Program-made: the position numbers and the translations under genes | Shown here: piece after piece, positions 1-64,000 of the stretch | How the letters are laid out: each line of letters starts with the position of its first letter | Position numbering within the stretch: position 1 is the stretch's first letter | Source: Tautonia plasticadhaerens | Lineage (GTDB): Bacteria > Planctomycetota > Planctomycetia > Isosphaerales > Isosphaeraceae | Assembly (NCBI RefSeq): GCF_007752535.1 | Contig: NZ_CP036426.1 | Span: forward strand, 5,518,001 to 5,582,000 | Direction: 5' to 3' | DNA length: 64,000 nucleotides | The notes under the pieces: generated by a model | Database searches by the model: none | What the model was told of the DNA's origin: nothing | The model's input: the letters and a program-made list of their open reading frames with translations, nothing else

Positions 1-1
1 C

Positions 2-253
2 TTTGTCCTGCTCGACATCGGCCTGCCCGGGATGGACGGCTACGAGGTCGCCCGGGAACTGCAGCGGCGCGGCGACCATGACGCGGGGGTCCTGATCGCC
101 CTGACCGGGTACGGCCAGCAGTCCGACCGGGAGAATTCCCTCCGGGCGGGGTTCGCCCACCACCTGGTCAAGCCGGTCGACCTGGACCGGCTCCAGGAGA
201 TCCTCGACCACCCTCCTCCCCCGGGTCGAGACCCGGGCCCGACCCTCCGCTGA
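2..253 (+). CDS. Response-regulator receiver domain, C-terminal fragment
   Basis: This is the last 83 codons of a two-component protein that begins before the window. The visible part reads FVLLDIGLPGMDGYEVA, in which the Asp of LLDIGLP is the phosphoacceptor position of a CheY-like receiver. Conserved LTGYGQ and LVKPVDLDRL follow, the latter carrying the conserved Lys. The gene ends about 25 residues after the KP motif in a proline-rich tail with no output domain. It is therefore either the C-terminal receiver of a hybrid histidine kinase or a stand-alone receiver; the window cannot decide. It converges on the TPR gene that follows, with only 15 bases between the stop codons. Confidence 0.9.
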   Translation, partial: FVLLDIGLPGMDGYEVARELQRRGDHDAGVLIALTGYGQQSDRENSLRAGFAHHLVKPVDLDRLQEILDHPPPPGRDPGPTLR

Positions 254-273
254 CCCGCCTGGGGCTCGTCAGC
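249..273. terminator. Small hairpin spanning two convergent stop codons
   Basis: GCTGAC at 249-254 pairs with GTCAGC at 268-273, covering the stop codons of the receiver gene and the convergent TPR gene. A second, stronger hairpin (CCCGGGTC, loop GA, GACCCGGG) lies just upstream inside the receiver coding end, at about 219-236. There is no T-tract, so a role as a bidirectional terminator is only a suggestion. Confidence 0.3.
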
Positions 274-1357
274 GGGATCCCCCGGCCCGGCCGCCCGGCC
301 CGAGGGCGTTCGCCTCGATCCTCCAGGCGGCGGCGAGGTCGACCAGGCCGACCGAGGCGCACAGCTCGGCCAGGTCCCGCATCGACCCCGGGTCGTCCGG
401 GTCGCGGAGGTCCCGAGCGAGCCGGGGGCCCAGCCGGTCGGGGTCGAGCCGCTCCCGGAGCCGGTCGACGAGCGCCGCCTCGCGGCGGGCGCCCCGCTCG
501 TCGCCGGCCATCTCCAGCGCCCGGGCCAGTCGGGCCCGGAGCCTCCAGTCGTGGGGGACCGAAGCGATCAGTCCCCCGATCTCCTCGGCGGCCCGATCGG
601 GCCGGTCCCCGTGGTCGAGGTCGATCCGCGCCCGGAGCCGTCGCCGTCGGGGGTCGTCGAGCCGGTCCTCGGGCCAGGCGTCGAGGGCCGTTCGGGCCCG
701 GTCGACCCGGCCGAGGTCCAGCAACAGCCCGACCAGGGCCTCCCGGGAGCCGAGGTGGCCGGGGGCCTCGACGAGGATCGATTCCAGCTCGGCCACCGCG
801 TCCGGCACCGTCGAGGAGGGCCGGCCCACCCGGGGGCGGTCGGCGGCCGGGTCGCCTTCGGCCCGAATCGAGCGTCGGATGAGGGCGACCCGGGCGTCGA
901 GGTCCCCCGGGTCGGCGTCGAGCCGGGCCCTGAGCGATTCGACCGCCTGGGCCTCGGGGACGTCGGCGAGCATCGCCAGGGTGAGGGCCGCGAGCACCCC
1001 GGGACGGTCGGGAGGGGGCACCGCCGCATAGGCCCGACGGCCGACCTCCAGCGCCTCGATCGGCCGGTCCTCGACCCGGAGCCGGTCGATCCGGAGAAGC
1101 CACCCCCGGGCGTCGGTCGGGTCGGCCGGCGTCGGGGGTGCCGCGACTTCGAGATCCCGGCGGCCCGACTCCCGATCGGTCGACGGGCGGGACGCTCTCC
1201 CCCACACGGCGAGGGCCAGCACCATCCCGACACCGACCAGGCCGGCCGCCGCCAGCAGGGCCCGGGCCCGGGCCGGGGGCAGGGCCAGGCCTCGCCGGTG
1301 CCCGGGGGCGGGGCGGGCCCGTCGTCGGGGCCGGGCTCTGGGGGGACGTCTCGGCAT
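269..1357 (-). CDS. TPR-repeat membrane-anchored protein
   Basis: A 362-residue protein. The first 33 residues are Arg/Pro-rich and are followed by one hydrophobic segment (about residues 34-52, LLAAAGLVGVGMVLALAV), which suggests a single N-terminal anchor with the bulk of the chain outside the cytoplasm. The rest is alpha-helical Ala/Leu/Arg-rich sequence with TPR-like spacing (for example IEALEVGRRAYAA and VALIRRSIRAEGDPA), matching no enzyme family I know. It is probably a scaffold or interaction protein. The frame was chosen over two overlapping frames because it has the anchor and balanced amino-acid composition. The start ATG has no clear Shine-Dalgarno sequence. Function unknown. Confidence 0.75.
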   Translation of the reverse strand: MPRRPPRARPRRRARPAPGHRRGLALPPARARALLAAAGLVGVGMVLALAVWGRASRPSTDRESGRRDLEVAAPPTPADPTDARGWLLRIDRLRVEDRPIEALEVGRRAYAAVPPPDRPGVLAALTLAMLADVPEAQAVESLRARLDADPGDLDARVALIRRSIRAEGDPAADRPRVGRPSSTVPDAVAELESILVEAPGHLGSREALVGLLLDLGRVDRARTALDAWPEDRLDDPRRRRLRARIDLDHGDRPDRAAEEIGGLIASVPHDWRLRARLARALEMAGDERGARREAALVDRLRERLDPDRLGPRLARDLRDPDDPGSMRDLAELCASVGLVDLAAAWRIEANALGPGGRAGGSR

Positions 1358-1410
1358 GGCGGGGAGGGGTGAGGTCGATCGCGATCGCTAGGGCGCCGGG
1401 ACGGTCCTAC

Positions 1411-1878
1411 TCAGTCGAATTCATCCAGGTCGATGGCGTCGGGGGCCTCGGCGAGGCAGCGGTCGAGGAACCGGGGGAGGAACCGGGTGACGAAGGCCGA
1501 GACGGCGATCTGCGTGTTCGGGTTGTCCATCCCCCAGATGCTGACCTTCAGCTCGTTGAGGTCCGGGTCCATCTGGATGAAGTACTGTTCCTCGACGGCC
1601 AGCGAGAGCGGAAGCTCCTCCAGCCATCGGTGGGACAGCAGGTTCACCCCCGGGCCGCCGACGGAGACCGTCGGCTGCTCCTGGAAGGTCTCGTCGTGCA
1701 GCCACCTCAGGTCGGAGACGACCCGGACCTGGAACCCGGCCTGGTCGTCCCCCCGGCGGCCGAGCTGCTCCTCGACCTGCTTGCGGAGGTAGTAGGCGAG
1801 CGGCCGGTCGACCTCCTCGGCCCTCAGGGCGCTGCCGGTGACGATCAGGATCAGTCGGGCGGCGGAAGGATCGGCCAT
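1411..1878 (-). CDS. Conserved hypothetical protein (155 aa)
   Basis: A compact soluble-looking protein with no signal peptide or membrane segment. It starts MADPSAARLILIVTGSAL and ends in an acidic tail (DAIDLDEFD). Strand-helix alternation (RVVSDLRWL, PTVSVGGPGVN, YFIQMDPDLNEL, VSIWGMDNPNTQIAV) suggests an alpha/beta fold, and the composition is normal for a real protein. A GGGGA ribosome-binding site lies 7 bases before the ATG. I recognise no named family; similar short proteins occur in planctomycete genomes. It lies downstream of hemA on the same strand, with a 249-base gap. Confidence 0.8.
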   Translation of the reverse strand: MADPSAARLILIVTGSALRAEEVDRPLAYYLRKQVEEQLGRRGDDQAGFQVRVVSDLRWLHDETFQEQPTVSVGGPGVNLLSHRWLEELPLSLAVEEQYFIQMDPDLNELKVSIWGMDNPNTQIAVSAFVTRFLPRFLDRCLAEAPDAIDLDEFD

Positions 1879-2127
1879 GGTGGTCCCCGGGACGGATCGG
1901 GTCGGGCCCGGCCGGGCCGGGGTCGGTCGCCCCCGGGGTCCGGGATGCCCGATCGGTCGGCCGGGACGCGGGGGCGAACCCGGTTCGGGCCCCGGACTTC
2001 ATGCTACGGGTCGACGCCCCGGGCGACAAGCCGTCTGCCGCCCGGGTCCCGTCGGGGACGCTCGAATCGGCGGGGATGGTCCCGGCATGTCCCGATGACG
2101 GGGGAGGGGACCCGCTTCCGACGTCGA

Positions 2128-3420
2128 TCAACCGTCGTCGGCGTGAGTCCCCAGGCCGAACAGGTGGCGGACGGCGTCGACCAGGGACCGGCCGGAGTGG
2201 TCGGCCGAGCCGGTGGCGGTGCGGAGGGCCGTCCTCGGGTGGTGGAGTAACTGATTCTGGAACCGGTGGAGGGTCTGGGCGATGGCCTTGCGGTCGTCCT
2301 CGCCCAGGCCCGGGCGGGCGGCGAACAGCCGGTCCAGCTCCCGGGTCCGGACGGCGTCGGAGTAGTCCCCCAGCTGGCGGAGGATCGACCCGGCGAGGTG
2401 GCGGTGCCGGATCGCGTCGGCGCAGGCGGCGGCCTCCTCCCGGACGATCGCCGCGGCGGTCTCGACGGCCCGGAGCCGCCCCGACCGGTTGGCGTCGGCC
2501 TGGGCCTGGAGGTCGTCGACGCTGTACAGGTTGACCGTCTCCAGCGCGTTGATCCTCGGGTCGAAGTCCCGGGGGACGGCGATGTCGAGGATCAGCGAGT
2601 GCCGGTAGCGGCGGGCCCGCAGGACCCGGGAATACTGGTCGAAGCCGACGATCGGCTCGGCCGAGGCGGTGGTGCTGACCACCACGTCGGCCTCGATCAG
2701 CGCCCGGTTCAGCTCCTCGAACGGCACGGCCCGCCCCCCCCACAGCTCGGCCGCCTCCCGGGCCCGCTCCGGGCTCCGGTTCGTGACGAGGATCCGGCCG
2801 GGCTTCAGCGGGGCGAAGTGCCGGAGCGTCAGCTCGGCCATCTTCCCCGCGCCGATGACGAGCACCGCCTTGTCGTCGAACCGGTCGAAGACCCGTCGGG
2901 CCACGTCCACCGCCACGCTGGCGATCGACAGGCGGCCCCGGTCCATCCCGGTCGCCTCCCGGACCCGCTTGCCCACCCGGGCCGACTGCTGGAAAATCTC
3001 GTGCAAGATCGGCCCGACGGCCCCGGCCCGCCTGGCGACCTCATAGGCCTCGCGGACCTGGCCCTGGATCTGCCCCTCGCCGATGACCAGGCTCTCGATG
3101 CTGCTGGCGACCCGGAAGAGGTGCTCGATGGCCTCCTCGTCGTGGTAGTCGACCAGGTGGGTGGCGAATGAGTTGGGGAGGATGCCGTGGAAGTCGGCGA
3201 GGAACTGGGTCAGGTCCCCCACGTGGGGGATCGAGGCCGGATCCCCGGCGGCGTAGAGTTCCACCCGGTTGCAGGTCGACAGCAGGGCGAACTCGACGCC
3301 CGGGAAGCGGGCCTGCAGCCCGGAGAGCCCCTCCAGCCGCCTCGGGCCGTCGAAGGCGAGCGCCTCCCGGACCGGCTGGGGGGCGCTGTGGTGGTCGACC
3401 CCGAGGGCGAGCAGCTTCAC
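2128..3420 (-). CDS. hemA: Glutamyl-tRNA reductase
   Basis: It reduces glutamyl-tRNA(Glu) with NADPH to glutamate-1-semialdehyde, the first committed step of tetrapyrrole synthesis by the C5 pathway. It is 430 residues, normal for the family. The N-terminal catalytic domain has the STCNRVE motif with nucleophile Cys50, and the family signature SLVIGEGQIQGQVREA follows at about 110-126. The NADPH-binding domain carries VLVIGAGKMAEL, and the C-terminal helical dimerisation domain ends at HLFGLG. The start is a GTG at 3420 inside a GTGA overlap with the preceding membrane-protein gene, so the two are translationally coupled. A longer reading frame upstream is only read-through of the other gene's complementary frame. 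Confidence 0.97.
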   Translation of the reverse strand: MKLLALGVDHHSAPQPVREALAFDGPRRLEGLSGLQARFPGVEFALLSTCNRVELYAAGDPASIPHVGDLTQFLADFHGILPNSFATHLVDYHDEEAIEHLFRVASSIESLVIGEGQIQGQVREAYEVARRAGAVGPILHEIFQQSARVGKRVREATGMDRGRLSIASVAVDVARRVFDRFDDKAVLVIGAGKMAELTLRHFAPLKPGRILVTNRSPERAREAAELWGGRAVPFEELNRALIEADVVVSTTASAEPIVGFDQYSRVLRARRYRHSLILDIAVPRDFDPRINALETVNLYSVDDLQAQADANRSGRLRAVETAAAIVREEAAACADAIRHRHLAGSILRQLGDYSDAVRTRELDRLFAARPGLGEDDRKAIAQTLHRFQNQLLHHPRTALRTATGSADHSGRSLVDAVRHLFGLGTHADDG

Positions 3421-4298
3421 GGCGACACCCCCGGGCCCCGGCCGTCGGCCGCCCCCCGGGCGACCCCGTGGGCCGTCGGCAGCAGCAGGTCCACCCCCAC
3501 CAGGGTGAAGGTCAGGAAGCCGAAGGCCAGGGCGGTGAGCAGCATCACCCGCTTGCCCCGCCACTCGGGGCGGTAGCGGACGTGCAGCAGCACGGCGAAG
3601 CAGATCCAGAGGGCCGAGGCGCTGATCACTTTCGGGTCCGACCAGTCGAGCACCGGGTCCCCCTCCCTCCGGGCCGAGGCGTTCAGGCCGACGCCGATGG
3701 CCAGGCCCGCGGTCAGCATCGGGAAGGCCACGGTGATCGCCGCCCGATTCCAGCGCTCGGACTGCTCCAGGCTGGGCAGGGCGACGCCGATCCGCCAGGA
3801 CCGCTTCCGCTTCAGGCGGTCGGCCTGGGCCAGGTACATCAGCCCGGCGGCGAAGGCCACGAATGTGCTGACCGCGCCGAGGAGCAACAGGACCCCGTGG
3901 GCGGTCCCCCAGACCGTCTCCCAGCCGCCGAGCCGGGTCCAGTCGGCCCTCGACTCGGCGGGCATGGCCACGGCCGCCCCGAGCAGGGCCAGCACCAGCG
4001 GCAGCACGAAGACCCCGACGGCCGAGGGCTTCGGCGCGTGCGCGGTCAAGTAGAGGTCGATCGCCGCCAGGATCCAGGCCAGCACCAGCAGCGAGTGGAA
4101 GGCCGTGGCGATCGGCACCTGGCCGCCCCGCCAGGCGAGATTGCCCAGGAAGGCGGTGTGAACCAGCCACCCCAGCAGTGTCAGGCCGACCGTCAGGTGC
4201 CATCGCACCGGCACCCGGACGACGAGCCGGGCCAGGTCGGCGACCAGGGCCAGGCCATAGGTCCCGGCGAAGCAGAGCACGCTGAGGCGGTCGAGCAT
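3417..4298 (-). CDS. CcsA/HemX-type membrane protein
   Basis: A 293-residue polytopic membrane protein with about eight hydrophobic helices (LTVGLTLLGWLVHTAFLG, PLVLALLGAAVAM, LLLLGAVSTFVAFAAGLMYL and others). The layout and the conserved WGTAHG histidine match the cytochrome c assembly/HemX family, which handles haem in the membrane or modulates glutamyl-tRNA reductase levels. The tryptophan-rich WGxxWxWD signature of true CcsA is not visible, so a HemX-like role is more likely. It ends four bases inside hemA, and hemX-hemA pairing is common in bacteria. The ATG at 4298 begins MLDRLSVLCFAG; no good ribosome-binding site is visible. Confidence 0.85.
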   Translation of the reverse strand: MLDRLSVLCFAGTYGLALVADLARLVVRVPVRWHLTVGLTLLGWLVHTAFLGNLAWRGGQVPIATAFHSLLVLAWILAAIDLYLTAHAPKPSAVGVFVLPLVLALLGAAVAMPAESRADWTRLGGWETVWGTAHGVLLLLGAVSTFVAFAAGLMYLAQADRLKRKRSWRIGVALPSLEQSERWNRAAITVAFPMLTAGLAIGVGLNASARREGDPVLDWSDPKVISASALWICFAVLLHVRYRPEWRGKRVMLLTALAFGFLTFTLVGVDLLLPTAHGVARGAADGRGPGVSP

Positions 4299-4392
4299 GG
4301 CGGGGGGCGCGGGGGGGGATGGTCGAGGGATCGGCCCGGGTGCGGCCACGCGATCACGCGCGAGACCTGGCCCCTCTCCTCGGCATGACCCC

Positions 4393-4398
4393 AGTGTA
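4393..4398 (-). promoter_or_regulatory. Possible -10 element (TACACT) for hemX-hemA
   Basis: On the minus strand TACACT occurs about 95 bases before the hemX-like start codon. The same hexamer forms the -10 of a much better promoter before rpsB. The -35 region is GC-rich and not convincing. Confidence 0.3.
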
Positions 4399-4503
4399 TC
4401 CCATCCCGGCGGCCGGGCCCAGCGTCGTCGAGGCCCAATTCGCCGCCGATCTCCCCGACCGGACCGCCGGGGCGGCCGTCCCAGCGATCGGCGGGGACGC
4501 GAG

Positions 4504-4558
4504 CGGCCTCGGGACCGGGCCCGTCCCCGAAACCGGGGACGGGCCGGCCCGAGGCCGG
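4504..4558 (-). terminator. Long nested hairpin downstream of the DUF1559 gene
   Basis: GCCCGTCCCC (4519-4528) pairs perfectly with GGGGACGGGC (4535-4544) around a GAAACC loop. An outer stem, CGGCCTCGG with CCGAGGCCG, extends it. It begins 40 bases past the stop codon of the minus-strand DUF1559 gene. No U-tract follows. The 299-base space between 4299 and 4597 holds nothing else recognisable except the -10-like hexamer. Confidence 0.55.
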
Positions 4559-4597
4559 GATCGGTCGGCGCCCGAGGGGCGGGGGACCGGGCGTCGC

Positions 4598-5719
4598 TCA
4601 GTACTGGTCGGCGCTGACCACCTCGCCCAGGTCCCGGGTGCCGAGGGCCCAGATGATCGTCGGCTGGGTGGTCGACTTCAGGAAGCGGACCGAACCGTCG
4701 GCCAGCAGGATGTTGCCGCCGCCGGGGTGGAAGCTGCCGAGGGTCCACATGCCCGGGGTGTCCCAGTCGCCCTGGCCCCAGGTGTTGATGTTGCAGTTGG
4801 GGTACTGCGAATTCGGGGGCAGCAGGGTATTGCCCATGGTGCGGCCCGGCATGCCGGTGACCCACTGCTCGCCGATCCAGGAGCGGTTGCGGTTGCCGTC
4901 GCCGATTGTGTTGGGGGCCTCGGCGGCGCACTGCTGGGCCCACTGCAGGAACGGCTGGCCGCCGGCCGGCATGTTCAACAGCGGGGAGTCCCAGTCGGCC
5001 CCCGGCGGGAAGACGCCCTGGAGGTTGATCACGTCCTGGATCGACAGCTTGTTGGCGTTGAAGTCGCCGATCCGCCACTCGCCGAACGCGATGGTGTTGG
5101 TCGACCCGTCGAGGATGTCCCGCAGGCCGAAGACCGGCCCCCCGTGGTTGAACAGGCCGTTCGGGGCGTTGTTGCCGTGGTTGCCGTTGAACAGCATGCT
5201 CGCCCCCATCGAGGCGAAATAACTGTTCCCCGGCCTCGGCCGGCTGTAGAACGTGCCGATCGGCGACGGCGCCGACGGACAGATGAAACCGTCGATCCGG
5301 GAGGTGATCGCGGTCGTCAGGACGATCGGCCCGAACATCAGGTCGCCCTGGGTGGCGACCATGAAATTCAAGGCGTTGTAGACGGGCGTCTGCTCCAGGT
5401 AGGGCAGGAGCATGGAGTGCGAGCTCCAGGCCCCCCAGGGCGAGCCGCTGGTGCCCCCGATCAGGTCGGACGGGACGTCCATCCGGCGGCCGGGGGAGCC
5501 GCCGTTAGGGAAGGCGTTGTGCGTCGAATGATAATTATGCAGGGCCAATCCGATCTGCTTCATGTTGTTCGTGCACTGCGACCGGCGGGCGGCCTCGCGG
5601 GCCGCCTGCACGGCGGGCAGAAGCAGGGCGATGAGCACGCCGATGATGGCGATCACCACCAGCAGCTCGATCAGCGTGAAGCCGACCGGGCGAGACCGAA
5701 GCGGACGATGACGGATCAT
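4598..5719 (-). CDS. DUF1559 prepilin-like secreted protein
   Basis: A 373-residue type II pseudopilin-like protein of the planctomycete-expanded DUF1559 (SBP_bac_10 / H-X9-DG) family. The N-terminus is basic ([13 protein letters not shown]) followed by the prepilin cleavage and methylation motif [19 protein letters not shown], then [16 protein letters not shown]. The C-terminal signature is [18 protein letters not shown] (H, nine residues, DG), ending [14 protein letters not shown]. Such proteins are processed by prepilin peptidase and probably assemble at the cell surface; the exact function is unknown. The ATG at 5719 was chosen because it places FTLIE about 14 residues in; an in-frame upstream start adds 26 implausible residues. 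A small lipoprotein gene lies just upstream. Confidence 0.93.
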
Positions 5720-5883
5720 GCCTTGAGACTCCGAGGACTCGGGTTCATTCGTCCCGGCCCGAGGCCACCGGACCGGGGTCGTCGGGGCTGATCGCACTCG
5801 AGGAGGCCGGGCCGGGCCAGGGGACCGACCCCACTCCCGACGCCCGACCCGATGCGACCCAGCTCACGTCGATGCGACTCAGC

Positions 5884-6081
5884 TCACTTCGAATAGTCCA
5901 TCGCATTGCCCTGGCTGCCGCCCCCGGTCGGGGGCCTGGCCCCGGCGGCGTTGGCGTCCAGTTGCTTCGGCGGCGGCGGGGCGATCCCCGGGTCGATCAC
6001 GCCCGGATTGGCCCCGCTGCCGCAACCCGCCGTGGCCCCGGCCAGGCTCGCCGCGAGGAACAGTCCGATCAGGGCTCTCAT
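5884..6081 (-). CDS. Small lipoprotein (65 aa) upstream of DUF1559
   Basis: A 65-residue protein with a signal peptide and lipobox: MRALIGLFLAASLAGATAGC, with lipidated Cys20. A short Gly/Pro/Asn-rich tail ends GNAMDYSK. A strong GGGAGAG ribosome-binding site sits 5-6 bases before the ATG at 6081. It lies 164 bases upstream of the DUF1559 gene on the same strand and is probably co-transcribed. Tiny lipoproteins next to DUF1559 genes recur in planctomycetes; a second pair lies at 13.9-15.2 kb. A role in anchoring or chaperoning the pseudopilin is a guess. Confidence 0.8.
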   Translation of the reverse strand: MRALIGLFLAASLAGATAGCGSGANPGVIDPGIAPPPPKQLDANAAGARPPTGGGSQGNAMDYSK

Positions 6082-6446
6082 CGAAGCTCTCCCATGCTGA
6101 CCCGAAGCGACGAGCCCGCGAGACTGCCCGCCAGTTGCATGCAGCGAACACCCGCAGCGAACCCTGCCGGTTCGACGGTCTGGAAACGGATCAGGTGCAA
6201 GAATGTATGAGATCTGGCGTTGACCTCCGGTTGACCCCAACCGGGCCGATCGATGGCGAGGAGGGGCCGGGCCAACAGGTGTCGATCCCTGTCCCGTCTT
6301 AACCATCGGCAGGTCACGATACCTGGAGGATCGCCCCCCCGCAAGGAATCGGTGTCACATTTTCCGCAAGGGAGGGAGGCGTCATGGGACCGTGCTCGCG
6401 ACGGCTGGATTTGGCGTCCCGGTCGGTCACCGGGCCCGGGAGTGGG
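6082..6446. other. Intergenic region with GTTGACC direct repeat
   Basis: This 365-base gap precedes the small lipoprotein gene (minus strand) and follows the FG-GAP gene. It is less GC-rich than its surroundings. GTTGACC occurs twice in direct orientation, 11 bases apart (6219-6225 and 6230-6236), one helical turn, which could be an activator or repressor site. No good -35/-10 pair and no gene were found. Confidence 0.35.
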
Positions 6447-9404
6447 TCAGCGCGGGCCCGACCCCGGCATGGCCTCGGGCGTGATCGAGAGTGGCCGGGC
6501 CTCGGGAGCCCCCTCGACCAACCGGTAACCGGCGTCGGCGGGGAGATCCCGGAAGCGATCGATCCGGCCCGACGGCCAGGAGACCTCGACTACCTCCGCC
6601 CGGGAATTCTCCCCGAGGCCGAAATACAGCTGCGGTGCGTTCGCGGATTGGTAGCTCCCGCCCCCGATCCGGTAGCCGACCCGGTTGCGGCCCCCGGCCT
6701 CGACCGAGACGACCGCGCCCACCGCGTCCCGGTTCGACTCGGTCCCTTCGAGCTGGAGGACGAGGCGGTGCCCGTCGCCGGGGCCCGACCGGTTGCGGAG
6801 CCAGGCCATCGGCCCATCCAGGCCGACGAGGACCAGGTCGGGCCGGCCGTCGCCGTCGAGGTCGCCCCGGGCCAGGCCCCGGCCGAGCCGGGGGACCTCC
6901 CAGGGGGATCCGGGCCCGTTGGGGGGGGTGATCCAGCGGCCCCGGTCCGATCGGATCAGAAGTTGCGCGGGCATCTCGAAGGGCAGGCTCGGGTAGCGGT
7001 TGACGTGGCCGTTGGCCTGGGCGAGGTCGAGCAGGCCGTCGCCGTCCGCGTCGAGCCAGGCGACCCCGAAGCCGAGCCTCGATCGGGTGGCGACCGTCAG
7101 GCCCGCGCCGGCCGAGGCGTCGACGAACTGCCCGCCGCCGAGGTTGCGGTAGAAGGTGGTCCCCTCGCCGAAGAAGTTGGTGACGACCAGGTCGGGCAGG
7201 CCGTCGCCGTCGCCGTCGCCGCAGTCGACCCCCATCCCGGCCTGGTAGCCGCCATCGGCGGCGGCGGCCACGCCGGAGGCCTGGCCCACCTCCTCGAATC
7301 GCAGCCCGCCGAGGTTCCGGTACAGTGAATTCGCCGTCGTGTCGTTGGCCACGTAGAGGTCGACGAGGCGGTCGCCGTCGAGGTCGGCCGCGACGACCCC
7401 CAGCCCCCGGCCGTCGGGGTCGACGATCCCGGCCTCCTCGGTCACGTCGACGAACCGTCCCCCGTCGTTGCGGAAGAGGCGATCGGGCTCGGCCGGGAAG
7501 AGGCGGGGGTCGCAGTAGCCGGGCTCTCCCCCGCTCCCCTCGACGACGCAGCGGCGGGGGTCGCGGGGATCCCATTGGAGGTAGTGGCAGACGTACAGGT
7601 CCAGGTCGCCGTCCCCGTCGAGGTCGGCGAAGGCGGCCGAGGTCGGCCAGCCCCGAGGGCCCCCGAGCCCGAATGCCTCGGTCGCGTCCTCGAAGGTGCC
7701 GTCCCCGCGATTCCGGAGCAAGGCGTAGGAATCCCATCGGGTGAGGAACAGGTCCGGGTCGCCGTCGTCGTCGACGTCCCCGACGGCGACCCCGTGGCCG
7801 TAGCCGCCGGGCAGGCGGTCGATGCCGGCCCACGCGGTCGCGTCCTCGAAGGTGCCGTCCCCCCGGTTCCGGAACAGGCGGTCGGCACTCGTCGCGGGAT
7901 GGTCGGCGGGGGGGAACCGCCCCCCCTGGATCGCGTAGACGTCGAGCCGGCCGTCGCCGTCGGCGTCGAGCAGCCCGACGCCCCCGGCCATCGTCTCGGG
8001 GAGCTGCCGGGCCGCGGAGGCCCCGTTGTCGAAGGTGAAGGCGAGCCCGGCGGCCCCGGCCTCGTCGGAGAACTCGGGGGCGGGTGATCGGGACGGGGAC
8101 CCGGCCCGGCCCCCCTCCCCCTCCCCGGCGCCGGGGGCCGCCGGGAGGCCGTCGAGGACGAGGTCGGCCAGCCGGGCACCCGGAGGGAACCCCTCGGAGG
8201 GCCCCACCCGGGCGCGCAACCGCTCCAGACGCTCCCGGGCCCCAAGGAGGAACGGATCCCCCCGGAGCGCGAGGACCGTCCATCCCTCCGCCTCGAACCG
8301 ACGGCCCAGCGCCTCGGCCTCCCGGGCCAGGGCGTCGTACTCGTTCGGATCGGCGCCGTCGGAGAGCAGGGCCCGGTAGCGTTCCCGGGCCCGGTCGGCC
8401 TCCGCCTTGCGGGCCCGGAGCGCCGAGGCCCCCGGCCCGTCCTCGTCCCGGAGCGCCCGCTCGATCCGGCGTTCGAGCGCCCAGGGATGGCCGGGCTCGA
8501 GGGCAAGCAACCGATCCAGCGCCGACCGGCTCGCATCGTCGTCGCCCAGGCGGTCGGCGAGCCAGGCACGCAGTTCCAGGATCCACGCCTCATCCTCGGC
8601 ATGGGCGGGCAGGGCCTCCAGGGCCGACCGGACCCCTGCCGGGTCCCCGGCCGCCCGCGCGAGGTCGAGCTGCGCACGCCGGACGGCGGGGTCGTCGGGG
8701 GAAGAACGCAGGCAATCCCCGAGGAGGCGGTCGGCCTCGGCCAACTCCCCCTCCCTGAGGGCGAGGATCGCCCGGCCGAGGCGGACCCGATCGTCCCCGG
8801 GCGCCTCCAGCGAGGCCTCGTCGAGCACGGCCCGGATCGCCTCCGAGGGAAAGGGGTCGCTCTCCAGCCTCCAGTGCCGGACCAGGTCCTCGGAGGGGCG
8901 AGGGGACCGGGCCCAGCCCGTTCGGATCAGCTCCCGGATCTCCCCGAACCGCCCCTGGAACCGGAGAAGCCGTGAGTGGAGGTCCCGGGCCCGTTCCCGG
9001 GCCGCATCCGAGGTCCCCGGCCTCGGGAAGGTGCCGAGGATCGCCTCCGCCTCGGCGAAGCGGCCGAGTGCGTCGGCCAGCAGTCGGGCCCGATGCAGGT
9101 CGGCCTCGTCGTCGAATGGGGAGCCGTCGGGGACCCCCTCCCACGCCTCGATCGCCCGCCCCGGCCGCCCGAGGGCCTCCTCGCAGCGGCCCAGCAGGAA
9201 GCGGGCCTCGCCGGCCGATTCGCCCCGGATCCGGAGGCGGTGGATCCGCCGGGCCGCCCGATCGTACGCCCCCCGGGCGACCTCGGCCCTCGCCGTCGCC
9301 AGTTCGATCCGGTCGGCCCGGCGAGCCAGCCGGGACCGGGCCGAGAGGGCGACGAGGGCCGCGACCGACCCGAGCAGGACCACCAACCAGACCCGTCGTC
9401 GCAT
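6447..9404 (-). CDS. TPR plus FG-GAP (VCBS) plus ASPIC/UnbV protein
   Basis: A 985-residue exported or membrane-anchored protein. Residues about 1-25 are a signal anchor (WLVVLLGSVAALVALSA). Residues about 30-400 are TPR-like helical repeats (AIEAWEGVPD, GRAILALREGELAEADRLL, LLALEPGHPWALERR). Residues about 440-870 contain many FG-GAP/VCBS calcium-binding propeller motifs of the DxDGDGxxD type (LLDADGDGRLDVYAI, VGDVDDDGDPDLFL, FADLDGDGDLDLYV). The C-terminal about 80 residues are an ASPIC/UnbV domain (SNRDAVGAVVSVEAGGRN, SWPSGRIDRF). This CRTAC1-like architecture is common and expanded in planctomycetes. It is probably a surface adhesion or sensing protein. A Pro/Gly/Ser linker joins the halves. 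Confidence 0.93.
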   Translation of the reverse strand: MRRRVWLVVLLGSVAALVALSARSRLARRADRIELATARAEVARGAYDRAARRIHRLRIRGESAGEARFLLGRCEEALGRPGRAIEAWEGVPDGSPFDDEADLHRARLLADALGRFAEAEAILGTFPRPGTSDAARERARDLHSRLLRFQGRFGEIRELIRTGWARSPRPSEDLVRHWRLESDPFPSEAIRAVLDEASLEAPGDDRVRLGRAILALREGELAEADRLLGDCLRSSPDDPAVRRAQLDLARAAGDPAGVRSALEALPAHAEDEAWILELRAWLADRLGDDDASRSALDRLLALEPGHPWALERRIERALRDEDGPGASALRARKAEADRARERYRALLSDGADPNEYDALAREAEALGRRFEAEGWTVLALRGDPFLLGARERLERLRARVGPSEGFPPGARLADLVLDGLPAAPGAGEGEGGRAGSPSRSPAPEFSDEAGAAGLAFTFDNGASAARQLPETMAGGVGLLDADGDGRLDVYAIQGGRFPPADHPATSADRLFRNRGDGTFEDATAWAGIDRLPGGYGHGVAVGDVDDDGDPDLFLTRWDSYALLRNRGDGTFEDATEAFGLGGPRGWPTSAAFADLDGDGDLDLYVCHYLQWDPRDPRRCVVEGSGGEPGYCDPRLFPAEPDRLFRNDGGRFVDVTEEAGIVDPDGRGLGVVAADLDGDRLVDLYVANDTTANSLYRNLGGLRFEEVGQASGVAAAADGGYQAGMGVDCGDGDGDGLPDLVVTNFFGEGTTFYRNLGGGQFVDASAGAGLTVATRSRLGFGVAWLDADGDGLLDLAQANGHVNRYPSLPFEMPAQLLIRSDRGRWITPPNGPGSPWEVPRLGRGLARGDLDGDGRPDLVLVGLDGPMAWLRNRSGPGDGHRLVLQLEGTESNRDAVGAVVSVEAGGRNRVGYRIGGGSYQSANAPQLYFGLGENSRAEVVEVSWPSGRIDRFRDLPADAGYRLVEGAPEARPLSITPEAMPGSGPR

Positions 9405-9554
9405 CGCAGTCGGGCCCCGATCGGGCGAGGATGGGGGCGTCCTGGGGGGCGCGATCGTCCCGAGGGCCTCCCCCCAGATCGATCCTCCGGGGGATCGGGG
9501 GCGGGGGACCGGCCCGGGCGGCCGGGTGAACCCGGGCGGACGCGGGGCCGGGGC

Positions 9555-11276
9555 TCAGGAGAGGTCATCGCCGCCCCAGTTCGCGAGTGCCAGGTCGACG
9601 AACCCGGCGTGATCCGCCTTCCCCGACGGTCCCGGGCGGGCCGGGCGATCATCCCCATCCTCCGCGTCCTCCCGGAACGCCGGCCTGCCCGGGTCGGCCT
9701 CGGGGGACTTCGAGGGTGCCTCCCCGGCGGGGTCGGGCGGGATCGAGCCCCGGCGCGCGACCTCTTCCAGCCGATCGAGCATGGCCCGGTGATCGGCTTC
9801 GGCCGATCCGAGGCGTCGTCTCGCCTCGTCGAGTTCGGCCTCCAGGCGATCCCGATCGGCCTCGGCCTGCCGGGCCGTGGCGGTGAGGTGCTGGGCCGTC
9901 CGCTCGGATCGGGCCCGATCGACCCGGGCCGCTTCCAGTTCCCGGGTGACCCGGTCGAACGAGGCGAGCATGTCCGACTCGGCCTCGCTGCGCTCCCGGG
10001 AGAACCGCTCGAACCGGCCGACGGCCTCGTCCCGCTCTCGGGTCGCCGACTCGGCCCGCTCGATCGCCTCCCGGAGCCGTTCCTCCAGGGCCGGGTCACC
10101 CTCGCCGCCCTCCCGACCGGGGGATCCAGCTTCGGCCTCCCGGCGGTCGAGTTCGGCGGCGATCCGGTCGCGATCGGCCCGGGCCTCGGCGAGCCGATCG
10201 CCCAGGAGATCCCGCTCCCCGGCCAGTCGGTCGCGCTCCTCGATGAGCCGATCCCGCTCCCCGGCCAGGCGACCCGCCTCCGAGGCGAGACGGTCCCGAT
10301 CCGCGACGATCGACGCCGTGTCCGGGGTCTCCGGGTCGGCCCGATCCGCCCGTTCTCGCTGGAGCCCGGCGAGTTCCTCGGAGAGCCGGGCCACCTGCGC
10401 CTCCAGCTCCCGTCGGGCGGACTCCGCGAGGCTGGCCGCGTCGACCGCCTCCGAGAGCCGTCGGCCAGAGTCCCGGCGCTCGTCCGAGGTCCGGGAGAGG
10501 AGGGCCTCGGCCTCCGATCGCCATCGACGGCGATCGGCCGCCCATCTCCCGTGGGCTTCCCGGAGCATCCGGGCCGAGGACAACGCAAGCGCCCGTCCCT
10601 CCTCGGACGCTCCGCGGGCGCGATCCCGCTCCCGGATCGCCTCCGCCCGATCCACCAGGAGTCGATCCCGCTCCCGATCGGACTCCCCGAGCCGGGCGAG
10701 CAGCTCCTCGATCCGGGCGCCGGCCTCGGCGGCCTGCACCATCGAGGCGCGCGACTCCTCCCGGATGGCCTCCAGCTCGGCCCGTGTCCCGGCCTGCTCC
10801 TCCAGGAGATCCCGGTGGCGGTCCCGATCGGCCTCGGCCTCGGCCAGGGCTCGCCGGAGTCCCCGACGGTCGACCTCGGCCCGCCCGATCTCCTCCCGGA
10901 GCCGATCGGCCTCCGCCCGGGCCCGTTCGGCCGATTCGAGGGAGGAGGCGCAGTCGGGGCAATCGACCGAGGGCCACGGCGTGAGCGGTGCCCGGACCGC
11001 CGGGGACGGGACAGGGTCGATCCGGGTGACCCCGGGGCGCCCCGAGGCCGGGGACCGGAAGGTCGCGTGGCAGTGGCGGCACGTCACCTCTTGTCCCAGC
11101 AGTTCTGGCCTGATCTTCAGCTCGCCCCGGCATTCGGGGCAGTCGATCCGGTCGTGGAGGGAGACTCGGATCACGGCCCGGCAGCCTCGACACCGGATGG
11201 CTCGCCCCCGGTACTTCGGCTTGATCCGAATCGAGCCGAGGCACGACGGACAGGACGTCAACGGGTGATCGCTCAT
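9555..11276 (-). CDS. Zinc-ribbon plus long coiled-coil protein
   Basis: A 573-residue cytoplasmic protein. The first 65 residues contain two tandem zinc-ribbon-like units, CPSC...CRGC and CPEC...CRHC, each with about 19 residues between the CxxC pairs. A further CPDC lies near residue 120. Residues about 120-520 are continuous charged heptad sequence rich in Arg, Glu and Ala (DRDRLASEAGRLAGERDRL), predicted to be a very long coiled coil. The C-terminus is Pro/Asp-rich and ends HAGFVDLALANWGGDDLS. The paired ribbons resemble MJ0042-type zinc fingers seen at the start of many planctomycete proteins. A structural, filament-like or nucleic-acid-tethering role is inferred; no enzyme domain is present. 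Confidence 0.85.
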   Translation of the reverse strand: MSDHPLTSCPSCLGSIRIKPKYRGRAIRCRGCRAVIRVSLHDRIDCPECRGELKIRPELLGQEVTCRHCHATFRSPASGRPGVTRIDPVPSPAVRAPLTPWPSVDCPDCASSLESAERARAEADRLREEIGRAEVDRRGLRRALAEAEADRDRHRDLLEEQAGTRAELEAIREESRASMVQAAEAGARIEELLARLGESDRERDRLLVDRAEAIRERDRARGASEEGRALALSSARMLREAHGRWAADRRRWRSEAEALLSRTSDERRDSGRRLSEAVDAASLAESARRELEAQVARLSEELAGLQRERADRADPETPDTASIVADRDRLASEAGRLAGERDRLIEERDRLAGERDLLGDRLAEARADRDRIAAELDRREAEAGSPGREGGEGDPALEERLREAIERAESATRERDEAVGRFERFSRERSEAESDMLASFDRVTRELEAARVDRARSERTAQHLTATARQAEADRDRLEAELDEARRRLGSAEADHRAMLDRLEEVARRGSIPPDPAGEAPSKSPEADPGRPAFREDAEDGDDRPARPGPSGKADHAGFVDLALANWGGDDLS

Positions 11277-11500
11277 GATTCCGGGCTCGACTGCTCGGGA
11301 CTCGACCCAGACGTCTCATCCCGGGGGGAACGGGCCGGGCCTCGCCAGGAAGGCCGTCGCCCGATGCATCATCACGTTGCTATCCCCAGTGAACGCGAGT
11401 CGAGCGCCGAGATCCAGGGACTAACGCCCGGGATTCCCGACCGGGGGGCCGGGCCGGCCCTCCCAGGTCGGGGATCGGACCGCCGGGCCGGGCGATCCGG

Positions 11501-12679
11501 TCAGTCGGCCGCCCGGGTCGGGGCCCCCTCCAGGGCGTCGAGATCCCAGAGGGCGATCTGGCGTTCGGCCCCGCAGGACGCCAGGGATTTGCCGTCGGGC
11601 GAGAAGGCGAGGTGCTCGATCGCCCGGTCGTGGAAGGCGGGGGCCTCAACGACCGCCCCGCTCTCGCGGTCGAGGATCCGGACGGCGCCATGGGGGCCGC
11701 CGATCGCGACCCGGGTGCTGTCGGGGGAATAAGCCAGCGCGGTGACCTCCTCGGGGACGGATCCGATCGTCTCCAGGACCTCCCCCGACTCCGGGTCGAG
11801 GGCCCGGAGCCCCCAGTTCGAGCCCTGGTCCTGGTAGGACGCGAGCAGCTCGGTGCCGTCGGGGGCATAGGCCAGGTCATTGAACCGGCCGATCCGCAGG
11901 TCGGGGCGGGCCTGCTCGGCCCTCGAGGTGAGGTCGACGATGACCAGCTCCCCCCGGTCCTGGTAGTTGATGGTCGTCCAGGCGCCGAGGGCCGCCCGGG
12001 TGCCGTCCGGGGAGACGTCCATGAGCGTCACCTGGCTGAGGAGCTGGATCGGCAGATCCTCGACCGAGCCGCCGTCGAGGGCGAGCAGGCCGGGCATCCC
12101 CCCGCCCCCCTCCTCCCCCGGCAGGCCGACCAGGATCGCCTCCCCCCCGGGCAGGAAGCCCATCGAGGAGATTTGCCGGGAGGACTCGACCGCCACGCCC
12201 TGCTTCGAGCCGTCGGCCGGATCCCAGAGGGCGACGACCGAGGCGAAGGGGTCGAACTGGAATCCCAGGGTCGCCAGCCTCGAACCGTCGGGCCGGAACG
12301 CGACGCCGGTGACCGGCAGCGCCTGGCCCTTCAGCGTCACCCGGGCGGCCCCGGACTCCAGGTCCCAGAGGACCACCCCCCGGCCGTCCCCCGAGGCGAG
12401 CAGCGACCCGTCGGGTGAGAAGGCCATCCCCGTCGGCTGCGGCGCGGTGGGCAGGGCGAGCCGGATGGCCGGGTTGGTGGTCTCGATCGGCTCGGTCGAT
12501 CGCTGGGTGCCGAGTTCGACCTTCATGCTCGAAAGCTCGGGGAGGGGCCCGGTCGCGACCTCCGGGTCGACCGATTGGCCGCATCCCACCATCACCACGA
12601 CGACCCCGAGCGCCCTCAGGGGCCCCCGGCTCGTCACCCGGGTCCCGGGGTCGGGGGGGGGCGGATTCTCGTAATTCAC
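11501..12679 (-). CDS. WD40/beta-propeller lipoprotein
   Basis: A 392-residue exported protein. A long N-terminus ends in a hydrophobic stretch and lipobox (ALGVVVVMVGCGQS), so it is probably lipid-anchored. At least six propeller blades of the WD40 type follow, recognisable from xFSPDGxxLAS and xLWDLxxG (AFSPDGSLLASGDG, AYSPDSTRVAIGGPHGAV, AFSPDGKSLASCGAERQIAL, LWDLDALEG). No catalytic domain is attached, so a binding or scaffold role outside the membrane is likely. The gene stands alone, with a candidate promoter about 145-170 bases upstream. Confidence 0.88.
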   Translation of the reverse strand: MNYENPPPPDPGTRVTSRGPLRALGVVVVMVGCGQSVDPEVATGPLPELSSMKVELGTQRSTEPIETTNPAIRLALPTAPQPTGMAFSPDGSLLASGDGRGVVLWDLESGAARVTLKGQALPVTGVAFRPDGSRLATLGFQFDPFASVVALWDPADGSKQGVAVESSRQISSMGFLPGGEAILVGLPGEEGGGGMPGLLALDGGSVEDLPIQLLSQVTLMDVSPDGTRAALGAWTTINYQDRGELVIVDLTSRAEQARPDLRIGRFNDLAYAPDGTELLASYQDQGSNWGLRALDPESGEVLETIGSVPEEVTALAYSPDSTRVAIGGPHGAVRILDRESGAVVEAPAFHDRAIEHLAFSPDGKSLASCGAERQIALWDLDALEGAPTRAAD

Positions 12680-13144
12680 GGGACATCACCTCGGCAGGAG
12701 GGGAATGCGAACGGCCGTCGGGGGGTGGGCGAGGGGAGCTCGGAGCGGATCTCCGGGCCTCGTCGTCGGCGTGGACCAATAACACCCTCCGGGGCGGTGT
12801 CGCCCCTCGAACCCCGGGGAACGATTCTACGGGCGTCGATCCGGGACACAAGGGATCGCCCTCCCGGTGCCCGCCCGGGCCGCTGCCGGGCGTCGGCCGC
12901 ATCGAGGGGCCGCCCGGATCCCCTCAGGTCGGGTGATCGGGATCGACATCCCGGAGGAATCCCCGGGCGAGGGGCTTGCTTGCCGACCGATTACGGGGTA
13001 TCTCAGTAGAACCTGGAATCACCAGTCTCGCGGGCGACGGCACCTCTTGCCCCGCCCCCCGTTCGGGTCTTCCCATCTGGGGCTGTCTGCGTGTTGAGGC
13101 CCGTGACATCGATCAGACTCGGATCGATTCGACCCCCCTCGGCG
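12680..13144. other. Divergent intergenic region
   Basis: A 465-base space between the WD40 lipoprotein (leftward) and a small secreted protein (rightward). Apart from the leftward promoter I see only a slightly AT-richer patch at about 12985-13020 that could hold the rightward promoter. No RNA gene or ORF is convincing. Confidence 0.4.
12824..12851 (-). promoter_or_regulatory. Sigma-70-like promoter for the WD40 lipoprotein
   Basis: On the minus strand TTGTGT (12846-12851) and TAGAAT (12824-12829) are separated by 16 bases. TAGAAT matches five of six bases of the -10 consensus. The untranslated leader would be about 140 bases. Confidence 0.45.
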
Positions 13145-13543
13145 ATGCCGACGGGACCGGTCATCGTCCTGCTGGCGATGTTCTGCGGCTGCCCCGAGGC
13201 GATCGCCCAGCATTGCGGCTGGTACGCGACCCGGCCGTCGGACGAGGCCTTCGACCTGATCGTCGGCCTCTCGGCCGAGGCCCTCCGGGACGGTGACCCC
13301 GATCCGAGTCGGGGCGAGCCGCTCCCCCCCGAACCCTGCACCGGGCCGTCCTGCTCGAGGGCCCCGGTCGCGCCGACGCCCTCCCCCGCACCCCCCGCAC
13401 CCCCCTCGGTCGAACACTGGGCGCTGGTCGGCCCCGTCATCGACCCGGTCGGACCCGACCGGGCGCCCCGCCCCCGCTCCGAGCCCCCGCCCCGCCCCGC
13501 CCGCCCGATCGGCGGCGTCTTCCATCCTCCTCGACCCTCCTGA
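13145..13543 (+). CDS. Small secreted Cys/Pro-rich protein
   Basis: A putative 132-residue exported protein. The first 22 residues form a signal peptide (MPTGPVIVLLAMFCGCPEAIAQ) followed by mature HCGWYATRPSDEAFDLIVGL and then a Pro/Arg-rich C-terminal half. A CTGPSC pair suggests a disulfide or metal site. I found no ribosome-binding site; an in-frame GTG at 13091 would add 18 residues before the signal peptide. The antisense strand also has open frames, so the call rests on the signal peptide and sensible N-terminal composition. Function unknown. Confidence 0.5.
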   Translation: MPTGPVIVLLAMFCGCPEAIAQHCGWYATRPSDEAFDLIVGLSAEALRDGDPDPSRGEPLPPEPCTGPSCSRAPVAPTPSPAPPAPPSVEHWALVGPVIDPVGPDRAPRPRSEPPPRPARPIGGVFHPPRPS

Positions 13544-13863
13544 GCGCACGCCCCTCCCGCGACGCTCGATGCGACCCGCCGCCGCCCCCGATGTTCCGGG
13601 CCCTCCCGGACCCGGGTCCTCCCCCGTCCCCGACTCCCGACCCCTGACGTCGCGGAGGCCGGCGAACGCCCGGCACGGGGGGACGAAGGCGGCCGTCGCC
13701 CGGCCGTTGCGTACTCCGTAGGCGATCGACCGTATGCCCGAAGGCCCCGTCCGTGGCCCTCGGCGGCGACGATCCTCGGGGAGCGAGGGAGCGTGCGCGT
13801 CGGATTCTCAGGAACCGGGTTGCTCACGTCTTCATTCGTTCGCTCCCCTGGAGGATTGGAACC
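13544..13863. other. Upstream region of second DUF1559 gene
   Basis: A 320-base gap with no convincing ORF. The ribosome-binding site CTGGAGGA sits about 9 bases before the DUF1559 start. A TTGCGT near 13707 lacks a properly spaced -10 partner, so I do not call a promoter. Confidence 0.4.
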
Positions 13864-14829
13864 ATGTCTCGCCGGAAATCGGCCTTCACGCTGATCGAAT
13901 TGCTCGTCGTCATCGCCATCATCGGCGTGCTCATCGCCCTGCTGCTGCCCGCCGTGCAGGCGGCCCGGGAGGCGGCGAGGCGGGCCCAGTGCACCAACAA
14001 TCTGAAGCAACTGGGCATCGCCCTGCACACCTATCACGACGCCCTGGGCTCGTACCCCCTCGGCCGGACGATCCCGTTCGACGCCTCCTACTCGCCGATG
14101 GCCCGGATCCTGCCGTTCGTGGAGCAGGTGGCGGTCGCCGGGGCGATGAACTTCGACCTCCCCTGGTCGTCGGCCGGGAATACGACCGTCTCGACGGCCA
14201 AGCTCGCCCTGCTGCTCTGCCCGTCCGACACCGCCACGGTGCCCAACAACTGGGGCGGGACGAACTACCGGTCGAACGAGGGGACGAGCGTCGTCATGTG
14301 GTTCGGCCCCAATGACGAGGCCGGGGCGAACGTCGGCATGCCCGCCCCCAACGGCGTGTTCTTCGCGAATTCGAGGTACAAGGCCGCGGATCTCCGCGAC
14401 GGCCTGAGCAACACCGCCGCCTTCAGCGAGCACGTCCTCGGCGACTTCGACAACACCCTCGCCACCCAGGAGGCCGACACCTTCTGGCCGCAGACCTACC
14501 CCGCCAACGCCGACGAGGCGGTGCAACTATGCCGCGACATGGACTGGCGCAACCTGTCCTATCAGCGGGTCAGCGAGGTGGGGGCCCCGTGGATCTACGG
14601 CTACCACTCGACGACCAGCTACTGGCACTCCGGGCCGCCCAACTCCCGGTCCTGCATGTTCCCCCCGTCCCGGATCATGACCGTCGCCAACAGCCGGCAC
14701 CCGGGAGGCGTGAACGTCTGCCTCGCCGACGGCTCGGTCCGGTTCGTGAAGGACACCGTCGCGATCGCCGCCTGGCGGGCCCTGGGCACCAGGAACGGCG
14801 GCGAGGTCATCTCGGCCGACGCCCTCTGA
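13864..14829 (+). CDS. DUF1559 prepilin-like secreted protein (second copy)
   Basis: A 321-residue pseudopilin-like protein, paralogous to the gene at 4.6-5.7 kb. The N-terminus is [20 protein letters not shown], followed by the family's [16 protein letters not shown] block. The C-terminal H-X9-DG signature is [18 protein letters not shown], ending ALGTRNGGEVISADAL. It has a clear GGAGG ribosome-binding site. It is followed after 27 bases by a lipoprotein gene, forming a DUF1559-lipoprotein unit in the opposite gene order from the first pair. It probably contributes to a surface pseudopilus or secreted structure. Confidence 0.94.
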   Translation: MSRRKSAFTLIELLVVIAIIGVLIALLLPAVQAAREAARRAQCTNNLKQLGIALHTYHDALGSYPLGRTIPFDASYSPMARILPFVEQVAVAGAMNFDLPWSSAGNTTVSTAKLALLLCPSDTATVPNNWGGTNYRSNEGTSVVMWFGPNDEAGANVGMPAPNGVFFANSRYKAADLRDGLSNTAAFSEHVLGDFDNTLATQEADTFWPQTYPANADEAVQLCRDMDWRNLSYQRVSEVGAPWIYGYHSTTSYWHSGPPNSRSCMFPPSRIMTVANSRHPGGVNVCLADGSVRFVKDTVAIAAWRALGTRNGGEVISADAL

Positions 14830-14856
14830 TCCGAATGCCCGGGAGTTCGCACCGCC

Positions 14857-15240
14857 ATGACCATCCGCCGAGCCGCCCTCGCGGCGGCGCTGCTCTCGGC
14901 CTGCGCCGCCGGCTGCGGCAATCAGCCCCCCCCGACCCGATCGCTCGACGAGGAGGCCGCCCGCCGGGTGCTGGCCGAGGCGCTCGAAGGCTGGAAGGCC
15001 GGCCGCCCGCACGCCGAGCCTTCCGAGGCCGACCCGACGCTTCGGGTCGCCGACGAGGACTGGCTCGCCGGCGCCCGCCTCTCCTCGTACGCCGTCTTAC
15101 CCGGCGATCGGGCCGTCGGCCCGAGCCTGGCCTGCCCCGTGGCGCTCGAACTCGTCGAGCCGGGGGGCCGCCGGGTCGAGAAGCGCGTGACCTATGCCGT
15201 CGGCACCGACCCGAACCCCAGCGTCATCCGACAGGACTGA
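14857..15240 (+). CDS. Lipoprotein paired with DUF1559
   Basis: A 127-residue lipoprotein with signal peptide and lipobox (LLSACAAGCGNQ), then a compact domain with LDEEAARRVLAEALEGWKAG and VADEDWLAGARLSSYAVL, ending in a beta-rich segment (LELVEPGGRRVEKRVTYAVG). The sequence after the signal resembles small planctomycete lipoproteins that accompany DUF1559 genes. It lies 27 bases after the DUF1559 stop and is probably in the same transcript. Function is not established. Confidence 0.85.
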   Translation: MTIRRAALAAALLSACAAGCGNQPPPTRSLDEEAARRVLAEALEGWKAGRPHAEPSEADPTLRVADEDWLAGARLSSYAVLPGDRAVGPSLACPVALELVEPGGRRVEKRVTYAVGTDPNPSVIRQD

Positions 15241-15313
15241 CCCCATCCCCGCACAGCGGACCGGACCCGGGGCCTCGACCCGCCCCGAGGTCGGCCGGAC
15301 CAGGAGACGATTC

Positions 15314-16627
15314 ATGAATTCGATCCTTCACGCGACGATGGCCTTGCTCGTCGCCCCGATCGCGACGGCCGACGGCCCTCCGGACGGAGCCGCGCCGAAG
15401 CCCGTCCCCGAGACCCGGGCCGACCTGAAGCAGGCGCTCGAGGATTCGAAGCGGTCCGAGCCCCGCCTCCCGCTGCCGCCACTCTCGGTGGAGGAGGCCG
15501 AGCGGGCGGAGCAAGGCGGCTGGGGCGTGGTGAATAACGGCCGGATGAGGCGGCACTACCTCCCCCCGGGGTTCGTCTCGGGGGGCTTCCCGGGCCGGGA
15601 GGAGCCGGGCATGACGCTCGGCTACCCGTTCCAGACGACCCTGTTCTGGATCGTCTCGCGTGCCAATAACTGCACCTATTGCCTCGGACACCAGGAGAGC
15701 AAGCTCGCCTCCGCGGGCGTGGACGAGGACTACGTCGCCGCCCTCGACGGCGACTGGTCCGGGTTCACCCCGGCGGAACGCGCCGCCTTCGCCCTCACGA
15801 GGACGCTGACGACCGCCCCTCACGAGGTCGGCGACGCGCAGGTCGAGGCCCTCCGCCCGTTCTACGACGACGCCCAGATCCTCGAAATCCTCTACGTCGT
15901 CTCCAGCTTCAACGCCATGAACCGCTGGACCGGCGCGTTGAACATCCCCCAGGAGCACCACCGGGAATACCTCACCCCCACCGCCCCCGACTTCGCCTCG
16001 CTGGTCAGCCGGGTGGCCCCGCTCTCGCCCTCCGCCGGGGCCGGGGGTGGCGCGGCCCCCTGGGTGCGCCCGAGGCTGGAGTCGAGATCCGAGGTCGAGG
16101 AGCGGCTCGAGGCCGCCCGGGGGCGGACGCCCCGGGTCGAGCTGGTCTCCGCCGAGGAAGCCCGGGCCCGGGTCCCCGGCCTCGGCGAGAAGGAGCCGCC
16201 CCAGTGGATCCGACTGCTCGCGCACTTCCCGGGCGTCGGCGCCGAACGGGTGGCGATCCTCCGCGCCGTCGAGTCGGAGGGGACGCTCGACCCCCTGCTC
16301 CGGGCCCGGGCCTGCTGGGTCGCCGCCCGGAACGATCGCGCATGGTACGCCCTCGAACACGCCCGGCGCCGCCTCCTCGATCTCGGGGAGGACGACGACC
16401 GGATCTTCGCCCTGGACGGGTCGCTCGACGGCCTCCCGGAGGCGGAACGCCTCGCCCTGGGCTTCGCCCGGACGCTCACCGTCGACCCCGCCCTCGTCAC
16501 CGATGCCCAGGTGGAGGGCCTTCGCGAGCACTTCACCGATCATCAGGTCGCCGAGCTGATCGCCGTGGTGGCCGAGGCCGCCTTCTTCGACCGACTGACC
16601 GAGGCCGCCGGGCTGGCTCCGGAGTGA
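15314..16627 (+). CDS. Secreted double AhpD/carboxymuconolactone decarboxylase-like protein
   Basis: A 437-residue protein with a signal peptide (MNSILHATMALLVAPIATADG). The first domain (about residues 60-240) carries the AhpD-type catalytic signature NNCTYCLGHQ (CxxCxxxH), typical of peroxidase or CMD-family proteins acting on hydroperoxides. The second domain (about 320-435) repeats the fold (ACWVAARNDRAWYALEHAR) but has only one Cys in the corresponding segment, so it is probably structural. Both halves share the pattern LTxAERxAFAxTRTLT...VTDAQVEGLR. Export of such a protein is notable. An AGGAGA ribosome-binding site precedes the ATG; the upstream in-frame extension is rejected because it precedes the signal peptide. 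Confidence 0.85.
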   Translation: MNSILHATMALLVAPIATADGPPDGAAPKPVPETRADLKQALEDSKRSEPRLPLPPLSVEEAERAEQGGWGVVNNGRMRRHYLPPGFVSGGFPGREEPGMTLGYPFQTTLFWIVSRANNCTYCLGHQESKLASAGVDEDYVAALDGDWSGFTPAERAAFALTRTLTTAPHEVGDAQVEALRPFYDDAQILEILYVVSSFNAMNRWTGALNIPQEHHREYLTPTAPDFASLVSRVAPLSPSAGAGGGAAPWVRPRLESRSEVEERLEAARGRTPRVELVSAEEARARVPGLGEKEPPQWIRLLAHFPGVGAERVAILRAVESEGTLDPLLRARACWVAARNDRAWYALEHARRRLLDLGEDDDRIFALDGSLDGLPEAERLALGFARTLTVDPALVTDAQVEGLREHFTDHQVAELIAVVAEAAFFDRLTEAAGLAPE

Positions 16628-16630
16628 TAC

Positions 16631-16776
16631 CTCATTGCCTGGAAGACTAGCTTTCGGGTGGCCGGGGTGGCTGGGGTCTCGTCCGCGAGACCCCGGTCGC
16701 CGAGGCCACCGGACCGGGGTCTCGCAAACGAGACCCCGGCCACCCGAAGGTGATTAATCCAGGCGATTGCGTATGA
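16631..16776. repeat. 146-bp inverted-repeat element with two internal hairpins (REP/MITE-like)
   Basis: The ends are inverted: TTCGGGTGGCCGGGGT at 16653-16668 pairs perfectly with 16733-16748. The flanks CTCATTGCCTGGAAGACTAG and CCAGGCGATTGCGTATGAG also match imperfectly in inverted orientation. Inside are two perfect hairpins: GGGGTCTCG/CGAGACCCC with a 4-base loop (16673-16694), and CCGGGGTCTCG/CGAGACCCCGG with a 4-base loop (16714-16739). The element lies 3 bases after the AhpD-like stop codon and has no ORF. It could be a short non-autonomous mobile element, a REP-type repeat or a strong terminator. No second copy was found in this window. Confidence 0.65.
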
Positions 16777-16911
16777 GTTCCCCGGGGCGATCGCCCGGCC
16801 CCCCCTGTCGCCCGGGGGCGGGCCGGGGTATCTCTGGGATCGGGGGCCCTCCCGGTCCCTCCCGGATGAAAGGCGATCCGTGTTACCCAACGTCCACCGA
16901 GGAGTCGATCG

Positions 16912-18267
16912 ATGCGCCGAACTCCCGAAACCGGCCCCCGGGCGACCTCGACCCCGGTCCGGATCGCGATCGCGGCCCTCGCGGTCGCGATTTTGGCCCC
17001 GCCCTCGATCGCCCAGGACCCGGGGGATGGACGGTCGGCCGGGCTCTCGCCCGAGGCCCGGGAATTCTGGGACTCCGACCTCTCCAGCCGGCTCGGCGAC
17101 TGGATCGACGGCCGGATGGAGTCCACACCCTCGGGGGAACGCCCCGAATGGCTGCTCATGTTCGCCGACATCCTCCAGGGGAGGCAACTCGATGCCGCCG
17201 ACGGCTGGTTCAGCCGGCCCACCGGCGGCACCCGGTACGGCTGGGATTGGACCCGGGAGCGGTTCGACGGGGACGGCGACGGGGTCGTCGCCGCCCGGGA
17301 GTGGACCGGCCCCGCAGAGGACTTCGGCCTCGTCGACGCCGACGGCGACCGCGTGCTGACCGGGGCCGACTTCGAATGGCCCGAGCACGCCCTCGCCGGG
17401 GGGCCCGGCGTGGCGCTCTATTACCTCGCCGACGCCGACGCCAACGGCAAGGTCACGCGGGCCGAGTTCTTGCAACTCTTCGACCGGCTCGACGGCGGGG
17501 GGATCGGCTTCCTCTCCCGGGACGAGCTGAAGGGGGCCTTCGACCCGGGCACGATGAATCGGCTCATGATGGCCGGGGGGATCAAGGGGGGCGGCCCCCC
17601 GCCTAACCCGAACGGCCCGAGCAAGTCGACCCTGGTCCGGGGCCTGTTCTCCCAGGAGATCGGCTCCCTCTGGCCCGGCCCGGGGGTCGACGAGCCGGCA
17701 CCCGACTTCACCCTCCCCTCGGTCGACGGCGACCGGGACGTGACCCTCTCCTCCTATCAGGAGCGGACCGGCAAGCCCGTCGTCCTCATCTTCGGCAACT
17801 TCACCTGCGGCCCCTTCCGCAGCCAGGCCGGCAACGTCGAGAAGCTCTATCGACGCTATCGGGACCGCGTCGGGTTCCTGCTCGTCTACGTCCGGGAGGC
17901 CCACCCGACGGACGGCTGGCACATGTTCGACAACTTCCGCCAGGGGTATAACCTGGACCAGCCCACCACCTTCGGCCGCCGCGTCGAGGTCGCCCAGCAG
18001 TGCCGGGCGACGCTCGACCTGGACATCCCGATGCTGGTCGACGCGATCGACGACCCGGTCGGCACCCTCTACAGCGGCATGCCCGCCCGCCTCTACCTGA
18101 TCGACCGGGACGGCCGGGTGGCCTTCAAGAGCGGCCGGGGGCCCTTCGGCTTCAAGCCGGAGGAACTGGAACAGGCGATCGCCCTGATGCAATCCTCGGA
18201 GGCGTCGACCGCCCCCGGGAACGGAGACGAGGGGATGGAAGTCGAGGGGCCCGGACCGCAGGGATGA
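16912..18267 (+). CDS. EF-hand plus iodothyronine-deiodinase-like thioredoxin-fold protein
   Basis: A 451-residue protein with a signal peptide (about residues 1-35). Residues about 118-205 contain EF-hand loops (FDGDGDGVVAAREW, VDADGDRVLTGADF, ADADANGKVTRAEF), so calcium binding is expected. Residues about 260-425 form a thioredoxin-like redoxin domain closest to the type I iodothyronine deiodinase family: EPAPDFTLPSVDG, then FGNFTCGPFRSQ, where Cys299 stands at the position of the catalytic selenocysteine. PARLYLIDRDGRVAFKSG follows at about 391-408. Bacterial members are usually reductases or peroxiredoxin-like enzymes rather than true deiodinases. It is exported, so a periplasmic redox role is likely. 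The tail is acidic and low-complexity. Confidence 0.88.
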   Translation: MRRTPETGPRATSTPVRIAIAALAVAILAPPSIAQDPGDGRSAGLSPEAREFWDSDLSSRLGDWIDGRMESTPSGERPEWLLMFADILQGRQLDAADGWFSRPTGGTRYGWDWTRERFDGDGDGVVAAREWTGPAEDFGLVDADGDRVLTGADFEWPEHALAGGPGVALYYLADADANGKVTRAEFLQLFDRLDGGGIGFLSRDELKGAFDPGTMNRLMMAGGIKGGGPPPNPNGPSKSTLVRGLFSQEIGSLWPGPGVDEPAPDFTLPSVDGDRDVTLSSYQERTGKPVVLIFGNFTCGPFRSQAGNVEKLYRRYRDRVGFLLVYVREAHPTDGWHMFDNFRQGYNLDQPTTFGRRVEVAQQCRATLDLDIPMLVDAIDDPVGTLYSGMPARLYLIDRDGRVAFKSGRGPFGFKPEELEQAIALMQSSEASTAPGNGDEGMEVEGPGPQG

Positions 18268-18352
18268 TCCCCTCGATCCGAGGCCCGTCGGGCGTCGACG
18301 ATCGTCCGGGAGGCTCGCCCCGGCCGGGACCCGGCCTCGGGGGACGGGCCGC

Positions 18353-19501
18353 TCAGGGCCGGTCGGTCGGCGCGTCGACCGGCTCCAGGGTGACCTCGTC
18401 GATCCAGAGTGCCGAGGGGCCGTCCCCCTCGCAGTCGATGATGAATTTGAGCTGCATGGTCGTGGCCTTCGGCTCGGAGTGGAATTCGCGCTCGACGAGC
18501 ACCCACTCCCCCAGGCGATCGAGCGGCTCGACGCGCTTGGCCTGGGTCAGCGCCTCGTAGGAACTGGGTACGTCCTGATACTGCTTCACCTCGGCCTTAG
18601 CGTCTCCGGTGGAGTCCGTCGAGCGGTAGTAGCGGAAGCTCAGCCTCATGGGGACGTCGCGCCGGACCTTCAGGTCGCGGTACTGATACGACCGGAAGCC
18701 GGAGAGGGCGGCGTCGAGGTAGAGGCTGTCGGGGGGGGAGAAGTAGAACCGGGGATCGAGGCGCTCCTCGGGGATCGGCCCCAGCACGTCGATCGGCCGG
18801 TCGGTCGAGGCGTCCTGCTCGAGCGAGACGGCGTCCCGGAAGGAGGCCGGGCCGACCCCGAGCGTGACCTCACGGCCTCCCAGCAGCGGCTCGGAGGGCC
18901 CGTGCAGGTGGTGGCGGTGTTCCAGGCGGAGCCGGGCCCGGAGGACGCCACCCGGGGGCAGGGAGAAGGGGCCCGGCGGCGGCCCGCAGGAGGCACCCGG
19001 CTCGGGCTCGTCGGGGACCGGGCCGCCCTCGGGCCAGACCTGCAGGGTGGCCCGCTCGGCGCAGGACCGGGTCATCACGTCGGAGTCGATCAGCTCGGCG
19101 ATCGATTCCAGATCCTCACCCGCCCCAAGCGCATGGTCGGCCCGACGGGGCAGGCCGTGGCCGTCGGCCCGGGAGTTGGAGGCCCAGCCCTCGACCGTGC
19201 AGAAGATCGAACTCGGCTCGACGGGCAACGACTCGGGGCCCGGATTCCTCAGGCGGTATTCGACCCTCCAGGTCAGCCATCGTCGGCGGTGGTCCCCGTC
19301 CTCGCCGCGATCGGGCCGCAGGAGGGAGACGGAGCGTCCGACGCGCTCCAGGGACGGCCGGTCGTAGGGGCCGTCGGCCAGGGCGGGAGGCCCCGCCGCG
19401 CCCGAGGCAAGCAGGGAAAGCAGCATCAGGGGGCCGGCGTGTGGCCCGGCGGCGCGGCGGACGGATGCCCGGCCGGGCCGCCCCGAGCGGTCGATCGCCA
19501 T
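18353..19501 (-). CDS. Secreted hypothetical protein, beta-rich
   Basis: A 382-residue exported protein. The start ATG at 19501 (MAIDRSGRPGR) is preferred because GGAGG lies 6-7 bases upstream. A signal peptide follows (LMLLSLLASGAAGPPALADG). The body contains beta-strand-like segments (RWLTWRVEYRLRNPGPESL, RLSFRYYRSTDSTGDAKAEV, TMQLKFIIDCEGDGPSALWI) and ends IDEVTLEPVDAPTDRP. The closing IDEVTLE pattern is typical of a carbohydrate-binding-like jelly-roll domain. No catalytic motif is visible. Function unknown. Confidence 0.75.
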   Translation of the reverse strand: MAIDRSGRPGRASVRRAAGPHAGPLMLLSLLASGAAGPPALADGPYDRPSLERVGRSVSLLRPDRGEDGDHRRRWLTWRVEYRLRNPGPESLPVEPSSIFCTVEGWASNSRADGHGLPRRADHALGAGEDLESIAELIDSDVMTRSCAERATLQVWPEGGPVPDEPEPGASCGPPPGPFSLPPGGVLRARLRLEHRHHLHGPSEPLLGGREVTLGVGPASFRDAVSLEQDASTDRPIDVLGPIPEERLDPRFYFSPPDSLYLDAALSGFRSYQYRDLKVRRDVPMRLSFRYYRSTDSTGDAKAEVKQYQDVPSSYEALTQAKRVEPLDRLGEWVLVEREFHSEPKATTMQLKFIIDCEGDGPSALWIDEVTLEPVDAPTDRP

Positions 19502-19678
19502 GCGGGTCCTCCGCATCCGTGGAGGTCTCCCTGCCGTCCCCGCGTTCGACGAGGGGGTCGGCAGGGGTGCGAGCTGCGTCTCTCGAGACCGGTGCGCGGG
19601 AGGGTTCGCACCGATCGCGACCGGGAAGTTACGAAGAAATCCCGATCCGATCAATCCGGATCTCGGGACGGGGGCTCC

Positions 19679-19704
19679 GATCCCGGGCCTCTTCGCCCGG
19701 GATC
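19679..19704 (-). terminator. 10-bp perfect hairpin
   Basis: GATCCCGGGC (19679-19688) pairs perfectly with GCCCGGGATC (19695-19704) around CTCTTC. It is 155 bases beyond the protease stop codon, and may be a secondary terminator or part of the leader of the next gene. Confidence 0.4.
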
Positions 19705-19820
19705 GGTGGGGCCCGAATCCGGCCCCGAGAGCATCATAGGATCATCAGGGTCCGGGGTGAAGCACGCGTCCCCGATTTCAAACGTCGGGGTCCGAGCCGG
19801 GCCGGACCGCCTCGGGGGAT

Positions 19821-19844
19821 GGGGGGATGGTGCCCCATCCCCCC
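19821..19844 (-). terminator. Terminator hairpin of the giant protease gene
   Basis: GGGGGGATGG (19821-19830) pairs perfectly with CCATCCCCCC (19835-19844) around TGCC. On the minus strand it begins 15 bases after the stop codon at 19860. There is no U-tract, but the position is right for transcript termination or 3-prime protection. Confidence 0.6.
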
Positions 19845-19859
19845 CGGCGGTCGACCGCC

Positions 19860-22800
19860 TCATCGCCGACGGCGGAAGTCCCCGTCGGCGGGGTTGATCC
19901 AGCCCGGGTCGGCGTAGGTCCCATTCGCATCCCGGCCTGTAGCCCGCCAGGACGCGAGGTTGTAGAAGACCCCCTCCCCCGCGGCGAAGATGCCGTTGTT
20001 GTTGGGCGCCCAGTACTGATTGCGGTCGACCGTCCAGTTGGCCATCAGGCTGGGGCGAAGCCGGATGCCCATGTTGTAGAACGGGTCCCAGGAGCCCTGG
20101 GCGACGATCGTGTTCTCCAGGAACTCGGAGGGGCCGAGGCGGGCGTCGATGGTCAGGCCGTTGGTCTCGGTCGTGACCGGCGGCACGTAGACGTTGTTCC
20201 GATAGAACCCCATCGAGAGCCCCTCGACGCTGCCCAGGATCAACACCCCGCGTCGGCCGTTGTCGAAGAACTCGCTGTCCCGGATCACCAGGCGCCGGAG
20301 GTTGTCGCCGTAGACCCCCATGGCCTGGAAGCCGTCCTCGCCTCCGACGTGGAAGGCGGAGTCCTGCACGAGCACCGTGCCGAAGGTCGAGCCCGTCCGC
20401 TCCTGGTTGAAGGAGAGCCCGTTGGCCGGGCCGCCGAAGTCGACGCCGTCGATCAGGGTCCGGGAGTGCACCTGGTTCGGCGACCCGGCCTCCTGCCTCA
20501 GCTTCACGGCGAAGTTCACCACGCCATCCGCCTCGTCGAACCGCATCCAGCGGAGCAGGAGGTGGTCGAAGACGTTCGCGTAGACGTAGTGGCTGTGATA
20601 CGGGACCGCCGATGGCCCGGCCCCGCCGCTGGCCATCGTCCCGCCGAGGACGCTCACCCACTTCGTCGCGTCCAGATCCAGTCCGGATTGGTACGTCGCG
20701 GACCCGGAGAGGGCCTCCCAATCATAGGAGCAATTCCAGAAGACGAACCCGTAACCCCGGGCGTCGGCGCCGGCGGTGGGGGTGTGCGCGAAGATCTCGA
20801 TCAACGGCATGAAGCTGTTGGTCGTGTTCCCGCTGTAGAAGCTCGTCTCCAGGAGGTGGATGTTGTTGGCCTGGGCGTACTCGTCGCCCTCGCCCCCCAG
20901 CCGACTGACGTGGAAGGCCCGCCCCACGGCGCTCCTCAGGTCGAGCCCGTCGATGACGATGTCCTCGGCCCGGCTCGCTCGGGAGGCCCGGATCGCGATG
21001 GGCGTCTCCCGGGTGCTGATGATCGGCTTCGGGAGGCCCGGGTCGCCGTAGGAACCGATCCGGACGGGCCCATCCCCGGCCTCCGTGATCTGGATCGTCG
21101 AGGTCCGCTCGAAGAGGGACCCCCGCTTGATCAGCACCCGCATGCTCTCGCCCGAGGTCAGGGTCGCGTCGAGCCGATCGAAGGTGTTGAAGGGGGCCGC
21201 CTCCGAGCCGTCGGGGACGCCCCGGGAGATGCCGTCATAATTGGAGTCGAAGTAGATCACGGGCCCCGACCAGGCCGAGACGGTCACCTGCTCGTCCGTC
21301 CCGCCTTCGATCCGGTCGAGGATGAGCACCTCCGGCCGGACCGAGGCGCCGACCAGGCCCGACGCGTCGGCCGTGAGGGTCAGCCGATGTCCCAGCAGGT
21401 CCCCGGCGGCCTCGGGGCCGAGGAAGGCCCCGGTCCGGAGGTTGCCCGCCCCGATGTTCGGCAGGGCGGCCAGGGCCTGGACCACCGCGTCGGGCCCGGC
21501 GTCGTAGCGGATCGGCGCCGTCGTCCGGCCGGGCCCGCCGTCGACCGACGCGGTCAGCCGGAACGTGCCCCCGGAGGCGTGTCGGACCCTCACTTCCTGC
21601 TCCGCGGACCGCATCAGCGTGCTGGTGGACGCGGTGATGAGTTCCCCCGACTCGTCCTTGCCCCGGACCGTCAGCGTGATCGAGTACGAGCCGGGGGCCC
21701 GGTAGACGTAGGCCGCCTCAGGCCCCTCCTGCCCGGTGTTGGCGTCGATCAGGGCCCCGCTGACCGGGTGGACGAACAGCTCCTGGCCGCCCGGGTCGCC
21801 GAAGTCCCAGGTGTATTCCAGGTCCGTGAACGGATTGCCCGCCCCGGTCGTCGTCTCGGCGGCCGAGACCTGGACGACGAAGGGTTCGGTCCCCGAAGTC
21901 CGGGTGATCGTGATCCGGGGCTCGATGCGGTCCAGCCCGGGGATCGCCGGGCGTCCCCCGAAGGAGGTGATCCCCGACGCCTGGCCGAAGACGACATAGG
22001 AGACAGACTCGGCCCCGTGGGATCGCTCGCCGTCCCGCCACTGGTCCTCGACCGCCGCTAGTTGCAAGCTGTCGGGTCGCACCGGGTCGTCGCCGTAGAG
22101 GGCGGCCCAGGCGCCGTCCGCGTCGTTCATCGAGGAGGGCGAGAGCACCGCCGAGGAGGCCGAGGAGAGGCCCTCCAGCGGCGCGATGAACGGCGAAGAG
22201 TCGTCGAGGCCCTCGACCGACTCGCCGGTCCGGCCCGCCACGAAGTCCACGCCGTCGACGCTGTGGGCCCCCGCCTCGAAGACGAAGTAGCCGATCGTCT
22301 CGGGGGCCCGGGAGGTCGCCGGATCCTCGCCGACGTGCATGCCGACCGTCAGGTCGGTCGGCGAGGGGGCGACGTTCGGCGAGGCCCCGCTCGCCCAGAA
22401 CATCGAGGGCCTGGGGTCATTGGTGGACATGACCTGGCCGATGACGACCGGCATCTCGTACGACTGGGCGTACTCCAGGGGCAGGCCCTCGAACGATCCC
22501 CCCCCATCGGCCGCATCGATCGCGACCTTCCGGACCTCCATCTTCATCCCGGAGTGTTCGTCCGAGAACGTCCCCTCCTCCGAGACGAGGTAATGCACCC
22601 GAATCGATCCCGAGATCGGTTGCGATTCGTCGACCCGCTCCAGGGAGACGTCGTCGATCAGGGAGGTGCGGTCGCCGCCGAGGGTGTTGAGGCCGACCAG
22701 GGCGACGCGGGAGGCCCCGGCGGGCAGGGCGAAGGTGGCCTCGAAGGTCCGGTAGGCGTCGTCGGAGGGGGCGAAGCGGGCGACCTCGACGCCGCCGACG

Positions 22801-25634
22801 GTGACGGCGAAGTCGTGGCCCTGGAGTCGGGAGTTGGCGCGGTGGGCGGCCTTGAGGCGGAGGCGATAGGTGCCGGGCTCGGCGACCTGGACGTCCTGGG
22901 AGATGCGGCCGTTGCGCTGGAGGAAGGCGACCTGGTCCCCCTCGGGGGCCGGGGGGTTGGCGGCGGTGAATCCGGAGCCGTCGGCGGTGACGCCGGCGTC
23001 GCCGGAGTAGGACCAGGGGGAGCCGGCGGGGCGGTAGAGGAAGGAGCCGTGGGAGCCGGCCGCCCCGGCCTCGGGCGCCTCGAACCCGCTCCCCCCGAGC
23101 GAGGTCGGGACGCTTTCGATCCGCTCCAGGGAGATGTCGTCGATCAGCGAGGTGCGGTCGCCGCCGAGGGTGTTGAGGCCGACCAGGGAGAGCCGGCTGG
23201 GTCCGGCGGGCAGGGCGAAGGTGGCCTCGAAGGTCCGGTAGGCGTCGTCGGAGGGGGCGAAGCGGGCGACCTCGACGCCGCCGACGGTGACGGCGAAGTC
23301 GTGGCCCTGGAGTCGGGAGTTGGCGCGGTGGGCGGCCTTGAGGCGGAGGCGATAGGTGCCGGGCTCGGCGACCTGGACGTCCTGGGAGATGCGGCCGTTG
23401 CGCTGGAGGAAGGCGACCTGGTCCCCCTCGGGGGCCGGGGGGTTGGCGGCGGTGAATCCGGAGCCGTCGGCGGTGACGCCGGCGTCGCCGGAGTAGGACC
23501 AGGGGGAGCCGGCGGGGCGGTAGAGGAAGGAGCCGTGGGAGCCGGCCGCCCCGGCCTCGGGCGCCTCGAACCCGCTCCCCCCGAGCGAGATCGGTTGCGA
23601 TTCGTCGACCCGCTCCAGGGAGACGTCGTCGATCAGGGAGGTGCGGTCGCCGCCGAGGGTGTTGAGGCCGACCAGGGCGACGCGGGAGGCCCCGGCGGGC
23701 AGGGCGAAGGTGGCCTCGAAGGTCCGGTAGGCGTCGTCGGAGGGGGCGAAGCGGGCGACCTCGACGCCGCCGACGGTGACGGCGAAGTCGTGGCCCTGGA
23801 GTCGGGAGTTGGCGCGGTGGGCGGCCTTGAGGCGGAGGCGATAGGTGCCGGGCTCGGCGACCTGGACGTCCTGGGAGATGCGGCCGTTGCGCTGGAGGAA
23901 GGCGACCTGGTCCCCCTCGGGGGCCGGGGGGTTGGCGGCGGTGAATCCGGAGCCGTCGGCGGTGACGCCGGCGTCGCCGGAGTAGGACCAGGGGGAGCCG
24001 GCGGGGCGGTAGAGGAAGGAGCCGTGGGAGCCGGCCGCCCCGGCCTCGGGCGCCTCGAACCCGCCGCCCAGGAGCGCATCCTCTCGGGGAGAGGCCGCGG
24101 ACTCCACGGAGATCTCGAATCGGTCGTCGCCGACGTTCCGGATCCGGGGCACCAGGGAGAGGCCGCCGATCGGGATCTCCGGCGTCGCCGCCACGACCAT
24201 CGAGGCGTAGCGCCGATCGAGGGACACCGTCTCCCACTGGCCCAGCCCCGTGAGCTCGACCACCCCGGTGCGGAGGTGCGGCTCGTCGGCGGCGATCTGC
24301 ATCGCCGAGGCGAGGTCGAGCCGCCCCCCACCGGCCGTCAACGACCCGAGCTGGCCCGTCGGCTCGACCGAGGCCATCAGCACCGACTTGATCTCCTCGG
24401 CGCCGAGCGACGGGTCCTCGGCCTTGAGCAGGGCCGCGGCCCCGGCGACGTGGGGCGCGGCCATCGAGGTGCCGGACTTCAGGCCGTAGCCCCCGCCCGG
24501 CGTTGTGCTCAGGATGTCGACCCCGGGGGCCGCGAGGTCGACCGAGAGCCACCCGGAGTTGGAGAACCCGGCCAGCTGGTCGTTGCGGTCCGAGGCGGCC
24601 ACCGAGACGATGTTCGGCAGGTCGAACGCGGCGGGGTAGAATTTCGCCGCCCCCGGCGCGTCCATGATCGTCCCCTGGTTGCCGGCCGCGGCCACAAAGA
24701 GGTGGTCGGCCTGGGCGCCCGCCGCATTGATCGCGTCCCGGAGCGACTGGCTGTAGGTGGTACCCCCCCAGCTCGCGTTGGAGATGACCGCCCCGTTCCT
24801 CCAGGCGTAGTTGATCGCGTCGATCGCGGCGGAGACGGTGCCGTTGCCGAAGCGGTCCAGGACCTTCAGCGGCATGATCGAGACGTCCCAGGAGACCCCA
24901 GTCACCCCGACCTGGTTGTTGCCCCGGGCGCCGATCGTCCCGGCGACGTGGGTGCCGTGGGAGTTGTCGTCCATCGGGTTGTTGTCGCGATTGACGAAGT
25001 CCCAGCCCCGGACGTCGTCGACGTAGCCGTTGCCGTCGTCGTCGAGGTTGTTGCCGGGGATCTCCCCCGGGTTCGTCCACAGGTTCGACGACAGGTCGGG
25101 GTGTGCGTAATCGACCCCCGAGTCCAGGACGGCGACCACCACCCCGTCGCTGCCGGTCGACTGCTGCCAGGCCGTCATCGCGCCGATGTCGGCCCCCACG
25201 GTCCCGGAACCCTGGCCGACGTTGCGCAGGCCCCAGAGCTCCCCGAACCTCGGATCGTCCGGGGACGTCCCCGCCCCGATGACGTAGTCCGGCTCGGCGT
25301 ACAGGACCCTCGGATCCTTGCGGGCGGCCTCCAGCGCCGCCGGCACCCCCGAGGCGTCGACGCCGACGATCCGAAGCCCGGCGGCTTCGGAGAGCCTCCG
25401 CCCCGGGGCCAGGCCCGAGGGGTGCGGCCCGCTCCTCGCGGAGACTTCATCACGATAGCGGACGATGATGCGATCCGGGGCGTAGGAGGCCGCCTCGGCC
25501 GGGCCCCTCGGGTCGACTTCGGCCGGCAGGACTCCCTCCAGGAGCATGCCCGGTCGATCCCCGCTCAGCAATCTGCGGTCCTCGAGGATCTCGGGGCGCA
25601 AGGCGGACGACGGACGCTTCGTGTTGCGCGGCAT
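19860..25634 (-). CDS. Giant secreted subtilase with triplicated jelly-roll modules, PKD and beta-helix
   Basis: A 1,924-residue secreted S8 serine endopeptidase. The N-terminus carries the planctomycete export-type motif ILEDRRLLSG (about 16-25). The peptidase domain is about 160-480, with the intact triad Asp171 (VLDSGVDYAHPDL), His226 (NSHGTHVAGT) and Ser390 (SGTSMAAPHVAGAA), and oxyanion Asn319 (AAGNQ). Next comes a segment ending IRNVGDDRFEISVES, then three almost identical 162-residue galactose-binding-like modules (each SHGSFLYRPAGSPWSYSG ... LIDDVSLERV). A GSIRVHYLVSEEGTF segment, a PKD-like domain (YTWDFGDPGG) and a right-handed beta-helix region follow to the C-terminus. The start ATG at 25634 places the LEDRRLL motif correctly; a GTG at 25736 would add 34 residues. 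Confidence 0.93.
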   Translation of the reverse strand: MPRNTKRPSSALRPEILEDRRLLSGDRPGMLLEGVLPAEVDPRGPAEAASYAPDRIIVRYRDEVSARSGPHPSGLAPGRRLSEAAGLRIVGVDASGVPAALEAARKDPRVLYAEPDYVIGAGTSPDDPRFGELWGLRNVGQGSGTVGADIGAMTAWQQSTGSDGVVVAVLDSGVDYAHPDLSSNLWTNPGEIPGNNLDDDGNGYVDDVRGWDFVNRDNNPMDDNSHGTHVAGTIGARGNNQVGVTGVSWDVSIMPLKVLDRFGNGTVSAAIDAINYAWRNGAVISNASWGGTTYSQSLRDAINAAGAQADHLFVAAAGNQGTIMDAPGAAKFYPAAFDLPNIVSVAASDRNDQLAGFSNSGWLSVDLAAPGVDILSTTPGGGYGLKSGTSMAAPHVAGAAALLKAEDPSLGAEEIKSVLMASVEPTGQLGSLTAGGGRLDLASAMQIAADEPHLRTGVVELTGLGQWETVSLDRRYASMVVAATPEIPIGGLSLVPRIRNVGDDRFEISVESAASPREDALLGGGFEAPEAGAAGSHGSFLYRPAGSPWSYSGDAGVTADGSGFTAANPPAPEGDQVAFLQRNGRISQDVQVAEPGTYRLRLKAAHRANSRLQGHDFAVTVGGVEVARFAPSDDAYRTFEATFALPAGASRVALVGLNTLGGDRTSLIDDVSLERVDESQPISLGGSGFEAPEAGAAGSHGSFLYRPAGSPWSYSGDAGVTADGSGFTAANPPAPEGDQVAFLQRNGRISQDVQVAEPGTYRLRLKAAHRANSRLQGHDFAVTVGGVEVARFAPSDDAYRTFEATFALPAGPSRLSLVGLNTLGGDRTSLIDDISLERIESVPTSLGGSGFEAPEAGAAGSHGSFLYRPAGSPWSYSGDAGVTADGSGFTAANPPAPEGDQVAFLQRNGRISQDVQVAEPGTYRLRLKAAHRANSRLQGHDFAVTVGGVEVARFAPSDDAYRTFEATFALPAGASRVALVGLNTLGGDRTSLIDDVSLERVDESQPISGSIRVHYLVSEEGTFSDEHSGMKMEVRKVAIDAADGGGSFEGLPLEYAQSYEMPVVIGQVMSTNDPRPSMFWASGASPNVAPSPTDLTVGMHVGEDPATSRAPETIGYFVFEAGAHSVDGVDFVAGRTGESVEGLDDSSPFIAPLEGLSSASSAVLSPSSMNDADGAWAALYGDDPVRPDSLQLAAVEDQWRDGERSHGAESVSYVVFGQASGITSFGGRPAIPGLDRIEPRITITRTSGTEPFVVQVSAAETTTGAGNPFTDLEYTWDFGDPGGQELFVHPVSGALIDANTGQEGPEAAYVYRAPGSYSITLTVRGKDESGELITASTSTLMRSAEQEVRVRHASGGTFRLTASVDGGPGRTTAPIRYDAGPDAVVQALAALPNIGAGNLRTGAFLGPEAAGDLLGHRLTLTADASGLVGASVRPEVLILDRIEGGTDEQVTVSAWSGPVIYFDSNYDGISRGVPDGSEAAPFNTFDRLDATLTSGESMRVLIKRGSLFERTSTIQITEAGDGPVRIGSYGDPGLPKPIISTRETPIAIRASRASRAEDIVIDGLDLRSAVGRAFHVSRLGGEGDEYAQANNIHLLETSFYSGNTTNSFMPLIEIFAHTPTAGADARGYGFVFWNCSYDWEALSGSATYQSGLDLDATKWVSVLGGTMASGGAGPSAVPYHSHYVYANVFDHLLLRWMRFDEADGVVNFAVKLRQEAGSPNQVHSRTLIDGVDFGGPANGLSFNQERTGSTFGTVLVQDSAFHVGGEDGFQAMGVYGDNLRRLVIRDSEFFDNGRRGVLILGSVEGLSMGFYRNNVYVPPVTTETNGLTIDARLGPSEFLENTIVAQGSWDPFYNMGIRLRPSLMANWTVDRNQYWAPNNNGIFAAGEGVFYNLASWRATGRDANGTYADPGWINPADGDFRRRR
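22636..24062 (-). repeat. Three tandem ~487-bp repeats inside the protease gene
   Basis: Copies begin at homologous points 22636, 23122 and 23611, giving periods of 486 and 489 bases. About 400 bases of each unit read as identical. The two outer copies also share their ends (VDESQPIS), whereas the middle copy differs over roughly 20 codons (PSRLSLVG, ISLERIESVPTS). Each unit encodes one jelly-roll, CBM-like module. Near-identity at silent positions implies recent duplication or continuing gene conversion. The array can shrink or grow by recombination and is prone to assembly collapse. Confidence 0.95.
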
Positions 25635-25804
25635 GGTGGGGAATACCGATGAGTCGTGCTGGGTGGAATCGGCGTACGGCGGCGAGTCTTGCCCGGCGGC
25701 GGGCGGTCCGGCAGGCGCAGGTCGGATCGAGATCACCTGGTTTAATGATTCAAACAGGTGACGCCCGGAGGATGAGAGTCCTCAGGCCACGACATGTGCG
25801 CAGT

Positions 25805-25833
25805 AACATAAGATATGGTTTTCGCCCCGTCAA
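25805..25833 (-). promoter_or_regulatory. Sigma-70-like promoter of the giant protease
   Basis: On the minus strand TTGACG (25828-25833) and TATGTT (25805-25810) are separated by exactly 17 bases, in an unusually AT-rich patch. The leader is about 160 bases and contains a small GAGGACTCTCATCCTC hairpin. Confidence 0.6.
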
Positions 25834-26472
25834 CCCGCTTGCGCGATTATTTTTCCTCGCAAAGCCTTACGGAGCAATGGCTTGCAGCGGAGATTCTCAG
25901 CAGTATTGCCCCCGTGCATGGAGGGGGGCGCCCCGGATCCCGGCCGCGTGAGGATGCCGCGGGGATGCGAGAAGGGTCGCGATCGACGACCGATCTCGGG
26001 CATCGCGACGTGCCTCCGGGCGTCGTCACCCGGCCGTGCGGGCCCTCCGCGAGTGCCGGCGGCCGGGCGGGGACGCCACCTCCGAGCGGGCGTCCCGACA
26101 CGGGGAAGCATAGGACATCCCCATCGGATCCGGGACTCGCCCGGGCGCCTGCGGGACGGATTTCCCGGGAGGTCCGCCCCACGATGGGCGGCCCCTCGCT
26201 CGGGAGTCATGGCCCGGTTGTCCGGGGCCCCCGCCCCGTCGAGGCGTGGCCTCGAGGAGGGTTTGAACCCCGCGATCGCCCCTCCCCCGACGGCCCGGGG
26301 CCGGCGTGAGTCGGTCGGGAAGGGCCCGGAGCCATCCTGTCCCCGACATGACGGGCCTGACGGGCGGGAGGGGAGCCTCCCGTCCGGGGAGATCGACCGG
26401 CGACCGCGTCGCGGGGCGAGGCCGCGATCGGGCTGAGTTGGGAGATGCCGAGCTGGGGCGGGGGAGGGCATG

Positions 26473-26490
26473 GGGGGGCGGTCGCCCCCC
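26473..26490 (-). terminator. G/C hairpin after the coiled-coil gene
   Basis: GGGGGG (26473-26478) pairs with CCCCCC (26485-26490) across CGGTCG, beginning 10 bases past the stop codon of the minus-strand gene. No U-tract. Confidence 0.4.
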
Positions 26491-26500
26491 CTCGGGCCGT

Positions 26501-27661
26501 TCAGGCGGTGGTGGCCTCGTCGGCCGGCGACCCGTCGGCCGGCGGCTCGTCGGCCGAATACCGATCCAGGGCGTTGCGGAGCGACCGGAACTCGGGGCCG
26601 GTGAGCCACTCCCGGTAGCCGCGGACGACGTCGATCAGCTCCTCGTCCGGCGGGCCGTAGCCCTCGACGACCCGAGAGAGGGTCTCCCGGAACCGATCGG
26701 CCTTGGCCTTCGGGTCGTCGTGACGGATCAACAGCAGGGCCTTCAGGTGCTCCAGGGCCTGCTCGGCCAGTCGGCGGGACTCCTGGCGTTCGGCCTGAGA
26801 GTGGTCGGACTCGGCCGGCTCCTCGCCCCGCAGTTCCCGGTTGCGCCGGGCCTCCTCGGACGCCTGGCGGAGCGACTCCCTCGCCTCGGCGATGTAGGCT
26901 TCCCAGTCGGCCACGTATTGCCGGTTGAATGCCTCGATGTAGCCGGGCTCGTGTTGCTTGGAGAGGCTGACCAGGCGGCGGAAGACCCCCTCGAGCTGGT
27001 CCCGTTCCTCTTCCCCGGGGCCGGCGTGCTGGAACCGCCGCAGGCGGCCGATCCAGATCCGCATCTGCGAGTACTGCTCCCGGCGGTCGAGCTTGGCGAA
27101 CGCCGGGGTGCCTTCCTCGACTTCCCGGGCGAAGGCGCGGACCTGGAACTCGGGGAAATGCTCCTCGGCCAGCTGGGCGAGGCGGTCCCCCTGCTCGACG
27201 TAGCCGTTGGCCGGGACTTGCAGGCGGTCCAGCTCCCGGCGGACGTGGTGGTAGCGGTCCAGCGCGGCCCGGAGTTCGATCCGGGCCACGTCGAGGGCGT
27301 CCTGCACCTCTTCCAGCTCGGACTGGGCCTCTTCCCTCCTGCGGTCGATCTCGACACGGGAGATCTCGACGAGCCGTTCGGCCTCCCGGAATTCCTCCTG
27401 GCCCATGAGCATCCGGTTCTGCGCGGTGCGCCGGATCAACTCCTTGAGCAGGACCTCGTCCCCCTCGGCCAGCTCCAGCTCCCGCTGCCTGGCGGGTCGG
27501 ACCTGCCGGGAGCGATCCTCGACGGCCCGGGTCGCCTCCTCGGTGATGCGTAGCTGTTCGGCGGCCAGCTCGAGTTCCTCGATCAACTCCTGAGTCCTGG
27601 TCTTGGCCTCGACGCGTCTCAAGAGGTCCGCGAGCTGACCTAGCGGTGATCCCGTAGTCAT
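26501..27661 (-). CDS. Cytoplasmic coiled-coil hypothetical protein
   Basis: A 386-residue soluble protein without signal peptide or membrane segment. Residues about 5-130 are long charged helices (RVEAKTRTQELIEELELA, RREEAQSELEEVQDALDV) predicted to form a coiled coil. The middle has WIGRLRRFQHAGPGEEERD and EAFNRQYVADWEAYIAEA. The C-terminal third is helical and ends in a Pro/Asp/Ala-rich tail (SADEPPADGSPADEATTA). No catalytic or nucleotide-binding motif is visible. The AGGAG ribosome-binding site is about 11 bases before the ATG. It is monocistronic as far as can be seen. Function unknown. Confidence 0.85.
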   Translation of the reverse strand: MTTGSPLGQLADLLRRVEAKTRTQELIEELELAAEQLRITEEATRAVEDRSRQVRPARQRELELAEGDEVLLKELIRRTAQNRMLMGQEEFREAERLVEISRVEIDRRREEAQSELEEVQDALDVARIELRAALDRYHHVRRELDRLQVPANGYVEQGDRLAQLAEEHFPEFQVRAFAREVEEGTPAFAKLDRREQYSQMRIWIGRLRRFQHAGPGEEERDQLEGVFRRLVSLSKQHEPGYIEAFNRQYVADWEAYIAEARESLRQASEEARRNRELRGEEPAESDHSQAERQESRRLAEQALEHLKALLLIRHDDPKAKADRFRETLSRVVEGYGPPDEELIDVVRGYREWLTGPEFRSLRNALDRYSADEPPADGSPADEATTA

Positions 27662-27961
27662 CGGACACCGGCTCCTGTGCTGGGCACTTCGGATTATCGA
27701 CTAGTTCTAGTGAAGACGCCCGTCGGGGTCGGCCGAGTGGGTTGCCGGCACCGGGGGCGGGGGAACGGGGGCTCTTACGGGTCGGATCGGCGGAGCAGCG
27801 GTCCCCGAATCATCTTACGAGAGGGAGGCAATCCCGGAACGGGGATCGGGATGGATCGGGGATCCGGTCGGGGGGGTCGGGCCGCGGGGCGGTGGGCGTC
27901 GCGGTCGGGGGGAGGGCGGCCCCGAGGCCCGTCGATCGGGCCCCGGGGCGATCCGGGGAGG
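27662..27961. other. 300-bp intergenic region
   Basis: It lies between the peroxidase stop codon and the coiled-coil gene start, both on the minus strand. It contains the peroxidase terminator hairpin at its right end and a modestly AT-rich stretch at about 27690-27715 near the coiled-coil start. No gene is seen. Confidence 0.4.
27919..27949 (-). terminator. Terminator-like hairpin after the cytochrome c peroxidase
   Basis: GCCCCGAGGCCCG (27919-27931) pairs with CGGGCCCCGGGGC (27937-27949) with one mismatch and a TCGAT loop, 12 bases past the stop codon on the minus strand. No U-tract. Confidence 0.5.
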
Positions 27962-29056
27962 TCAGCGCGGGAACTCCGAGGGGGCCTGGACGTGCTGCCA
28001 GCCCTCCCCGCCGAGCGCCTTGAGGAACGCGACTAGGTCGGCCTTCTCGGTTGCCGACATGTTCAGCGGCTTCATGCGCTGGTCGATGTGGGGGTTCGGG
28101 ATCCCGCCCTTGTCGTAGTGCTCGACGACCTCCTCCAGCGTGGCGAAGCTGCCGTCGTGCATGTAGGGGGACGAGTGCTCCACCTCGCGGAGCGTGGGGG
28201 TCTTGAAGGCCCCGAGGTCCCGCTCCGACTTGGTGACGGCGTAACGTCCCGGGTCGGTAAAGACGCCGGTGTCCGGGTCGTAGCCGATGCCGATGTTGAC
28301 GAACGACTCGTCGCTGAAGTTGAAGCCCAGGTGGCAGGCGTCGCAGGCGGCCTTGTTGAAGAAGACGTCCATGCCCCGGCGCTGGGATTCGGTCAGGGCC
28401 GACTCGTCCCCGGACTTGAAGCGGTCGTAGGGGGAGTTGCCGGAGTAGACGGTGCGCTCGAAGGTGGCGATCGCCTTGGCGACGCGGTCGAGGGTGATCT
28501 GCTCATCGCCGAAGGCGGAGGCGAAGCGGGGGCGGTAGCCGGGGATCTCGACGAGCCGGGCGACGACCGCCTCGTGGGCCTTGCTGGAGTCGTCCTCCAG
28601 GGTCATCTCCAGCGGGTTGGCCAGCGGGCCGATGGCCTGCTCCTCGAGCGAGGCGGCCCGGCCGTCCCAGAACTGGAGGGTCGTGAAGGCCCGGTTGATG
28701 ACGGTCGGTGCGCTCCGGCCGCCCTTCTGGGCGCTGATGCCGGTGGAGACCGGCGACGAGTCGGTGAACGCCTTGCTCGGCTCGTGGCAGCTGGCGCAGG
28801 AGATGGAATTGTCGGACGAGAGCCTCGAGTCGAAGTAGAGCAGGCGTCCCAATTCCGCCTTCTCGGGGCTATAGGGATTGTCGTCGGGCCAGAAGACCGG
28901 GATCAGCCCCAGCGGCACCTCCGGCTCCTGCTCGGGGGGCCAGGCGGGCCCCGAGTTGGGGCTCGGCCCGGCGGTCGGCTCGGTCCGGGCGGCGACGAGG
29001 CCGGCGGACAAGGCCAGGCCCATCGCCGCCGCGGCGGTCATCGTCAATCGTCTCAT
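27962..29056 (-). CDS. Di-haem cytochrome c peroxidase (MauG/CcpA family)
   Basis: A 364-residue periplasmic protein. The signal peptide is MRRLTMTAAAAMGLALSAGL. The family fold starts at about residue 60 with NPYSPEKAELGRLLYFDSRLS, and the two c-type haem sites are CASCH (Cys87, Cys90, His91) and CDACH (Cys238, Cys241, His242). FWDGRAASLEEQAIGPLANP and the C-terminal KTPTLREVEHSSPYMHDGS are typical of bacterial di-haem peroxidases, which reduce H2O2 with electrons from small cytochromes or copper proteins. The ATG at 29056 is chosen because it begins the signal peptide. The Cys-rich partner gene lies 184 bases upstream on the same strand. Confidence 0.95.
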   Translation of the reverse strand: MRRLTMTAAAAMGLALSAGLVAARTEPTAGPSPNSGPAWPPEQEPEVPLGLIPVFWPDDNPYSPEKAELGRLLYFDSRLSSDNSISCASCHEPSKAFTDSSPVSTGISAQKGGRSAPTVINRAFTTLQFWDGRAASLEEQAIGPLANPLEMTLEDDSSKAHEAVVARLVEIPGYRPRFASAFGDEQITLDRVAKAIATFERTVYSGNSPYDRFKSGDESALTESQRRGMDVFFNKAACDACHLGFNFSDESFVNIGIGYDPDTGVFTDPGRYAVTKSERDLGAFKTPTLREVEHSSPYMHDGSFATLEEVVEHYDKGGIPNPHIDQRMKPLNMSATEKADLVAFLKALGGEGWQHVQAPSEFPR

Positions 29057-29240
29057 CGGTTCTCGGTCCCCTCGACACTCGGTCCTACGATCGGATCGCA
29101 CGCCGGACTGCCCCCGAAGGGGCGGGATCCTCCCACCGGGCGACCCCGGTCGGGGCGGCGGGTGCGGGAGGCGGCCCGGGGTCCGGGCCGCCTCGGGGAG
29201 GTCGGGCAGTCGGGTCGGGCGACTGCGAGGAGAGCGGGGG

Positions 29241-29783
29241 TCACTGCCCCTCGGTGAGATACCCCTGGACATACAGGGCCTTCTGGCCGGCCACCTCGGA
29301 GAACGTGCCGTTGACGGTCACCACGTTGGCCATGTTCTCGATGGCGGCCTTGCGGAAATTGGTCAGGCCGTCCCGGCGGGGGTTGTGCTCCTCGTCCATC
29401 AGCAGGAACAGCGAGCCGTCCTCGGTGAGCAGGCCGATCGGCTGCCCCTGCTCGGCGCACTTCTGGCCGCAGTCGCGGTGCTTGTCGCCACGCTTGCCGA
29501 CCTGCAAGTAGCACGAGAGGTCCACGACCTCCCCGACGACCGCCATCGGCTTCCCTTCGAGCACCTTCCCCTCGATGGCCGAGGTGTAGGTCGTGATGCT
29601 CCACGGCCTCGACCCGGTGACCTTCTCGCCGAGCTCGGCGGCGGGGGCGTCGTACGTCCCCTTGGTCGGCTCGGACCAGTCCGGGAACAGGATGCCGGGC
29701 CCCTGCTGCGCGGCGAAGGCCAGCGACACCGCGGCCAGCAGCGTCCCGGCCACGTAGGGGCCATACGTCCTGATGAGGTTCAT
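29241..29783 (-). CDS. Periplasmic Cys-containing protein of unknown function
   Basis: A 180-residue protein with an N-terminal signal or anchor (YVAGTLLAAVSLAFAAQQ). The core is a conserved-looking block, VVDLSCYLQVGKRGDKHRDC then GQKCAEQGQPIGLLTEDGSL and FLLMDEEHNP, with three Cys and a His that could bind a metal or form disulfides. It is followed by VVTVNGTFSEVAGQKALYVQGYL, an OB-like strand pattern. Related proteins occur widely in planctomycetes and deltaproteobacteria but have no assigned function that I know. A GAGGAGG ribosome-binding site is 8 bases from the ATG at 29783. It precedes the di-haem peroxidase and may be in one transcript with it. Confidence 0.85.
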   Translation of the reverse strand: MNLIRTYGPYVAGTLLAAVSLAFAAQQGPGILFPDWSEPTKGTYDAPAAELGEKVTGSRPWSITTYTSAIEGKVLEGKPMAVVGEVVDLSCYLQVGKRGDKHRDCGQKCAEQGQPIGLLTEDGSLFLLMDEEHNPRRDGLTNFRKAAIENMANVVTVNGTFSEVAGQKALYVQGYLTEGQ

Positions 29784-29844
29784 GGGAGACGTCCTCCTCT
29801 GGTTGCAAGCAAGCGAGTGGCTTGGGGGCATCGAACGGCACACC

Positions 29845-29873
29845 CCCATCTCCCGCGATGTAACACACGAGAT
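29845..29873 (-). promoter_or_regulatory. Possible promoter of the Cys-rich protein/peroxidase pair
   Basis: On the minus strand TTGCCG and TACATC are separated by 17 bases, about 65 bases upstream of the 180-residue gene. The -10 match is only moderate. Confidence 0.3.
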
Positions 29874-29994
29874 CGCCCTCGGCAAGTGGGGGCTTCGGGT
29901 AATCGCCGTCCCGACCGGAGCTTGCGGCCGGATCGCCCCCCAAAAAGGCCGGGCGACAATCGCGGGGATTTCGGCTTAAAAATCCCGGCAACTT

Positions 29995-30672
29995 TCAGAC
30001 CGGCCAGCGTTCGAGCCGGTAGGCCGCGTCCCAGAACATCCACTCGTATCGGCCGGCGAGGACGAACCGATCCTGCATCGCATCCCGCTGGGGCCCGGTC
30101 AGCTCGACAGCCACCCGGTCGGTCAACGCCAGCACCTCCCGGACGACTTCATCGTATCGGTCGCCGCCATAGGTGTCGATCCAGCGCCGGTAGATCGGAT
30201 CCGGCGAGCCTTTGGGGAGCAATTCCCTCCCCACCCGTTGGTAAATCCAGTAGCAGGGCAACACGGCCGCGAGCCCTTGGTGGAAGGGTCGGCCCAACGA
30301 GGAGGCCAGCAAGAAGTCGCAGTAGGCCTGGGTGGTCGGGGAGGGGGTGGCGGAGTCGACCTGCTCGGGATGCAGCCCGAGGTCGCCGAGGAACCCGTCG
30401 TGGAGCGAGCGTTCCACGGCGATCGCGTCGCCAGCGTGCCGGTTGAACATGGCGGTCGCCTCGCCGTCGGGCGCGGAGGCGGCGAGGGCGGAGAGGGCCC
30501 GGGCAAACGACCCGAGATAGAGGGCGTCCTGGACCACGTAGTAGGCGAAGCGGTCCCGGGTCAGCCGGCCGTCGGTCAGCCCGGAGACGAAGGGGTGGCC
30601 GAGGATCGCCCCGTAGATCGGGCCGATGGCCTCCCAGAGCGCGTCGGTGAATGGGGCGTTCGAGTCGGCCAT
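29995..30672 (-). CDS. tenA: TenA-family thiaminase II / aminopyrimidine aminohydrolase
   Basis: A 225-residue protein of standard TenA length. TenA hydrolyses 4-amino-5-aminomethyl-2-methylpyrimidine to salvage thiamin precursors, and cleaves thiamin in some species. Key features are the substrate-binding FAYYVVQDALYLGSFARAL segment (Asp and Tyr), the catalytic Cys in VLPCYWIYQRVG, and the C-terminal catalytic Glu in GRYEWMFWDAAY. No other thiamin gene is in the window, so the gene is isolated here. It is divergent from argH across a 200-base promoter region. A small hairpin with AAAAATCCC lies just past its stop codon. Confidence 0.95.
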   Translation of the reverse strand: MADSNAPFTDALWEAIGPIYGAILGHPFVSGLTDGRLTRDRFAYYVVQDALYLGSFARALSALAASAPDGEATAMFNRHAGDAIAVERSLHDGFLGDLGLHPEQVDSATPSPTTQAYCDFLLASSLGRPFHQGLAAVLPCYWIYQRVGRELLPKGSPDPIYRRWIDTYGGDRYDEVVREVLALTDRVAVELTGPQRDAMQDRFVLAGRYEWMFWDAAYRLERWPV

Positions 30673-30785
30673 GCGGGGGGCCTCCCAGGGAGATCGGGCC
30701 CGGCGTCCCGGGGTCCTGCACCCATCTTCCCCCCGGCGCCGGGGGCGGGCAAGGTCGCGGCGGCCCCCGGCCGATCGCTCGCCGA

Positions 30786-30815
30786 TTGACTTCGACCGCC
30801 GCGCCCGCCTAAGCT
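30786..30815 (+). promoter_or_regulatory. Sigma-70-like promoter of argH
   Basis: TTGACT (30786-30791) and TAAGCT (30810-30815) are 18 bases apart. The predicted transcript starts about 50 bases before the argH GTG. No arginine operator was recognised. Confidence 0.55.
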
Positions 30816-30872
30816 AACCAATGCATTCTGCCGGTTCTTTGAGCAGGTCGGGCGCGGCGCGGAGGCAACATC

Positions 30873-32249
30873 GTGGCCGAGAAACCCTGGGGAGGCCGGT
30901 TCGCCGATCGGACCGATCGCCGGGTCGAGCAGTTCACCGAGTCGATCTCCTTCGACCACCGGCTGTTCGAACATGATATCCGGGGCTCGATCGCCCACGC
31001 GCGGATGCTGGCCCACGTGGGACTGGTCTCCCCCGCTGAATGCGAACGGATTGTGCAAGGCCTGTCGGAAATCCGGGCCGAGATCGCCGAGGGTCGCTTC
31101 CCCTTCTCGATCGAGAAGGAGGATATCCACATGCACATCGAGTCGGCCCTGATCGACCGCCTCGGCGACGTCGGTCGCAAGCTCCACACCGCCCGGAGCC
31201 GGAACGACCAGGTCAGCACCGACGTCAAGCTCTGGACCCGGGACGCGATCGACGCGATCGACGGGCTGCTCCTGGGGCTGCAACGGTCCTTCGTCGGCCT
31301 GGCCGAGCGCCACCGCGGCCTTATCCTCCCCGGATATACGCACTTGCAGCGGGCGCAGCCGGTGCTGGCCCCCCACTACGCCCTCGCCTACGTCGAGAAG
31401 CTGGCCCGGGATCGCGACCGCCTGGCCGACTGCCGGAGGCGGCTGAACGTCCTGCCCCTGGGCGCCGCCGCGCTGGCCGGCACCACCCTGCCGATCGACC
31501 GGGAGTTCGTCGCCCGGGAACTCGGCTTCGACGCCGTCGCCCCCAACAGCCTCGACGTCTCCAGCGACCGGGACTTCCTCGCCGAGACCCTCTTCTGCCT
31601 GGCGCTGATCGCCGAGCACCTCTCCGGCTGGGCCGAGGAATGGATCCTCTGGTCCACCCAGGAGTTCGGCTTCCTGCTCCTGCCCGACGCCGTCTGCACC
31701 GGCAGCAGCATCATGCCCCAGAAGAAGAACCCCGACGTCCTCGAACTCATCCGGGGCCGGACCGCCCGCGTCGTCGGCGCCCTGCACACGATCCTCGTCC
31801 TAATGAAGGGGCTGCCGCTCGCCTACAATCGCGACCTCCAGGAGGACAAGCTCCCCCTGTTCGACGCCGTCGACACCGTCTCCTCCTGCCTCGACCTGGC
31901 CTCGGTGGTCGTCTCCGGCGCCTCGCTCGACCGGGAACGGATCGCGGCCCGCCTGGACGAGGGCTTCCTGGACGCGACGACCTTGATGGAATACCTCATC
32001 CTCAAGGGCGTCCCCCAGCGGACCGGCCACGAGGTCGTCGGCAAGCTCGTCTCCCTCTGCGAGTCGCGCCGCTGCCGACTGGCCGACCTGCCCCCCGACG
32101 ACCTCCGGGCCGCCTGCCCCGCGATCGAGGAGGACGTGGCCGGCTCGCTCGGCGTCGAGAACGCGGTCAAGGCGTTCCGCTCCTACGGATCGACGGCCCC
32201 GGCGGAGGTCGATCGGCAATTAACCGAGTGGAAGGGTCGTCTCGCTTGA
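30873..32249 (+). CDS. argH: Argininosuccinate lyase
   Basis: A 458-residue enzyme of the fumarase/aspartase superfamily that cleaves argininosuccinate to arginine and fumarate, the last step of arginine synthesis. The sequence begins [20 protein letters not shown], with a GTG start and a GGAGG ribosome-binding site 7 bases upstream. It contains [13 protein letters not shown] and [11 protein letters not shown], and the superfamily signature with the catalytic serine loop [12 protein letters not shown]. The length is normal. The other arginine genes are not nearby. It is followed after 32 bases by a compositionally foreign Mrr gene on the same strand. Confidence 0.97.
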
Positions 32250-32281
32250 AGTAATTGCTCCGGTCCTGGAAAGACGCCGTA

Positions 32282-33154
32282 ATGAGCATAAACAATCCTT
32301 GTTCGGATGTGCCTGCGTATCATCAGCTCTTCAATCCCGTACTCCTGGCGCTGAGGGAGCTTGGCGGCTCCGGATCATTACACGAGATCAATGAAAAAGT
32401 CGTTGAGTTGCTGGCTTTCAGCGAGGAGGTTCTTGGAAGACTTCATAGTCCCGAACAGGGAAATGAGAGAGAGGTTGAGTATCGCTTGGCTTGGGCGAGA
32501 ACGTACTTGAAGAAATTCGGACTGATCGACAATTCCTCACGAGGGATTTGGTCCCTCACGAAAGCCGCCGAAGTGGTCGAGACCGTCGACCCCGGCGATG
32601 TCGTGAGGTTGGTTCGAGAAATGTCACGAAAGAAGGTCGACGAGGGGGAGACGGAAACAAGCATCGAAGAGAGCGAAGAGGTCGGGCACCAACCTTGGAA
32701 GATGCTCCTTCATCGTCTGCTCACCAGGGATCTCACCCCAGACGCATTCGAGCGCCTGGTCCAAAGGCTTCTCCGAGAATCCGGATTCATTCAGGTCGAG
32801 GTGACGGGCCGCTCAGGCGATGGAGGTATTGATGGGAAAGGCATTGCTCGAATTCATGGTCTTATGAGTTTCCATGTAATCTTTCAGTGCAAGCGTTATC
32901 AGGGGGTCGTCTCCTCGGGCGAGATTCGAGACTTCAGAGGTGCGATGGTTGGACGTGCAGATAAGGGGCTATTCATTACAACGAGTACTTACTCGCGAGA
33001 GGCCGTCAAGGAGGCGACTCGAGATGGGGCCCCGCCGATTGACCTGCTCGATGGGGATCAGCTTGCCGACAAGCTCAAGGAATTGAGTCTCGGGGTACGC
33101 GTCGAGATGGTCGAGAAAGTGACAATCGACGCCGACTGGTTCTCAGGCATCTAA
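32282..33154 (+). CDS. mrr: Mrr-family type IV restriction endonuclease
   Basis: A 290-residue protein. Residues about 1-95 form an Mrr N-terminal winged-helix domain (PAYHQLFNPVLLALRELGGS, LTKAAEVV). Residues about 150-285 form the Mrr catalytic domain of the PD-(D/E)xK fold: FERLVQRLLRESGF, the acidic site in RSGDGGIDGKG (Asp184), then FQCKRY (Gln202-x-Lys204) and KGLFITTSTYSREAVKEA. All catalytic positions are present, so it should be active against modified DNA. Codon third positions are far more A/T-rich than in every neighbour, a sign of recent acquisition. The ATG at 32282 is preferred over a TTG at 32255. No methyltransferase accompanies it, as expected for type IV. Confidence 0.93.
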   Translation: MSINNPCSDVPAYHQLFNPVLLALRELGGSGSLHEINEKVVELLAFSEEVLGRLHSPEQGNEREVEYRLAWARTYLKKFGLIDNSSRGIWSLTKAAEVVETVDPGDVVRLVREMSRKKVDEGETETSIEESEEVGHQPWKMLLHRLLTRDLTPDAFERLVQRLLRESGFIQVEVTGRSGDGGIDGKGIARIHGLMSFHVIFQCKRYQGVVSSGEIRDFRGAMVGRADKGLFITTSTYSREAVKEATRDGAPPIDLLDGDQLADKLKELSLGVRVEMVEKVTIDADWFSGI

Positions 33155-33171
33155 TCGGGACGTTCAGGCGA

Positions 33172-34095
33172 ATGATCCTCGACCGCATCGCCAGCCTGCT
33201 GCAGTCCTGCGACGGCGACGCCCCCGCGATGCCGCCGACGCTGCTCTACAACGAGAACTGGCTGCTGCGCCTGATGATCGACTGGTACGCCCGCAACCCC
33301 GACGCCGGCCCCTCCCCGATGGCCCCGGCCCCCGGGGCCACCTGGTTCGCCGAGGCCTGGCTGCCCTCGGCGTTCCTGCCCCGGTATCGGAAGGACCGGC
33401 TGGCGGAGTCGTGGACCCACGCCGACGGCGCCCTGGGCCACTTCACGACCGGGAACCGGGGCTGGGCGGATCTCGTGCTCCTGCCGGAGGCGAGGCAGCT
33501 GGTGGTGGTCGAGGGCAAGATGTTCTCCCGCCTCTCGGCCGGGGTGAGGAACGCCCCCTGGTACGACCAGGCGGCCCGGACCGTCGCCTGCATGGCCGAG
33601 GTGCTCCGCAGGGCCGACCGGCACCCGATGGAGCTGGAGGAGTTGAGCTATTGCCTCGTCGCCCCCCGCAAGCGGGTGGCCGACGACGTCTTCGCCGACG
33701 AACTCTCCCGGGGGGCGATCCTCCGCAAGGTCCGGCGCCGGGTCGAGGACTATGCCGGGGCCCGGGACGACTGGTTCCGGGACTGGTTCGTCCCGGCGAT
33801 CCGGCGGGTCGAGATCCGCTGCCTCTGCTGGGAGGACCTGATCGAGGCCGTCTCCTTCCTCGACCCCGCCTCCGGCCAGGAGTTCGACGCCTTCTACAAC
33901 GCCTGCCTGCACTACAACCGGCCCCAGGCCGTGACCATGCTCCACAACCTCCGCTCCGGCCCCGCCCCCGAACCGGACCCCGAGCTGGAGGGTCTCGACG
34001 ACGAGCCCGTGCGGGCCCGGCTCGGCGAGCCAGACCATGCCGGAGGACCCGTCGCCGACCCGGTCCGGGACGGGGCGATCCGGCGCAAAGGGTGA
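33172..34095 (+). CDS. Putative PD-(D/E)xK nuclease-fold protein
   Basis: A 307-residue cytoplasmic protein with no signal peptide. I recognise no named family, but residues 98-133 have the spacing of a PD-(D/E)xK active site: Asp100 in WADLVLLP, Glu114 and Lys116 in VVVEGKM, and Gln133 in YDQAARTV; Glu28 could be the helix acid. Such cores occur in restriction, repair and decay nucleases. The gene starts 17 bases after mrr on the same strand but has the genome's normal high GC. It may therefore be resident, or the pair may have different origins. A role in DNA defence or repair is inference. A Pro/Asp/Glu-rich tail ends the protein. Confidence 0.75.
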   Translation: MILDRIASLLQSCDGDAPAMPPTLLYNENWLLRLMIDWYARNPDAGPSPMAPAPGATWFAEAWLPSAFLPRYRKDRLAESWTHADGALGHFTTGNRGWADLVLLPEARQLVVVEGKMFSRLSAGVRNAPWYDQAARTVACMAEVLRRADRHPMELEELSYCLVAPRKRVADDVFADELSRGAILRKVRRRVEDYAGARDDWFRDWFVPAIRRVEIRCLCWEDLIEAVSFLDPASGQEFDAFYNACLHYNRPQAVTMLHNLRSGPAPEPDPELEGLDDEPVRARLGEPDHAGGPVADPVRDGAIRRKG

Positions 34096-34162
34096 CCCGT
34101 CGAGCCGATGAGATGACTTGCTCCCAAGGCGGGCGGCGCTCGCCCAACCCGGAAGGCCCCCG

Positions 34163-35452
34163 ATGGACCATTTCCACTACCGAGACCGCGACCTCTATTG
34201 CGAAGACCTCCCGGCCGCCGAGCTGGCCGATCGGTTCGGCACGCCGCTCTACGTGTATAGCGCCTCGGCCTTCGTCGATCGGCTGGCGGAGCTGCACTCG
34301 GCCTTCGCCGCGCTGGACCCGCTCGTCTGCTACTCGGTCAAGGCGAACTCGAACCTCGGCCTCTTGAAGCTGATGGCCGGCCACGGCAGCGGCTTCGACG
34401 TGGTCTCCGGCGGCGAGCTGTACCGCGTCCGGAAGGCCGGGGGTGCCCCCTCGAAGACCGTCTTCGCCGGGGTCGGCAAGACGGACGAGGAGATCCGGGA
34501 GGCACTCCGGGCCGGGGTGATGCTCTTCAACGTCGAGAGCGAGGCCGAACTCGAGGCGATCGACGCCGTGGCCCGGGCCGAGGGCGTGAAGGCGCCGATC
34601 GCGCTCCGGGTGAACCCGGACGTCGACCCGAAGACGCACCGCTACATCTCGACGGGCAAGAAGGAGTCGAAGTTCGGCATGGACGTCGACCGCGCCCTGC
34701 TCGCGGCCGAGTCGGTCCTCGGCATGCGGGGGCTCGCCATGACGGGCCTGCACATGCACATCGGCTCGCAGATCACCAGCACGGAGCCGTACGCGCACGC
34801 CTCCGCGAGGGCGGCCGAGCTGGTCGACCGCCTCCGGGGGATGGGACACGAGATCACCTGGTGCAACATGGGGGGCGGCTTCGGCATCGACTACCGGGGC
34901 GGGGAATCCCGGCCGATCGCCGAATTCGCCGAGGTGATGGTCCCCGTGCTCAGGGAGACCGGCTGCCGCCTGGCGATGGAGCCGGGCCGGTCGATCGCCG
35001 GCAACGCGGGCGTCCTTCTCAGCCGGGTCATCTTCACCAAGCAGTCCGGCGACAAGCGGTTCGTCATCCAGGACGCCGCCATGAACGACCTGATCCGGCC
35101 CGCCCTCTACGAGGGGTTCCACCGGATCTGGCCGGTCCGCGTCCCCGAGGGGTCGCCGAGCTGGCCCGACGACTTCGAGGCCCCCATCCCCGGCACCGAG
35201 CCCCGGGACGTGGTCGGCCCGGTCTGCGAGAGCGGCGACTTCCTGGCCAAGGACCGGGCCCTGCCGCCGACGGCCCGGGGGGACCTGCTCGCGGTCTTCT
35301 CGGCCGGGGCCTACGGCATGGTCATGGCCTCCAACTACAACACCCGCCCCCGGGCGGCCGAGGTCCTGGTGCAGGGCTCGGAGGCGACCCTCGTCCGGCG
35401 TCGGGAGACGTACGACGACCTGCTCGGTCCGGAGCTGGACGTCCCCTCCTGA
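34163..35452 (+). CDS. lysA: Diaminopimelate decarboxylase
   Basis: A 429-residue PLP-dependent type III decarboxylase that converts meso-diaminopimelate to lysine. The PLP lysine is Lys60 in VCYSVKANSN. The specificity helix region contains FNVESEAELEAID and LHMHIGSQI. The phosphate-binding loop is GGGFGIDY, and the C-terminal barrel has MEPGRSIAGNAG and the active-site CESGDFLAKD. The length is normal. The ATG at 34163 begins MDHFHYRDRDLYCED; an in-frame upstream start only adds a low-complexity leader. No other lysine gene is adjacent. Confidence 0.97.
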   Translation: MDHFHYRDRDLYCEDLPAAELADRFGTPLYVYSASAFVDRLAELHSAFAALDPLVCYSVKANSNLGLLKLMAGHGSGFDVVSGGELYRVRKAGGAPSKTVFAGVGKTDEEIREALRAGVMLFNVESEAELEAIDAVARAEGVKAPIALRVNPDVDPKTHRYISTGKKESKFGMDVDRALLAAESVLGMRGLAMTGLHMHIGSQITSTEPYAHASARAAELVDRLRGMGHEITWCNMGGGFGIDYRGGESRPIAEFAEVMVPVLRETGCRLAMEPGRSIAGNAGVLLSRVIFTKQSGDKRFVIQDAAMNDLIRPALYEGFHRIWPVRVPEGSPSWPDDFEAPIPGTEPRDVVGPVCESGDFLAKDRALPPTARGDLLAVFSAGAYGMVMASNYNTRPRAAEVLVQGSEATLVRRRETYDDLLGPELDVPS

Positions 35453-35471
35453 CCGCCGGGGGCGCCCGTCC

Positions 35472-35497
35472 CGCCCCCCGGCGCCGGCGGGGGGGCG
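35472..35497 (+). terminator. G/C hairpin after lysA
   Basis: CGCCCCCC (35472-35479) pairs with GGGGGGCG (35490-35497), and the intervening GGCGCCGGC can pair further. It begins 19 bases past the lysA stop. No U-tract. Confidence 0.45.
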
Positions 35498-35690
35498 ACC
35501 CGGGGGCGAACCGGATCTGCCGATCGACGGGGTCGTATCGCGTCGGGGAGAAATCGAGCGGCCCGGAGGCCGACGATCCGCCGGGCGTCGGGCATCCTAG
35601 CCATAGCCGTCGATCCGTCGAGCGAGGCGTCCGATCCCCCGAGATCGATCGATCACCCGAACCTTCCCCCCGAACCACGAGGTCCGCACC

Positions 35691-38498
35691 ATGCCTCCGA
35701 CCCCGACCCCCCTCGATCGCGAGCCGGGCCGAGCCGGCGCCGTCGGCCGGTCGGCCTCGGCGCTGCTCGTGGTCCTGGCGGCCGGAGCGATCGGCCCGGC
35801 GATCGGCGTCGCGCAGGCCCAGGCGCCGGGCCTCGAGACCTTCGCCAGGCCCCCGCAGACCCCCCTGGAACTCTGGGACGCGATCGGCTACCTCACCCGG
35901 GTCGGCCTCACCGACCAGGCCGTCCCCCTGATCGACCGGTTCCTCCAGCTGGAGCCCGACGACGCCACCCTGCTGGAGATCCGGGACCGCTTCGGCCTCG
36001 GCTCGATCCTCCGGCTCCAGGACGACCCCCGGACCGCCGGGCGGGTCCGGGAGATCCTCGACCGCCTCGCCGCCGCTTCCCGGCGGAACGCGAGACGCGA
36101 GGACCGGCTCCGACGCGCCGTCGAGCTGCTCGTCGGCAGCCCGGTGCAGCAGGGCGAGGCGCTCCTGAGGCTGGACGAGGCGGGGCCTTACGCCGTCCCC
36201 TACCTGATCGAGGCCCTGGCCGATCGGCCCGTCGGCTCCCCCGAGCGCGCCCTGCTGGTCGGCAACATGGGTCGGCTCGATCGCCGGGCCGTCCCCGCCC
36301 TACTGGCCGCGCTCGACGCCCCCGACCCGACCCTCGCGGCCGATGCCGCCTCCGTGCTCGCCCGGATCGGCGACCGCCGGGCCTTGCCTTTCCTCGTCTC
36401 GCTGGCCTCGACCGCCGGCGACGACCCCGCCCCGGCCCGCACCCAGGCCCTCGACGCGATCCGTCGCATCGCCGGGGCCCCGATGGGGGAGCTGTCCCGC
36501 ACCCCCGCCCGACTGCTGCTCGACGAGGCACGACGCTACCTGACCGGCGCCTACCAGTTCCCCGGCGACCAGGTCGAGCTGTGGACCTGGCAGGATGGGA
36601 ACGTCTCCCCGGTCCTCGTCCGGCCCGACGAGGCCGAGGTGCGGCTCGGCTCCCGGTTCGCCGACCGGGCCCTGGAGCTGGATCCCGGAGACCCGGAGGC
36701 GCGGGCGGTCCGACTCGCATTGCAGATCCGGGCGCAGCAGGTGGGACCGGCCCCCGAGCCGGGCACGGCACCCCTCGATCTCTCCCGGGAGGATCCGGAG
36801 ATCCTGGCCGAGGCGCTCCGCCTCGTCCAGGAGTCGAAGCAGTTCGACCTGGCCCCCCCGCTGATCTCGGCGCTGGGCCGAGTGGCCGACCCCTCCTCGC
36901 TGGAGGCCGCCGACCCTCCCTCGCCGCTCGTCTCGGCCCTGGCGGTCCCCGACCGCCGGGTCCAGCTGGCGGCGGCCTCGGAGATCGCCCGCCTCGACCC
37001 TGCGGTCGGCATCCCCGGCGCCAGCCGGGTCGTGCCGATCCTCGCCCGGTCGCTGCTGCCGGGGGACCTGCCCGAGGTCGTGGTCGTGAGCGGCAATACC
37101 CCGCTGTTGACCACGATCGCCTCGTCGCTTCGCGAGCGGGGGATCGCGCCGATCACCGCCTCGACCGCCGACGAGGGTTTCGCCCGGGCGGCGGAGTCGG
37201 CCGGGGTCGAGGCCCTGATCGTCGACCCGGCGTTCCTCCGGGGGGGCCGGGACGCCCGGGACCTGATCCTCGACCTCCGCTCCGACGCCCGGACGGCCGG
37301 GCTCCCCGTGCTGCTGCCGCTGCCGATCGACCCGGCCCGGGCGATCGCCCGGGGCCGGGAATACGCGATCCGGCAGTCGGAGGTCGAGCCGAACGACATC
37401 CCCGTCCGGGCCACGCCGATCACCTTCGTCGGCGTCCCTCGCAAGGGGAGGATCGACGGGCGGCTCTCGGTCGACGACCGCCCCCCGTACAACCAGCCGA
37501 AGCGGGAATTGCCCGACCCAAACGCCCCCCCCGCGGTCGACCGGCCGGTCGACCCCCTCAGCCCCCCTCCCCTGCCCGCCGAGGGGGAGGAGGCGGGCGA
37601 GGAGACGCCGCCCGTCGACATCTCCGGCGACCTCTTCGAGATCGGCCCGCTGCGGCCGGGGGACTCGATCTCGGCGATCATCGAGCCGGCCCCCGGCAGC
37701 ACGCTGAGGCCGGTCGACGTGGCCCTCTGGCTCGAACGCCGGGAGGGCCCCGGCGGCGTCCCGGTGGCCACCGGGCTCGGCTCGCTCGCCTTGACGATCG
37801 ACACCCCCGGCGTCTATGACCTCCGGGCCCAGGGCGCGGAGCGGTTCCTCTACGGCAACCGGGCCCTCTACCGGTTGGAGGTCACCGTGTACGACTCCGT
37901 CCGGCCGACCCCCCCGATCCCGGGGACGGCCCGGGTGCGGGTCGAGGCGCTGGCCCGGGAGTTTGACCGGGTCGCCGTCCTCACCGCCCCCGGCGACCCG
38001 TCCGCAGTCGAGGAAGCCCTGGCCCGATCGTGGGGACGGATCGGCGACGTCCCGATCCCCCGGGCCGAACTTGAGGCCATGGCCGACGCCGCGGCCGACG
38101 CCCTGGCCGGGATCGCCTCCCGCCCCGGGGGCTCGTTCGCGGCCGACCTCGCCCGGGTCGTCCCCCAGCTCCAGCGGGCCCTGGCCGAACCGTCCCGGGC
38201 CCCGGCCGCAGCCGCCGCCCTGGCCGCCGTGCCGACGGTCGAGGCCCAGCGTTCGCTGGCCGATTTCGCCGCGGACACCACCCGACCGGCCCCCTCCCGG
38301 GTCGCCGCCGCCCAGGCCCTCCAAACCAGCATCTCCCGATTCGGCTCCCTGCTGGCGAAGGACCAGCGGCCCCGGCTGCTCCGGGCCCGGGACCGCGCCG
38401 CGGAACCGGGGCTCCGGGAGGCCCTCGACGCCGTCGCCGGCGACCTGACGACCCGGGCCCCCGCCGCCGACGACCCCGGCCCGAACCCCGTGGAGTGA
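35691..38498 (+). CDS. Secreted HEAT-repeat protein with receiver-like and PPC-like domains
   Basis: A 935-residue exported protein. The signal peptide covers about residues 1-43 (SALLVVLAAGAIGPAIGVAQAQ). Residues about 45-290 contain HEAT/TPR-like helical repeats (VPYLIEALADRP, AVPALLAALDAPDPTLAA, GDRRALPFLVSLAS). Residues about 460-555 fold like a receiver domain (VVVVSGNTPLLTTIASSLRE, GVEALIVDPAFLRGG, TAGLPVLLPLPI) but in an exported protein and with an altered acidic pocket. Residues about 563-735 resemble a bacterial pre-peptidase C-terminal (PPC) domain (EVEPNDIPVRATPITF, DISGDLFEIGPLRPGDSI). The C-terminal 200 residues are HEAT-like again. No catalytic motif is evident. A scaffold role is inferred. 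Confidence 0.87.
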   Translation: MPPTPTPLDREPGRAGAVGRSASALLVVLAAGAIGPAIGVAQAQAPGLETFARPPQTPLELWDAIGYLTRVGLTDQAVPLIDRFLQLEPDDATLLEIRDRFGLGSILRLQDDPRTAGRVREILDRLAAASRRNARREDRLRRAVELLVGSPVQQGEALLRLDEAGPYAVPYLIEALADRPVGSPERALLVGNMGRLDRRAVPALLAALDAPDPTLAADAASVLARIGDRRALPFLVSLASTAGDDPAPARTQALDAIRRIAGAPMGELSRTPARLLLDEARRYLTGAYQFPGDQVELWTWQDGNVSPVLVRPDEAEVRLGSRFADRALELDPGDPEARAVRLALQIRAQQVGPAPEPGTAPLDLSREDPEILAEALRLVQESKQFDLAPPLISALGRVADPSSLEAADPPSPLVSALAVPDRRVQLAAASEIARLDPAVGIPGASRVVPILARSLLPGDLPEVVVVSGNTPLLTTIASSLRERGIAPITASTADEGFARAAESAGVEALIVDPAFLRGGRDARDLILDLRSDARTAGLPVLLPLPIDPARAIARGREYAIRQSEVEPNDIPVRATPITFVGVPRKGRIDGRLSVDDRPPYNQPKRELPDPNAPPAVDRPVDPLSPPPLPAEGEEAGEETPPVDISGDLFEIGPLRPGDSISAIIEPAPGSTLRPVDVALWLERREGPGGVPVATGLGSLALTIDTPGVYDLRAQGAERFLYGNRALYRLEVTVYDSVRPTPPIPGTARVRVEALAREFDRVAVLTAPGDPSAVEEALARSWGRIGDVPIPRAELEAMADAAADALAGIASRPGGSFAADLARVVPQLQRALAEPSRAPAAAAALAAVPTVEAQRSLADFAADTTRPAPSRVAAAQALQTSISRFGSLLAKDQRPRLLRARDRAAEPGLREALDAVAGDLTTRAPAADDPGPNPVE

Positions 38499-38542
38499 CC
38501 GGCCGGGCCCCCGGACTCGGCCCATCCGGCCCGGGGGCCCGC

Positions 38543-38575
38543 CCGCCCTCCCGCGACGACCGAGCGGGAGGGCGG
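38543..38575 (+). terminator. 12-bp perfect hairpin after the HEAT gene
   Basis: CCGCCCTCCCGC (38543-38554) pairs perfectly with GCGGGAGGGCGG (38564-38575) across a 9-base loop, 45 bases past the stop codon. A second, weaker hairpin (CGGGCCCCC with GGGGGCCCG) precedes it. No U-tract. Confidence 0.55.
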
Positions 38576-38699
38576 ACCGGCCGTCCGGCCCGACGCGATC
38601 GAATCCGCCCGGCCCCGAGGATCGGGGCCGATCACCGCGAGACGGCCCCCCGGGGCCGACCTCGGGCCGACGACCGGCCCCCGAAGGATGCGACACCCG

Positions 38700-39827
38700 A
38701 TGGCCATGACCTACTCCCGGAGCAACGACCAGGGGCCCTCCCGCCCGGATCGCCCCGTCGACGACCCCTCGGGCCTGCCCGGCGTCATCGCCGGCAGCGA
38801 GGTCATGCGCGACGTGGCCCGGGTCACCCGCCAGGTCGCCCGATCGAGGGCCTGCGTCCTGATCGTCGGCGAGACCGGGGCGGGTAAGGAGCTGATCGCC
38901 CGGGCGATCCACGACCTCAGCCCCCGGGCCTCCGGGCCCTACATCCGGGTCAACTGCGGGGCCCTGACGGAGAGCCTCCTCGAATCCGAGCTGTTCGGCC
39001 ACGTGAAGGGCTCGTTCACCGGCGCCGTCGAGAACCGCACCGGCCGCTTCGAGGCCGCCCACACCGGCACGATCTTCCTGGACGAGATCAACAGCACGTC
39101 CCCCAAGCTCCAGGTCAAGCTGCTCCGGGTCCTCCAGGAGGGGGAATTCGAGCGGGTCGGCGACGTGAGCACCAAGAAGGTGGACGTCCGGGTGGTCGCC
39201 GCCACCAACCGGGAGCTGCGCGAGGAGATCGACGCCGGCCGGTTCCGCGAGGACCTGTACTACCGGCTCAACGTCGTGCCGATCGACCTGCCCCCGCTCC
39301 GAGACCGCCGCGACGACGTGCCCCCGCTGGTCACCTTCTTCCTCGCCCGGTACGGCGAGCAGGACCAGCGCGAGATGCGCCGGGTCGACCCCGAGGCGAT
39401 GAAGCTGCTCTGCCGGTACGACTGGCCGGGCAACGTCCGGGAGCTGCAGAACTATGTCGAGCGGGCCGTGGTGCTCGGCGACGGCCCCGAACTGAGGCCG
39501 GAGCACCTGCCGCCGCAGCTCCGGGGGGTCGCCCCCCCCCGGGCGATCCGGGGGAAGGCCCCCGACCTGGACAGCCTGACCGCCGACCTCGTCCGCCGGG
39601 GCCTGCTCGCCGCCGGGCCGAACTCCGACGAGCTGATCCGGCGGATCGTCGCCCCGGTCGAGCGCGAGCTGATCCAGCAGGTCCTCGCCTCCTGCGACCG
39701 GGTCCAGATCAAGGCCGCCGCCCGGCTGGGGATCAACCGGAACACGCTGCACAAGAAGCTGTCCGAATACGGCCTGGACTCCCCCTCCGCCAACGGGGAG
39801 TCGCCGGGCGACGGGGACGACTCCTGA
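38700..39827 (+). CDS. Sigma-54-dependent transcriptional activator (Fis family, no receiver)
   Basis: A 375-residue AAA+ enhancer-binding protein. The ATPase domain starts almost at the N-terminus: Walker A GETGAGKELIARAIHD, the sigma-54 contact loop as GSFTGA (an A-to-S variant of GAFTGA), Walker B GTIFLDEIN, and RFREDLYYRLNVVPIDLPPL. The C-terminus is a Fis-type helix-turn-helix (VQIKAAARLGINRNTLHKKL). It lacks an N-terminal receiver or ligand domain, so its activity is probably controlled by another protein or constitutively. The ATG at 38700 is chosen because AAGGA lies 11 bases upstream; in-frame ATGs at 38688 and 38706 are alternatives. Confidence 0.92.
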   Translation: MAMTYSRSNDQGPSRPDRPVDDPSGLPGVIAGSEVMRDVARVTRQVARSRACVLIVGETGAGKELIARAIHDLSPRASGPYIRVNCGALTESLLESELFGHVKGSFTGAVENRTGRFEAAHTGTIFLDEINSTSPKLQVKLLRVLQEGEFERVGDVSTKKVDVRVVAATNRELREEIDAGRFREDLYYRLNVVPIDLPPLRDRRDDVPPLVTFFLARYGEQDQREMRRVDPEAMKLLCRYDWPGNVRELQNYVERAVVLGDGPELRPEHLPPQLRGVAPPRAIRGKAPDLDSLTADLVRRGLLAAGPNSDELIRRIVAPVERELIQQVLASCDRVQIKAAARLGINRNTLHKKLSEYGLDSPSANGESPGDGDDS

Positions 39828-39931
39828 TCCTGGGCGCGGCCATCCGCCCCCCGACCTCCCGCCCCGGCTCGCCCGCTCCCGGCCCGCCCGGCTCGCGGGG
39901 GATCGCCGATCCTCCGATCCGGCGCGTGCGA

Positions 39932-39969
39932 CAAAAGGAGGCCGGAGCCGGTCGACCGGATCCGGCCTC
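39932..39969 (-). terminator. Intrinsic terminator, minus strand
   Basis: GAGGCCGGAGCCGG (39938-39951) pairs with CCGGATCCGGCCTC (39956-39969) with one mismatch and a TCGA loop. On the minus strand the hairpin is followed by CTTTTGTCG. It sits 37 bases past the stop of the gene ending at 40007, and is the clearest U-tract terminator in the window. Confidence 0.75.
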
Positions 39970-40006
39970 GCTTCGATCGGGCCGGGGGGGCACCTTGCCC
40001 TTCGGG

Positions 40007-40981
40007 TCAGGCCGCCGGGGCCGGCTCCTCCGCCGGGGTCTCGGCGGGCTCGGGCTCGGGGACGACCTCGGCCTCCGGCTGCTCGGCCCCGGAGGGTTCC
40101 TCCGGCTCGGCGGCCGGCTCGGGCTCGGCGGCCGGCTCGGGCTCGGCGGGCGTCCCGGGCGCGTCCGCCGCGTCGGGCTCCTCGGCCGCCTCGGCCTCGG
40201 GCTCGGCGGATTCCTCGACGACCTCCCCCGCCTCGACGTCCACTTCCCCGGCGGGGGCGTCGCCCTTGGAGGTCATGATGACCTTGCCGTCCTTGACTTC
40301 GATGCGCTGGAACTTCGAGAAGAGTTCCCGCTTCTCGGGGTCGTTGGCCAGGTTCTCGGCCAGGTTCTGGGTGCGGATCTGCTGCATGGCCTCGTCGGGG
40401 ACGGGCTCGCCCTTGACCTCGGCGTCCTGGAGCTGGAGCACGAGCAGGCCGTTGCGGAGGAAGACGTCGAAGCTGCCCGAGGCGTTGAAGAAGCGCCCGT
40501 CGAGCTGGTCGGTGCCCAGCAGCTTCTTGCCGAACTGCTCGACCGGCACGCTGATCTGGCCCCGGAGCACGTCCCCCTCGACGGTGAAGTAGGCGTGCTC
40601 GGCCGCCTCGGGGACGACCTGCTGGGCGACGACGTTGAACTCGTCGCTGGTCAGCTCCAGTTCGGCCTCCTTGCCGTCGTCGAGCGCCGCCCGGAAGCCC
40701 TCCCAGCGGTCGACGATCGCCTGGCGCTCCTGCTCGGCCAGCTGGATCTCCGGCAGTTCCGCCGGGGTCGGCTCGGTGTATTCCTTCATCACGTCGACGA
40801 TCTTGCCGCGGACGAAGAACACCAGGGCGACGATCAGGATGATCGTCACCACGGCGAGGATGCCCGAGATCAGGCAGCCCCAGAACAGGCACCCCGGCCC
40901 CTTCTTCTCGGGGGGGGAGGCGAACTGCGGCTCCTGGTAGGCGTCGTACTTCTCGGGCCCGATCGGGTCGTTCATCGACAT
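40007..40981 (-). CDS. Membrane-anchored protein with Pro/Ala/Glu repeat tail
   Basis: A 324-residue protein. Residues about 30-60 hold a short Cys-containing turn (KKGPGCLFWGCLIS) and one transmembrane segment (ILAVVTIILIVALVFFVRG). The extracytoplasmic domain (about 65-240) is alpha/beta (VDRWEGFRAALDDGKEAELE, VEGDVLRGQISVPVEQFGKK, FDVFLRNGLLVLQLQDAEVK). The last 85 residues are a PEPAAEPEPAAEPEEP-type acidic repeat that probably forms an extended rod or spacer. The gene is 57 bases downstream of the C45-like gene and could share its transcript. Unknown function. Confidence 0.88.
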   Translation of the reverse strand: MSMNDPIGPEKYDAYQEPQFASPPEKKGPGCLFWGCLISGILAVVTIILIVALVFFVRGKIVDVMKEYTEPTPAELPEIQLAEQERQAIVDRWEGFRAALDDGKEAELELTSDEFNVVAQQVVPEAAEHAYFTVEGDVLRGQISVPVEQFGKKLLGTDQLDGRFFNASGSFDVFLRNGLLVLQLQDAEVKGEPVPDEAMQQIRTQNLAENLANDPEKRELFSKFQRIEVKDGKVIMTSKGDAPAGEVDVEAGEVVEESAEPEAEAAEEPDAADAPGTPAEPEPAAEPEPAAEPEEPSGAEQPEAEVVPEPEPAETPAEEPAPAA

Positions 40982-41038
40982 GGGAGATGGCCTCGGTCGC
41001 TTCGATACGGGGTCAGGAATCGGGAGATTGGGCGGACG

Positions 41039-42262
41039 TCAGCGGGCCCCGCCCGCCTCGCGCCCGTCGCCGGCCGAGGCGAGCGTCGGCGGCGCCTCGT
41101 ATTCCGGGGCCGAGGCGTCGGGGGCCCGGCCGAGCAGCGCGGTGAGCCGGTACTCGTGGTACGGCTGGGAGGCCGCGGGCCCCCCGTCGGGCGAGGCGTG
41201 CGCGACCCAGAACCGGGTGCTCCCCGGCTCGAACAGCGCGTTATGCAGGTTGGAATCCATCGCCACGGGCCGGTCCATCAGCCGGAGGGCCGACTCGGGG
41301 TCGAACCCGCCCAGCCCCCCTCGGACGCGGCGGACCAGCTCCTCGTAGCGGTCCCCGGCCGAGAGGATCACGGCATCCGGGACCGCCCGGGGCAGCTTCG
41401 GGTGCGCCTCCCCCATCGCCACCGTGCTGAAGGCGTGCCACGACGCCTCCATGCCGACGGCCCGGTTCTCCTCGCCGTCGGCGATCACGTAGTAGTATTC
41501 GCATGTCCGGGGGCTGTCCCGGAAGACGGCGACCGCCTCGTCGAGCGAGGTCGCCTCCTCCAGGGCCCGGCGGACCAGCACCGCCATCGGCACCCCGGCC
41601 CAATGGCCCAGGCCCCGGCCCCCCATCTCGCCGACCGAGATCCGCTCGGCGTTCATCCCGGTCACGCTGCCGATGAACCCGGCATACGAGACGTTGACGA
41701 ACGGGACGAGCCCCTCCGGCTCGGCCACGATCAGCACGGCGAACTCCTGGAGCCTCCAGTCGGTCCCGTAGTCCAGCACCCGGCCGTGCAGCAGGGCGCC
41801 GTCCTTCGTGGCCGACCCCGACAGGGCGAAGCCGGAGCAGTGGAACAGCTCGGGGATGAAGTTGCAGACGACGAGGTCCTCCAGGGGGACCCCCGAGCCG
41901 TCGGCCACCCCTTGCAACTCCTCGAAGTAGCGGTCGGGGACGAACTGCCGTTGTCCCTCGGCCACCGACCGGATCACCGCCTTCGGGTCGACCGTGAGGC
42001 CACCCAGTTCGATCTCCAGGTCGCCGGCCTTCTCGTCCAGCAGGAACCTGGTGAGGGTGCCGATCTCGTCCCGGAGCAGTCGGCCGTGCTGGTAGCCCAT
42101 CTCGTAGGGCGAGCCGGAGACGTGCAGGACCCTCCGGCCGTCGATTTCTTCCAGGAAGCCGTCCCCGCACCGGGAGACCGTCCGGGGCTCCCCGCCGACG
42201 GCCATCGGGGCCGCCAACAGGACGATCGTCGCGGCGAGGCAGGCGGGGGCGAACCGGGGCAT
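41039..42262 (-). CDS. C45-type autoproteolytic acyltransferase/hydrolase
   Basis: A 407-residue exported protein with a signal peptide (ACLAATIVLLAAPMAVGG). The body has the peptidase C45/acyl-CoA:6-aminopenicillanate acyltransferase-like pattern: SPYEMGYQHGRLLRDEI near residue 50, then ELFHCSGFALSG, where Cys142 would become the N-terminal nucleophile after autocleavage. GRVLDYGTDW, GFIGSVTGMNAERISVGEM and DSNLHNALFEPGSTRFWVAH are typical of the Ntn-hydrolase fold. Bacterial relatives are amidases or acyltransferases of unknown substrate; a penicillin role is not implied. Export is unusual for some relatives but common in planctomycetes. A TACACT -10-like hexamer lies about 50 bases upstream. 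Confidence 0.88.
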   Translation of the reverse strand: MPRFAPACLAATIVLLAAPMAVGGEPRTVSRCGDGFLEEIDGRRVLHVSGSPYEMGYQHGRLLRDEIGTLTRFLLDEKAGDLEIELGGLTVDPKAVIRSVAEGQRQFVPDRYFEELQGVADGSGVPLEDLVVCNFIPELFHCSGFALSGSATKDGALLHGRVLDYGTDWRLQEFAVLIVAEPEGLVPFVNVSYAGFIGSVTGMNAERISVGEMGGRGLGHWAGVPMAVLVRRALEEATSLDEAVAVFRDSPRTCEYYYVIADGEENRAVGMEASWHAFSTVAMGEAHPKLPRAVPDAVILSAGDRYEELVRRVRGGLGGFDPESALRLMDRPVAMDSNLHNALFEPGSTRFWVAHASPDGGPAASQPYHEYRLTALLGRAPDASAPEYEAPPTLASAGDGREAGGAR

Positions 42263-42309
42263 CGTCGGTCTCCTGTCGGGTGCGGTCGGGCCGTCGGCCC
42301 CCGCCAGAA

Positions 42310-42315
42310 AGTGTA
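42310..42315 (-). promoter_or_regulatory. Possible -10 element (TACACT) for the C45-like gene
   Basis: TACACT on the minus strand about 50 bases before the start codon; the -35 region is a poor match. It is the third TACACT among likely leaders in this window. Confidence 0.3.
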
Positions 42316-42374
42316 TCGCACCCGGGGGCCGATTCTTACGACCTACCGCTCGAAATCGCCCCGGAGGAGGCCGA

Positions 42375-42959
42375 TCAGCGGAACTTGCTCCGGTAGATCA
42401 TCGACAGGACGTACAGCCCGAGCACCGCCCAGCCCATCCCCAGCAGCAGCCCGAACCGCTCCGTCCAGGGGACCGGCCTCGGCCGCCTGCCCCCCCGCCG
42501 TCGAACCCGGGGCCGCCACCACCCCCCCGCGAGCAGCGCGACCGTCAGGTAGACCGCCATCAGCGGCGTCCCGTAGGCGAAGCAGATCTGCGGCGCCGAG
42601 GGGTCGACGATCGGCGGGTTGCGTCCCCGATTCACGGAGATCGAGCCGACGACGATCGGCGGCCAGAGCAGCCAGGCCGCCGTCCCCTGGGAGAACCAGA
42701 TCACCTGGCCCGGCCCGAACCGGCGCCGGGGCCTCCGCCAACGCTCCCGGATCAGCAGCGGCACCCCGACGAACGAGGCCCCGCCGAGGACCCCGCCGGC
42801 GAGGACGAAGACCCATTCGTTCCATTCTTCGGCCCCGGGCCCGTCCAGCGGAATCATCACCGCCAGGCCGACGCCGACCCCGGCGATCAGCAGCATCATC
42901 GCCCCGATCGTCGGCCGGTTCTGCGCGTCGCCTCGCCCCGATTGGTCCCGATCGCCCAC
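42375..42959 (-). CDS. Small polytopic membrane protein
   Basis: A 194-residue protein with five likely transmembrane helices (IGAMMLLIAGVGVGLAVMI, WVFVLAGGVLGGASFVGVPL, VIWFSQGTAAWLLWPPIVVG, TPLMAVYLTVALLAGGWW, LLLGMGWAVLGLYVLSMIY). A Lys/Arg-rich cytoplasmic loop lies before the last helix. No recognised transporter or enzyme motif. Upstream of the C45-like gene on the same strand, separated by a 112-base gap. Function unknown. Confidence 0.75.
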   Translation of the reverse strand: MGDRDQSGRGDAQNRPTIGAMMLLIAGVGVGLAVMIPLDGPGAEEWNEWVFVLAGGVLGGASFVGVPLLIRERWRRPRRRFGPGQVIWFSQGTAAWLLWPPIVVGSISVNRGRNPPIVDPSAPQICFAYGTPLMAVYLTVALLAGGWWRPRVRRRGGRRPRPVPWTERFGLLLGMGWAVLGLYVLSMIYRSKFR

Positions 42960-43075
42960 GGCTCGCCTCCTCCCCGGGACGTGGGAGCGATCGGGCCATG
43001 AGTCCTTCCCCAGGCGTGCCGCCCCCCCTGCCCTTGCTACGAGGATCGAGGGGGGGCCGTTGGGCGCCGATCAGG

Positions 43076-43696
43076 TCATCGGCAGTCGGGTTCGGGGGCC
43101 TCGGGAGGCGCCAGGGGGGACGGGGGTGCGATCACCTCGGTCCGGGTGTCCCGGCCGTCCTGGTCGATCCTGATCGACTGCCCCGATCGCTGCACGTTGA
43201 CGCCACTGGGCAAGCGGAGGGTTTCGACGTCCTCGAACTCCGGGAAGTGGGGCACCTCGATCGTGTGGAACTCGAACCCCGGCGTCTCGGCCGAGGCGGG
43301 CGTGACCGCCTGGATCCGGGGGGGCGTGCCCAGCCCGTGGGGGGTCCCCACCGCATGCGTCTGGGCCCGACGGGCCAACGAAGTCGTCACCGTGGCCACC
43401 ACGCCGATCAGCAGGAGGGACAGGCCGACCCAGACGTACCCCAGGATCAGGCCGGTCTTCGCGAGCGCGTCGCCGCCGAGCCGGCCCCGGGACTTGCGGA
43501 TCTCGTCCCGGGCCACGTGCCCCGAGACGATCGCCGTCACCGGGCCGACCACCGGCAGGAAGAACCCGGCGATCCCCGCCACCAGGCTGACGACCGCCAG
43601 GCGCTCGGTCGACTCGGGCTCCCCCTTCGAGCGCGCCGGGATGTCCTCGAAGTCGGGGTGGACGGCCTGGGAGTCGTCGTGCCAGTCCGGGTGCAT
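43076..43696 (-). CDS. DUF4190-like membrane protein with Cys-poor tail
   Basis: A 206-residue protein. After an acidic N-terminus, residues about 30-100 hold two hydrophobic helices around the pattern ERLAVVSLVAGIAGFFLPVV, then GPVTAIVSGHVARDEIRKS and LAKTGLILGYVWVGLSLLLI. This is the DUF4190 layout: a small integral-membrane domain with a conserved GxxAxxxIxxS loop. The C-terminal half is extracytoplasmic or cytoplasmic beta-rich sequence (FHTIEVPHFPEFEDVETLRL). Function unknown. Confidence 0.82.
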   Translation of the reverse strand: MHPDWHDDSQAVHPDFEDIPARSKGEPESTERLAVVSLVAGIAGFFLPVVGPVTAIVSGHVARDEIRKSRGRLGGDALAKTGLILGYVWVGLSLLLIGVVATVTTSLARRAQTHAVGTPHGLGTPPRIQAVTPASAETPGFEFHTIEVPHFPEFEDVETLRLPSGVNVQRSGQSIRIDQDGRDTRTEVIAPPSPLAPPEAPEPDCR

Positions 43697-43787
43697 GGCG
43701 AGGGGCTCCGGGGGGGAAATCAGGGGAGACCGGGGGACTCCAGCGGTTCGCCGGCCGCCGCCCGATATTGCCGGGAATCGCCCCGGC

Positions 43788-45350
43788 TCACTCCCACTCG
43801 ATCGTCCCCGGCGGCTTGCTCGTGATGTCGTAGGCCACCCGGTTGACCCCCTTCACCTCGTTGATGATCCGGCTCGACGCCCGGGCCAGCAGCTCGGCGG
43901 GGAGCCTGGTCCAGTCGGCGGTCATGAAGTCATCGGTGTCGACGCACCGCAGCGCCACCACGTTCTCGTAGGTCCGGCCGTCCCCCATCACCCCCACCGA
44001 TTGCACCGGCAGGAGCACCGCGAAGGCCTGCCCGGTCGCCCGCTCCAGGCCGGCGGCCCGGAGTTCCTCCAGGAAGATGGCGTCGGCCCTCCGGAGGACC
44101 TCCAGCCGCTCCCGGGTCACGGCCCCGAGGCATCGGACGGCCAGCCCGGGGCCGGGGAAGGGGTGGCGCCAGACCTGGGCCTCGGGCAGCCCCAGCTCGA
44201 TCCCGAGCCGACGGACCTCGTCCTTGAACAGTTCCCGGAGGGGCTCGATCAGCTCGAAGCCGAGTTCCGCCGGCAGGCCGCCGACGTTGTGGTGGTGCTT
44301 GATCGTCGCCGCCGGGGCGTCGGGCGAGCCCCCGCTCTCGATCACGTCCGGGTAGAGCGTGCCCTGCGCCAGGAACCGAGCGTTGGGGATCGACTCCGCC
44401 TCGTCCCGGAACACGTCGATGAACGTGTGGCCGATGATGACGCGCTTCCGCTGGGGGTCGGTCTCCCCGTCCAGGGCCGAGAGGAAGCGGTCGGCGGCGT
44501 CGATCACCCGCAGCTCCGCCTTGGAATGGGCCCCGAACATGTCGACAACCGCCGCCCGCTCCCCCGACCGGAGCAGGCCGTTGTCGACGAAGATGCAGAC
44601 GACCCGTTCCCCCAGCGCCCGGGCCAGCAAGGCCGCCGTGACCGAGGAGTCCACCCCCCCCGAGACGCCGCAGACGACCCGCTCGTCGGGGCCGACCCGC
44701 TCCCGGATCGCGGCCACGGCGAGATCCAGGTATGCCTCCATCGTCCATTCGCCGGGGCTGCCGGCGATCCGGTCGAGGAAGTTCCCCAGGATGTGGGCCC
44801 CGAGCGGCGTGTGGCTCACCTCCGGGTGGAATTGCAGGCCATAGACCGGCCTCGATCGGTGCCGGACGGCCGCCAGCGGGCAGGAGGCGGTGGCCGCCAG
44901 CCCCTCGAACTCGGGGCCCAGCTCGTGGACCTGGTCGCCGTGGCTCATCCAGACCGTCGTCCCCGTCGGGACCTCGGCCAGCAGCGGGGAATGGGCGTCG
45001 ACCTCCCGGAGGGCCGCCGGGCCGTACTCCCGGCTCGGCACGGAGTCGACCTTCGAGCCCATCGCCTGGCAGGCGAGCTGCATCCCGTAGCAGATGCCGA
45101 GGGTCGGCAGGTCCAGGTCGAAGAGCGCCGGGTCGCACCTCGGTGCCCCCTCCTCGTAGACGCTGGAGGGGCCCCCGGAGAGGATCAGGGCGATCGGGTC
45201 CAGCTCCTTCACCCGTTCGGCCGAGATGTCGTGCCGGACGATCAACGCGAACGCCCGCCGCTCCCGGACCCTCCGGGCGATGAGCTGGACGTACTGCGAG
45301 CCGAAGTCGAGCACGAGGACGGGACGCCGGGCGTGTTCGGCGGGATGCAT
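43788..45350 (-). CDS. guaA: GMP synthase (glutamine-hydrolysing)
   Basis: A 520-residue two-domain enzyme that converts XMP to GMP using glutamine and ATP. The N-terminal class I glutamine amidotransferase has [28 protein letters not shown], the nucleophile Cys87 in GICYGMQL, and the catalytic His-Glu in [10 protein letters not shown]. The ATP pyrophosphatase domain has [19 protein letters not shown] and FVDNGLLR. The C-terminal dimerisation domain ends [10 protein letters not shown]. The start ATG at 45350 gives [10 protein letters not shown]; an in-frame upstream ATG would add 17 unconserved residues. The gene stands alone among hypothetical proteins. Confidence 0.97.
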
Positions 45351-45485
45351 CGGCGGCTCGGGCCTCCCAGCGGTCGGGGTGGTTGCGGACCAAACCGCCA
45401 TCCTACCCCGGTGTTCGGGCCCTTGAGAATCGCAATCGCCGCGATTCCCGGCCTCCGTGCCGCACGACCGTCACGGCCGGCCGGA

Positions 45486-46169
45486 TCAGCCTCCCTCGCC
45501 CTGATCCGGGGCCGGCGGTTGAGGCGTCCTCGGCAGGATCGGCATCGTCATCGTCCCCCGCCGCCCCCGGGTGGCCATCGGGGGGCCGATGATCTCGCCG
45601 AGCAGGATCGCCTCCCGGAGCCTCGACGGGGAGATCCCGGGGCCGATCAGGCGGTCCAACCCGGTGATGACGACCGGCACGACCTGCTCGTCGGAGAGCC
45701 TCGGCGTCGGCCTCAGCTCGGCAGCCGAGACGGGGCCGGGGAGGGGCGTGTCCACGGCCCGGGGGGAGACCCGGTCGTCCTCGTAGATCGCATACACTTC
45801 CTCCATCTGCGCCGTGGTCTGCCTCGGCCTCCGGGCGGGTTCGGTCGGCTGGCCCGGCGGCGACGGGGGGCGGGCCGGGGGCGTCTCGACCGGCCTCCCC
45901 TGGCCGCGACGGGCCGGGCGGGCCGTCGCCTGCCGGTTCGGCGAGGCCGGCGCCTGCCTCGGCCCCGGGGGCCCCGAGGGTGGCCTCGACCCCTGCTGCG
46001 GCGCCCGGGACGGCCCCGGCGGGATCGGCCTCGGGCCGATCCGCTCCCTCGGCCTCGCCGCCGCGGCCCCCTCGGCCCGGCCGAACACCTGGTTCAACGC
46101 CCAGATCACCAGGAAGATCGCCGGGATCAGGAACTGGATCGAGAACTCGGCCCACAGCAAGGGGGGCAT
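45486..46169 (-). CDS. Membrane-anchored Pro-rich protein
   Basis: A 227-residue protein. The second of two closely spaced ATGs (46169) is chosen because GGAGG lies 8 bases upstream; it gives MPPLLWAEFSIQF followed by one transmembrane helix (LIPAIFLVIWALNQVFG). A long Arg/Pro/Gly-rich, probably disordered linker (about 45-125) leads to a conserved-looking C-terminal segment (VVPVVITGLDRLIGPG, ISPSRLREAILLGEIIG). No known domain. Function unknown. Confidence 0.75.
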   Translation of the reverse strand: MPPLLWAEFSIQFLIPAIFLVIWALNQVFGRAEGAAAARPRERIGPRPIPPGPSRAPQQGSRPPSGPPGPRQAPASPNRQATARPARRGQGRPVETPPARPPSPPGQPTEPARRPRQTTAQMEEVYAIYEDDRVSPRAVDTPLPGPVSAAELRPTPRLSDEQVVPVVITGLDRLIGPGISPSRLREAILLGEIIGPPMATRGRRGTMTMPILPRTPQPPAPDQGEGG

Positions 46170-46489
46170 CGGCATCGCCTCCGGGCTCGTCGCTGCGCAT
46201 CGCACGCCGCCGGTCATTCTAGCGCAATCGACCCCCGACGGACACGCCCCCCCGGTCGCCGGGCGGTCCCGGGGGCGTCCCTCCCCGGGCCCTCCCCCGT
46301 TTCTTGTGATTAAAAATGCGACTCGCCACGATGATAAGGGAAACGCCTCGATGAGCGCCCCGCCCCGGCCCCCCGGCCGATCGTCGGGCGAGGACCCCGC
46401 CGGCACGAGACGGCCGCACCGCAGACCGGGTCGACGAACGCGGACCCCCCGGCCTCGGAGACCGACCCTCGTACCGGAACCCCTCGATC
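46170..46489. other. Divergent intergenic region
   Basis: A 320-base region between divergent genes. It holds a distinct A/T-rich patch (TTTCTTGTGATTAAAAATG, 46300-46318) that may be a promoter region, but no spaced -35/-10 pair convinces me. No ORF. Confidence 0.4.
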
Positions 46490-47251
46490 ATGCGCCCCGA
46501 CGCCCCCGGCCTCCCGGCCGACTTCTCGGACGACGAATCCGCCCCCCCGGCCCGGTCCCCCGCCCTCGGCCTGGCCCTGCTCGACCCCGACCGCTCCGCC
46601 TTCGACCGCCTGGCCTCGGGCCTGGTCGCCGGGGTCGACGCCTCGGACGCGCTGGCCGTGCTGCTGGCCGAGTTGCTGGTGCTGGCCGCCGAGCGCCTCC
46701 GGAGGCTCGCGCTGGCCGAACCCCGCGACGGGCTGCCCGAGCTGGGCTGGTGCCGGGCCCAGGCCCTCGCCGAGCGCAACGCCCGGGCCGCACTCCGCGA
46801 GCTGCAACGCCACCAGGACCGGGCCGCCGGGCCTCCCCCCCCGGCCCCCTCCCCCGGCCCGAAGCCGAGGGCGAAGGCAGGGCCCACCCCCGAGCCCGGG
46901 CCCGAGCCCGTCGAGGCCCCGCCCGCCCCGGTGCCCGAGTCGACCCCCGAGGAGGTCGCCGAGGCGTCGGCCCACTGGCGGCGGCACATCGCCCTGGTGC
47001 GGGGCATCAGCGAGGAGTGGCCGATCCTGCTCCGGACCCGCCGGGAGGTGGAGGCCGTGGCCGCTTGGTTCGGCGACGGCAAGACCGACGACGAGCTGAT
47101 GCGGTGGTACCCCGACCTCTCCCGGGCCGACCTGGCCGCCTGCCGGGCCTGCGACGCCGAGGGCCTCTGCGGCCCCTTCGACCCCGCCGACGGCCCCTAT
47201 CCGCCGGGCCTCCCCGTCCTCGACGACCTGCCCGACGGCCCCGGTCCCTGA
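46490..47251 (+). CDS. Hypothetical protein with DUF433-like C-terminal domain
   Basis: A 253-residue protein. The N-terminal half is an Ala/Leu/Arg-rich helical region (ALAVLLAELLVLAAERLRRL, AQALAERNARAALRELQRHQ), followed by a Pro-rich linker (about 112-155). Residues about 175-225 (WPILLRTRREVEAVAAWFGD, GKTDDELMRWYPDLSRADLA) match the DUF433 pattern seen in VapB-like antitoxins and PIN-toxin partners, but without a toxin gene alongside. It may be a DNA-binding regulator. The ATG is uncertain. Confidence 0.75.
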   Translation: MRPDAPGLPADFSDDESAPPARSPALGLALLDPDRSAFDRLASGLVAGVDASDALAVLLAELLVLAAERLRRLALAEPRDGLPELGWCRAQALAERNARAALRELQRHQDRAAGPPPPAPSPGPKPRAKAGPTPEPGPEPVEAPPAPVPESTPEEVAEASAHWRRHIALVRGISEEWPILLRTRREVEAVAAWFGDGKTDDELMRWYPDLSRADLAACRACDAEGLCGPFDPADGPYPPGLPVLDDLPDGPGP

Positions 47252-47257
47252 CTCCAA

Positions 47258-47276
47258 GCCCCGGCTTTTTGTCGCC
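47258..47276 (+). terminator. Possible short terminator with T-tract
   Basis: AAGCC/GGCTT followed by TTTTTG lies about 7 bases after the DUF433-like gene. The hairpin loop is only two bases, so it is weak. Confidence 0.3.
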
Positions 47277-47352
47277 TGATTCAAGAAAGGGGGCCGGGCT
47301 CGCATGCGAGACGCCCGATCCGACCACCCCGGGACCGGAGGACCGACCCGCC

Positions 47353-48088
47353 ATGCGCATCCCCCGCCCTCGATGCTCGGTCCGCGGGGCGACCCTCGTC
47401 ATTAGCGCTGGTCGCCCTGAACTTCGCTGCCGGATCCGCGACGTGGAATGCCTCGCCCGCCCGGCGGGGGCCGCTCCTCGTCGGGATCGGCAACGGGAGG
47501 GGATTCACCCACTCGAACCCGGACGGGAGCCGCTGGCATTCCACGGGGAACGCGGAGGACGGATACCGGGACCCCCGGATGATCCGCCCTCCCAGGCCCT
47601 CCCTCCTCCGGAGCGTCTCCCCCGCCATCACCGGGCTGGCGATCACGCTGTTCGCCCTGATCCTCGCCTCGGGGAGGCCGAGGCACAGGATTGCCCGGGC
47701 CGTCCTTCTCGTCCTCGTCGGCTCGTGGGCGGCGGTCGGACTGCGCTGGTGGTGGGTCCTCGAAGGGGGGAGCCTCCCCGTCGACCGCCTCGAATTCGAC
47801 ATGACGATGCCGGAGGTCCTGGCCATCACCGGCCCCCCCGTGCCGGGGAGCGTGAGGGAGGAGGAGATGTACGGGATCGTCGTCGACCCGAATCTCCCAG
47901 GAGGCTCGGGCCGGGAGCTGCTGCGCCGGGAGACGACCTGGATCGTCGCGCCGAGGGGCTCGAACTCCTGGCTGGAGCTGAAATTCGACGAGCGGGACCT
48001 CCTCCGCGCCTACCCGCCGAGGGGCCACGCCCGGCCCCCTCATTCGGCGTATCGGGCCCTCCGAGCAACCCTCGATTCTCGGGAATGA
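47353..48088 (+). pseudogene. Membrane protein gene with a probable frameshift
   Basis: The open frame from ATG 47579 gives 169 residues with hydrophobic helices (VSPAITGLAITLFALILASG, AVLLVLVGSWAAVGLRWWWV) and a soluble domain ending RPPHSAYRALRATL. The reading frame continues naturally upstream as VALNFAAGSATWNASPARRG and THSNPDGSRWHSTG. A well-placed start at 47353 (MRIPRPRCSVRGATLVI, with GGAGG upstream) is in the adjacent frame. Removing one base near 47402 joins the two into ATLVIALVALNFAAG, a typical planctomycete hydrophobic N-terminus. The gene is either a true frameshift or a sequencing error; if intact, the protein would be about 244 residues. Confidence 0.65.
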
Positions 48089-48118
48089 GTCCGCCCCGAT
48101 CGGCCCGTCCCGGTCGAT

Positions 48119-48147
48119 TTGACGACCGGACCCGAGGTCGGTACACT
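48119..48147 (+). promoter_or_regulatory. Sigma-70-like promoter of rpsB
   Basis: TTGACG (48119-48124) and TACACT (48142-48147) are separated by 17 bases. Transcription should start near 48155, leaving a leader of about 130 bases before the GTG start, long enough for S2 autoregulatory RNA structure; none was identified. Confidence 0.68.
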
Positions 48148-48287
48148 AGGCGACTCGACCGAGTCGGATTGCGTTTCTCCGGACGAACGGACCCAACTCG
48201 AGCAACCCGAGCAAGGCCGCCCGAGGGGCATGCCGCCCCCGGATCGTCGGCCGGACCCGAATCCATCGCCCTCGGAGGGGATCGCCC

Positions 48288-49343
48288 GTGGCCATCGCGG
48301 TGAAGGACCTGATCGAAGCCGGCGTGCACTACGGCCACCGGGCCAGCCGCTGGAACCCGAAGATGAAGCCGTACATCTACGGCAAGCGGAACCTGATCCA
48401 CATCATCGACTTGAAGGAGACCGTCCGCGGCCTCCTCCGGGCGGTCAAGTACTTCAACCGCGTCGCCTCGGGCGGCGGACTGATCCTCTTCGTCGGCACC
48501 AAGCGGCAGGCCGTCGACATCGTCGTCGAGCACGCCCAGCAGTGCGGCATGCCGTTCGTCACCGAGCGCTGGCTCGGCGGCACCCTGACCAACTTCCAGA
48601 CGATCCGCAGCCGGCTGGACCGCCTGGACGAGCTGGAGCAGACGCTCGGCAGCGACATGGCGCTGACCTATTCGAAGAAGGCGCTGAGCACCCTGAACCG
48701 GGAGCGTCGGAAGATTTCCCGGAACCTGGAGGGCATCCGGCACATGACCCGGAAGCCCGAGGCGATGTTCGTCATCGACCCGCACCGCGAGAAGATCGCG
48801 GTGAGCGAGGCGAGGAAGCTCGGCGTCAAGGTCGTCGCCCTGATGGACACCGACTGCGACCCCGACGTCGTCGACCTGCCGATCCCCGGCAACGACGATA
48901 GCATGCGGGCCATCGAGCTGATCCTCGGCCGCCTGACCCAGGCGATCATCGACGGCAAGGCCGCCGCCCCCCCCGAGGCCCAGCGCCCCGAGCCCGGCCC
49001 CGGCGGCCCCCGGGGCCGGGGAGACCGCCGAGGGCCCGCCGGCCCCGGGGGCCTCGCCGGTCGAGGCGGATCGGCACCGGCCGGGGCGGCCGGCCCGGCC
49101 TCCGACCCGGCCACCCAGGCCGGCGGCGGCCAGTCTCCCCCGGTCGCTCCCCCCGAGCCCGGCGACTCCGCCCCCCGTCCCCTGCCGGCCGAGGGCCCTC
49201 TGCCCGAGGGCGTGCAGGCGACCGCGCCGATCTCCCAACCCTCGGCCGGCCCCGAGCCCGACACCGGCGACTCCGCTCCGACCCCGCCGGCCGAAGCCGA
49301 GCCGTCGGCCGCCGAGGAGCAACCCAAGCCCGCCGAGGGCTGA
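48288..49343 (+). CDS. rpsB: 30S ribosomal protein S2 with C-terminal extension
   Basis: Residues 1-225 are a normal S2 ([74 protein letters not shown]). S2 binds the 30S head and is needed for 30S assembly and S1 recruitment. The start is GTG at 48288 with a GGAGGGG ribosome-binding site. Unusually, about 125 more residues follow, rich in Pro, Ala, Gly and Glu and probably disordered. First gene of the rpsB-tsf-pyrH-frr cluster. Confidence 0.97.
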
Positions 49344-49702
49344 GGTCTTGGGGGCTCGAGATGCCGGTCCGGACCGGATCCCGCTCGGTTCTCGAGCCCG
49401 CTCGACTCGTCGGGTCCGGCCGGCCGACCCCCCGACCTGACATGACATGATCGGTCCCGTCCGGCCCGCCGCCGGGCGGGCCCTTCGCCGTCCCGCCGAC
49501 CTCGGCCACCGCGTCGAACCCGACCGGGGCGTCCGGCCCCCGGGTCGTCCCGTGCCCCGGGAGGGCCGCTCACCGAGGGCCGACCATGACGGGCTCCGGC
49601 CCCGGGCCGACGGACCCCGACGCGCCCGGCCTTCCCCCCCAGATACCAGCGTCCCGGACCCACCACGAATCGATCGATCCCCCTGCCAGGGAGTCCCGCA
49701 CG
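49344..49702. other. rpsB-tsf intercistronic region
   Basis: 359 bases, long for this cluster. The hairpin nest at 49352-49399 is described separately; no ORF or clear promoter was found in the rest, so tsf is probably expressed by read-through. Confidence 0.45.
49352..49399 (+). promoter_or_regulatory. Nested hairpins just after rpsB
   Basis: GGGCTCGAGA (49352-49361) pairs perfectly with TCTCGAGCCC (49390-49399), enclosing the self-complementary CCGGTCCGGACCGG (49364-49377). It starts 9 bases after the rpsB stop. No U-tract, so it may be an attenuator, a partial terminator or an RNA-stabilising or processing structure that sets the rpsB:tsf ratio. Confidence 0.5.
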
Positions 49703-50581
49703 ATGGCCGAGATCACGGCCCAGGCCGTCAACGAGTTCCGCAAGCGCACCGGATTGGGCCTGATGGAGTGCAAGAAGCTCCTCCAGGAGGCCGGCGGCGA
49801 GATGGCCAAGGCCGAGACCCTGGCCAAGGAACGCGGCATGGCCAAGGCCGCCGGCCGGGCCGGGCGCACCGCCTCCGCCGGCCGGGTCGAGGTGGCCATC
49901 TCCGACGACGGCCGTGTCGGCGCCATGGTCGAGCTTAATTGCGAGACCGACTTCGTCGCCCGCAACGACGACTTCCGCAAGGCGGCCGCCACGCTGGCCG
50001 ACCTCGTCCTTCAGGGCTCCGGGACCGGCCCGATCGACGTCGCCGGCCTCTCCGGCCAGGCCGTCGGCGGCGCCGGCAAGTCCCTCTCCGACTTCCTCCT
50101 CGACCTGAACTCCCGGACCGGCGAGAACGTCCAGTTCACCCGGGCCGCCCGGCTGTCGCTCGACGGCCCGGGCCGGGTCGACGCCTACGTCCACCACGAC
50201 AACAAGTCCGGCGCCATGGTCTCGCTCCGCTGCCCCGACGACGCCACCGCCGGCAGCGAGGCCGTCATCGCCCTGGCCAAGGACCTGGCCCTGCAGGTCG
50301 TCGCCACCCGGCCGATCGCCGCCCGCCGCGAGGAAGTCTCGGCCGACGCCGTCGCCGAGCAGAAGCGGATCTTCGTCGCCCAGGCCGAGGACAAGCCCGA
50401 GAACATCCGCGAGAAGATCGCGGAGGGCAAGCTCAACTCCTGGTACGGCGAGATCGTCCTGGTCGACCAGGTCTTCGTCAAGGACCCCTCGAACAAGGTC
50501 AGCGACGTGATCAAGGCCACCGGGCCCGGCATCGAGCTGGGCCACTTCGCCCGACTCGCCGTGGGCGAGGCCCCCGAGTAA
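49703..50581 (+). CDS. tsf: Translation elongation factor Ts
   Basis: A 292-residue protein; EF-Ts catalyses GDP-GTP exchange on EF-Tu. The N-terminal UBA-like domain reads [20 protein letters not shown], and the dimerisation core has [16 protein letters not shown]. The C-terminal core includes [13 protein letters not shown] and [14 protein letters not shown], ending [13 protein letters not shown]. The start ATG at 49703 begins [15 protein letters not shown] and has an AGGGAG ribosome-binding site; an in-frame upstream frame is a chance extension. Second gene of the cluster. Confidence 0.97.
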
Positions 50582-50789
50582 TCATCCCGGCCCTCGGGGG
50601 GGCGAGCGGGCGAGACGTGAGGCCGGTCGGCCGTCGCCCCGGCGGCCTTCGGCGCCTCGCCGAGGGGGAGCCCGAGCCGGGCGGACCCCGGCCATCGGCC
50701 ATCCCCCCTCCCTCCCGCCCCGGCCGATCGACATCCCCGTCCCGTCCCCGGTCGCCCGCCCCCGCCTTGCCCCAACCGAGGTTGCTCCC

Positions 50790-51593
50790 ATGGACCCGGC
50801 CCCATCGGCTGAATCGTCCTCCCAGTTCCGCCGGGTGCTCCTGAAGCTCTCGGGGGAGAGCTTCAGCCGACCCGGGGAGACCGGGATCAACCCCGACGAG
50901 GTCAGCAAGATCGCCGAGCAGGCCGCCCGGGTGGCCCGCAAGGGGATCGAGCTGGCCATCGTCGTCGGCGGCGGGAACATCCTCCGGGGGGCGACGCTGG
51001 CCCGGGGATCGGGGGTGATCAAGGAGACCACCGGGCATTACATGGGGATGATGGCCACCGTCATCAACGGACTGGCCCTGCAAGACGCCCTGGAGGGCCT
51101 CGGCTGCGAGACCCGGCTGATGACGCCGATCCGCATGGAGGAGGTCGCCGAGCCCTACATCCGGCGCCGGGCGTTGACCCACCTCACCCGGGGTCGCGTG
51201 ATCATCCTCGCCGCCGGCACCGGCAGCCCGTTCGTCACCACCGACACCGCCGCCGCCCTGCGGGGCAAGGAGCTGGAGGTCGACGTGGTCCTCAAGGCGA
51301 CCCGGGTCGACGGCGTCTATTCGGCCGACCCCGAGAAGAACCCCCACGCCGCCCTCTACGAGTCGCTGGCGTTCGACCGGGTGATGCGCGAGGACCTCAA
51401 GGTCATGGACGGCGCCGCCATCGGCATGTGCCGGGACAACGGCCTGCCGATCATCGTCTTCAATTACAAGCGGGAGGGGAACATCGAGCGGGTCGTGGCC
51501 GGGGAGCTGATCGGCACCTGGGTCAGCGACCGCCCCCGGCCGGCCTCCCGGCCGATCGAGGCTGGCCAGCCGGGCCCCTCACCGGCACAATGA
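50790..51593 (+). CDS. pyrH: UMP kinase
   Basis: A 267-residue uridylate kinase (UMP + ATP to UDP) of the amino-acid kinase fold. Key segments are the N-terminal [28 protein letters not shown], the UMP-binding [35 protein letters not shown] and [15 protein letters not shown]. The N-terminus has a 12-residue extension and the C-terminus a Pro-rich tail. The pyrH position between tsf and frr is conserved across bacteria. It is 208 bases after tsf, and the gap holds nothing recognisable. Confidence 0.97.
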
Positions 51594-51673
51594 ACCCGGG
51601 GGGGCGGCCGGGCCGCCCCGCACCCGACGCGACGATCCGACCGACCATGATCCCCCCCACAGGGGCCCCAGCC

Positions 51674-52234
51674 ATGCCCATCGAAGAGATCACGTTCGAG
51701 GCCGAGGAGCGGATGGAGAAGTCCGTCACCCTGCTGGCCGACCAGCTCCGGGGCATCCGCACCGGCCGGGCCAACACCGGGCTCGTCGAGTCGATCCGGG
51801 TGGAGTATTACGGGTCCCCCACCCCGCTGAAGCAGCTGGCGAACCTCTCCACCCCGGAGGCCCAGCAGATCCTCATCCGCCCCTTCGACACCGGGGTCAT
51901 CGGCGACATCATCAAGGCCATCCAGACCTCGGACCTCGGCCTGACGCCGAACTCCGACAACAAGGTCATCCGCCTGAACGTCCCCCCCCTCTCGGTCGAG
52001 CAGCGCAAGAAGCTCGCCGGTCGGGTCAAGGATCTGGCCGAGGAGGCCCGCGTCTCCATCCGCAACATCCGGCGGGACGCCAACAAGTCCGCCGACGCCG
52101 AGACCGCCGACAAGGTCCTCACCGAGGACGACCTGGTCCGCTGCAAGGACGAGGTCCAGGCGCTGACCAAGAAGTACGAGGGCAAGGTCAACGACCTGGC
52201 CGAGAAGAAGGAATCCGAGATCATGGAGGACTGA
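51674..52234 (+). CDS. frr: Ribosome recycling factor
   Basis: A 186-residue protein that, with EF-G, splits post-termination ribosomes. It has the family pattern RMEKSVTLLADQLRGIRTGR, VEYYGSPTPLKQLANLS, LIRPFDTG, SDLGLTPNSDNKVIRLNVPP and ARVSIRNIRRDANKS. The ATG at 51674 (MPIEEITFEAEERMEKS) is the family start; an in-frame upstream run is not part of it. It begins 80 bases after pyrH and is the last gene of the cluster. Confidence 0.97.
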   Translation: MPIEEITFEAEERMEKSVTLLADQLRGIRTGRANTGLVESIRVEYYGSPTPLKQLANLSTPEAQQILIRPFDTGVIGDIIKAIQTSDLGLTPNSDNKVIRLNVPPLSVEQRKKLAGRVKDLAEEARVSIRNIRRDANKSADAETADKVLTEDDLVRCKDEVQALTKKYEGKVNDLAEKKESEIMED

Positions 52235-52247
52235 TCCCGGCCGATTC

Positions 52248-52274
52248 CGGGCCCGATCCCCCCGGATCGGCCCG
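52248..52274 (+). terminator. Possible terminator after frr
   Basis: GGCCCGATCC can pair with GGATCGGCC across a C-run with one bulged base, 15-40 bases past the frr stop and just before the tRNA promoter. No U-tract. Confidence 0.35.
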
Positions 52275-52282
52275 CCGTCCCC

Positions 52283-52311
52283 TTGACCGGGCCCCCCCCC
52301 GACGGCATAAT
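52283..52311 (+). promoter_or_regulatory. Sigma-70-like promoter of tRNA-Val
   Basis: TTGACC (52283-52288) and CATAAT (52306-52311) are separated by 17 bases. The -10 matches five of six consensus bases and the predicted start lies about 17 bases before the tRNA. Confidence 0.7.
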
Positions 52312-52334
52312 CGGGCACTGCCGAGCACGATCGC

Positions 52335-52408
52335 GGGCGATTAGCTCAGTTGGCTAGAGCGCCAGTTCGACACACTGGAGGTCACAGGTTCGAGCCCTGT
52401 ATCGCCCA
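52335..52408 (+). tRNA. tRNA-Val (anticodon GAC) with C at position 33
   Basis: A 74-base cloverleaf. Acceptor arm GGGCGAT/ATCGCCC (52335-52341 with 52401-52407) and A73; the 3-prime CCA is not encoded. D stem GCTC/GAGC, anticodon stem CCAGT/ACTGG (52362-52366 and 52374-52378), T stem ACAGG/CCTGT with loop TTCGAGC. The seven-base anticodon loop is TCGACAC, giving anticodon GAC at 52369-52371, which reads GUC/GUU valine codons. Position 33 (52368) is C instead of the near-universal U. Everything else is canonical, so I treat it as a functional tRNA gene with an odd loop rather than a pseudogene. Confidence 0.93.
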
Positions 52409-52706
52409 CTCCTCCCCCCCGCTGTACGGCCCGAAACCGGGCAACCGACACGCGACCCTCCCTTCCTCTCCCCCTCCTGCATCGGGCCATCCCCACCAAT
52501 TGGCAAAACGCCGCCCCGGGCGTATGGTGATCCAGGAGACTTCGAGCCATCTTGACGCTCGTTGAACCTCGATCAATCGGTTCGGAATCCCAGCCCGAGC
52601 GCGATCGCCCTTCGACGGGATGACGGGCGCCGGCCGGTTCGGTCCGGTTCCGGGCCCGCCCCACCGACGTTGACCATCATCCCCGACCTTCGCCGCCAAG
52701 ACAACC
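52409..52706. other. tRNA to Wzt-like intergenic region
   Basis: About 298 bases. It holds the promoter of the polysaccharide operon (52500-52528) and nothing else I can support. The ATPase starts 178 bases after the -10. Confidence 0.5.
52500..52528 (+). promoter_or_regulatory. Sigma-70-like promoter of the polysaccharide operon
   Basis: TTGGCA (52500-52505) and TATGGT (52523-52528) with a 17-base spacer, upstream of the Wzt-like gene. Confidence 0.55.
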
Positions 52707-54005
52707 ATGCCTGATTCCGACATCGCCATCTCGGTCGAGGGGGTTTCCAAGGCATACCGGATCGGCCGGACGGTCGATCGGTCCGCGACGCTCCTCGGCT
52801 CCGCCCTGGCCACGATCACCTCGCCGATCCGCAATTTCAAGGCGTTGCGCAGCCTGGACACCGCCGGGCTCCAGTCCGGGGAAGACCAGGACGACCTGAT
52901 CTGGGCCCTCCGGGGCGTGGGGTTCGAGCTGCGCCGGGGGGAGATCCTCGGCATCGTCGGCCGCAACGGGGCCGGCAAGTCGACCCTGCTGAAGATCCTC
53001 TCCCGGGTCACCGAGCCGACCACCGGCCGTATCAGGCTCAAGGGCCGGTTGGCCGCCCTGCTGGAGGTCGGCACCGGCTTCAACCCCGAGCTGACCGGTC
53101 GGGAGAACGTCTACCTCAACGGCACGATCCTGGGCATGACCCGTCGCGAGATCGACCAGAAATTCGACGACATCGTCGACTTCTCCGGCGTCTCGCGGTT
53201 CCTGGACACGCCGGTGAAGCGGTACAGCTCCGGCATGAAGGTGCGGCTGGGCTTCGGCGTGGCCGCCCACCTGCAGCCGGACATCCTGATCGTGGACGAG
53301 GTGCTCGCCGTCGGCGACGCCGAGTTCCAGCGCCGGTGCCTGGGCAAGATCCAGGAGGTCGTCGCCGAGGGCAGGACGATCCTCTTCGTGAGCCACAACA
53401 TGACCTCCGTCCTGAACCTCTGCACCCGGGGCCTGCTGCTCACCGAGGGGCGGATCGCCATCGACGGGACGACCCAGGAGGTCGTCGACGCCTACCTGGC
53501 CAACGGCCAGCGGGAGGCCGGGGTCTTCGCCCCCGACCCGAGCAAGCGGCAAGGGGACCAGTGGGCCCGCATCGAGCATTTCGAGATCCGCCCCGAGACC
53601 CCCCGGACCGGCGAGCCGATGGAGTGCGTCATCGAGGTCGAGCGGCAGGCCGGCAAGGAGGGGGCGCTGCGGGGGGAACTGGCCGTCTCGATCCTCTCCG
53701 AGTCGGGCGACAAGGTGATGCAGGTCTATTCCAAGCACATGGGCCGCAGCTTCGAGATCGGCCGGGGCCGCCACCGGTACGTCGTCCGGCTCGACTCGCT
53801 GCCGCTGGTCGCCGGCCGCTACCTGATCAACCTCTGGCTCGGCTCGGGCGACCGGGTCATCGACCGGCTCGAGCAGTGCTACGTCCTGGACATCTCCCCC
53901 GGCTCCTACGAGTCGGGGGTCTTCATCGACAACCGGGGCTTCCCGGTCGTCGTCCCTTCCAGCTGGGAGGCCGTCGGGCAGCCCGCCGAGTCGGGGTATC
54001 GGTGA
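52707..54005 (+). CDS. Wzt-like polysaccharide ABC transporter ATPase
   Basis: A 432-residue protein. Residues about 8-265 form the ATPase: ISVEGVSKAYRIG, Walker A GRNGAGKSTLLKIL, FNPELTGRENVYLNG, the signature YSSGMKVRLGFGVA, Walker B DILIVDEVLAVGDAEF and the switch His in FVSHNMTSVL. The C-terminal about 150 residues (ECVIEVERQAGKEG, LRGELAVSILSESGDKVMQV) form a Wzt-type immunoglobulin-like carbohydrate-binding domain that selects capped O-antigen chains. The permease partner (Wzm-like) is not in this window. It is the first gene of an operon with a methyltransferase and two glycosyltransferases. Confidence 0.95.
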   Translation: MPDSDIAISVEGVSKAYRIGRTVDRSATLLGSALATITSPIRNFKALRSLDTAGLQSGEDQDDLIWALRGVGFELRRGEILGIVGRNGAGKSTLLKILSRVTEPTTGRIRLKGRLAALLEVGTGFNPELTGRENVYLNGTILGMTRREIDQKFDDIVDFSGVSRFLDTPVKRYSSGMKVRLGFGVAAHLQPDILIVDEVLAVGDAEFQRRCLGKIQEVVAEGRTILFVSHNMTSVLNLCTRGLLLTEGRIAIDGTTQEVVDAYLANGQREAGVFAPDPSKRQGDQWARIEHFEIRPETPRTGEPMECVIEVERQAGKEGALRGELAVSILSESGDKVMQVYSKHMGRSFEIGRGRHRYVVRLDSLPLVAGRYLINLWLGSGDRVIDRLEQCYVLDISPGSYESGVFIDNRGFPVVVPSSWEAVGQPAESGYR

Positions 54006-54010
54006 GAGCA

Positions 54011-54985
54011 ATGATCACGAGCACCTTGAACGCCGCCGGGAGGCTCCGCCGGGGCCTCTCCCGACGCCGCCAGATCGCCCGGGAGTCCCGCCTCCTGCGG
54101 CGGGTCGACGCGATCCTCTCCTCCCCCGAGCCGCCCCGGCCCTACGACTCGGAGGAGCTCTTCCAGCGGCTCCAGTCCGAGTACGGGCCTCGCGGGGCGT
54201 ATCGCTACGACGCCTTCAGCAACTGGCAGCGCGGGGTGCAACGGGCCGCCTCGTTGATGGCCCAGTCCGACCTCGAACGCCCCGGGGGCCGCGTGCTGGA
54301 GGCGGCCTGCGGCGACGGCATGGCCGGGGCCGCCCTCGCCGGGTTCGGGCACGAGGTGGTGCTCCACGACCTGGAGGACTGGCGGGACGAGCGGGCCAGG
54401 GGGCTGGCCTTCGTCGCCGCCGACCTGACCGATCGGCTGCCCCTGGAGCCCGACCGGTTCGACCTGATCTTCTGCTACAACGCGTTCGAACACATTGGCG
54501 CCCCCGGCGCCGCCCTGGCCGAGCTGGTGCGGGTCTGCCGCCCCGGGGGGCGGATCGTCATCGAGTTCGGGCCGCTCCACGCCAGCGCCTGGGGCCTGCA
54601 CGCCTACCGGACCGTGCGCTTCCCCTACCCGCAATTCCTCTTCTCCGAGGCGTTCCTGGCGGAGAAATTCCGCGCCATGGGGCTCTGGGATCTCGGCAAG
54701 CCGATGGACGAACTCCAGCCCCTCAACGGCTGGCGGGTGTCGCAATTCGATCGGCTCTGGGCCGACAGCGGCTGCGTCGTGATCAAGAACAACCGGACGA
54801 TCCGGCCCGATCACCTCGGCCTGGTCGAGTCCTATCCCCGGGCGTTCTCGGGCAGGGGGCTGACCACGGATGACCTCGTCGTCCATGCCCTCGCCGTGGT
54901 GCTGCAGAAGCCCGGCGGCTCCCCGGGCCCGAGCCCGGCGACCGAGCGTCTCGAGTCCGAGGGCATCGAGGTGGCACGCCGATGA
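54011..54985 (+). CDS. SAM-dependent methyltransferase
   Basis: A 324-residue class I methyltransferase. The SAM site is GGRVLEAACGDGMAGAALAG (motif I), acidic HDLEDW binds the ribose, and FDLIFCYNAFEHIGAPGAAL plus RVCRPGGRIVIEFG form motifs II and III. The N-terminal 90 residues are helical with an Arg-rich start. It lies 5 bases after the Wzt-like gene and overlaps the next gene by 4 bases (ATGA). Capping methylation of a polysaccharide terminus, which Wzt-type exporters use for chain-length control, is the attractive inference. Confidence 0.93.
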   Translation: MITSTLNAAGRLRRGLSRRRQIARESRLLRRVDAILSSPEPPRPYDSEELFQRLQSEYGPRGAYRYDAFSNWQRGVQRAASLMAQSDLERPGGRVLEAACGDGMAGAALAGFGHEVVLHDLEDWRDERARGLAFVAADLTDRLPLEPDRFDLIFCYNAFEHIGAPGAALAELVRVCRPGGRIVIEFGPLHASAWGLHAYRTVRFPYPQFLFSEAFLAEKFRAMGLWDLGKPMDELQPLNGWRVSQFDRLWADSGCVVIKNNRTIRPDHLGLVESYPRAFSGRGLTTDDLVVHALAVVLQKPGGSPGPSPATERLESEGIEVARR

Positions 54986-56034
54986 GTCGCCCCCAGATCT
55001 CCCTGCTCCTGCCGGTCCACAACGCGATGCCCTTCCTGCCCGAAGCGGTCGACAGCATCCTCGGCCAGGACTTCGGGGAGTTCGAGTTGTTGGCCCTCGA
55101 CGACGCGTCGACCGACGGAGGCGCGGCCTACCTCGACACCCTGGACGACCCCCGGGTGCGGGTCTTCCACCTGCCGAAGCGGGGGCTCACGAGGAATCTC
55201 AACCTCGGCCTGCGGGAGGCCCGGGGCGTCTACGTCGCCCGGATGGACGCCGACGACGTCTCGATGCCGTCGAGGCTCCGCCGGCAGCTCGAGTTCCTGG
55301 AGCGCAACCCGGAGGTCGTCGTCGTCGGCTGCCAGGCGTTGAACCTCGACAGGGACGGCCGCCTCGTGGACGAGCGGAATTATCCGGTTTCGAGCCTCGA
55401 AGCCAAGCTCGCGTTGATCCAGGGATACATCTCCTTCGTGCATCCCGGCACGATGTTCCGCCGCGAGGACGTCCTGGCGGTCGGCGGCTACGACGAGGAC
55501 TACGGGACCACCCAGGATCGGGACCTCTGGTGGCGGCTCTCGACTCGAGGGAAGTTCGCCAACCTCCCGGAGGTGCTCCTGCACTACCGGGTGCATGCCG
55601 GGGCGGTCACGGCGGTGAGGGCCGAGGAGCAGCGGCGCAACCGGGATCGGATCACGCTGCAGTACTGCTCGGAGATGGGGCTCGACCAGGCCGACCTCGA
55701 CCTGTTCCGGTGGGTCGACTACGACGCCCGGGTCTGGGGCCAGGGGCCCGTCCGGCTCGAGGAGGTCGCCCCGTATGTCTCCGTCCTGGAGCGGATCCTC
55801 TCCCATGCCCGGGACCGCTGGGGGGAAGACCCGGCCGAGGTCGAGCGGGCCCGCCGGGAGCGGTGGACCTTCCTGGTCGGCCGCCTCTGGCGTCGCCGAC
55901 TCCCGACCCGGGACTGGGTCCGCATCATGCCCTCACTCCACCGGCTCGCCCCCGGGCAGGTCAGGCCGGACCGGCTGGCCGGGACGATCGCCCGGCGCCT
56001 CCTCCGGCGCCGGAGGACGGCGACGATGGGCTGA
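54982..56034 (+). CDS. Glycosyltransferase family 2 (copy 1)
   Basis: A 350-residue GT-A enzyme that probably adds a sugar from a nucleotide donor. It has LLLPVHNAMPFLPEAVDSIL, LLALDDASTDGG, GLTRNLNLGLREARGVYVAR, the metal-binding Asp motif MDADDVSMPSR, a substrate region GYDEDYGTTQDRDLWWRLST, and a C-terminal helical tail with Arg-rich sequence. No membrane segment. It overlaps the methyltransferase by four bases, so translation is probably coupled. It is a tandem paralogue of the next gene. Confidence 0.95.
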   Translation: MSRPQISLLLPVHNAMPFLPEAVDSILGQDFGEFELLALDDASTDGGAAYLDTLDDPRVRVFHLPKRGLTRNLNLGLREARGVYVARMDADDVSMPSRLRRQLEFLERNPEVVVVGCQALNLDRDGRLVDERNYPVSSLEAKLALIQGYISFVHPGTMFRREDVLAVGGYDEDYGTTQDRDLWWRLSTRGKFANLPEVLLHYRVHAGAVTAVRAEEQRRNRDRITLQYCSEMGLDQADLDLFRWVDYDARVWGQGPVRLEEVAPYVSVLERILSHARDRWGEDPAEVERARRERWTFLVGRLWRRRLPTRDWVRIMPSLHRLAPGQVRPDRLAGTIARRLLRRRRTATMG

Positions 56035-56216
56035 TGCCGATCGCCTCGTCGTCTGTCCCCGGGGGAATCCTGCCCCGATCTCGGTCGGGGTGGCCGATCC
56101 GAGGCGCCCCTGCGACGAGGCGACCGCCGGGACGGCCCCGCACGGGGACGGACCGACCCGGTCGGGCCGCATCCGCCCCGCACGACCTGCATGGCTCACC
56201 ACCCGACAGGCCCGCG

Positions 56217-57293
56217 ATGCCCACCGTCTCCGTCCTGTTGCCGGTCCATAACGCTATGCCCTACCTGCCCGAGGCGGTGGGGAGCATCCTCGGCCAGGAC
56301 ATGGCCGACCTGGAGCTGATCGCGCTGGACGACGCGTCGACCGATGGCGGCAGGGCCTACCTCGACGCCCTGGGCGACCCCCGGGTGCGGGTCTTCCACC
56401 TGCCGAAGCGGGGGCTGACGCGGAACCTGAACGTCGGCCTGAGGGAGGCCCGGGGCGTCTACGTCGCCCGGATGGACGCCGACGACGTCTCGATGCCCTC
56501 CCGGCTGGGGGCCCAGCGTCGCCACCTCGACGAGAATCCGGGGGTCGTCGCGGTGGGCTGCCAGGCCTTGGAGATCGACGGCGAAGGCCGGCCCACCGGT
56601 CCCTGGCACTTCCCGACCGGGGACCTGGAGATCAAGCTGGATCTCTTCCGGGACGTCACCCCGATGGTCCACCCGGGGGTCATGTTCCGCTCCCAGACGG
56701 TGCTCGACCTCGGCGGGTACGACGAGTCCTTCGCCACGGCCCAGGACCGCGACCTCTGGTGGCGGCTGGCCGATCGGGGGCGGTTCGCCAACCTGGCCGA
56801 CGAGCTACTGCTCTATCGCCGGCACACCGGGAGCGTGACCGGCCGCAAGGCCGAGGAGCAGCGTCGACTGACCCGCGAGATGACCTGGCGTTCGCTGGCT
56901 GGTTTCGGCCTGATCGACGGGGAGGAGCAGTACCGGGCCTTCCGGGAGGTCGACGACATCCTCGCGATCGGCTTCCTCCGACGGCTGGAGCCCGGGCCGG
57001 TGGGGGTCTACGTCGAGGTGCTCGACCGCATGCTCGCCTTCCTGGTCGATCGCTGCGGGGCCGACCTGGGGGCGGCCCGTCGCCATCGTCGGGACCGGTG
57101 GCGGAAGCTGATGCGATGGGGACTCACGTGCCGGGGGGCGTCCGACCTGCCGCGATGGGGTCCCCTGCTCCGCCGGCTCGCACCCGGCGAGCACCGCCCC
57201 GATCGCCTGCTGGGGTGGGGTCTGGAGGTCGCCTGGCGGAGGCTCCTCCGAGCGGGTCGGCCGGGCCCGGCCGACCCGGCCACCGGGTCCTGA
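56217..57293 (+). CDS. Glycosyltransferase family 2 (copy 2)
   Basis: A 358-residue GT2 paralogue of the upstream gene with the same landmarks: VLLPVHNAMPYLPEAVGSIL, LIALDDASTDGG, GLTRNLNVGLREARGVYVAR, MDADDVSMPSR and SFATAQDRDLWWRLAD. The first 115 residues are nearly identical between the copies; the acceptor and C-terminal parts differ more, suggesting a different acceptor or linkage. The ATG at 56217 is chosen because MPTVSVLLPVHNAM aligns with copy 1; the long in-frame upstream frame overlaps copy 1 and is rejected. It ends the operon. Confidence 0.94.
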   Translation: MPTVSVLLPVHNAMPYLPEAVGSILGQDMADLELIALDDASTDGGRAYLDALGDPRVRVFHLPKRGLTRNLNVGLREARGVYVARMDADDVSMPSRLGAQRRHLDENPGVVAVGCQALEIDGEGRPTGPWHFPTGDLEIKLDLFRDVTPMVHPGVMFRSQTVLDLGGYDESFATAQDRDLWWRLADRGRFANLADELLLYRRHTGSVTGRKAEEQRRLTREMTWRSLAGFGLIDGEEQYRAFREVDDILAIGFLRRLEPGPVGVYVEVLDRMLAFLVDRCGADLGAARRHRRDRWRKLMRWGLTCRGASDLPRWGPLLRRLAPGEHRPDRLLGWGLEVAWRRLLRAGRPGPADPATGS

Positions 57294-57411
57294 ACGGCCC
57301 TCCGGCTCCCCGGGATGGCCGAGGCCCGAAACGAGGGACCTCGGCGGCCGATCGGACCCCGCTCGGGATGTCACCAGGGCGGATCGGGGGGGGCGAGAAA
57401 TCGGGACCGCC

Positions 57412-57603
57412 TCAGAGTTCGGGCAACCCGGCCTTGGCGTGTTCGGGAGAGTCGGGGTTCATCCCCTGCTGGATCATCGCCATGCGTTCCCGGTGCTTGA
57501 ACCAGGCGGCGAAGACGCCGGAGAGCGAGCCGAATACGATGGCGACGATGGCGATCCAGGCGAACCAGGGGATGTTATCCAGGAGCACGAAGGCGGGGTT
57601 CAT
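57412..57603 (-). CDS. Small membrane protein (63 aa) downstream of ftsH
   Basis: A 63-residue protein with one transmembrane helix (FAWIAIVAIVFGSLSGVFAA) followed by a short cytoplasmic tail (WFKHRERMAMIQQGMNPDSP). The GAGGGAGG ribosome-binding site 7 bases before the ATG at 57603 is among the best in the window. The helix-plus-KHRERMAMI pattern resembles PspB-like small membrane proteins. The gene is 133 bases after ftsH on the same strand and may modulate membrane proteolysis; this is inference. Confidence 0.82.
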   Translation of the reverse strand: MNPAFVLLDNIPWFAWIAIVAIVFGSLSGVFAAWFKHRERMAMIQQGMNPDSPEHAKAGLPEL

Positions 57604-57736
57604 CGGTCGGCCTCCCTCGGGGATCGGCGAGTGATCGGGGGCCATCGGACACTCCCCGGTCGGCCCCCCGGGTCGGAGAGTGGTTCGATCGCCGTCGGCG
57701 ATTCTTGGGGGGGGAATCCTCCCGGTTCGGGGCGGA

Positions 57737-59638
57737 TCAGTTGCAGCCGATCCCCCGGATCCGGGGCGGGGTGGCCGCACCGGGGGCGGCGGGGGCCGGG
57801 GCGTCGGGACCGGGGTCGGGGTGGCGGTCGAGGACCGATCGCAGCTCCGAGGCGTCGATGGTCTCGCGCTCGAGCAGCAGCTCGGTGATCGAGACCAGCG
57901 CGTCGGCCCGGCGTCGGAGGACGTGGTGGGCGAGGGACAGGGCCTCGTCGAGGATCCGCCGGACCTCCAGGTCGATCTCCCGGGAGGTCCGCTCGCTCCA
58001 GGGGGCGCCGGGGCCGGGGGCGTCGGCGGCATAGCAGACGCGCCCCAGGGCGGGGCTCATGCCGAAGTCGGTCACCATCTTCCGGGCGATGGAGGTGGCC
58101 CGCTGCAGGTCGCTGGTGGCGCCGTCGGAGATGGAGTGCAGGGCCAGCTCCTCGGCCGCCGTGCCGCCGAGCAGCCCGGCGAGGCAGTGCATCAGCCATT
58201 CGGTCGTGTGGAGGAAGCGCTCCTCCTCGGGCCGATACATGGTGAAGCCGCCCATGCCGTTGCCCCGGCCGATGATGGTGACCTTGTGCACCGGGTCGGT
58301 GCCGGGCAGGCTGGCGGAGACGAGGGCGTGCCCGGCCTCGTGGACGGCGATCCGCCGGCGTTCGTCGGGCCGCATGGCCCGGCCTCGCTTCTCGGGCCCG
58401 GCGATGATCCGCTCGAACCCCTGCTCGAAGTCGGCCCGCTCGATCCGGGTCTTCCCCTTGCGGGCGGCGATCAGGACGGCCTCGTTGACGAGGTTGGCCA
58501 GCTCGGCCCCGGCGAAGCCGGCGGTCATGGCGGCGACCTGCCTCAGGTCGAGGCGATCGCAGACGGGCACGTCCCGGGAGTGGACCTTGAGGATCTGCTC
58601 GCGCCCCTGGAGGTCGGGCCGGTCGACCCGGATGTGGCGGTCGAAGCGGCCGGGGCGGACGAGGGCGGGGTCGAGCGTCTCGGGGCGGTTGGTGGCGGCC
58701 ATGACGATGACGCCGCTGTTGACGTCGAAGCCGTCCATGGCCACGAGCAGCTGGTTGAGGGTCTGGTCCCGCTCGTCCTGGGCGCCGGAGGCGCCGGTGG
58801 ACCGGGTCTTGCCGATGGCGTCGATCTCGTCGATGAAGATCAGGCAGGGGGCCTTGGCCTCGGCCTTGGCGAAGAGGCTGCGGACCCGGGCGGCGCCGAC
58901 GCCGACGTACATCTCCATGAAGTCCGAGCCGGAGAGGGCGAAGAAGGGCACGCCGGCCTCCCCGGCGACGGCCCGGGCCAGCAGGGTCTTGCCCGTGCCG
59001 GGGGGCCCGATCAGCAGGACCCCCTTGGGGATCCGGCCGCCGAGGGCGGCGTAGCGCTCGGGGGTCCGGAGGAAGCCGACGACTTCCTGGAGCTCCTCGA
59101 CCGCCTCGTCCTGCCCGGCCACGTCGTCGAAGGTGACCTCGCGGCCGGTGCCCTCCCGGTGCCGGGGCTTGCCCCGGGTGAAGGCCATCGCCGGGCCGAG
59201 CCCGCCCCCCCGGGTGATCAGGAAGAGGCCGACCAGCAGCACGACCGCCAGGCCGAAGGTGGCCAGGGCCGAGGCGATCGGGGCCACGTCCCGGTCGAAC
59301 TCGTAGTCGCGGGCGTGCCGGTCCAGCAGGGCGGTCAGGCCGGGGTCGGCCTGGGCCCCCGGCCACGAGGCCCGGACCCGACGGGGGCCGCCGTCGGCCC
59401 CGGCCTCGGCCAGCACGGCGACCAGCTGCCGGGAGCCGAGGCGGACGGACTCGACCCGCCCGTCGACCAGGGCGCGGCGGAACGCCCCGTAGGTCCAGGC
59501 CTCCGAGGAGGAGGCCCGGTGGCTCATCGCGCCCGCCACGGCGAAGGCGGCGAGCGCGAGGGAGATGGCGAGGCACCAGGCAAGCGTCCGCCACGGGCCG
59601 GACGCGGGCCGCGGGGGCTTCGACTTCGGCGAGCTCAT
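57737..59638 (-). CDS. ftsH: ATP-dependent zinc metalloprotease FtsH
   Basis: A 633-residue membrane AAA+ protease that degrades unassembled or short-lived membrane and cytosolic proteins. Two transmembrane helices ([17 protein letters not shown] and [17 protein letters not shown]) flank a periplasmic domain. The AAA module has [19 protein letters not shown], Walker [20 protein letters not shown], Walker [13 protein letters not shown] and the second region of homology [18 protein letters not shown]. The protease domain has [10 protein letters not shown] (HExxH) and the third zinc ligand region [18 protein letters not shown]. The ATG at 59638 lacks a strong ribosome-binding site. Normal length. 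Confidence 0.97.
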
Positions 59639-59752
59639 GGTGGTCGATCTCGGGGACTGGGGGCCTGCGCGGCCGGGGACCCTCGGCCCGGGCGGGGCGG
59701 GGAGGCCGGGGGGGACGTCCGTGTCGGGGGAATGGTGCAGACGCGATTGAGT

Positions 59753-61759
59753 CTAAGGATCGCTCCGGCCCGGGTCAACTCGGAGCCCGGTGCGGCCCCG
59801 GAAACCGTCCGCCCGGGGGCGGCGTTCGCCCGAAGGGGCGGGGGAGGCGGAGGGCGGGGGGGCGGGGTTGTGCTCGATCCGGCGGGCCTTGGAGAGGTCG
59901 ACCCGGCCGTCGGAGAGGGCGACCTCGATCCGCCGGTCGCCGGGCAACTGCTGGGGGATGACCACGGTGAAGGTGCTCCCCCGGCCCGGCTCGCTGTCGA
60001 GCGTCACGTCGCCGCCGAGCATCCGGGCCAGCTCCCGGACGATGGAGAGGCCCAGGCCGGTCCCCTGGTGCTCCCGGGTCAGCACGTCGGCCTGCTGGCC
60101 GGGGATGCCGGCCTGGCGGAACTTCTCGAAGATGACCTCCCGGTCCTCGGCGGCGATGCCGATGCCGTTGTCGGCCACGTCGAGGACGATGGTCCGGCCC
60201 TCGGCCTTCGCCGAGAGCACGACGCGGCCCCCCTCGGGGGTGAACTTGATCGCGTTGGAGAGCAGGTTGTAGACGATCTGCCGGAGCTTGCCCGGATCCT
60301 GCCGGACCAGGGGGATCGCCTCGTCGAGGCGGCACTCCAGGTCGACGTTCTTGCGCTCGGCCATCGGCCTCATCTGCACGGCGAGGGACTCGCACACCTC
60401 CCGGACGGAGAAGTCGTCGGCCCGGACCTCCATCTTGCCGCTCTCGATCTTGGCGAGGTCGAGGATGTCGTTGATCATGGCCAGCAGCATCCGGCCGCTG
60501 TTCTGGATGTTCGAGGCGTAGCGTCGCTGCTTGTCGGAGAGCTGGTCGTTGCCGGAGAGGACCTCGGAGAAGCCGATGATGCTGTTGAGCGGCGTCCGCA
60601 GCTCGTGGCTCATGGTGGCCAGGAAGTCGCTCTTGATGCAGTTCATCTCATACAAGGCCATGTTGGCCTGGGCCAGCTCGTCGACCTTCTTGTCGAGGTC
60701 GTCGTTGACGTCCCGCAGCTCCTGCTGCATGGCGACGAGGTTGTGGAGCATGCGGTTGAACGCGTGGGAGAGCTCCTCGAATTCGTCGCCGGTCTGGATC
60801 CGGCTGCGGATGTTCAGCCGCCCGGCGGCGATGGCGTCGGAGACCTCCCGGAGGTGCTTGACCGGGCGGACGATGATGTAGCGGACGATGGTCCAGGAGG
60901 CGAACATCGCCAGGATCGCCGTGACCAGCGCCGTGGCGATGAGGATGGCCCGGTTCCGGTTGATCGCCTTGTTGGTCTGCTCCATCGGCAGCTTGACGAA
61001 GACCACGCCGGCCAGGTCCCCCGGCTTCGTGCGGGCGAACTTCCCGGTCTCGTCCAGGCGGATCATGTCGTGATACTGGGCGGAGAGGGAGACGCTGGGC
61101 CGGTCGTCCTCGGCGGGCCCGGCGTCCGGCTCGACCGGCCCCGCGGCCCCGACGCCGCCGAGGTCGGCCATCTCCAGGGGGACCATTTCCGGCATCAGGT
61201 CGACCGGGGGCCGGGAGTGGCAGGAGGCGATACAGCCGGGCCGGAAGAGGACGGCCTGGACGTACGAGTATTCCGAGTTGTCCTGGCCGATCTCGGTGTA
61301 TTCGGCCGGCGCGCCGTCGGGGAACGTGTAGGGCTTGCTCGGGCCGGCGGGGCCCCAGTCCCCCCGCTGCCGGAGGGCGGCCCGGAGGAAGCGGTCGACG
61401 ACCCGGCGCTCGAACTCGTCCCGGGGCTGGCGCTCGGAACGGTCGGCGAACGGCTTGACGACGTGCCAGTCGAAGTGCTGGAAGCCGTCCTTGGGGGTCA
61501 GCTCTCGGGAGACCTTGTCGACCACCGCGGCCAGCTCGGGGCGGACGAGCGACGTCTTGAGGTGGATCTCCTCCAGGATCGGCTTGACCTGCATCCGGGC
61601 CGCCTGCCGGCTCTGGCCGATGACCAGGCTCTCGGTCTTGCGGCCGTAGATGTAGAAGCTGACGGTGACCAGCAGCAGGATGCCGCCGCCGAAGATGAAG
61701 CGGCACTTCCGCTCCAGGCTCGTCTCGCCCAGCAGGTGCTTGAAGGTGCGATAGGACAC
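59753..61759 (-). CDS. Membrane sensor histidine kinase with CX3CH haem-type sensor domain
   Basis: A 668-residue kinase. One transmembrane helix (about 20-38) is followed by a periplasmic domain (about 42-265) that resembles the DUF3365/Tll0287 haem-sensing fold and contains CIASCH (Cys176, Cys180, His181), a CX3CH variant of the haem c site. A second helix (AILIATALVTAILAMFASW) leads to HAMP, a HisKA domain (phosphoacceptor His in ATMSHELRTPLNSIIGFS), and an HATPase_c domain (YNLLSNAIKFTPEGG, VADNGIGI, GTGLGLSIV). A Pro-rich tail follows. It probably senses redox state or a diatomic gas. No partner regulator is adjacent; the cognate receiver may be elsewhere. Confidence 0.92.
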   Translation of the reverse strand: MSYRTFKHLLGETSLERKCRFIFGGGILLLVTVSFYIYGRKTESLVIGQSRQAARMQVKPILEEIHLKTSLVRPELAAVVDKVSRELTPKDGFQHFDWHVVKPFADRSERQPRDEFERRVVDRFLRAALRQRGDWGPAGPSKPYTFPDGAPAEYTEIGQDNSEYSYVQAVLFRPGCIASCHSRPPVDLMPEMVPLEMADLGGVGAAGPVEPDAGPAEDDRPSVSLSAQYHDMIRLDETGKFARTKPGDLAGVVFVKLPMEQTNKAINRNRAILIATALVTAILAMFASWTIVRYIIVRPVKHLREVSDAIAAGRLNIRSRIQTGDEFEELSHAFNRMLHNLVAMQQELRDVNDDLDKKVDELAQANMALYEMNCIKSDFLATMSHELRTPLNSIIGFSEVLSGNDQLSDKQRRYASNIQNSGRMLLAMINDILDLAKIESGKMEVRADDFSVREVCESLAVQMRPMAERKNVDLECRLDEAIPLVRQDPGKLRQIVYNLLSNAIKFTPEGGRVVLSAKAEGRTIVLDVADNGIGIAAEDREVIFEKFRQAGIPGQQADVLTREHQGTGLGLSIVRELARMLGGDVTLDSEPGRGSTFTVVIPQQLPGDRRIEVALSDGRVDLSKARRIEHNPAPPPSASPAPSGERRPRADGFRGRTGLRVDPGRSDP

Positions 61760-62021
61760 CTGCGGCCTCCGTCGGGACGCTCGGGAGACGATCGGCCCCC
61801 CGGGTCGACGGATTCCGGGTTGCCGGCCGGAGATCTTCGGGGTCCTCGGGGCGGGCGAGTCGTGGGGAGCCCCGAGGATACCCGATCGCCCCGCCCTCGG
61901 CCAGCCGAGCCGGGGGCCGTCGGCCGGGGGGCCACCTCCCCGGGGCGGACGGCCGGGGCACCTCGCCCCCGGGGCACGCCGGCCCCGCCCCTCGACGGGG
62001 CCGGGGTCCCCGTCGGGCCTC

Positions 62022-62945
62022 CTACCCGCCCCCCGGACCGGGGTCTCGGGCGGATCGGGGGGGCCGGCGCCGGAGGGTCGGCGACTCGGGAGTCGGCGTG
62101 ATCCCGGCCGGGGGCTGGCAGGCGGGGCAATAGTGCGTGGAGCGGCCGATCAGCCCGGCGATCCGGGCCCGGACGATCGGCGTCTCGCAGGTCTTGCAGG
62201 GCTCGCCCCCCCGGGCGTAGACGTGATTGACGGCGAGGAACCCCCCCTCCAGGCCCAGGACGGTGCGGTAGCCGGCGTCGAAGCTAGAGCCCTCGGCCTC
62301 GATCGCCTCGGCGAGGACCTCGCCGATGGCGCGGTGCATGCGGCCGACCGCGGGGCGGTCGATCGCATGGGACGGCCGCTCGGGGTGGATGCCCGAGCGG
62401 TGCAGGACCTCGTCGGCGTAGATGTTGCCGATGCCGGCGAGCACCTTCTGGTCGAGCAGGGTCGGCTTGATCGGCCGGGCGGTCCGCGCGAGGCGGGCGG
62501 CGAGGTCGTCGGCGGTGATGACCAGGGCGTCGGGACCGTGGGACTTCGAGAACGCGGCCTCGGCCTCCTCGGGGCCGGCGTACCAGGCGATGCGGCCGAG
62601 CCGGCGGGGGTCGTTGTAGTGGACCTTCGGGTAAGGCCCGGGTCCGGACATCGACAGGGTGAGCCGGATGTGCCGGGCCAGCTCGGAATCGACGAGGTAG
62701 AAGGCTCCCGTCATCCTCGGCTGGATGACGATGATCCCCCGGGGCGGGGCCAGCTCGATCACGACCCACTTGCCCCGGCGATGGACGGCCGAGACGAGGG
62801 CCCCCCTCGCCTTGAGTTCCAGCGCGGGGGCCTCGCAGTTGGCCAGGAGGTGGTCGTCGACGACCTCGAGCGACCGGATCGTCCGGCCTTCGAGGGCGGG
62901 GCGGAGCCCCCGGACCATCGTCTCGACCTCGGGCAGCTCGGGCAT
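62022..62945 (-). CDS. mutM: Formamidopyrimidine-DNA glycosylase
   Basis: A 307-residue base-excision repair enzyme that removes 8-oxoguanine. The start MPELPEVETMVRGLRPALEG leaves Pro2 as catalytic nucleophile and Glu3, with Lys59 in HRRGKWVVIEL. The helix-two-turn-helix reads LLDQKVLAGIGNIYADEVLH. The zinc finger is CKTC...CPAC with the usual spacing, and a 35-residue Pro/Arg-rich tail follows. The ATG at 62945 is fixed because Pro2 must follow Met1. It is divergent from the DeoR gene across about 215 bases. Confidence 0.96.
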   Translation of the reverse strand: MPELPEVETMVRGLRPALEGRTIRSLEVVDDHLLANCEAPALELKARGALVSAVHRRGKWVVIELAPPRGIIVIQPRMTGAFYLVDSELARHIRLTLSMSGPGPYPKVHYNDPRRLGRIAWYAGPEEAEAAFSKSHGPDALVITADDLAARLARTARPIKPTLLDQKVLAGIGNIYADEVLHRSGIHPERPSHAIDRPAVGRMHRAIGEVLAEAIEAEGSSFDAGYRTVLGLEGGFLAVNHVYARGGEPCKTCETPIVRARIAGLIGRSTHYCPACQPPAGITPTPESPTLRRRPPRSARDPGPGGG

Positions 62946-63031
62946 GTCGGACGCCTCGACGGGGATGGGGTTGTCGCGGGGACGCCAGTATATCCGCCCG
63001 GCCGTCGATCACGCATCCGTCGCCGGATGAT

Positions 63032-63082
63032 CGAAAACGATCAGCCGGATTGCGAATATCGCGCAAATCCGATCATTTTCCG
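63032..63082. promoter_or_regulatory. Imperfect palindrome, operator candidate for the DeoR regulator
   Basis: CGAAAACGATCAGCCGGATT (63032-63051) and AAATCCGATCATTTTCCG (63065-63082) form a long imperfect inverted repeat centred on GCGAATATCGCGC. The arms share GAAAA/TTTTC, CGATC/GATC and GGATT/AATCC. The patch is A/T-rich against its GC-rich setting and lies 79 bases before the DeoR start, opposite mutM. A TTGACG 10 bases beyond it could be a -35 with a poor -10 (GAATCT). Autoregulation is inferred. Confidence 0.55.
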
Positions 63083-63160
63083 CGGTGGGTCCTTGACGGC
63101 AGTCGGGCGATGGTGGAATCTGTTGGAGGATCGTGCGTCGACACCGCCGAGAGGGGTGAA

Positions 63161-63985
63161 ATGCTCGTCGAGTCGCGGCGTCGTGCCTTGTTAGACCTGG
63201 TGAACCGGCAGGGTTTCGCGACCCTGGAGGAGCTGGTCAGGGCGACGGGCGCCTCGGAGAGCACGATTCGCCGGGACCTGGAGGCGCTGGACCAGGCCGG
63301 GGCGATCAAGCGGACCCACGGCGGGGCGGTCTGCTCGGGGGACGTGCGGGCGATGCCCGCGCTGGACGACCGGGAGACGGCCGCCGCCGAGGAGAAGGTC
63401 GCCATCGGCCGGGCCGTCGCCGGCCTGGTCGAGGACGGCGAGACGGTGCTCCTGGACGGCGGGACGACGACCCTCGAGGTGGCCCGGGCGCTCGTGGGCC
63501 GGCCGATCCAGGTGGTGACGAACAGCCTGCCCATCGCGGCGCTGCTGGCGTCGAGCAAGGACACGGACTTGATCATGATCGGCGGCTACGTCTACCCCCG
63601 GACCGGAGTGGCGATGGGCCCGCTGGCGGTGGCCACGATGCAGGGGATCCGGGTCCGCCGGGCGGTGCTCGGGGCCGGGGGGATCACGCCCGAGGGGGTG
63701 TTCAACTCCAACAGCCTGCTGGTCGAGACCGAGCGCCAGATGATGACCTGCGGCCAGGAGGTGCTGATCGCCGCCGACCACTCGAAGTTCGGCCGCCAGT
63801 CCCTCTCGAAGCTCTGCGGGCTGGAGGAAATCCACCGGGTCGTGACCGACTCGGGGGTCGCCGGGCCGGATCGGGCGATGCTCGAATCGGCCGGCGTGGG
63901 ACTGATCATCGCCCCGGTCGAGGCCGGGGCCGACGGGCTGAACGGGACGGCCCGGAACCCCGGATCGAGGGCGATACCCCGATGA
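63161..63985 (+). CDS. DeoR-family transcriptional regulator
   Basis: A 274-residue regulator. The N-terminal DeoR winged helix-turn-helix is ALLDLVNRQGFATLEELVRA with the recognition helix in GASESTIRRDLEALDQAGAI. The C-terminal effector domain (about 80-245) has the sugar-phosphate-isomerase-like DeoRC pattern: LLDGGTTTLEVARALVG, VVTNSLPIAALLAS, MIGGYVYPRTGVAMGPLAV and LIAADHSKFGRQSLSKL. Its ligand should be a phosphosugar. The start is supported by GAGGGG five bases upstream. It overlaps the next, truncated gene by four bases (ATGA), so it may regulate its own operon. Confidence 0.95.
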   Translation: MLVESRRRALLDLVNRQGFATLEELVRATGASESTIRRDLEALDQAGAIKRTHGGAVCSGDVRAMPALDDRETAAAEEKVAIGRAVAGLVEDGETVLLDGGTTTLEVARALVGRPIQVVTNSLPIAALLASSKDTDLIMIGGYVYPRTGVAMGPLAVATMQGIRVRRAVLGAGGITPEGVFNSNSLLVETERQMMTCGQEVLIAADHSKFGRQSLSKLCGLEEIHRVVTDSGVAGPDRAMLESAGVGLIIAPVEAGADGLNGTARNPGSRAIPR

Positions 63986-64000
63986 GCGCGAGTACGGCGA
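63982..64000 (+). CDS. Start of a gene cut by the window edge
   Basis: ATGAGCGCGAGTACGGCGA begins four bases before the DeoR stop, reading MSASTA. Overlap of this kind indicates a co-translated sugar-metabolism gene, but nothing more can be said. Confidence 0.4.

Follow-up and report, generated by a model that had tools for sequence, protein, structure and literature searches.

How did three nearly identical copies of one domain come to lie in tandem in the middle of a protease gene, and what keeps them alike? The question is raised by a gene of Tautonia plasticadhaerens ElP, which we analyzed within a stretch of 64,000 nucleotides (contig NZ_CP036426.1, positions 5,518,001 to 5,582,000), referred to here as the window; unless stated otherwise, coordinates are positions in this window.

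Architecture of the subtilase gene

The gene lies on the minus strand. The whole open reading frame spans 19860–25736 and encodes 1958 aa when read from the GTG at 25736, but the ATG at 25634 (MPRNTKRPS...) is the likelier start. The subtilase (S8) catalytic domain was found at 24351–25148 (Pfam PF00082, E 1.5e-58), and the profile score of 198.8 bits, against a cut-off of 21.8, places the protein in the subtilase (peptidase S8) family. The sequences VAVLDSGVD, SHGTHVAG, and SGTSMAAP were all present in the translation, and we take them to be the Asp/His/Ser triad of the putative protease. The stretch LEDRRLLSG, seen in the translation at 25560–25586, presumably corresponds to an N-terminal motif of planctomycete extracellular proteins; Planc_extracel was absent among the 10 Pfam matches to the protein up to E 10. 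The subtilase is probably secreted.

Between the catalytic domain and the array of modules lies a poorly conserved segment (24063–24350), which is 28% identical over 96 aligned residues to its counterpart in T. sociabilis. The array is followed by a unique segment (GSIRVHYLVSEEG...; 21867–22610; 64% identity to T. sociabilis), a PKD domain (21645–21917; PF18911, E 8.9e-8; PF00801, E 1.5e-7), and a C-terminal region (19863–21536) that appears beta-rich in a low-confidence model (mean pLDDT 49.9). Pfam thus places a subtilase domain, PKD domains, and DUF642-like stretches in one protein. An open frame of 1196 aa runs antisense through the gene on the plus strand (22062–25652); we take it as a by-product of high-GC codon use.

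Three near-identical modules in tandem

The array consists of three tandem units of 489, 486, and 477 nt at 24062–22611, between the catalytic and PKD domains: copy 1 with its linker at 23574–24062, copy 2 with its linker at 23088–23573, and copy 3 at 22611–23087. Tandem Repeats Finder reported a period of 486 and 3.0 copies; among its 13 rows for the window this one scored highest (2789). One direct-repeat family was found in 20000–27000. An exact match of 479 nt (23586–24064 = 22611–23089), practically the whole unit, links copies 1 and 3, whereas the runs shared by copies 1 and 2 (23692–24064 = 23203–23575) and by copies 2 and 3 (23203–23589 = 22717–23103) are 373 and 387 nt long, respectively. 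These runs, together with the PF00082 match, bear out the original prediction of three near-identical modules inside a subtilase. Its upper boundary of 24062 also holds, but the lower one, 22636, falls 25 nt short of 22611; likewise, the identity it described across all three copies is real and includes silent sites, but extends over about 370 nt per unit rather than 400.

Nucleotide identity between the modules of the array is 97.6–100%, and the differences are not scattered. Copy 2 has the same first 371 nt as copies 1 and 3; of its 459 module sites, 11 deviate from copy 1, and every one of these is among the last 88. These differences lie in the divergent 3′ end of copy 2 (23088–23202, including the linker, which differs too).

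Predicted fold of the module

From an alignment of 41 modules, taken from the window copies and from named public genomes, a structure consisting entirely of beta strands was predicted with a mean pLDDT of 94.9 and a pTM of 0.89. Using Foldseek and VIA-align, we found that this model superposes on xylanase J (2dcj; Z 14.3, rmsd 2.0 over 114 residues), on CBM36-1 (7ay3; Z 14.2, rmsd 2.2 over 117), and on HpiC1 (6al8; Z 14.1, rmsd 2.9 over 149), HpiC1-type cyclases in general reaching Z values of about 14. CBM35, CBM4-2, CBM6, CBM61, meprins, and gingipain adhesin domains followed at Z values of about 13. The superposition on known members supports the assignment of the predicted module to the beta-sandwiches of the galactose-binding-like/CBM kind. 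The jelly-roll, galactose-binding-like guess made from the DNA is therefore upheld by the prediction of one module, at the level of the fold; because a shared fold shows no function, carbohydrate binding stays putative.

At the level of sequence, the module resembles DUF642, HpiC1-like, and CBM-type galactose-binding-like domains weakly. A single ElP module scores below the Pfam cut-offs both for DUF642 (PF04862; 15.8 against 27 bits) and for the HpiC1-like model (21.7 against 27), and in this it differs from those families; the whole protein, with its three stretches, scores 35.2 bits for DUF642, and 20 of the 41 aligned modules matched DUF642 at E 0.01. When a module profile was compared with the sequences of solved structures, weak matches were obtained (best E 0.00044; CBM36, 1ux7, E 0.024). 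No match to the module was found in PHROGs up to E 1, and in NCBIfam one module matched choice-of-anchor C weakly, with 12.1 bits against a cut-off of 120. Our literature search returned nothing joining DUF642 to planctomycetes or to gene conversion, and the papers it returned on DUF642, carbohydrate binding, and bacteria, as far as their available parts go, mostly concern plants.

Distribution of the module and comparison with other arrays

The module family was matched in 8 of 59 relatives with a one-module query (E 1e-15). With the alignment as query, at the same threshold, matches were obtained in at least 27 among 297 genomes sampled from the class; 13 candidates per genome were scored, so that match counts may be low. 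The scan of named genomes gave 31 loci in Planctomycetota, Verrucomicrobiota, Acidobacteriota, Armatimonadota, Bacteroidota, and Bacillota, and also included one Alphaproteobacteria bin and one record titled only 'bacterium'. Besides the window gene, modules occur in a second subtilase (L039) and in a gene with an aspartyl-protease domain (L037), and at L041 they neighbour malectin. Two single frames carry five diverged modules each, one of 848 aa (L110, G165:C232) and one of 1099 aa that also has malectin domains (L041, G024:C226). ElP itself has a distant lone module (L006; G000:C3, 115488–115895), matched at E 4.2e-7; its frame is 308 aa long, and the contig measures 140 kb.

We compared 14 arrays in which a single frame holds two or more copies of at least 80 aa. 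This rule excluded a partial copy of 73 aa in L040; L072 and L073, each consisting of two pieces of which one or both are short, were set aside, and some genomes with several matches, such as G130, G308, G103, and G073, were left out. In the 12 arrays outside ElP, all of which come from draft assemblies that tend to lose near-identical repeats, the best nucleotide identity within an array was 53–75% and the longest in-register identical run was 11–37 nt. Because these arrays reach 53–75% at best, the identity seen in ElP is not forced by the fold.

The orthologue in T. sociabilis carries one module

We searched 59 genomes, and 45 genomes of the family, with the segment behind the array, and in each set two genomes matched: ElP itself and T. 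sociabilis. The orthologue of T. sociabilis GM2012, a frame of 1695 aa, aligns from the prodomain to the C-terminus. It carries exactly one module, at the same place, and DNA self-comparison revealed no internal repeat. On one flank of the gene, two adjacent genes occur in collinear order in both species (72% and 67% identity). For two genes on the opposite flank in ElP, no counterpart was found within the 20 kb of T. sociabilis sequence that was compared. Identity between the two proteins varies by region: 55% in the catalytic domain, 28% in the segment before the module, which is longer in T. sociabilis than in ElP, 55% in the module, 64% in the segment behind it, 66% in the PKD part, and 45% at the C-terminus. 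At the nucleotide level the T. sociabilis module is only 72% identical to ElP copy 1, which again indicates that the fold does not demand identity of the DNA. Since the T. sociabilis sequence comes from a draft assembly (contig title NODE_25, cov 6.18), a repeat could conceivably have been collapsed there; yet the contig runs through the module with unique flanks.

These results lend no support to the proposal that two segments belonging together were split by a spliced-in array. One module already stands at this place in T. sociabilis, and the two segments are conserved to different degrees, the front one at 28% and the rear one at 64%. The comparison with orthologues lacking the array, which that proposal called for, yielded no module-free orthologue in the 45 family genomes and the 59 genomes searched with the segment behind the array; the sole other orthologue found is the one with a single module. 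The presence of one module at the same place means either that ElP multiplied an existing module or that T. sociabilis lost copies. The array is best read, from these alignments, as the multiplication of a module already present and not as a block spliced into a module-free gene.

Tract-wise identity in two protease genes of ElP

We examined the distribution of differences between copies 1 and 2 by random placement. When the 11 differences were placed at random over all sites, none of 20000 placements left a clean stretch of 371, whereas with third bases alone, a weaker result, 116 of 20000 permutations reached the clean stretch. A second gene of ElP, with an aspartyl-protease domain and two modules (L037:2709-6428; G000:C1, modules at 2248188–2249123, minus strand), gave a similar picture. 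Its two modules differ at 57 of 456 sites, yet one tract of 182 nt, or 64 codons when third bases are considered alone, is free of differences; 0 of 20000 permutations reached it, with all sites and with third bases alike. In seven control pairs, which had runs of only 11–30 nt, the counts ranged from 63 of 20000 (the orthologous pair, all sites, 30-nt run) up to 19059. Since the orthologous control pair deviates from random expectation as well, uneven constraint plays a part in producing clean runs. The patterns in both ElP genes nevertheless suggest tract-wise homogenisation.

The relation between the modules of the two genes is less simple. In the protein tree, the ElP subtilase modules join those of the other ElP gene and not the orthologue's, with support of 100/97 in a first tree that included the long-branch rows L069_1, L006_1, and L064_4 and 98/95 in a second tree without them; a clade of the ElP subtilase modules with the orthologue's was not rejected (AU p 0.118). 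Third-base identity favours the opposite grouping, being 0.74 between the ElP subtilase modules and T. sociabilis and 0.50 between them and the other ElP gene. Given this disagreement, module exchange between the two ElP genes is no more than possible. The longest identical run between modules of the two genes is 17 nt. The non-module part of the other gene was matched in 2 of 40 genomes, namely ElP itself and one genome with a 40% match (135 of 361 residues).

One could go further and propose that ElP actively homogenises arrays in at least two unrelated protease genes and that the number of modules changes between cells or strains, with a possible tie to surface attachment; we regard this as a tentative idea that is more doubtful than not. 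T. plasticadhaerens is named for its attachment to plastic.

Origin of the array

The history that we consider probable is that one ancestral module was multiplied in tandem to three in ElP and that intragenic homogenisation acted on the copies, leaving binding-type modules in a probably secreted subtilase. The common ancestor with T. sociabilis would have had one module at this place, and unequal exchange in the ElP lineage would have multiplied it. Intragenic recombination, either gene conversion or further unequal exchange, would then have kept or made the copies identical, with the 3′ end of copy 2 alone left diverged. We infer homogenisation by such recombination because an identical core is combined with a diverged end of copy 2 and because the second ElP gene has its 182-nt tract. 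To arrive at the order of the ends, with copy 1 like copy 3 and copy 2 different, gene conversion or an exchange in several steps would be needed. The most likely role of the modules is to strengthen binding and extend reach, and they may keep the protease at a surface of polysaccharide or at a glycosylated one. That variation in copy number could tune binding, as originally proposed, fits the identity of the DNA, one genome of the species being at hand.

Alternatively, the common ancestor may already have had an array of at least two modules, of which T. sociabilis lost copies while ElP homogenised the old array. Arrays recur in the module family, as the 14 compared here attest, and the divergence at the end of copy 2 speaks for an old array; against this, the sole other orthologue found has one module, and DNA self-comparison of its gene shows no remnant of additional copies. 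We hold such an ancestral array to be possible but rather improbable. We think it unlikely that very recent triplication alone, in one or two events with few differences since and without continuing homogenisation, produced the array. The 479-nt exact run of copies 1 and 3, covering practically the whole unit, would agree with such an origin, but recent triplication should spread differences evenly, and here the end and linker of copy 2 are strongly different while its first 371 nt are identical. Moreover, one unequal exchange involving two diverged copies would not be expected to yield this order of the ends.

An artefact of assembly in the ElP genome is very improbable: copy 2 has its own end, every junction is distinct, and assembly errors usually collapse repeats and seldom add them. 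Identical tandem repeats are hard to assemble, and the available part of one report describes how gingipain/HagA repeats broke draft assemblies (PMC5266723), but the ElP genome is reported as complete, with a chromosome of 8.67 Mb and five plasmids, in the part of its description available to us (PMC7716859). The assembly that we used has 9,395,224 bases in 6 contigs, the largest of 8,668,938.

Base composition bears on the remaining alternative. At fourfold sites the modules of the array (22611–24062) prefer C over G at 0.86–0.88, whereas 0.79 was the best value among 153-codon stretches elsewhere in the window, in a comparison that used a crude gene set of the window with 87 stretches in all, some of them overlapping the array. 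The T. sociabilis module shares the bias, its third base being C at 0.75 and G at 0.16, and the modules of the other ElP gene lean to G, not C. Because the T. sociabilis module at the same place has the same bias, the C bias is older than the array. We rejected, as extremely unlikely, the insertion of the array as a foreign block into a module-free subtilase, which the strong C preference might have favoured but which the T. sociabilis module, with its place and third-base bias, contradicts.

Comparison with known systems

Two known systems resemble the ElP array. Periscope Proteins, as described in the available parts of two papers (PMC8201768, PMC9704523), are surface proteins with near-identical tandem folded domains whose number is proposed to change by recombination between copies. 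A surface-attached rod and a repeat number that varies between strains further characterise them. Tandem folded domains of more than 50 residues with very high DNA identity are what the ElP array has in common with them, its identity being the 97.6–100% given above; enzymes with repeats of this type, namely autolysins and a lysozyme, are also named in the available part of that review (PMC8201768, PMC9704523). The ElP case differs in that three copies lie in a protease of a planctomycete and are known from one genome, and its copy variation is seen only between species, as three copies versus one. The word 'planctomycet' is absent from the main text of PMC8201768, and the ElP gene makes it possible to test for intragenic homogenisation in a phylum left unmentioned there.

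The gingipain/HagA proteins of Porphyromonas gingivalis, according to the available part of PMC5266723, likewise have a secreted protease followed by beta-sandwich adhesin modules, a layout that ElP would share as a presumably secreted protein, and the number of HagA repeats differs between strains. The gingipain adhesin domains are also fold neighbours of the ElP module (3km5, Z 13.3; 4itc, Z 12.9). The two systems differ in protease family, in module sequence family, and in the type IX secretion of the gingipains, and the repeats of P. gingivalis are identical within and between genes (PMC5266723, available part), whereas between modules of the two ElP genes no identical run exceeds 17 nt. 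Among the 10 Pfam matches up to E 10, a range in which HMMER filters drop most weak matches, neither a cleaved-adhesin nor a gingipain model appeared. With an S8 catalytic domain and no such Pfam model, the ElP protein does not belong to the gingipain/HagA (CAD) group; the fold of the module alone is alike.

By analogy, then, the ElP array appears to work like the Periscope and gingipain repeats at the level of DNA. Should homogenisation prove to be active in ElP, an isolate from an alga, it would be a planctomycete counterpart of these systems. T. sociabilis with one module and its congener with three near-identical ones make a clean pair in which the gain of tandem binding-type domains by a protease can be followed, and what the pair displays looks like a known bacterial way of lengthening surface proteins, gene-internal duplication kept uniform by recombination.
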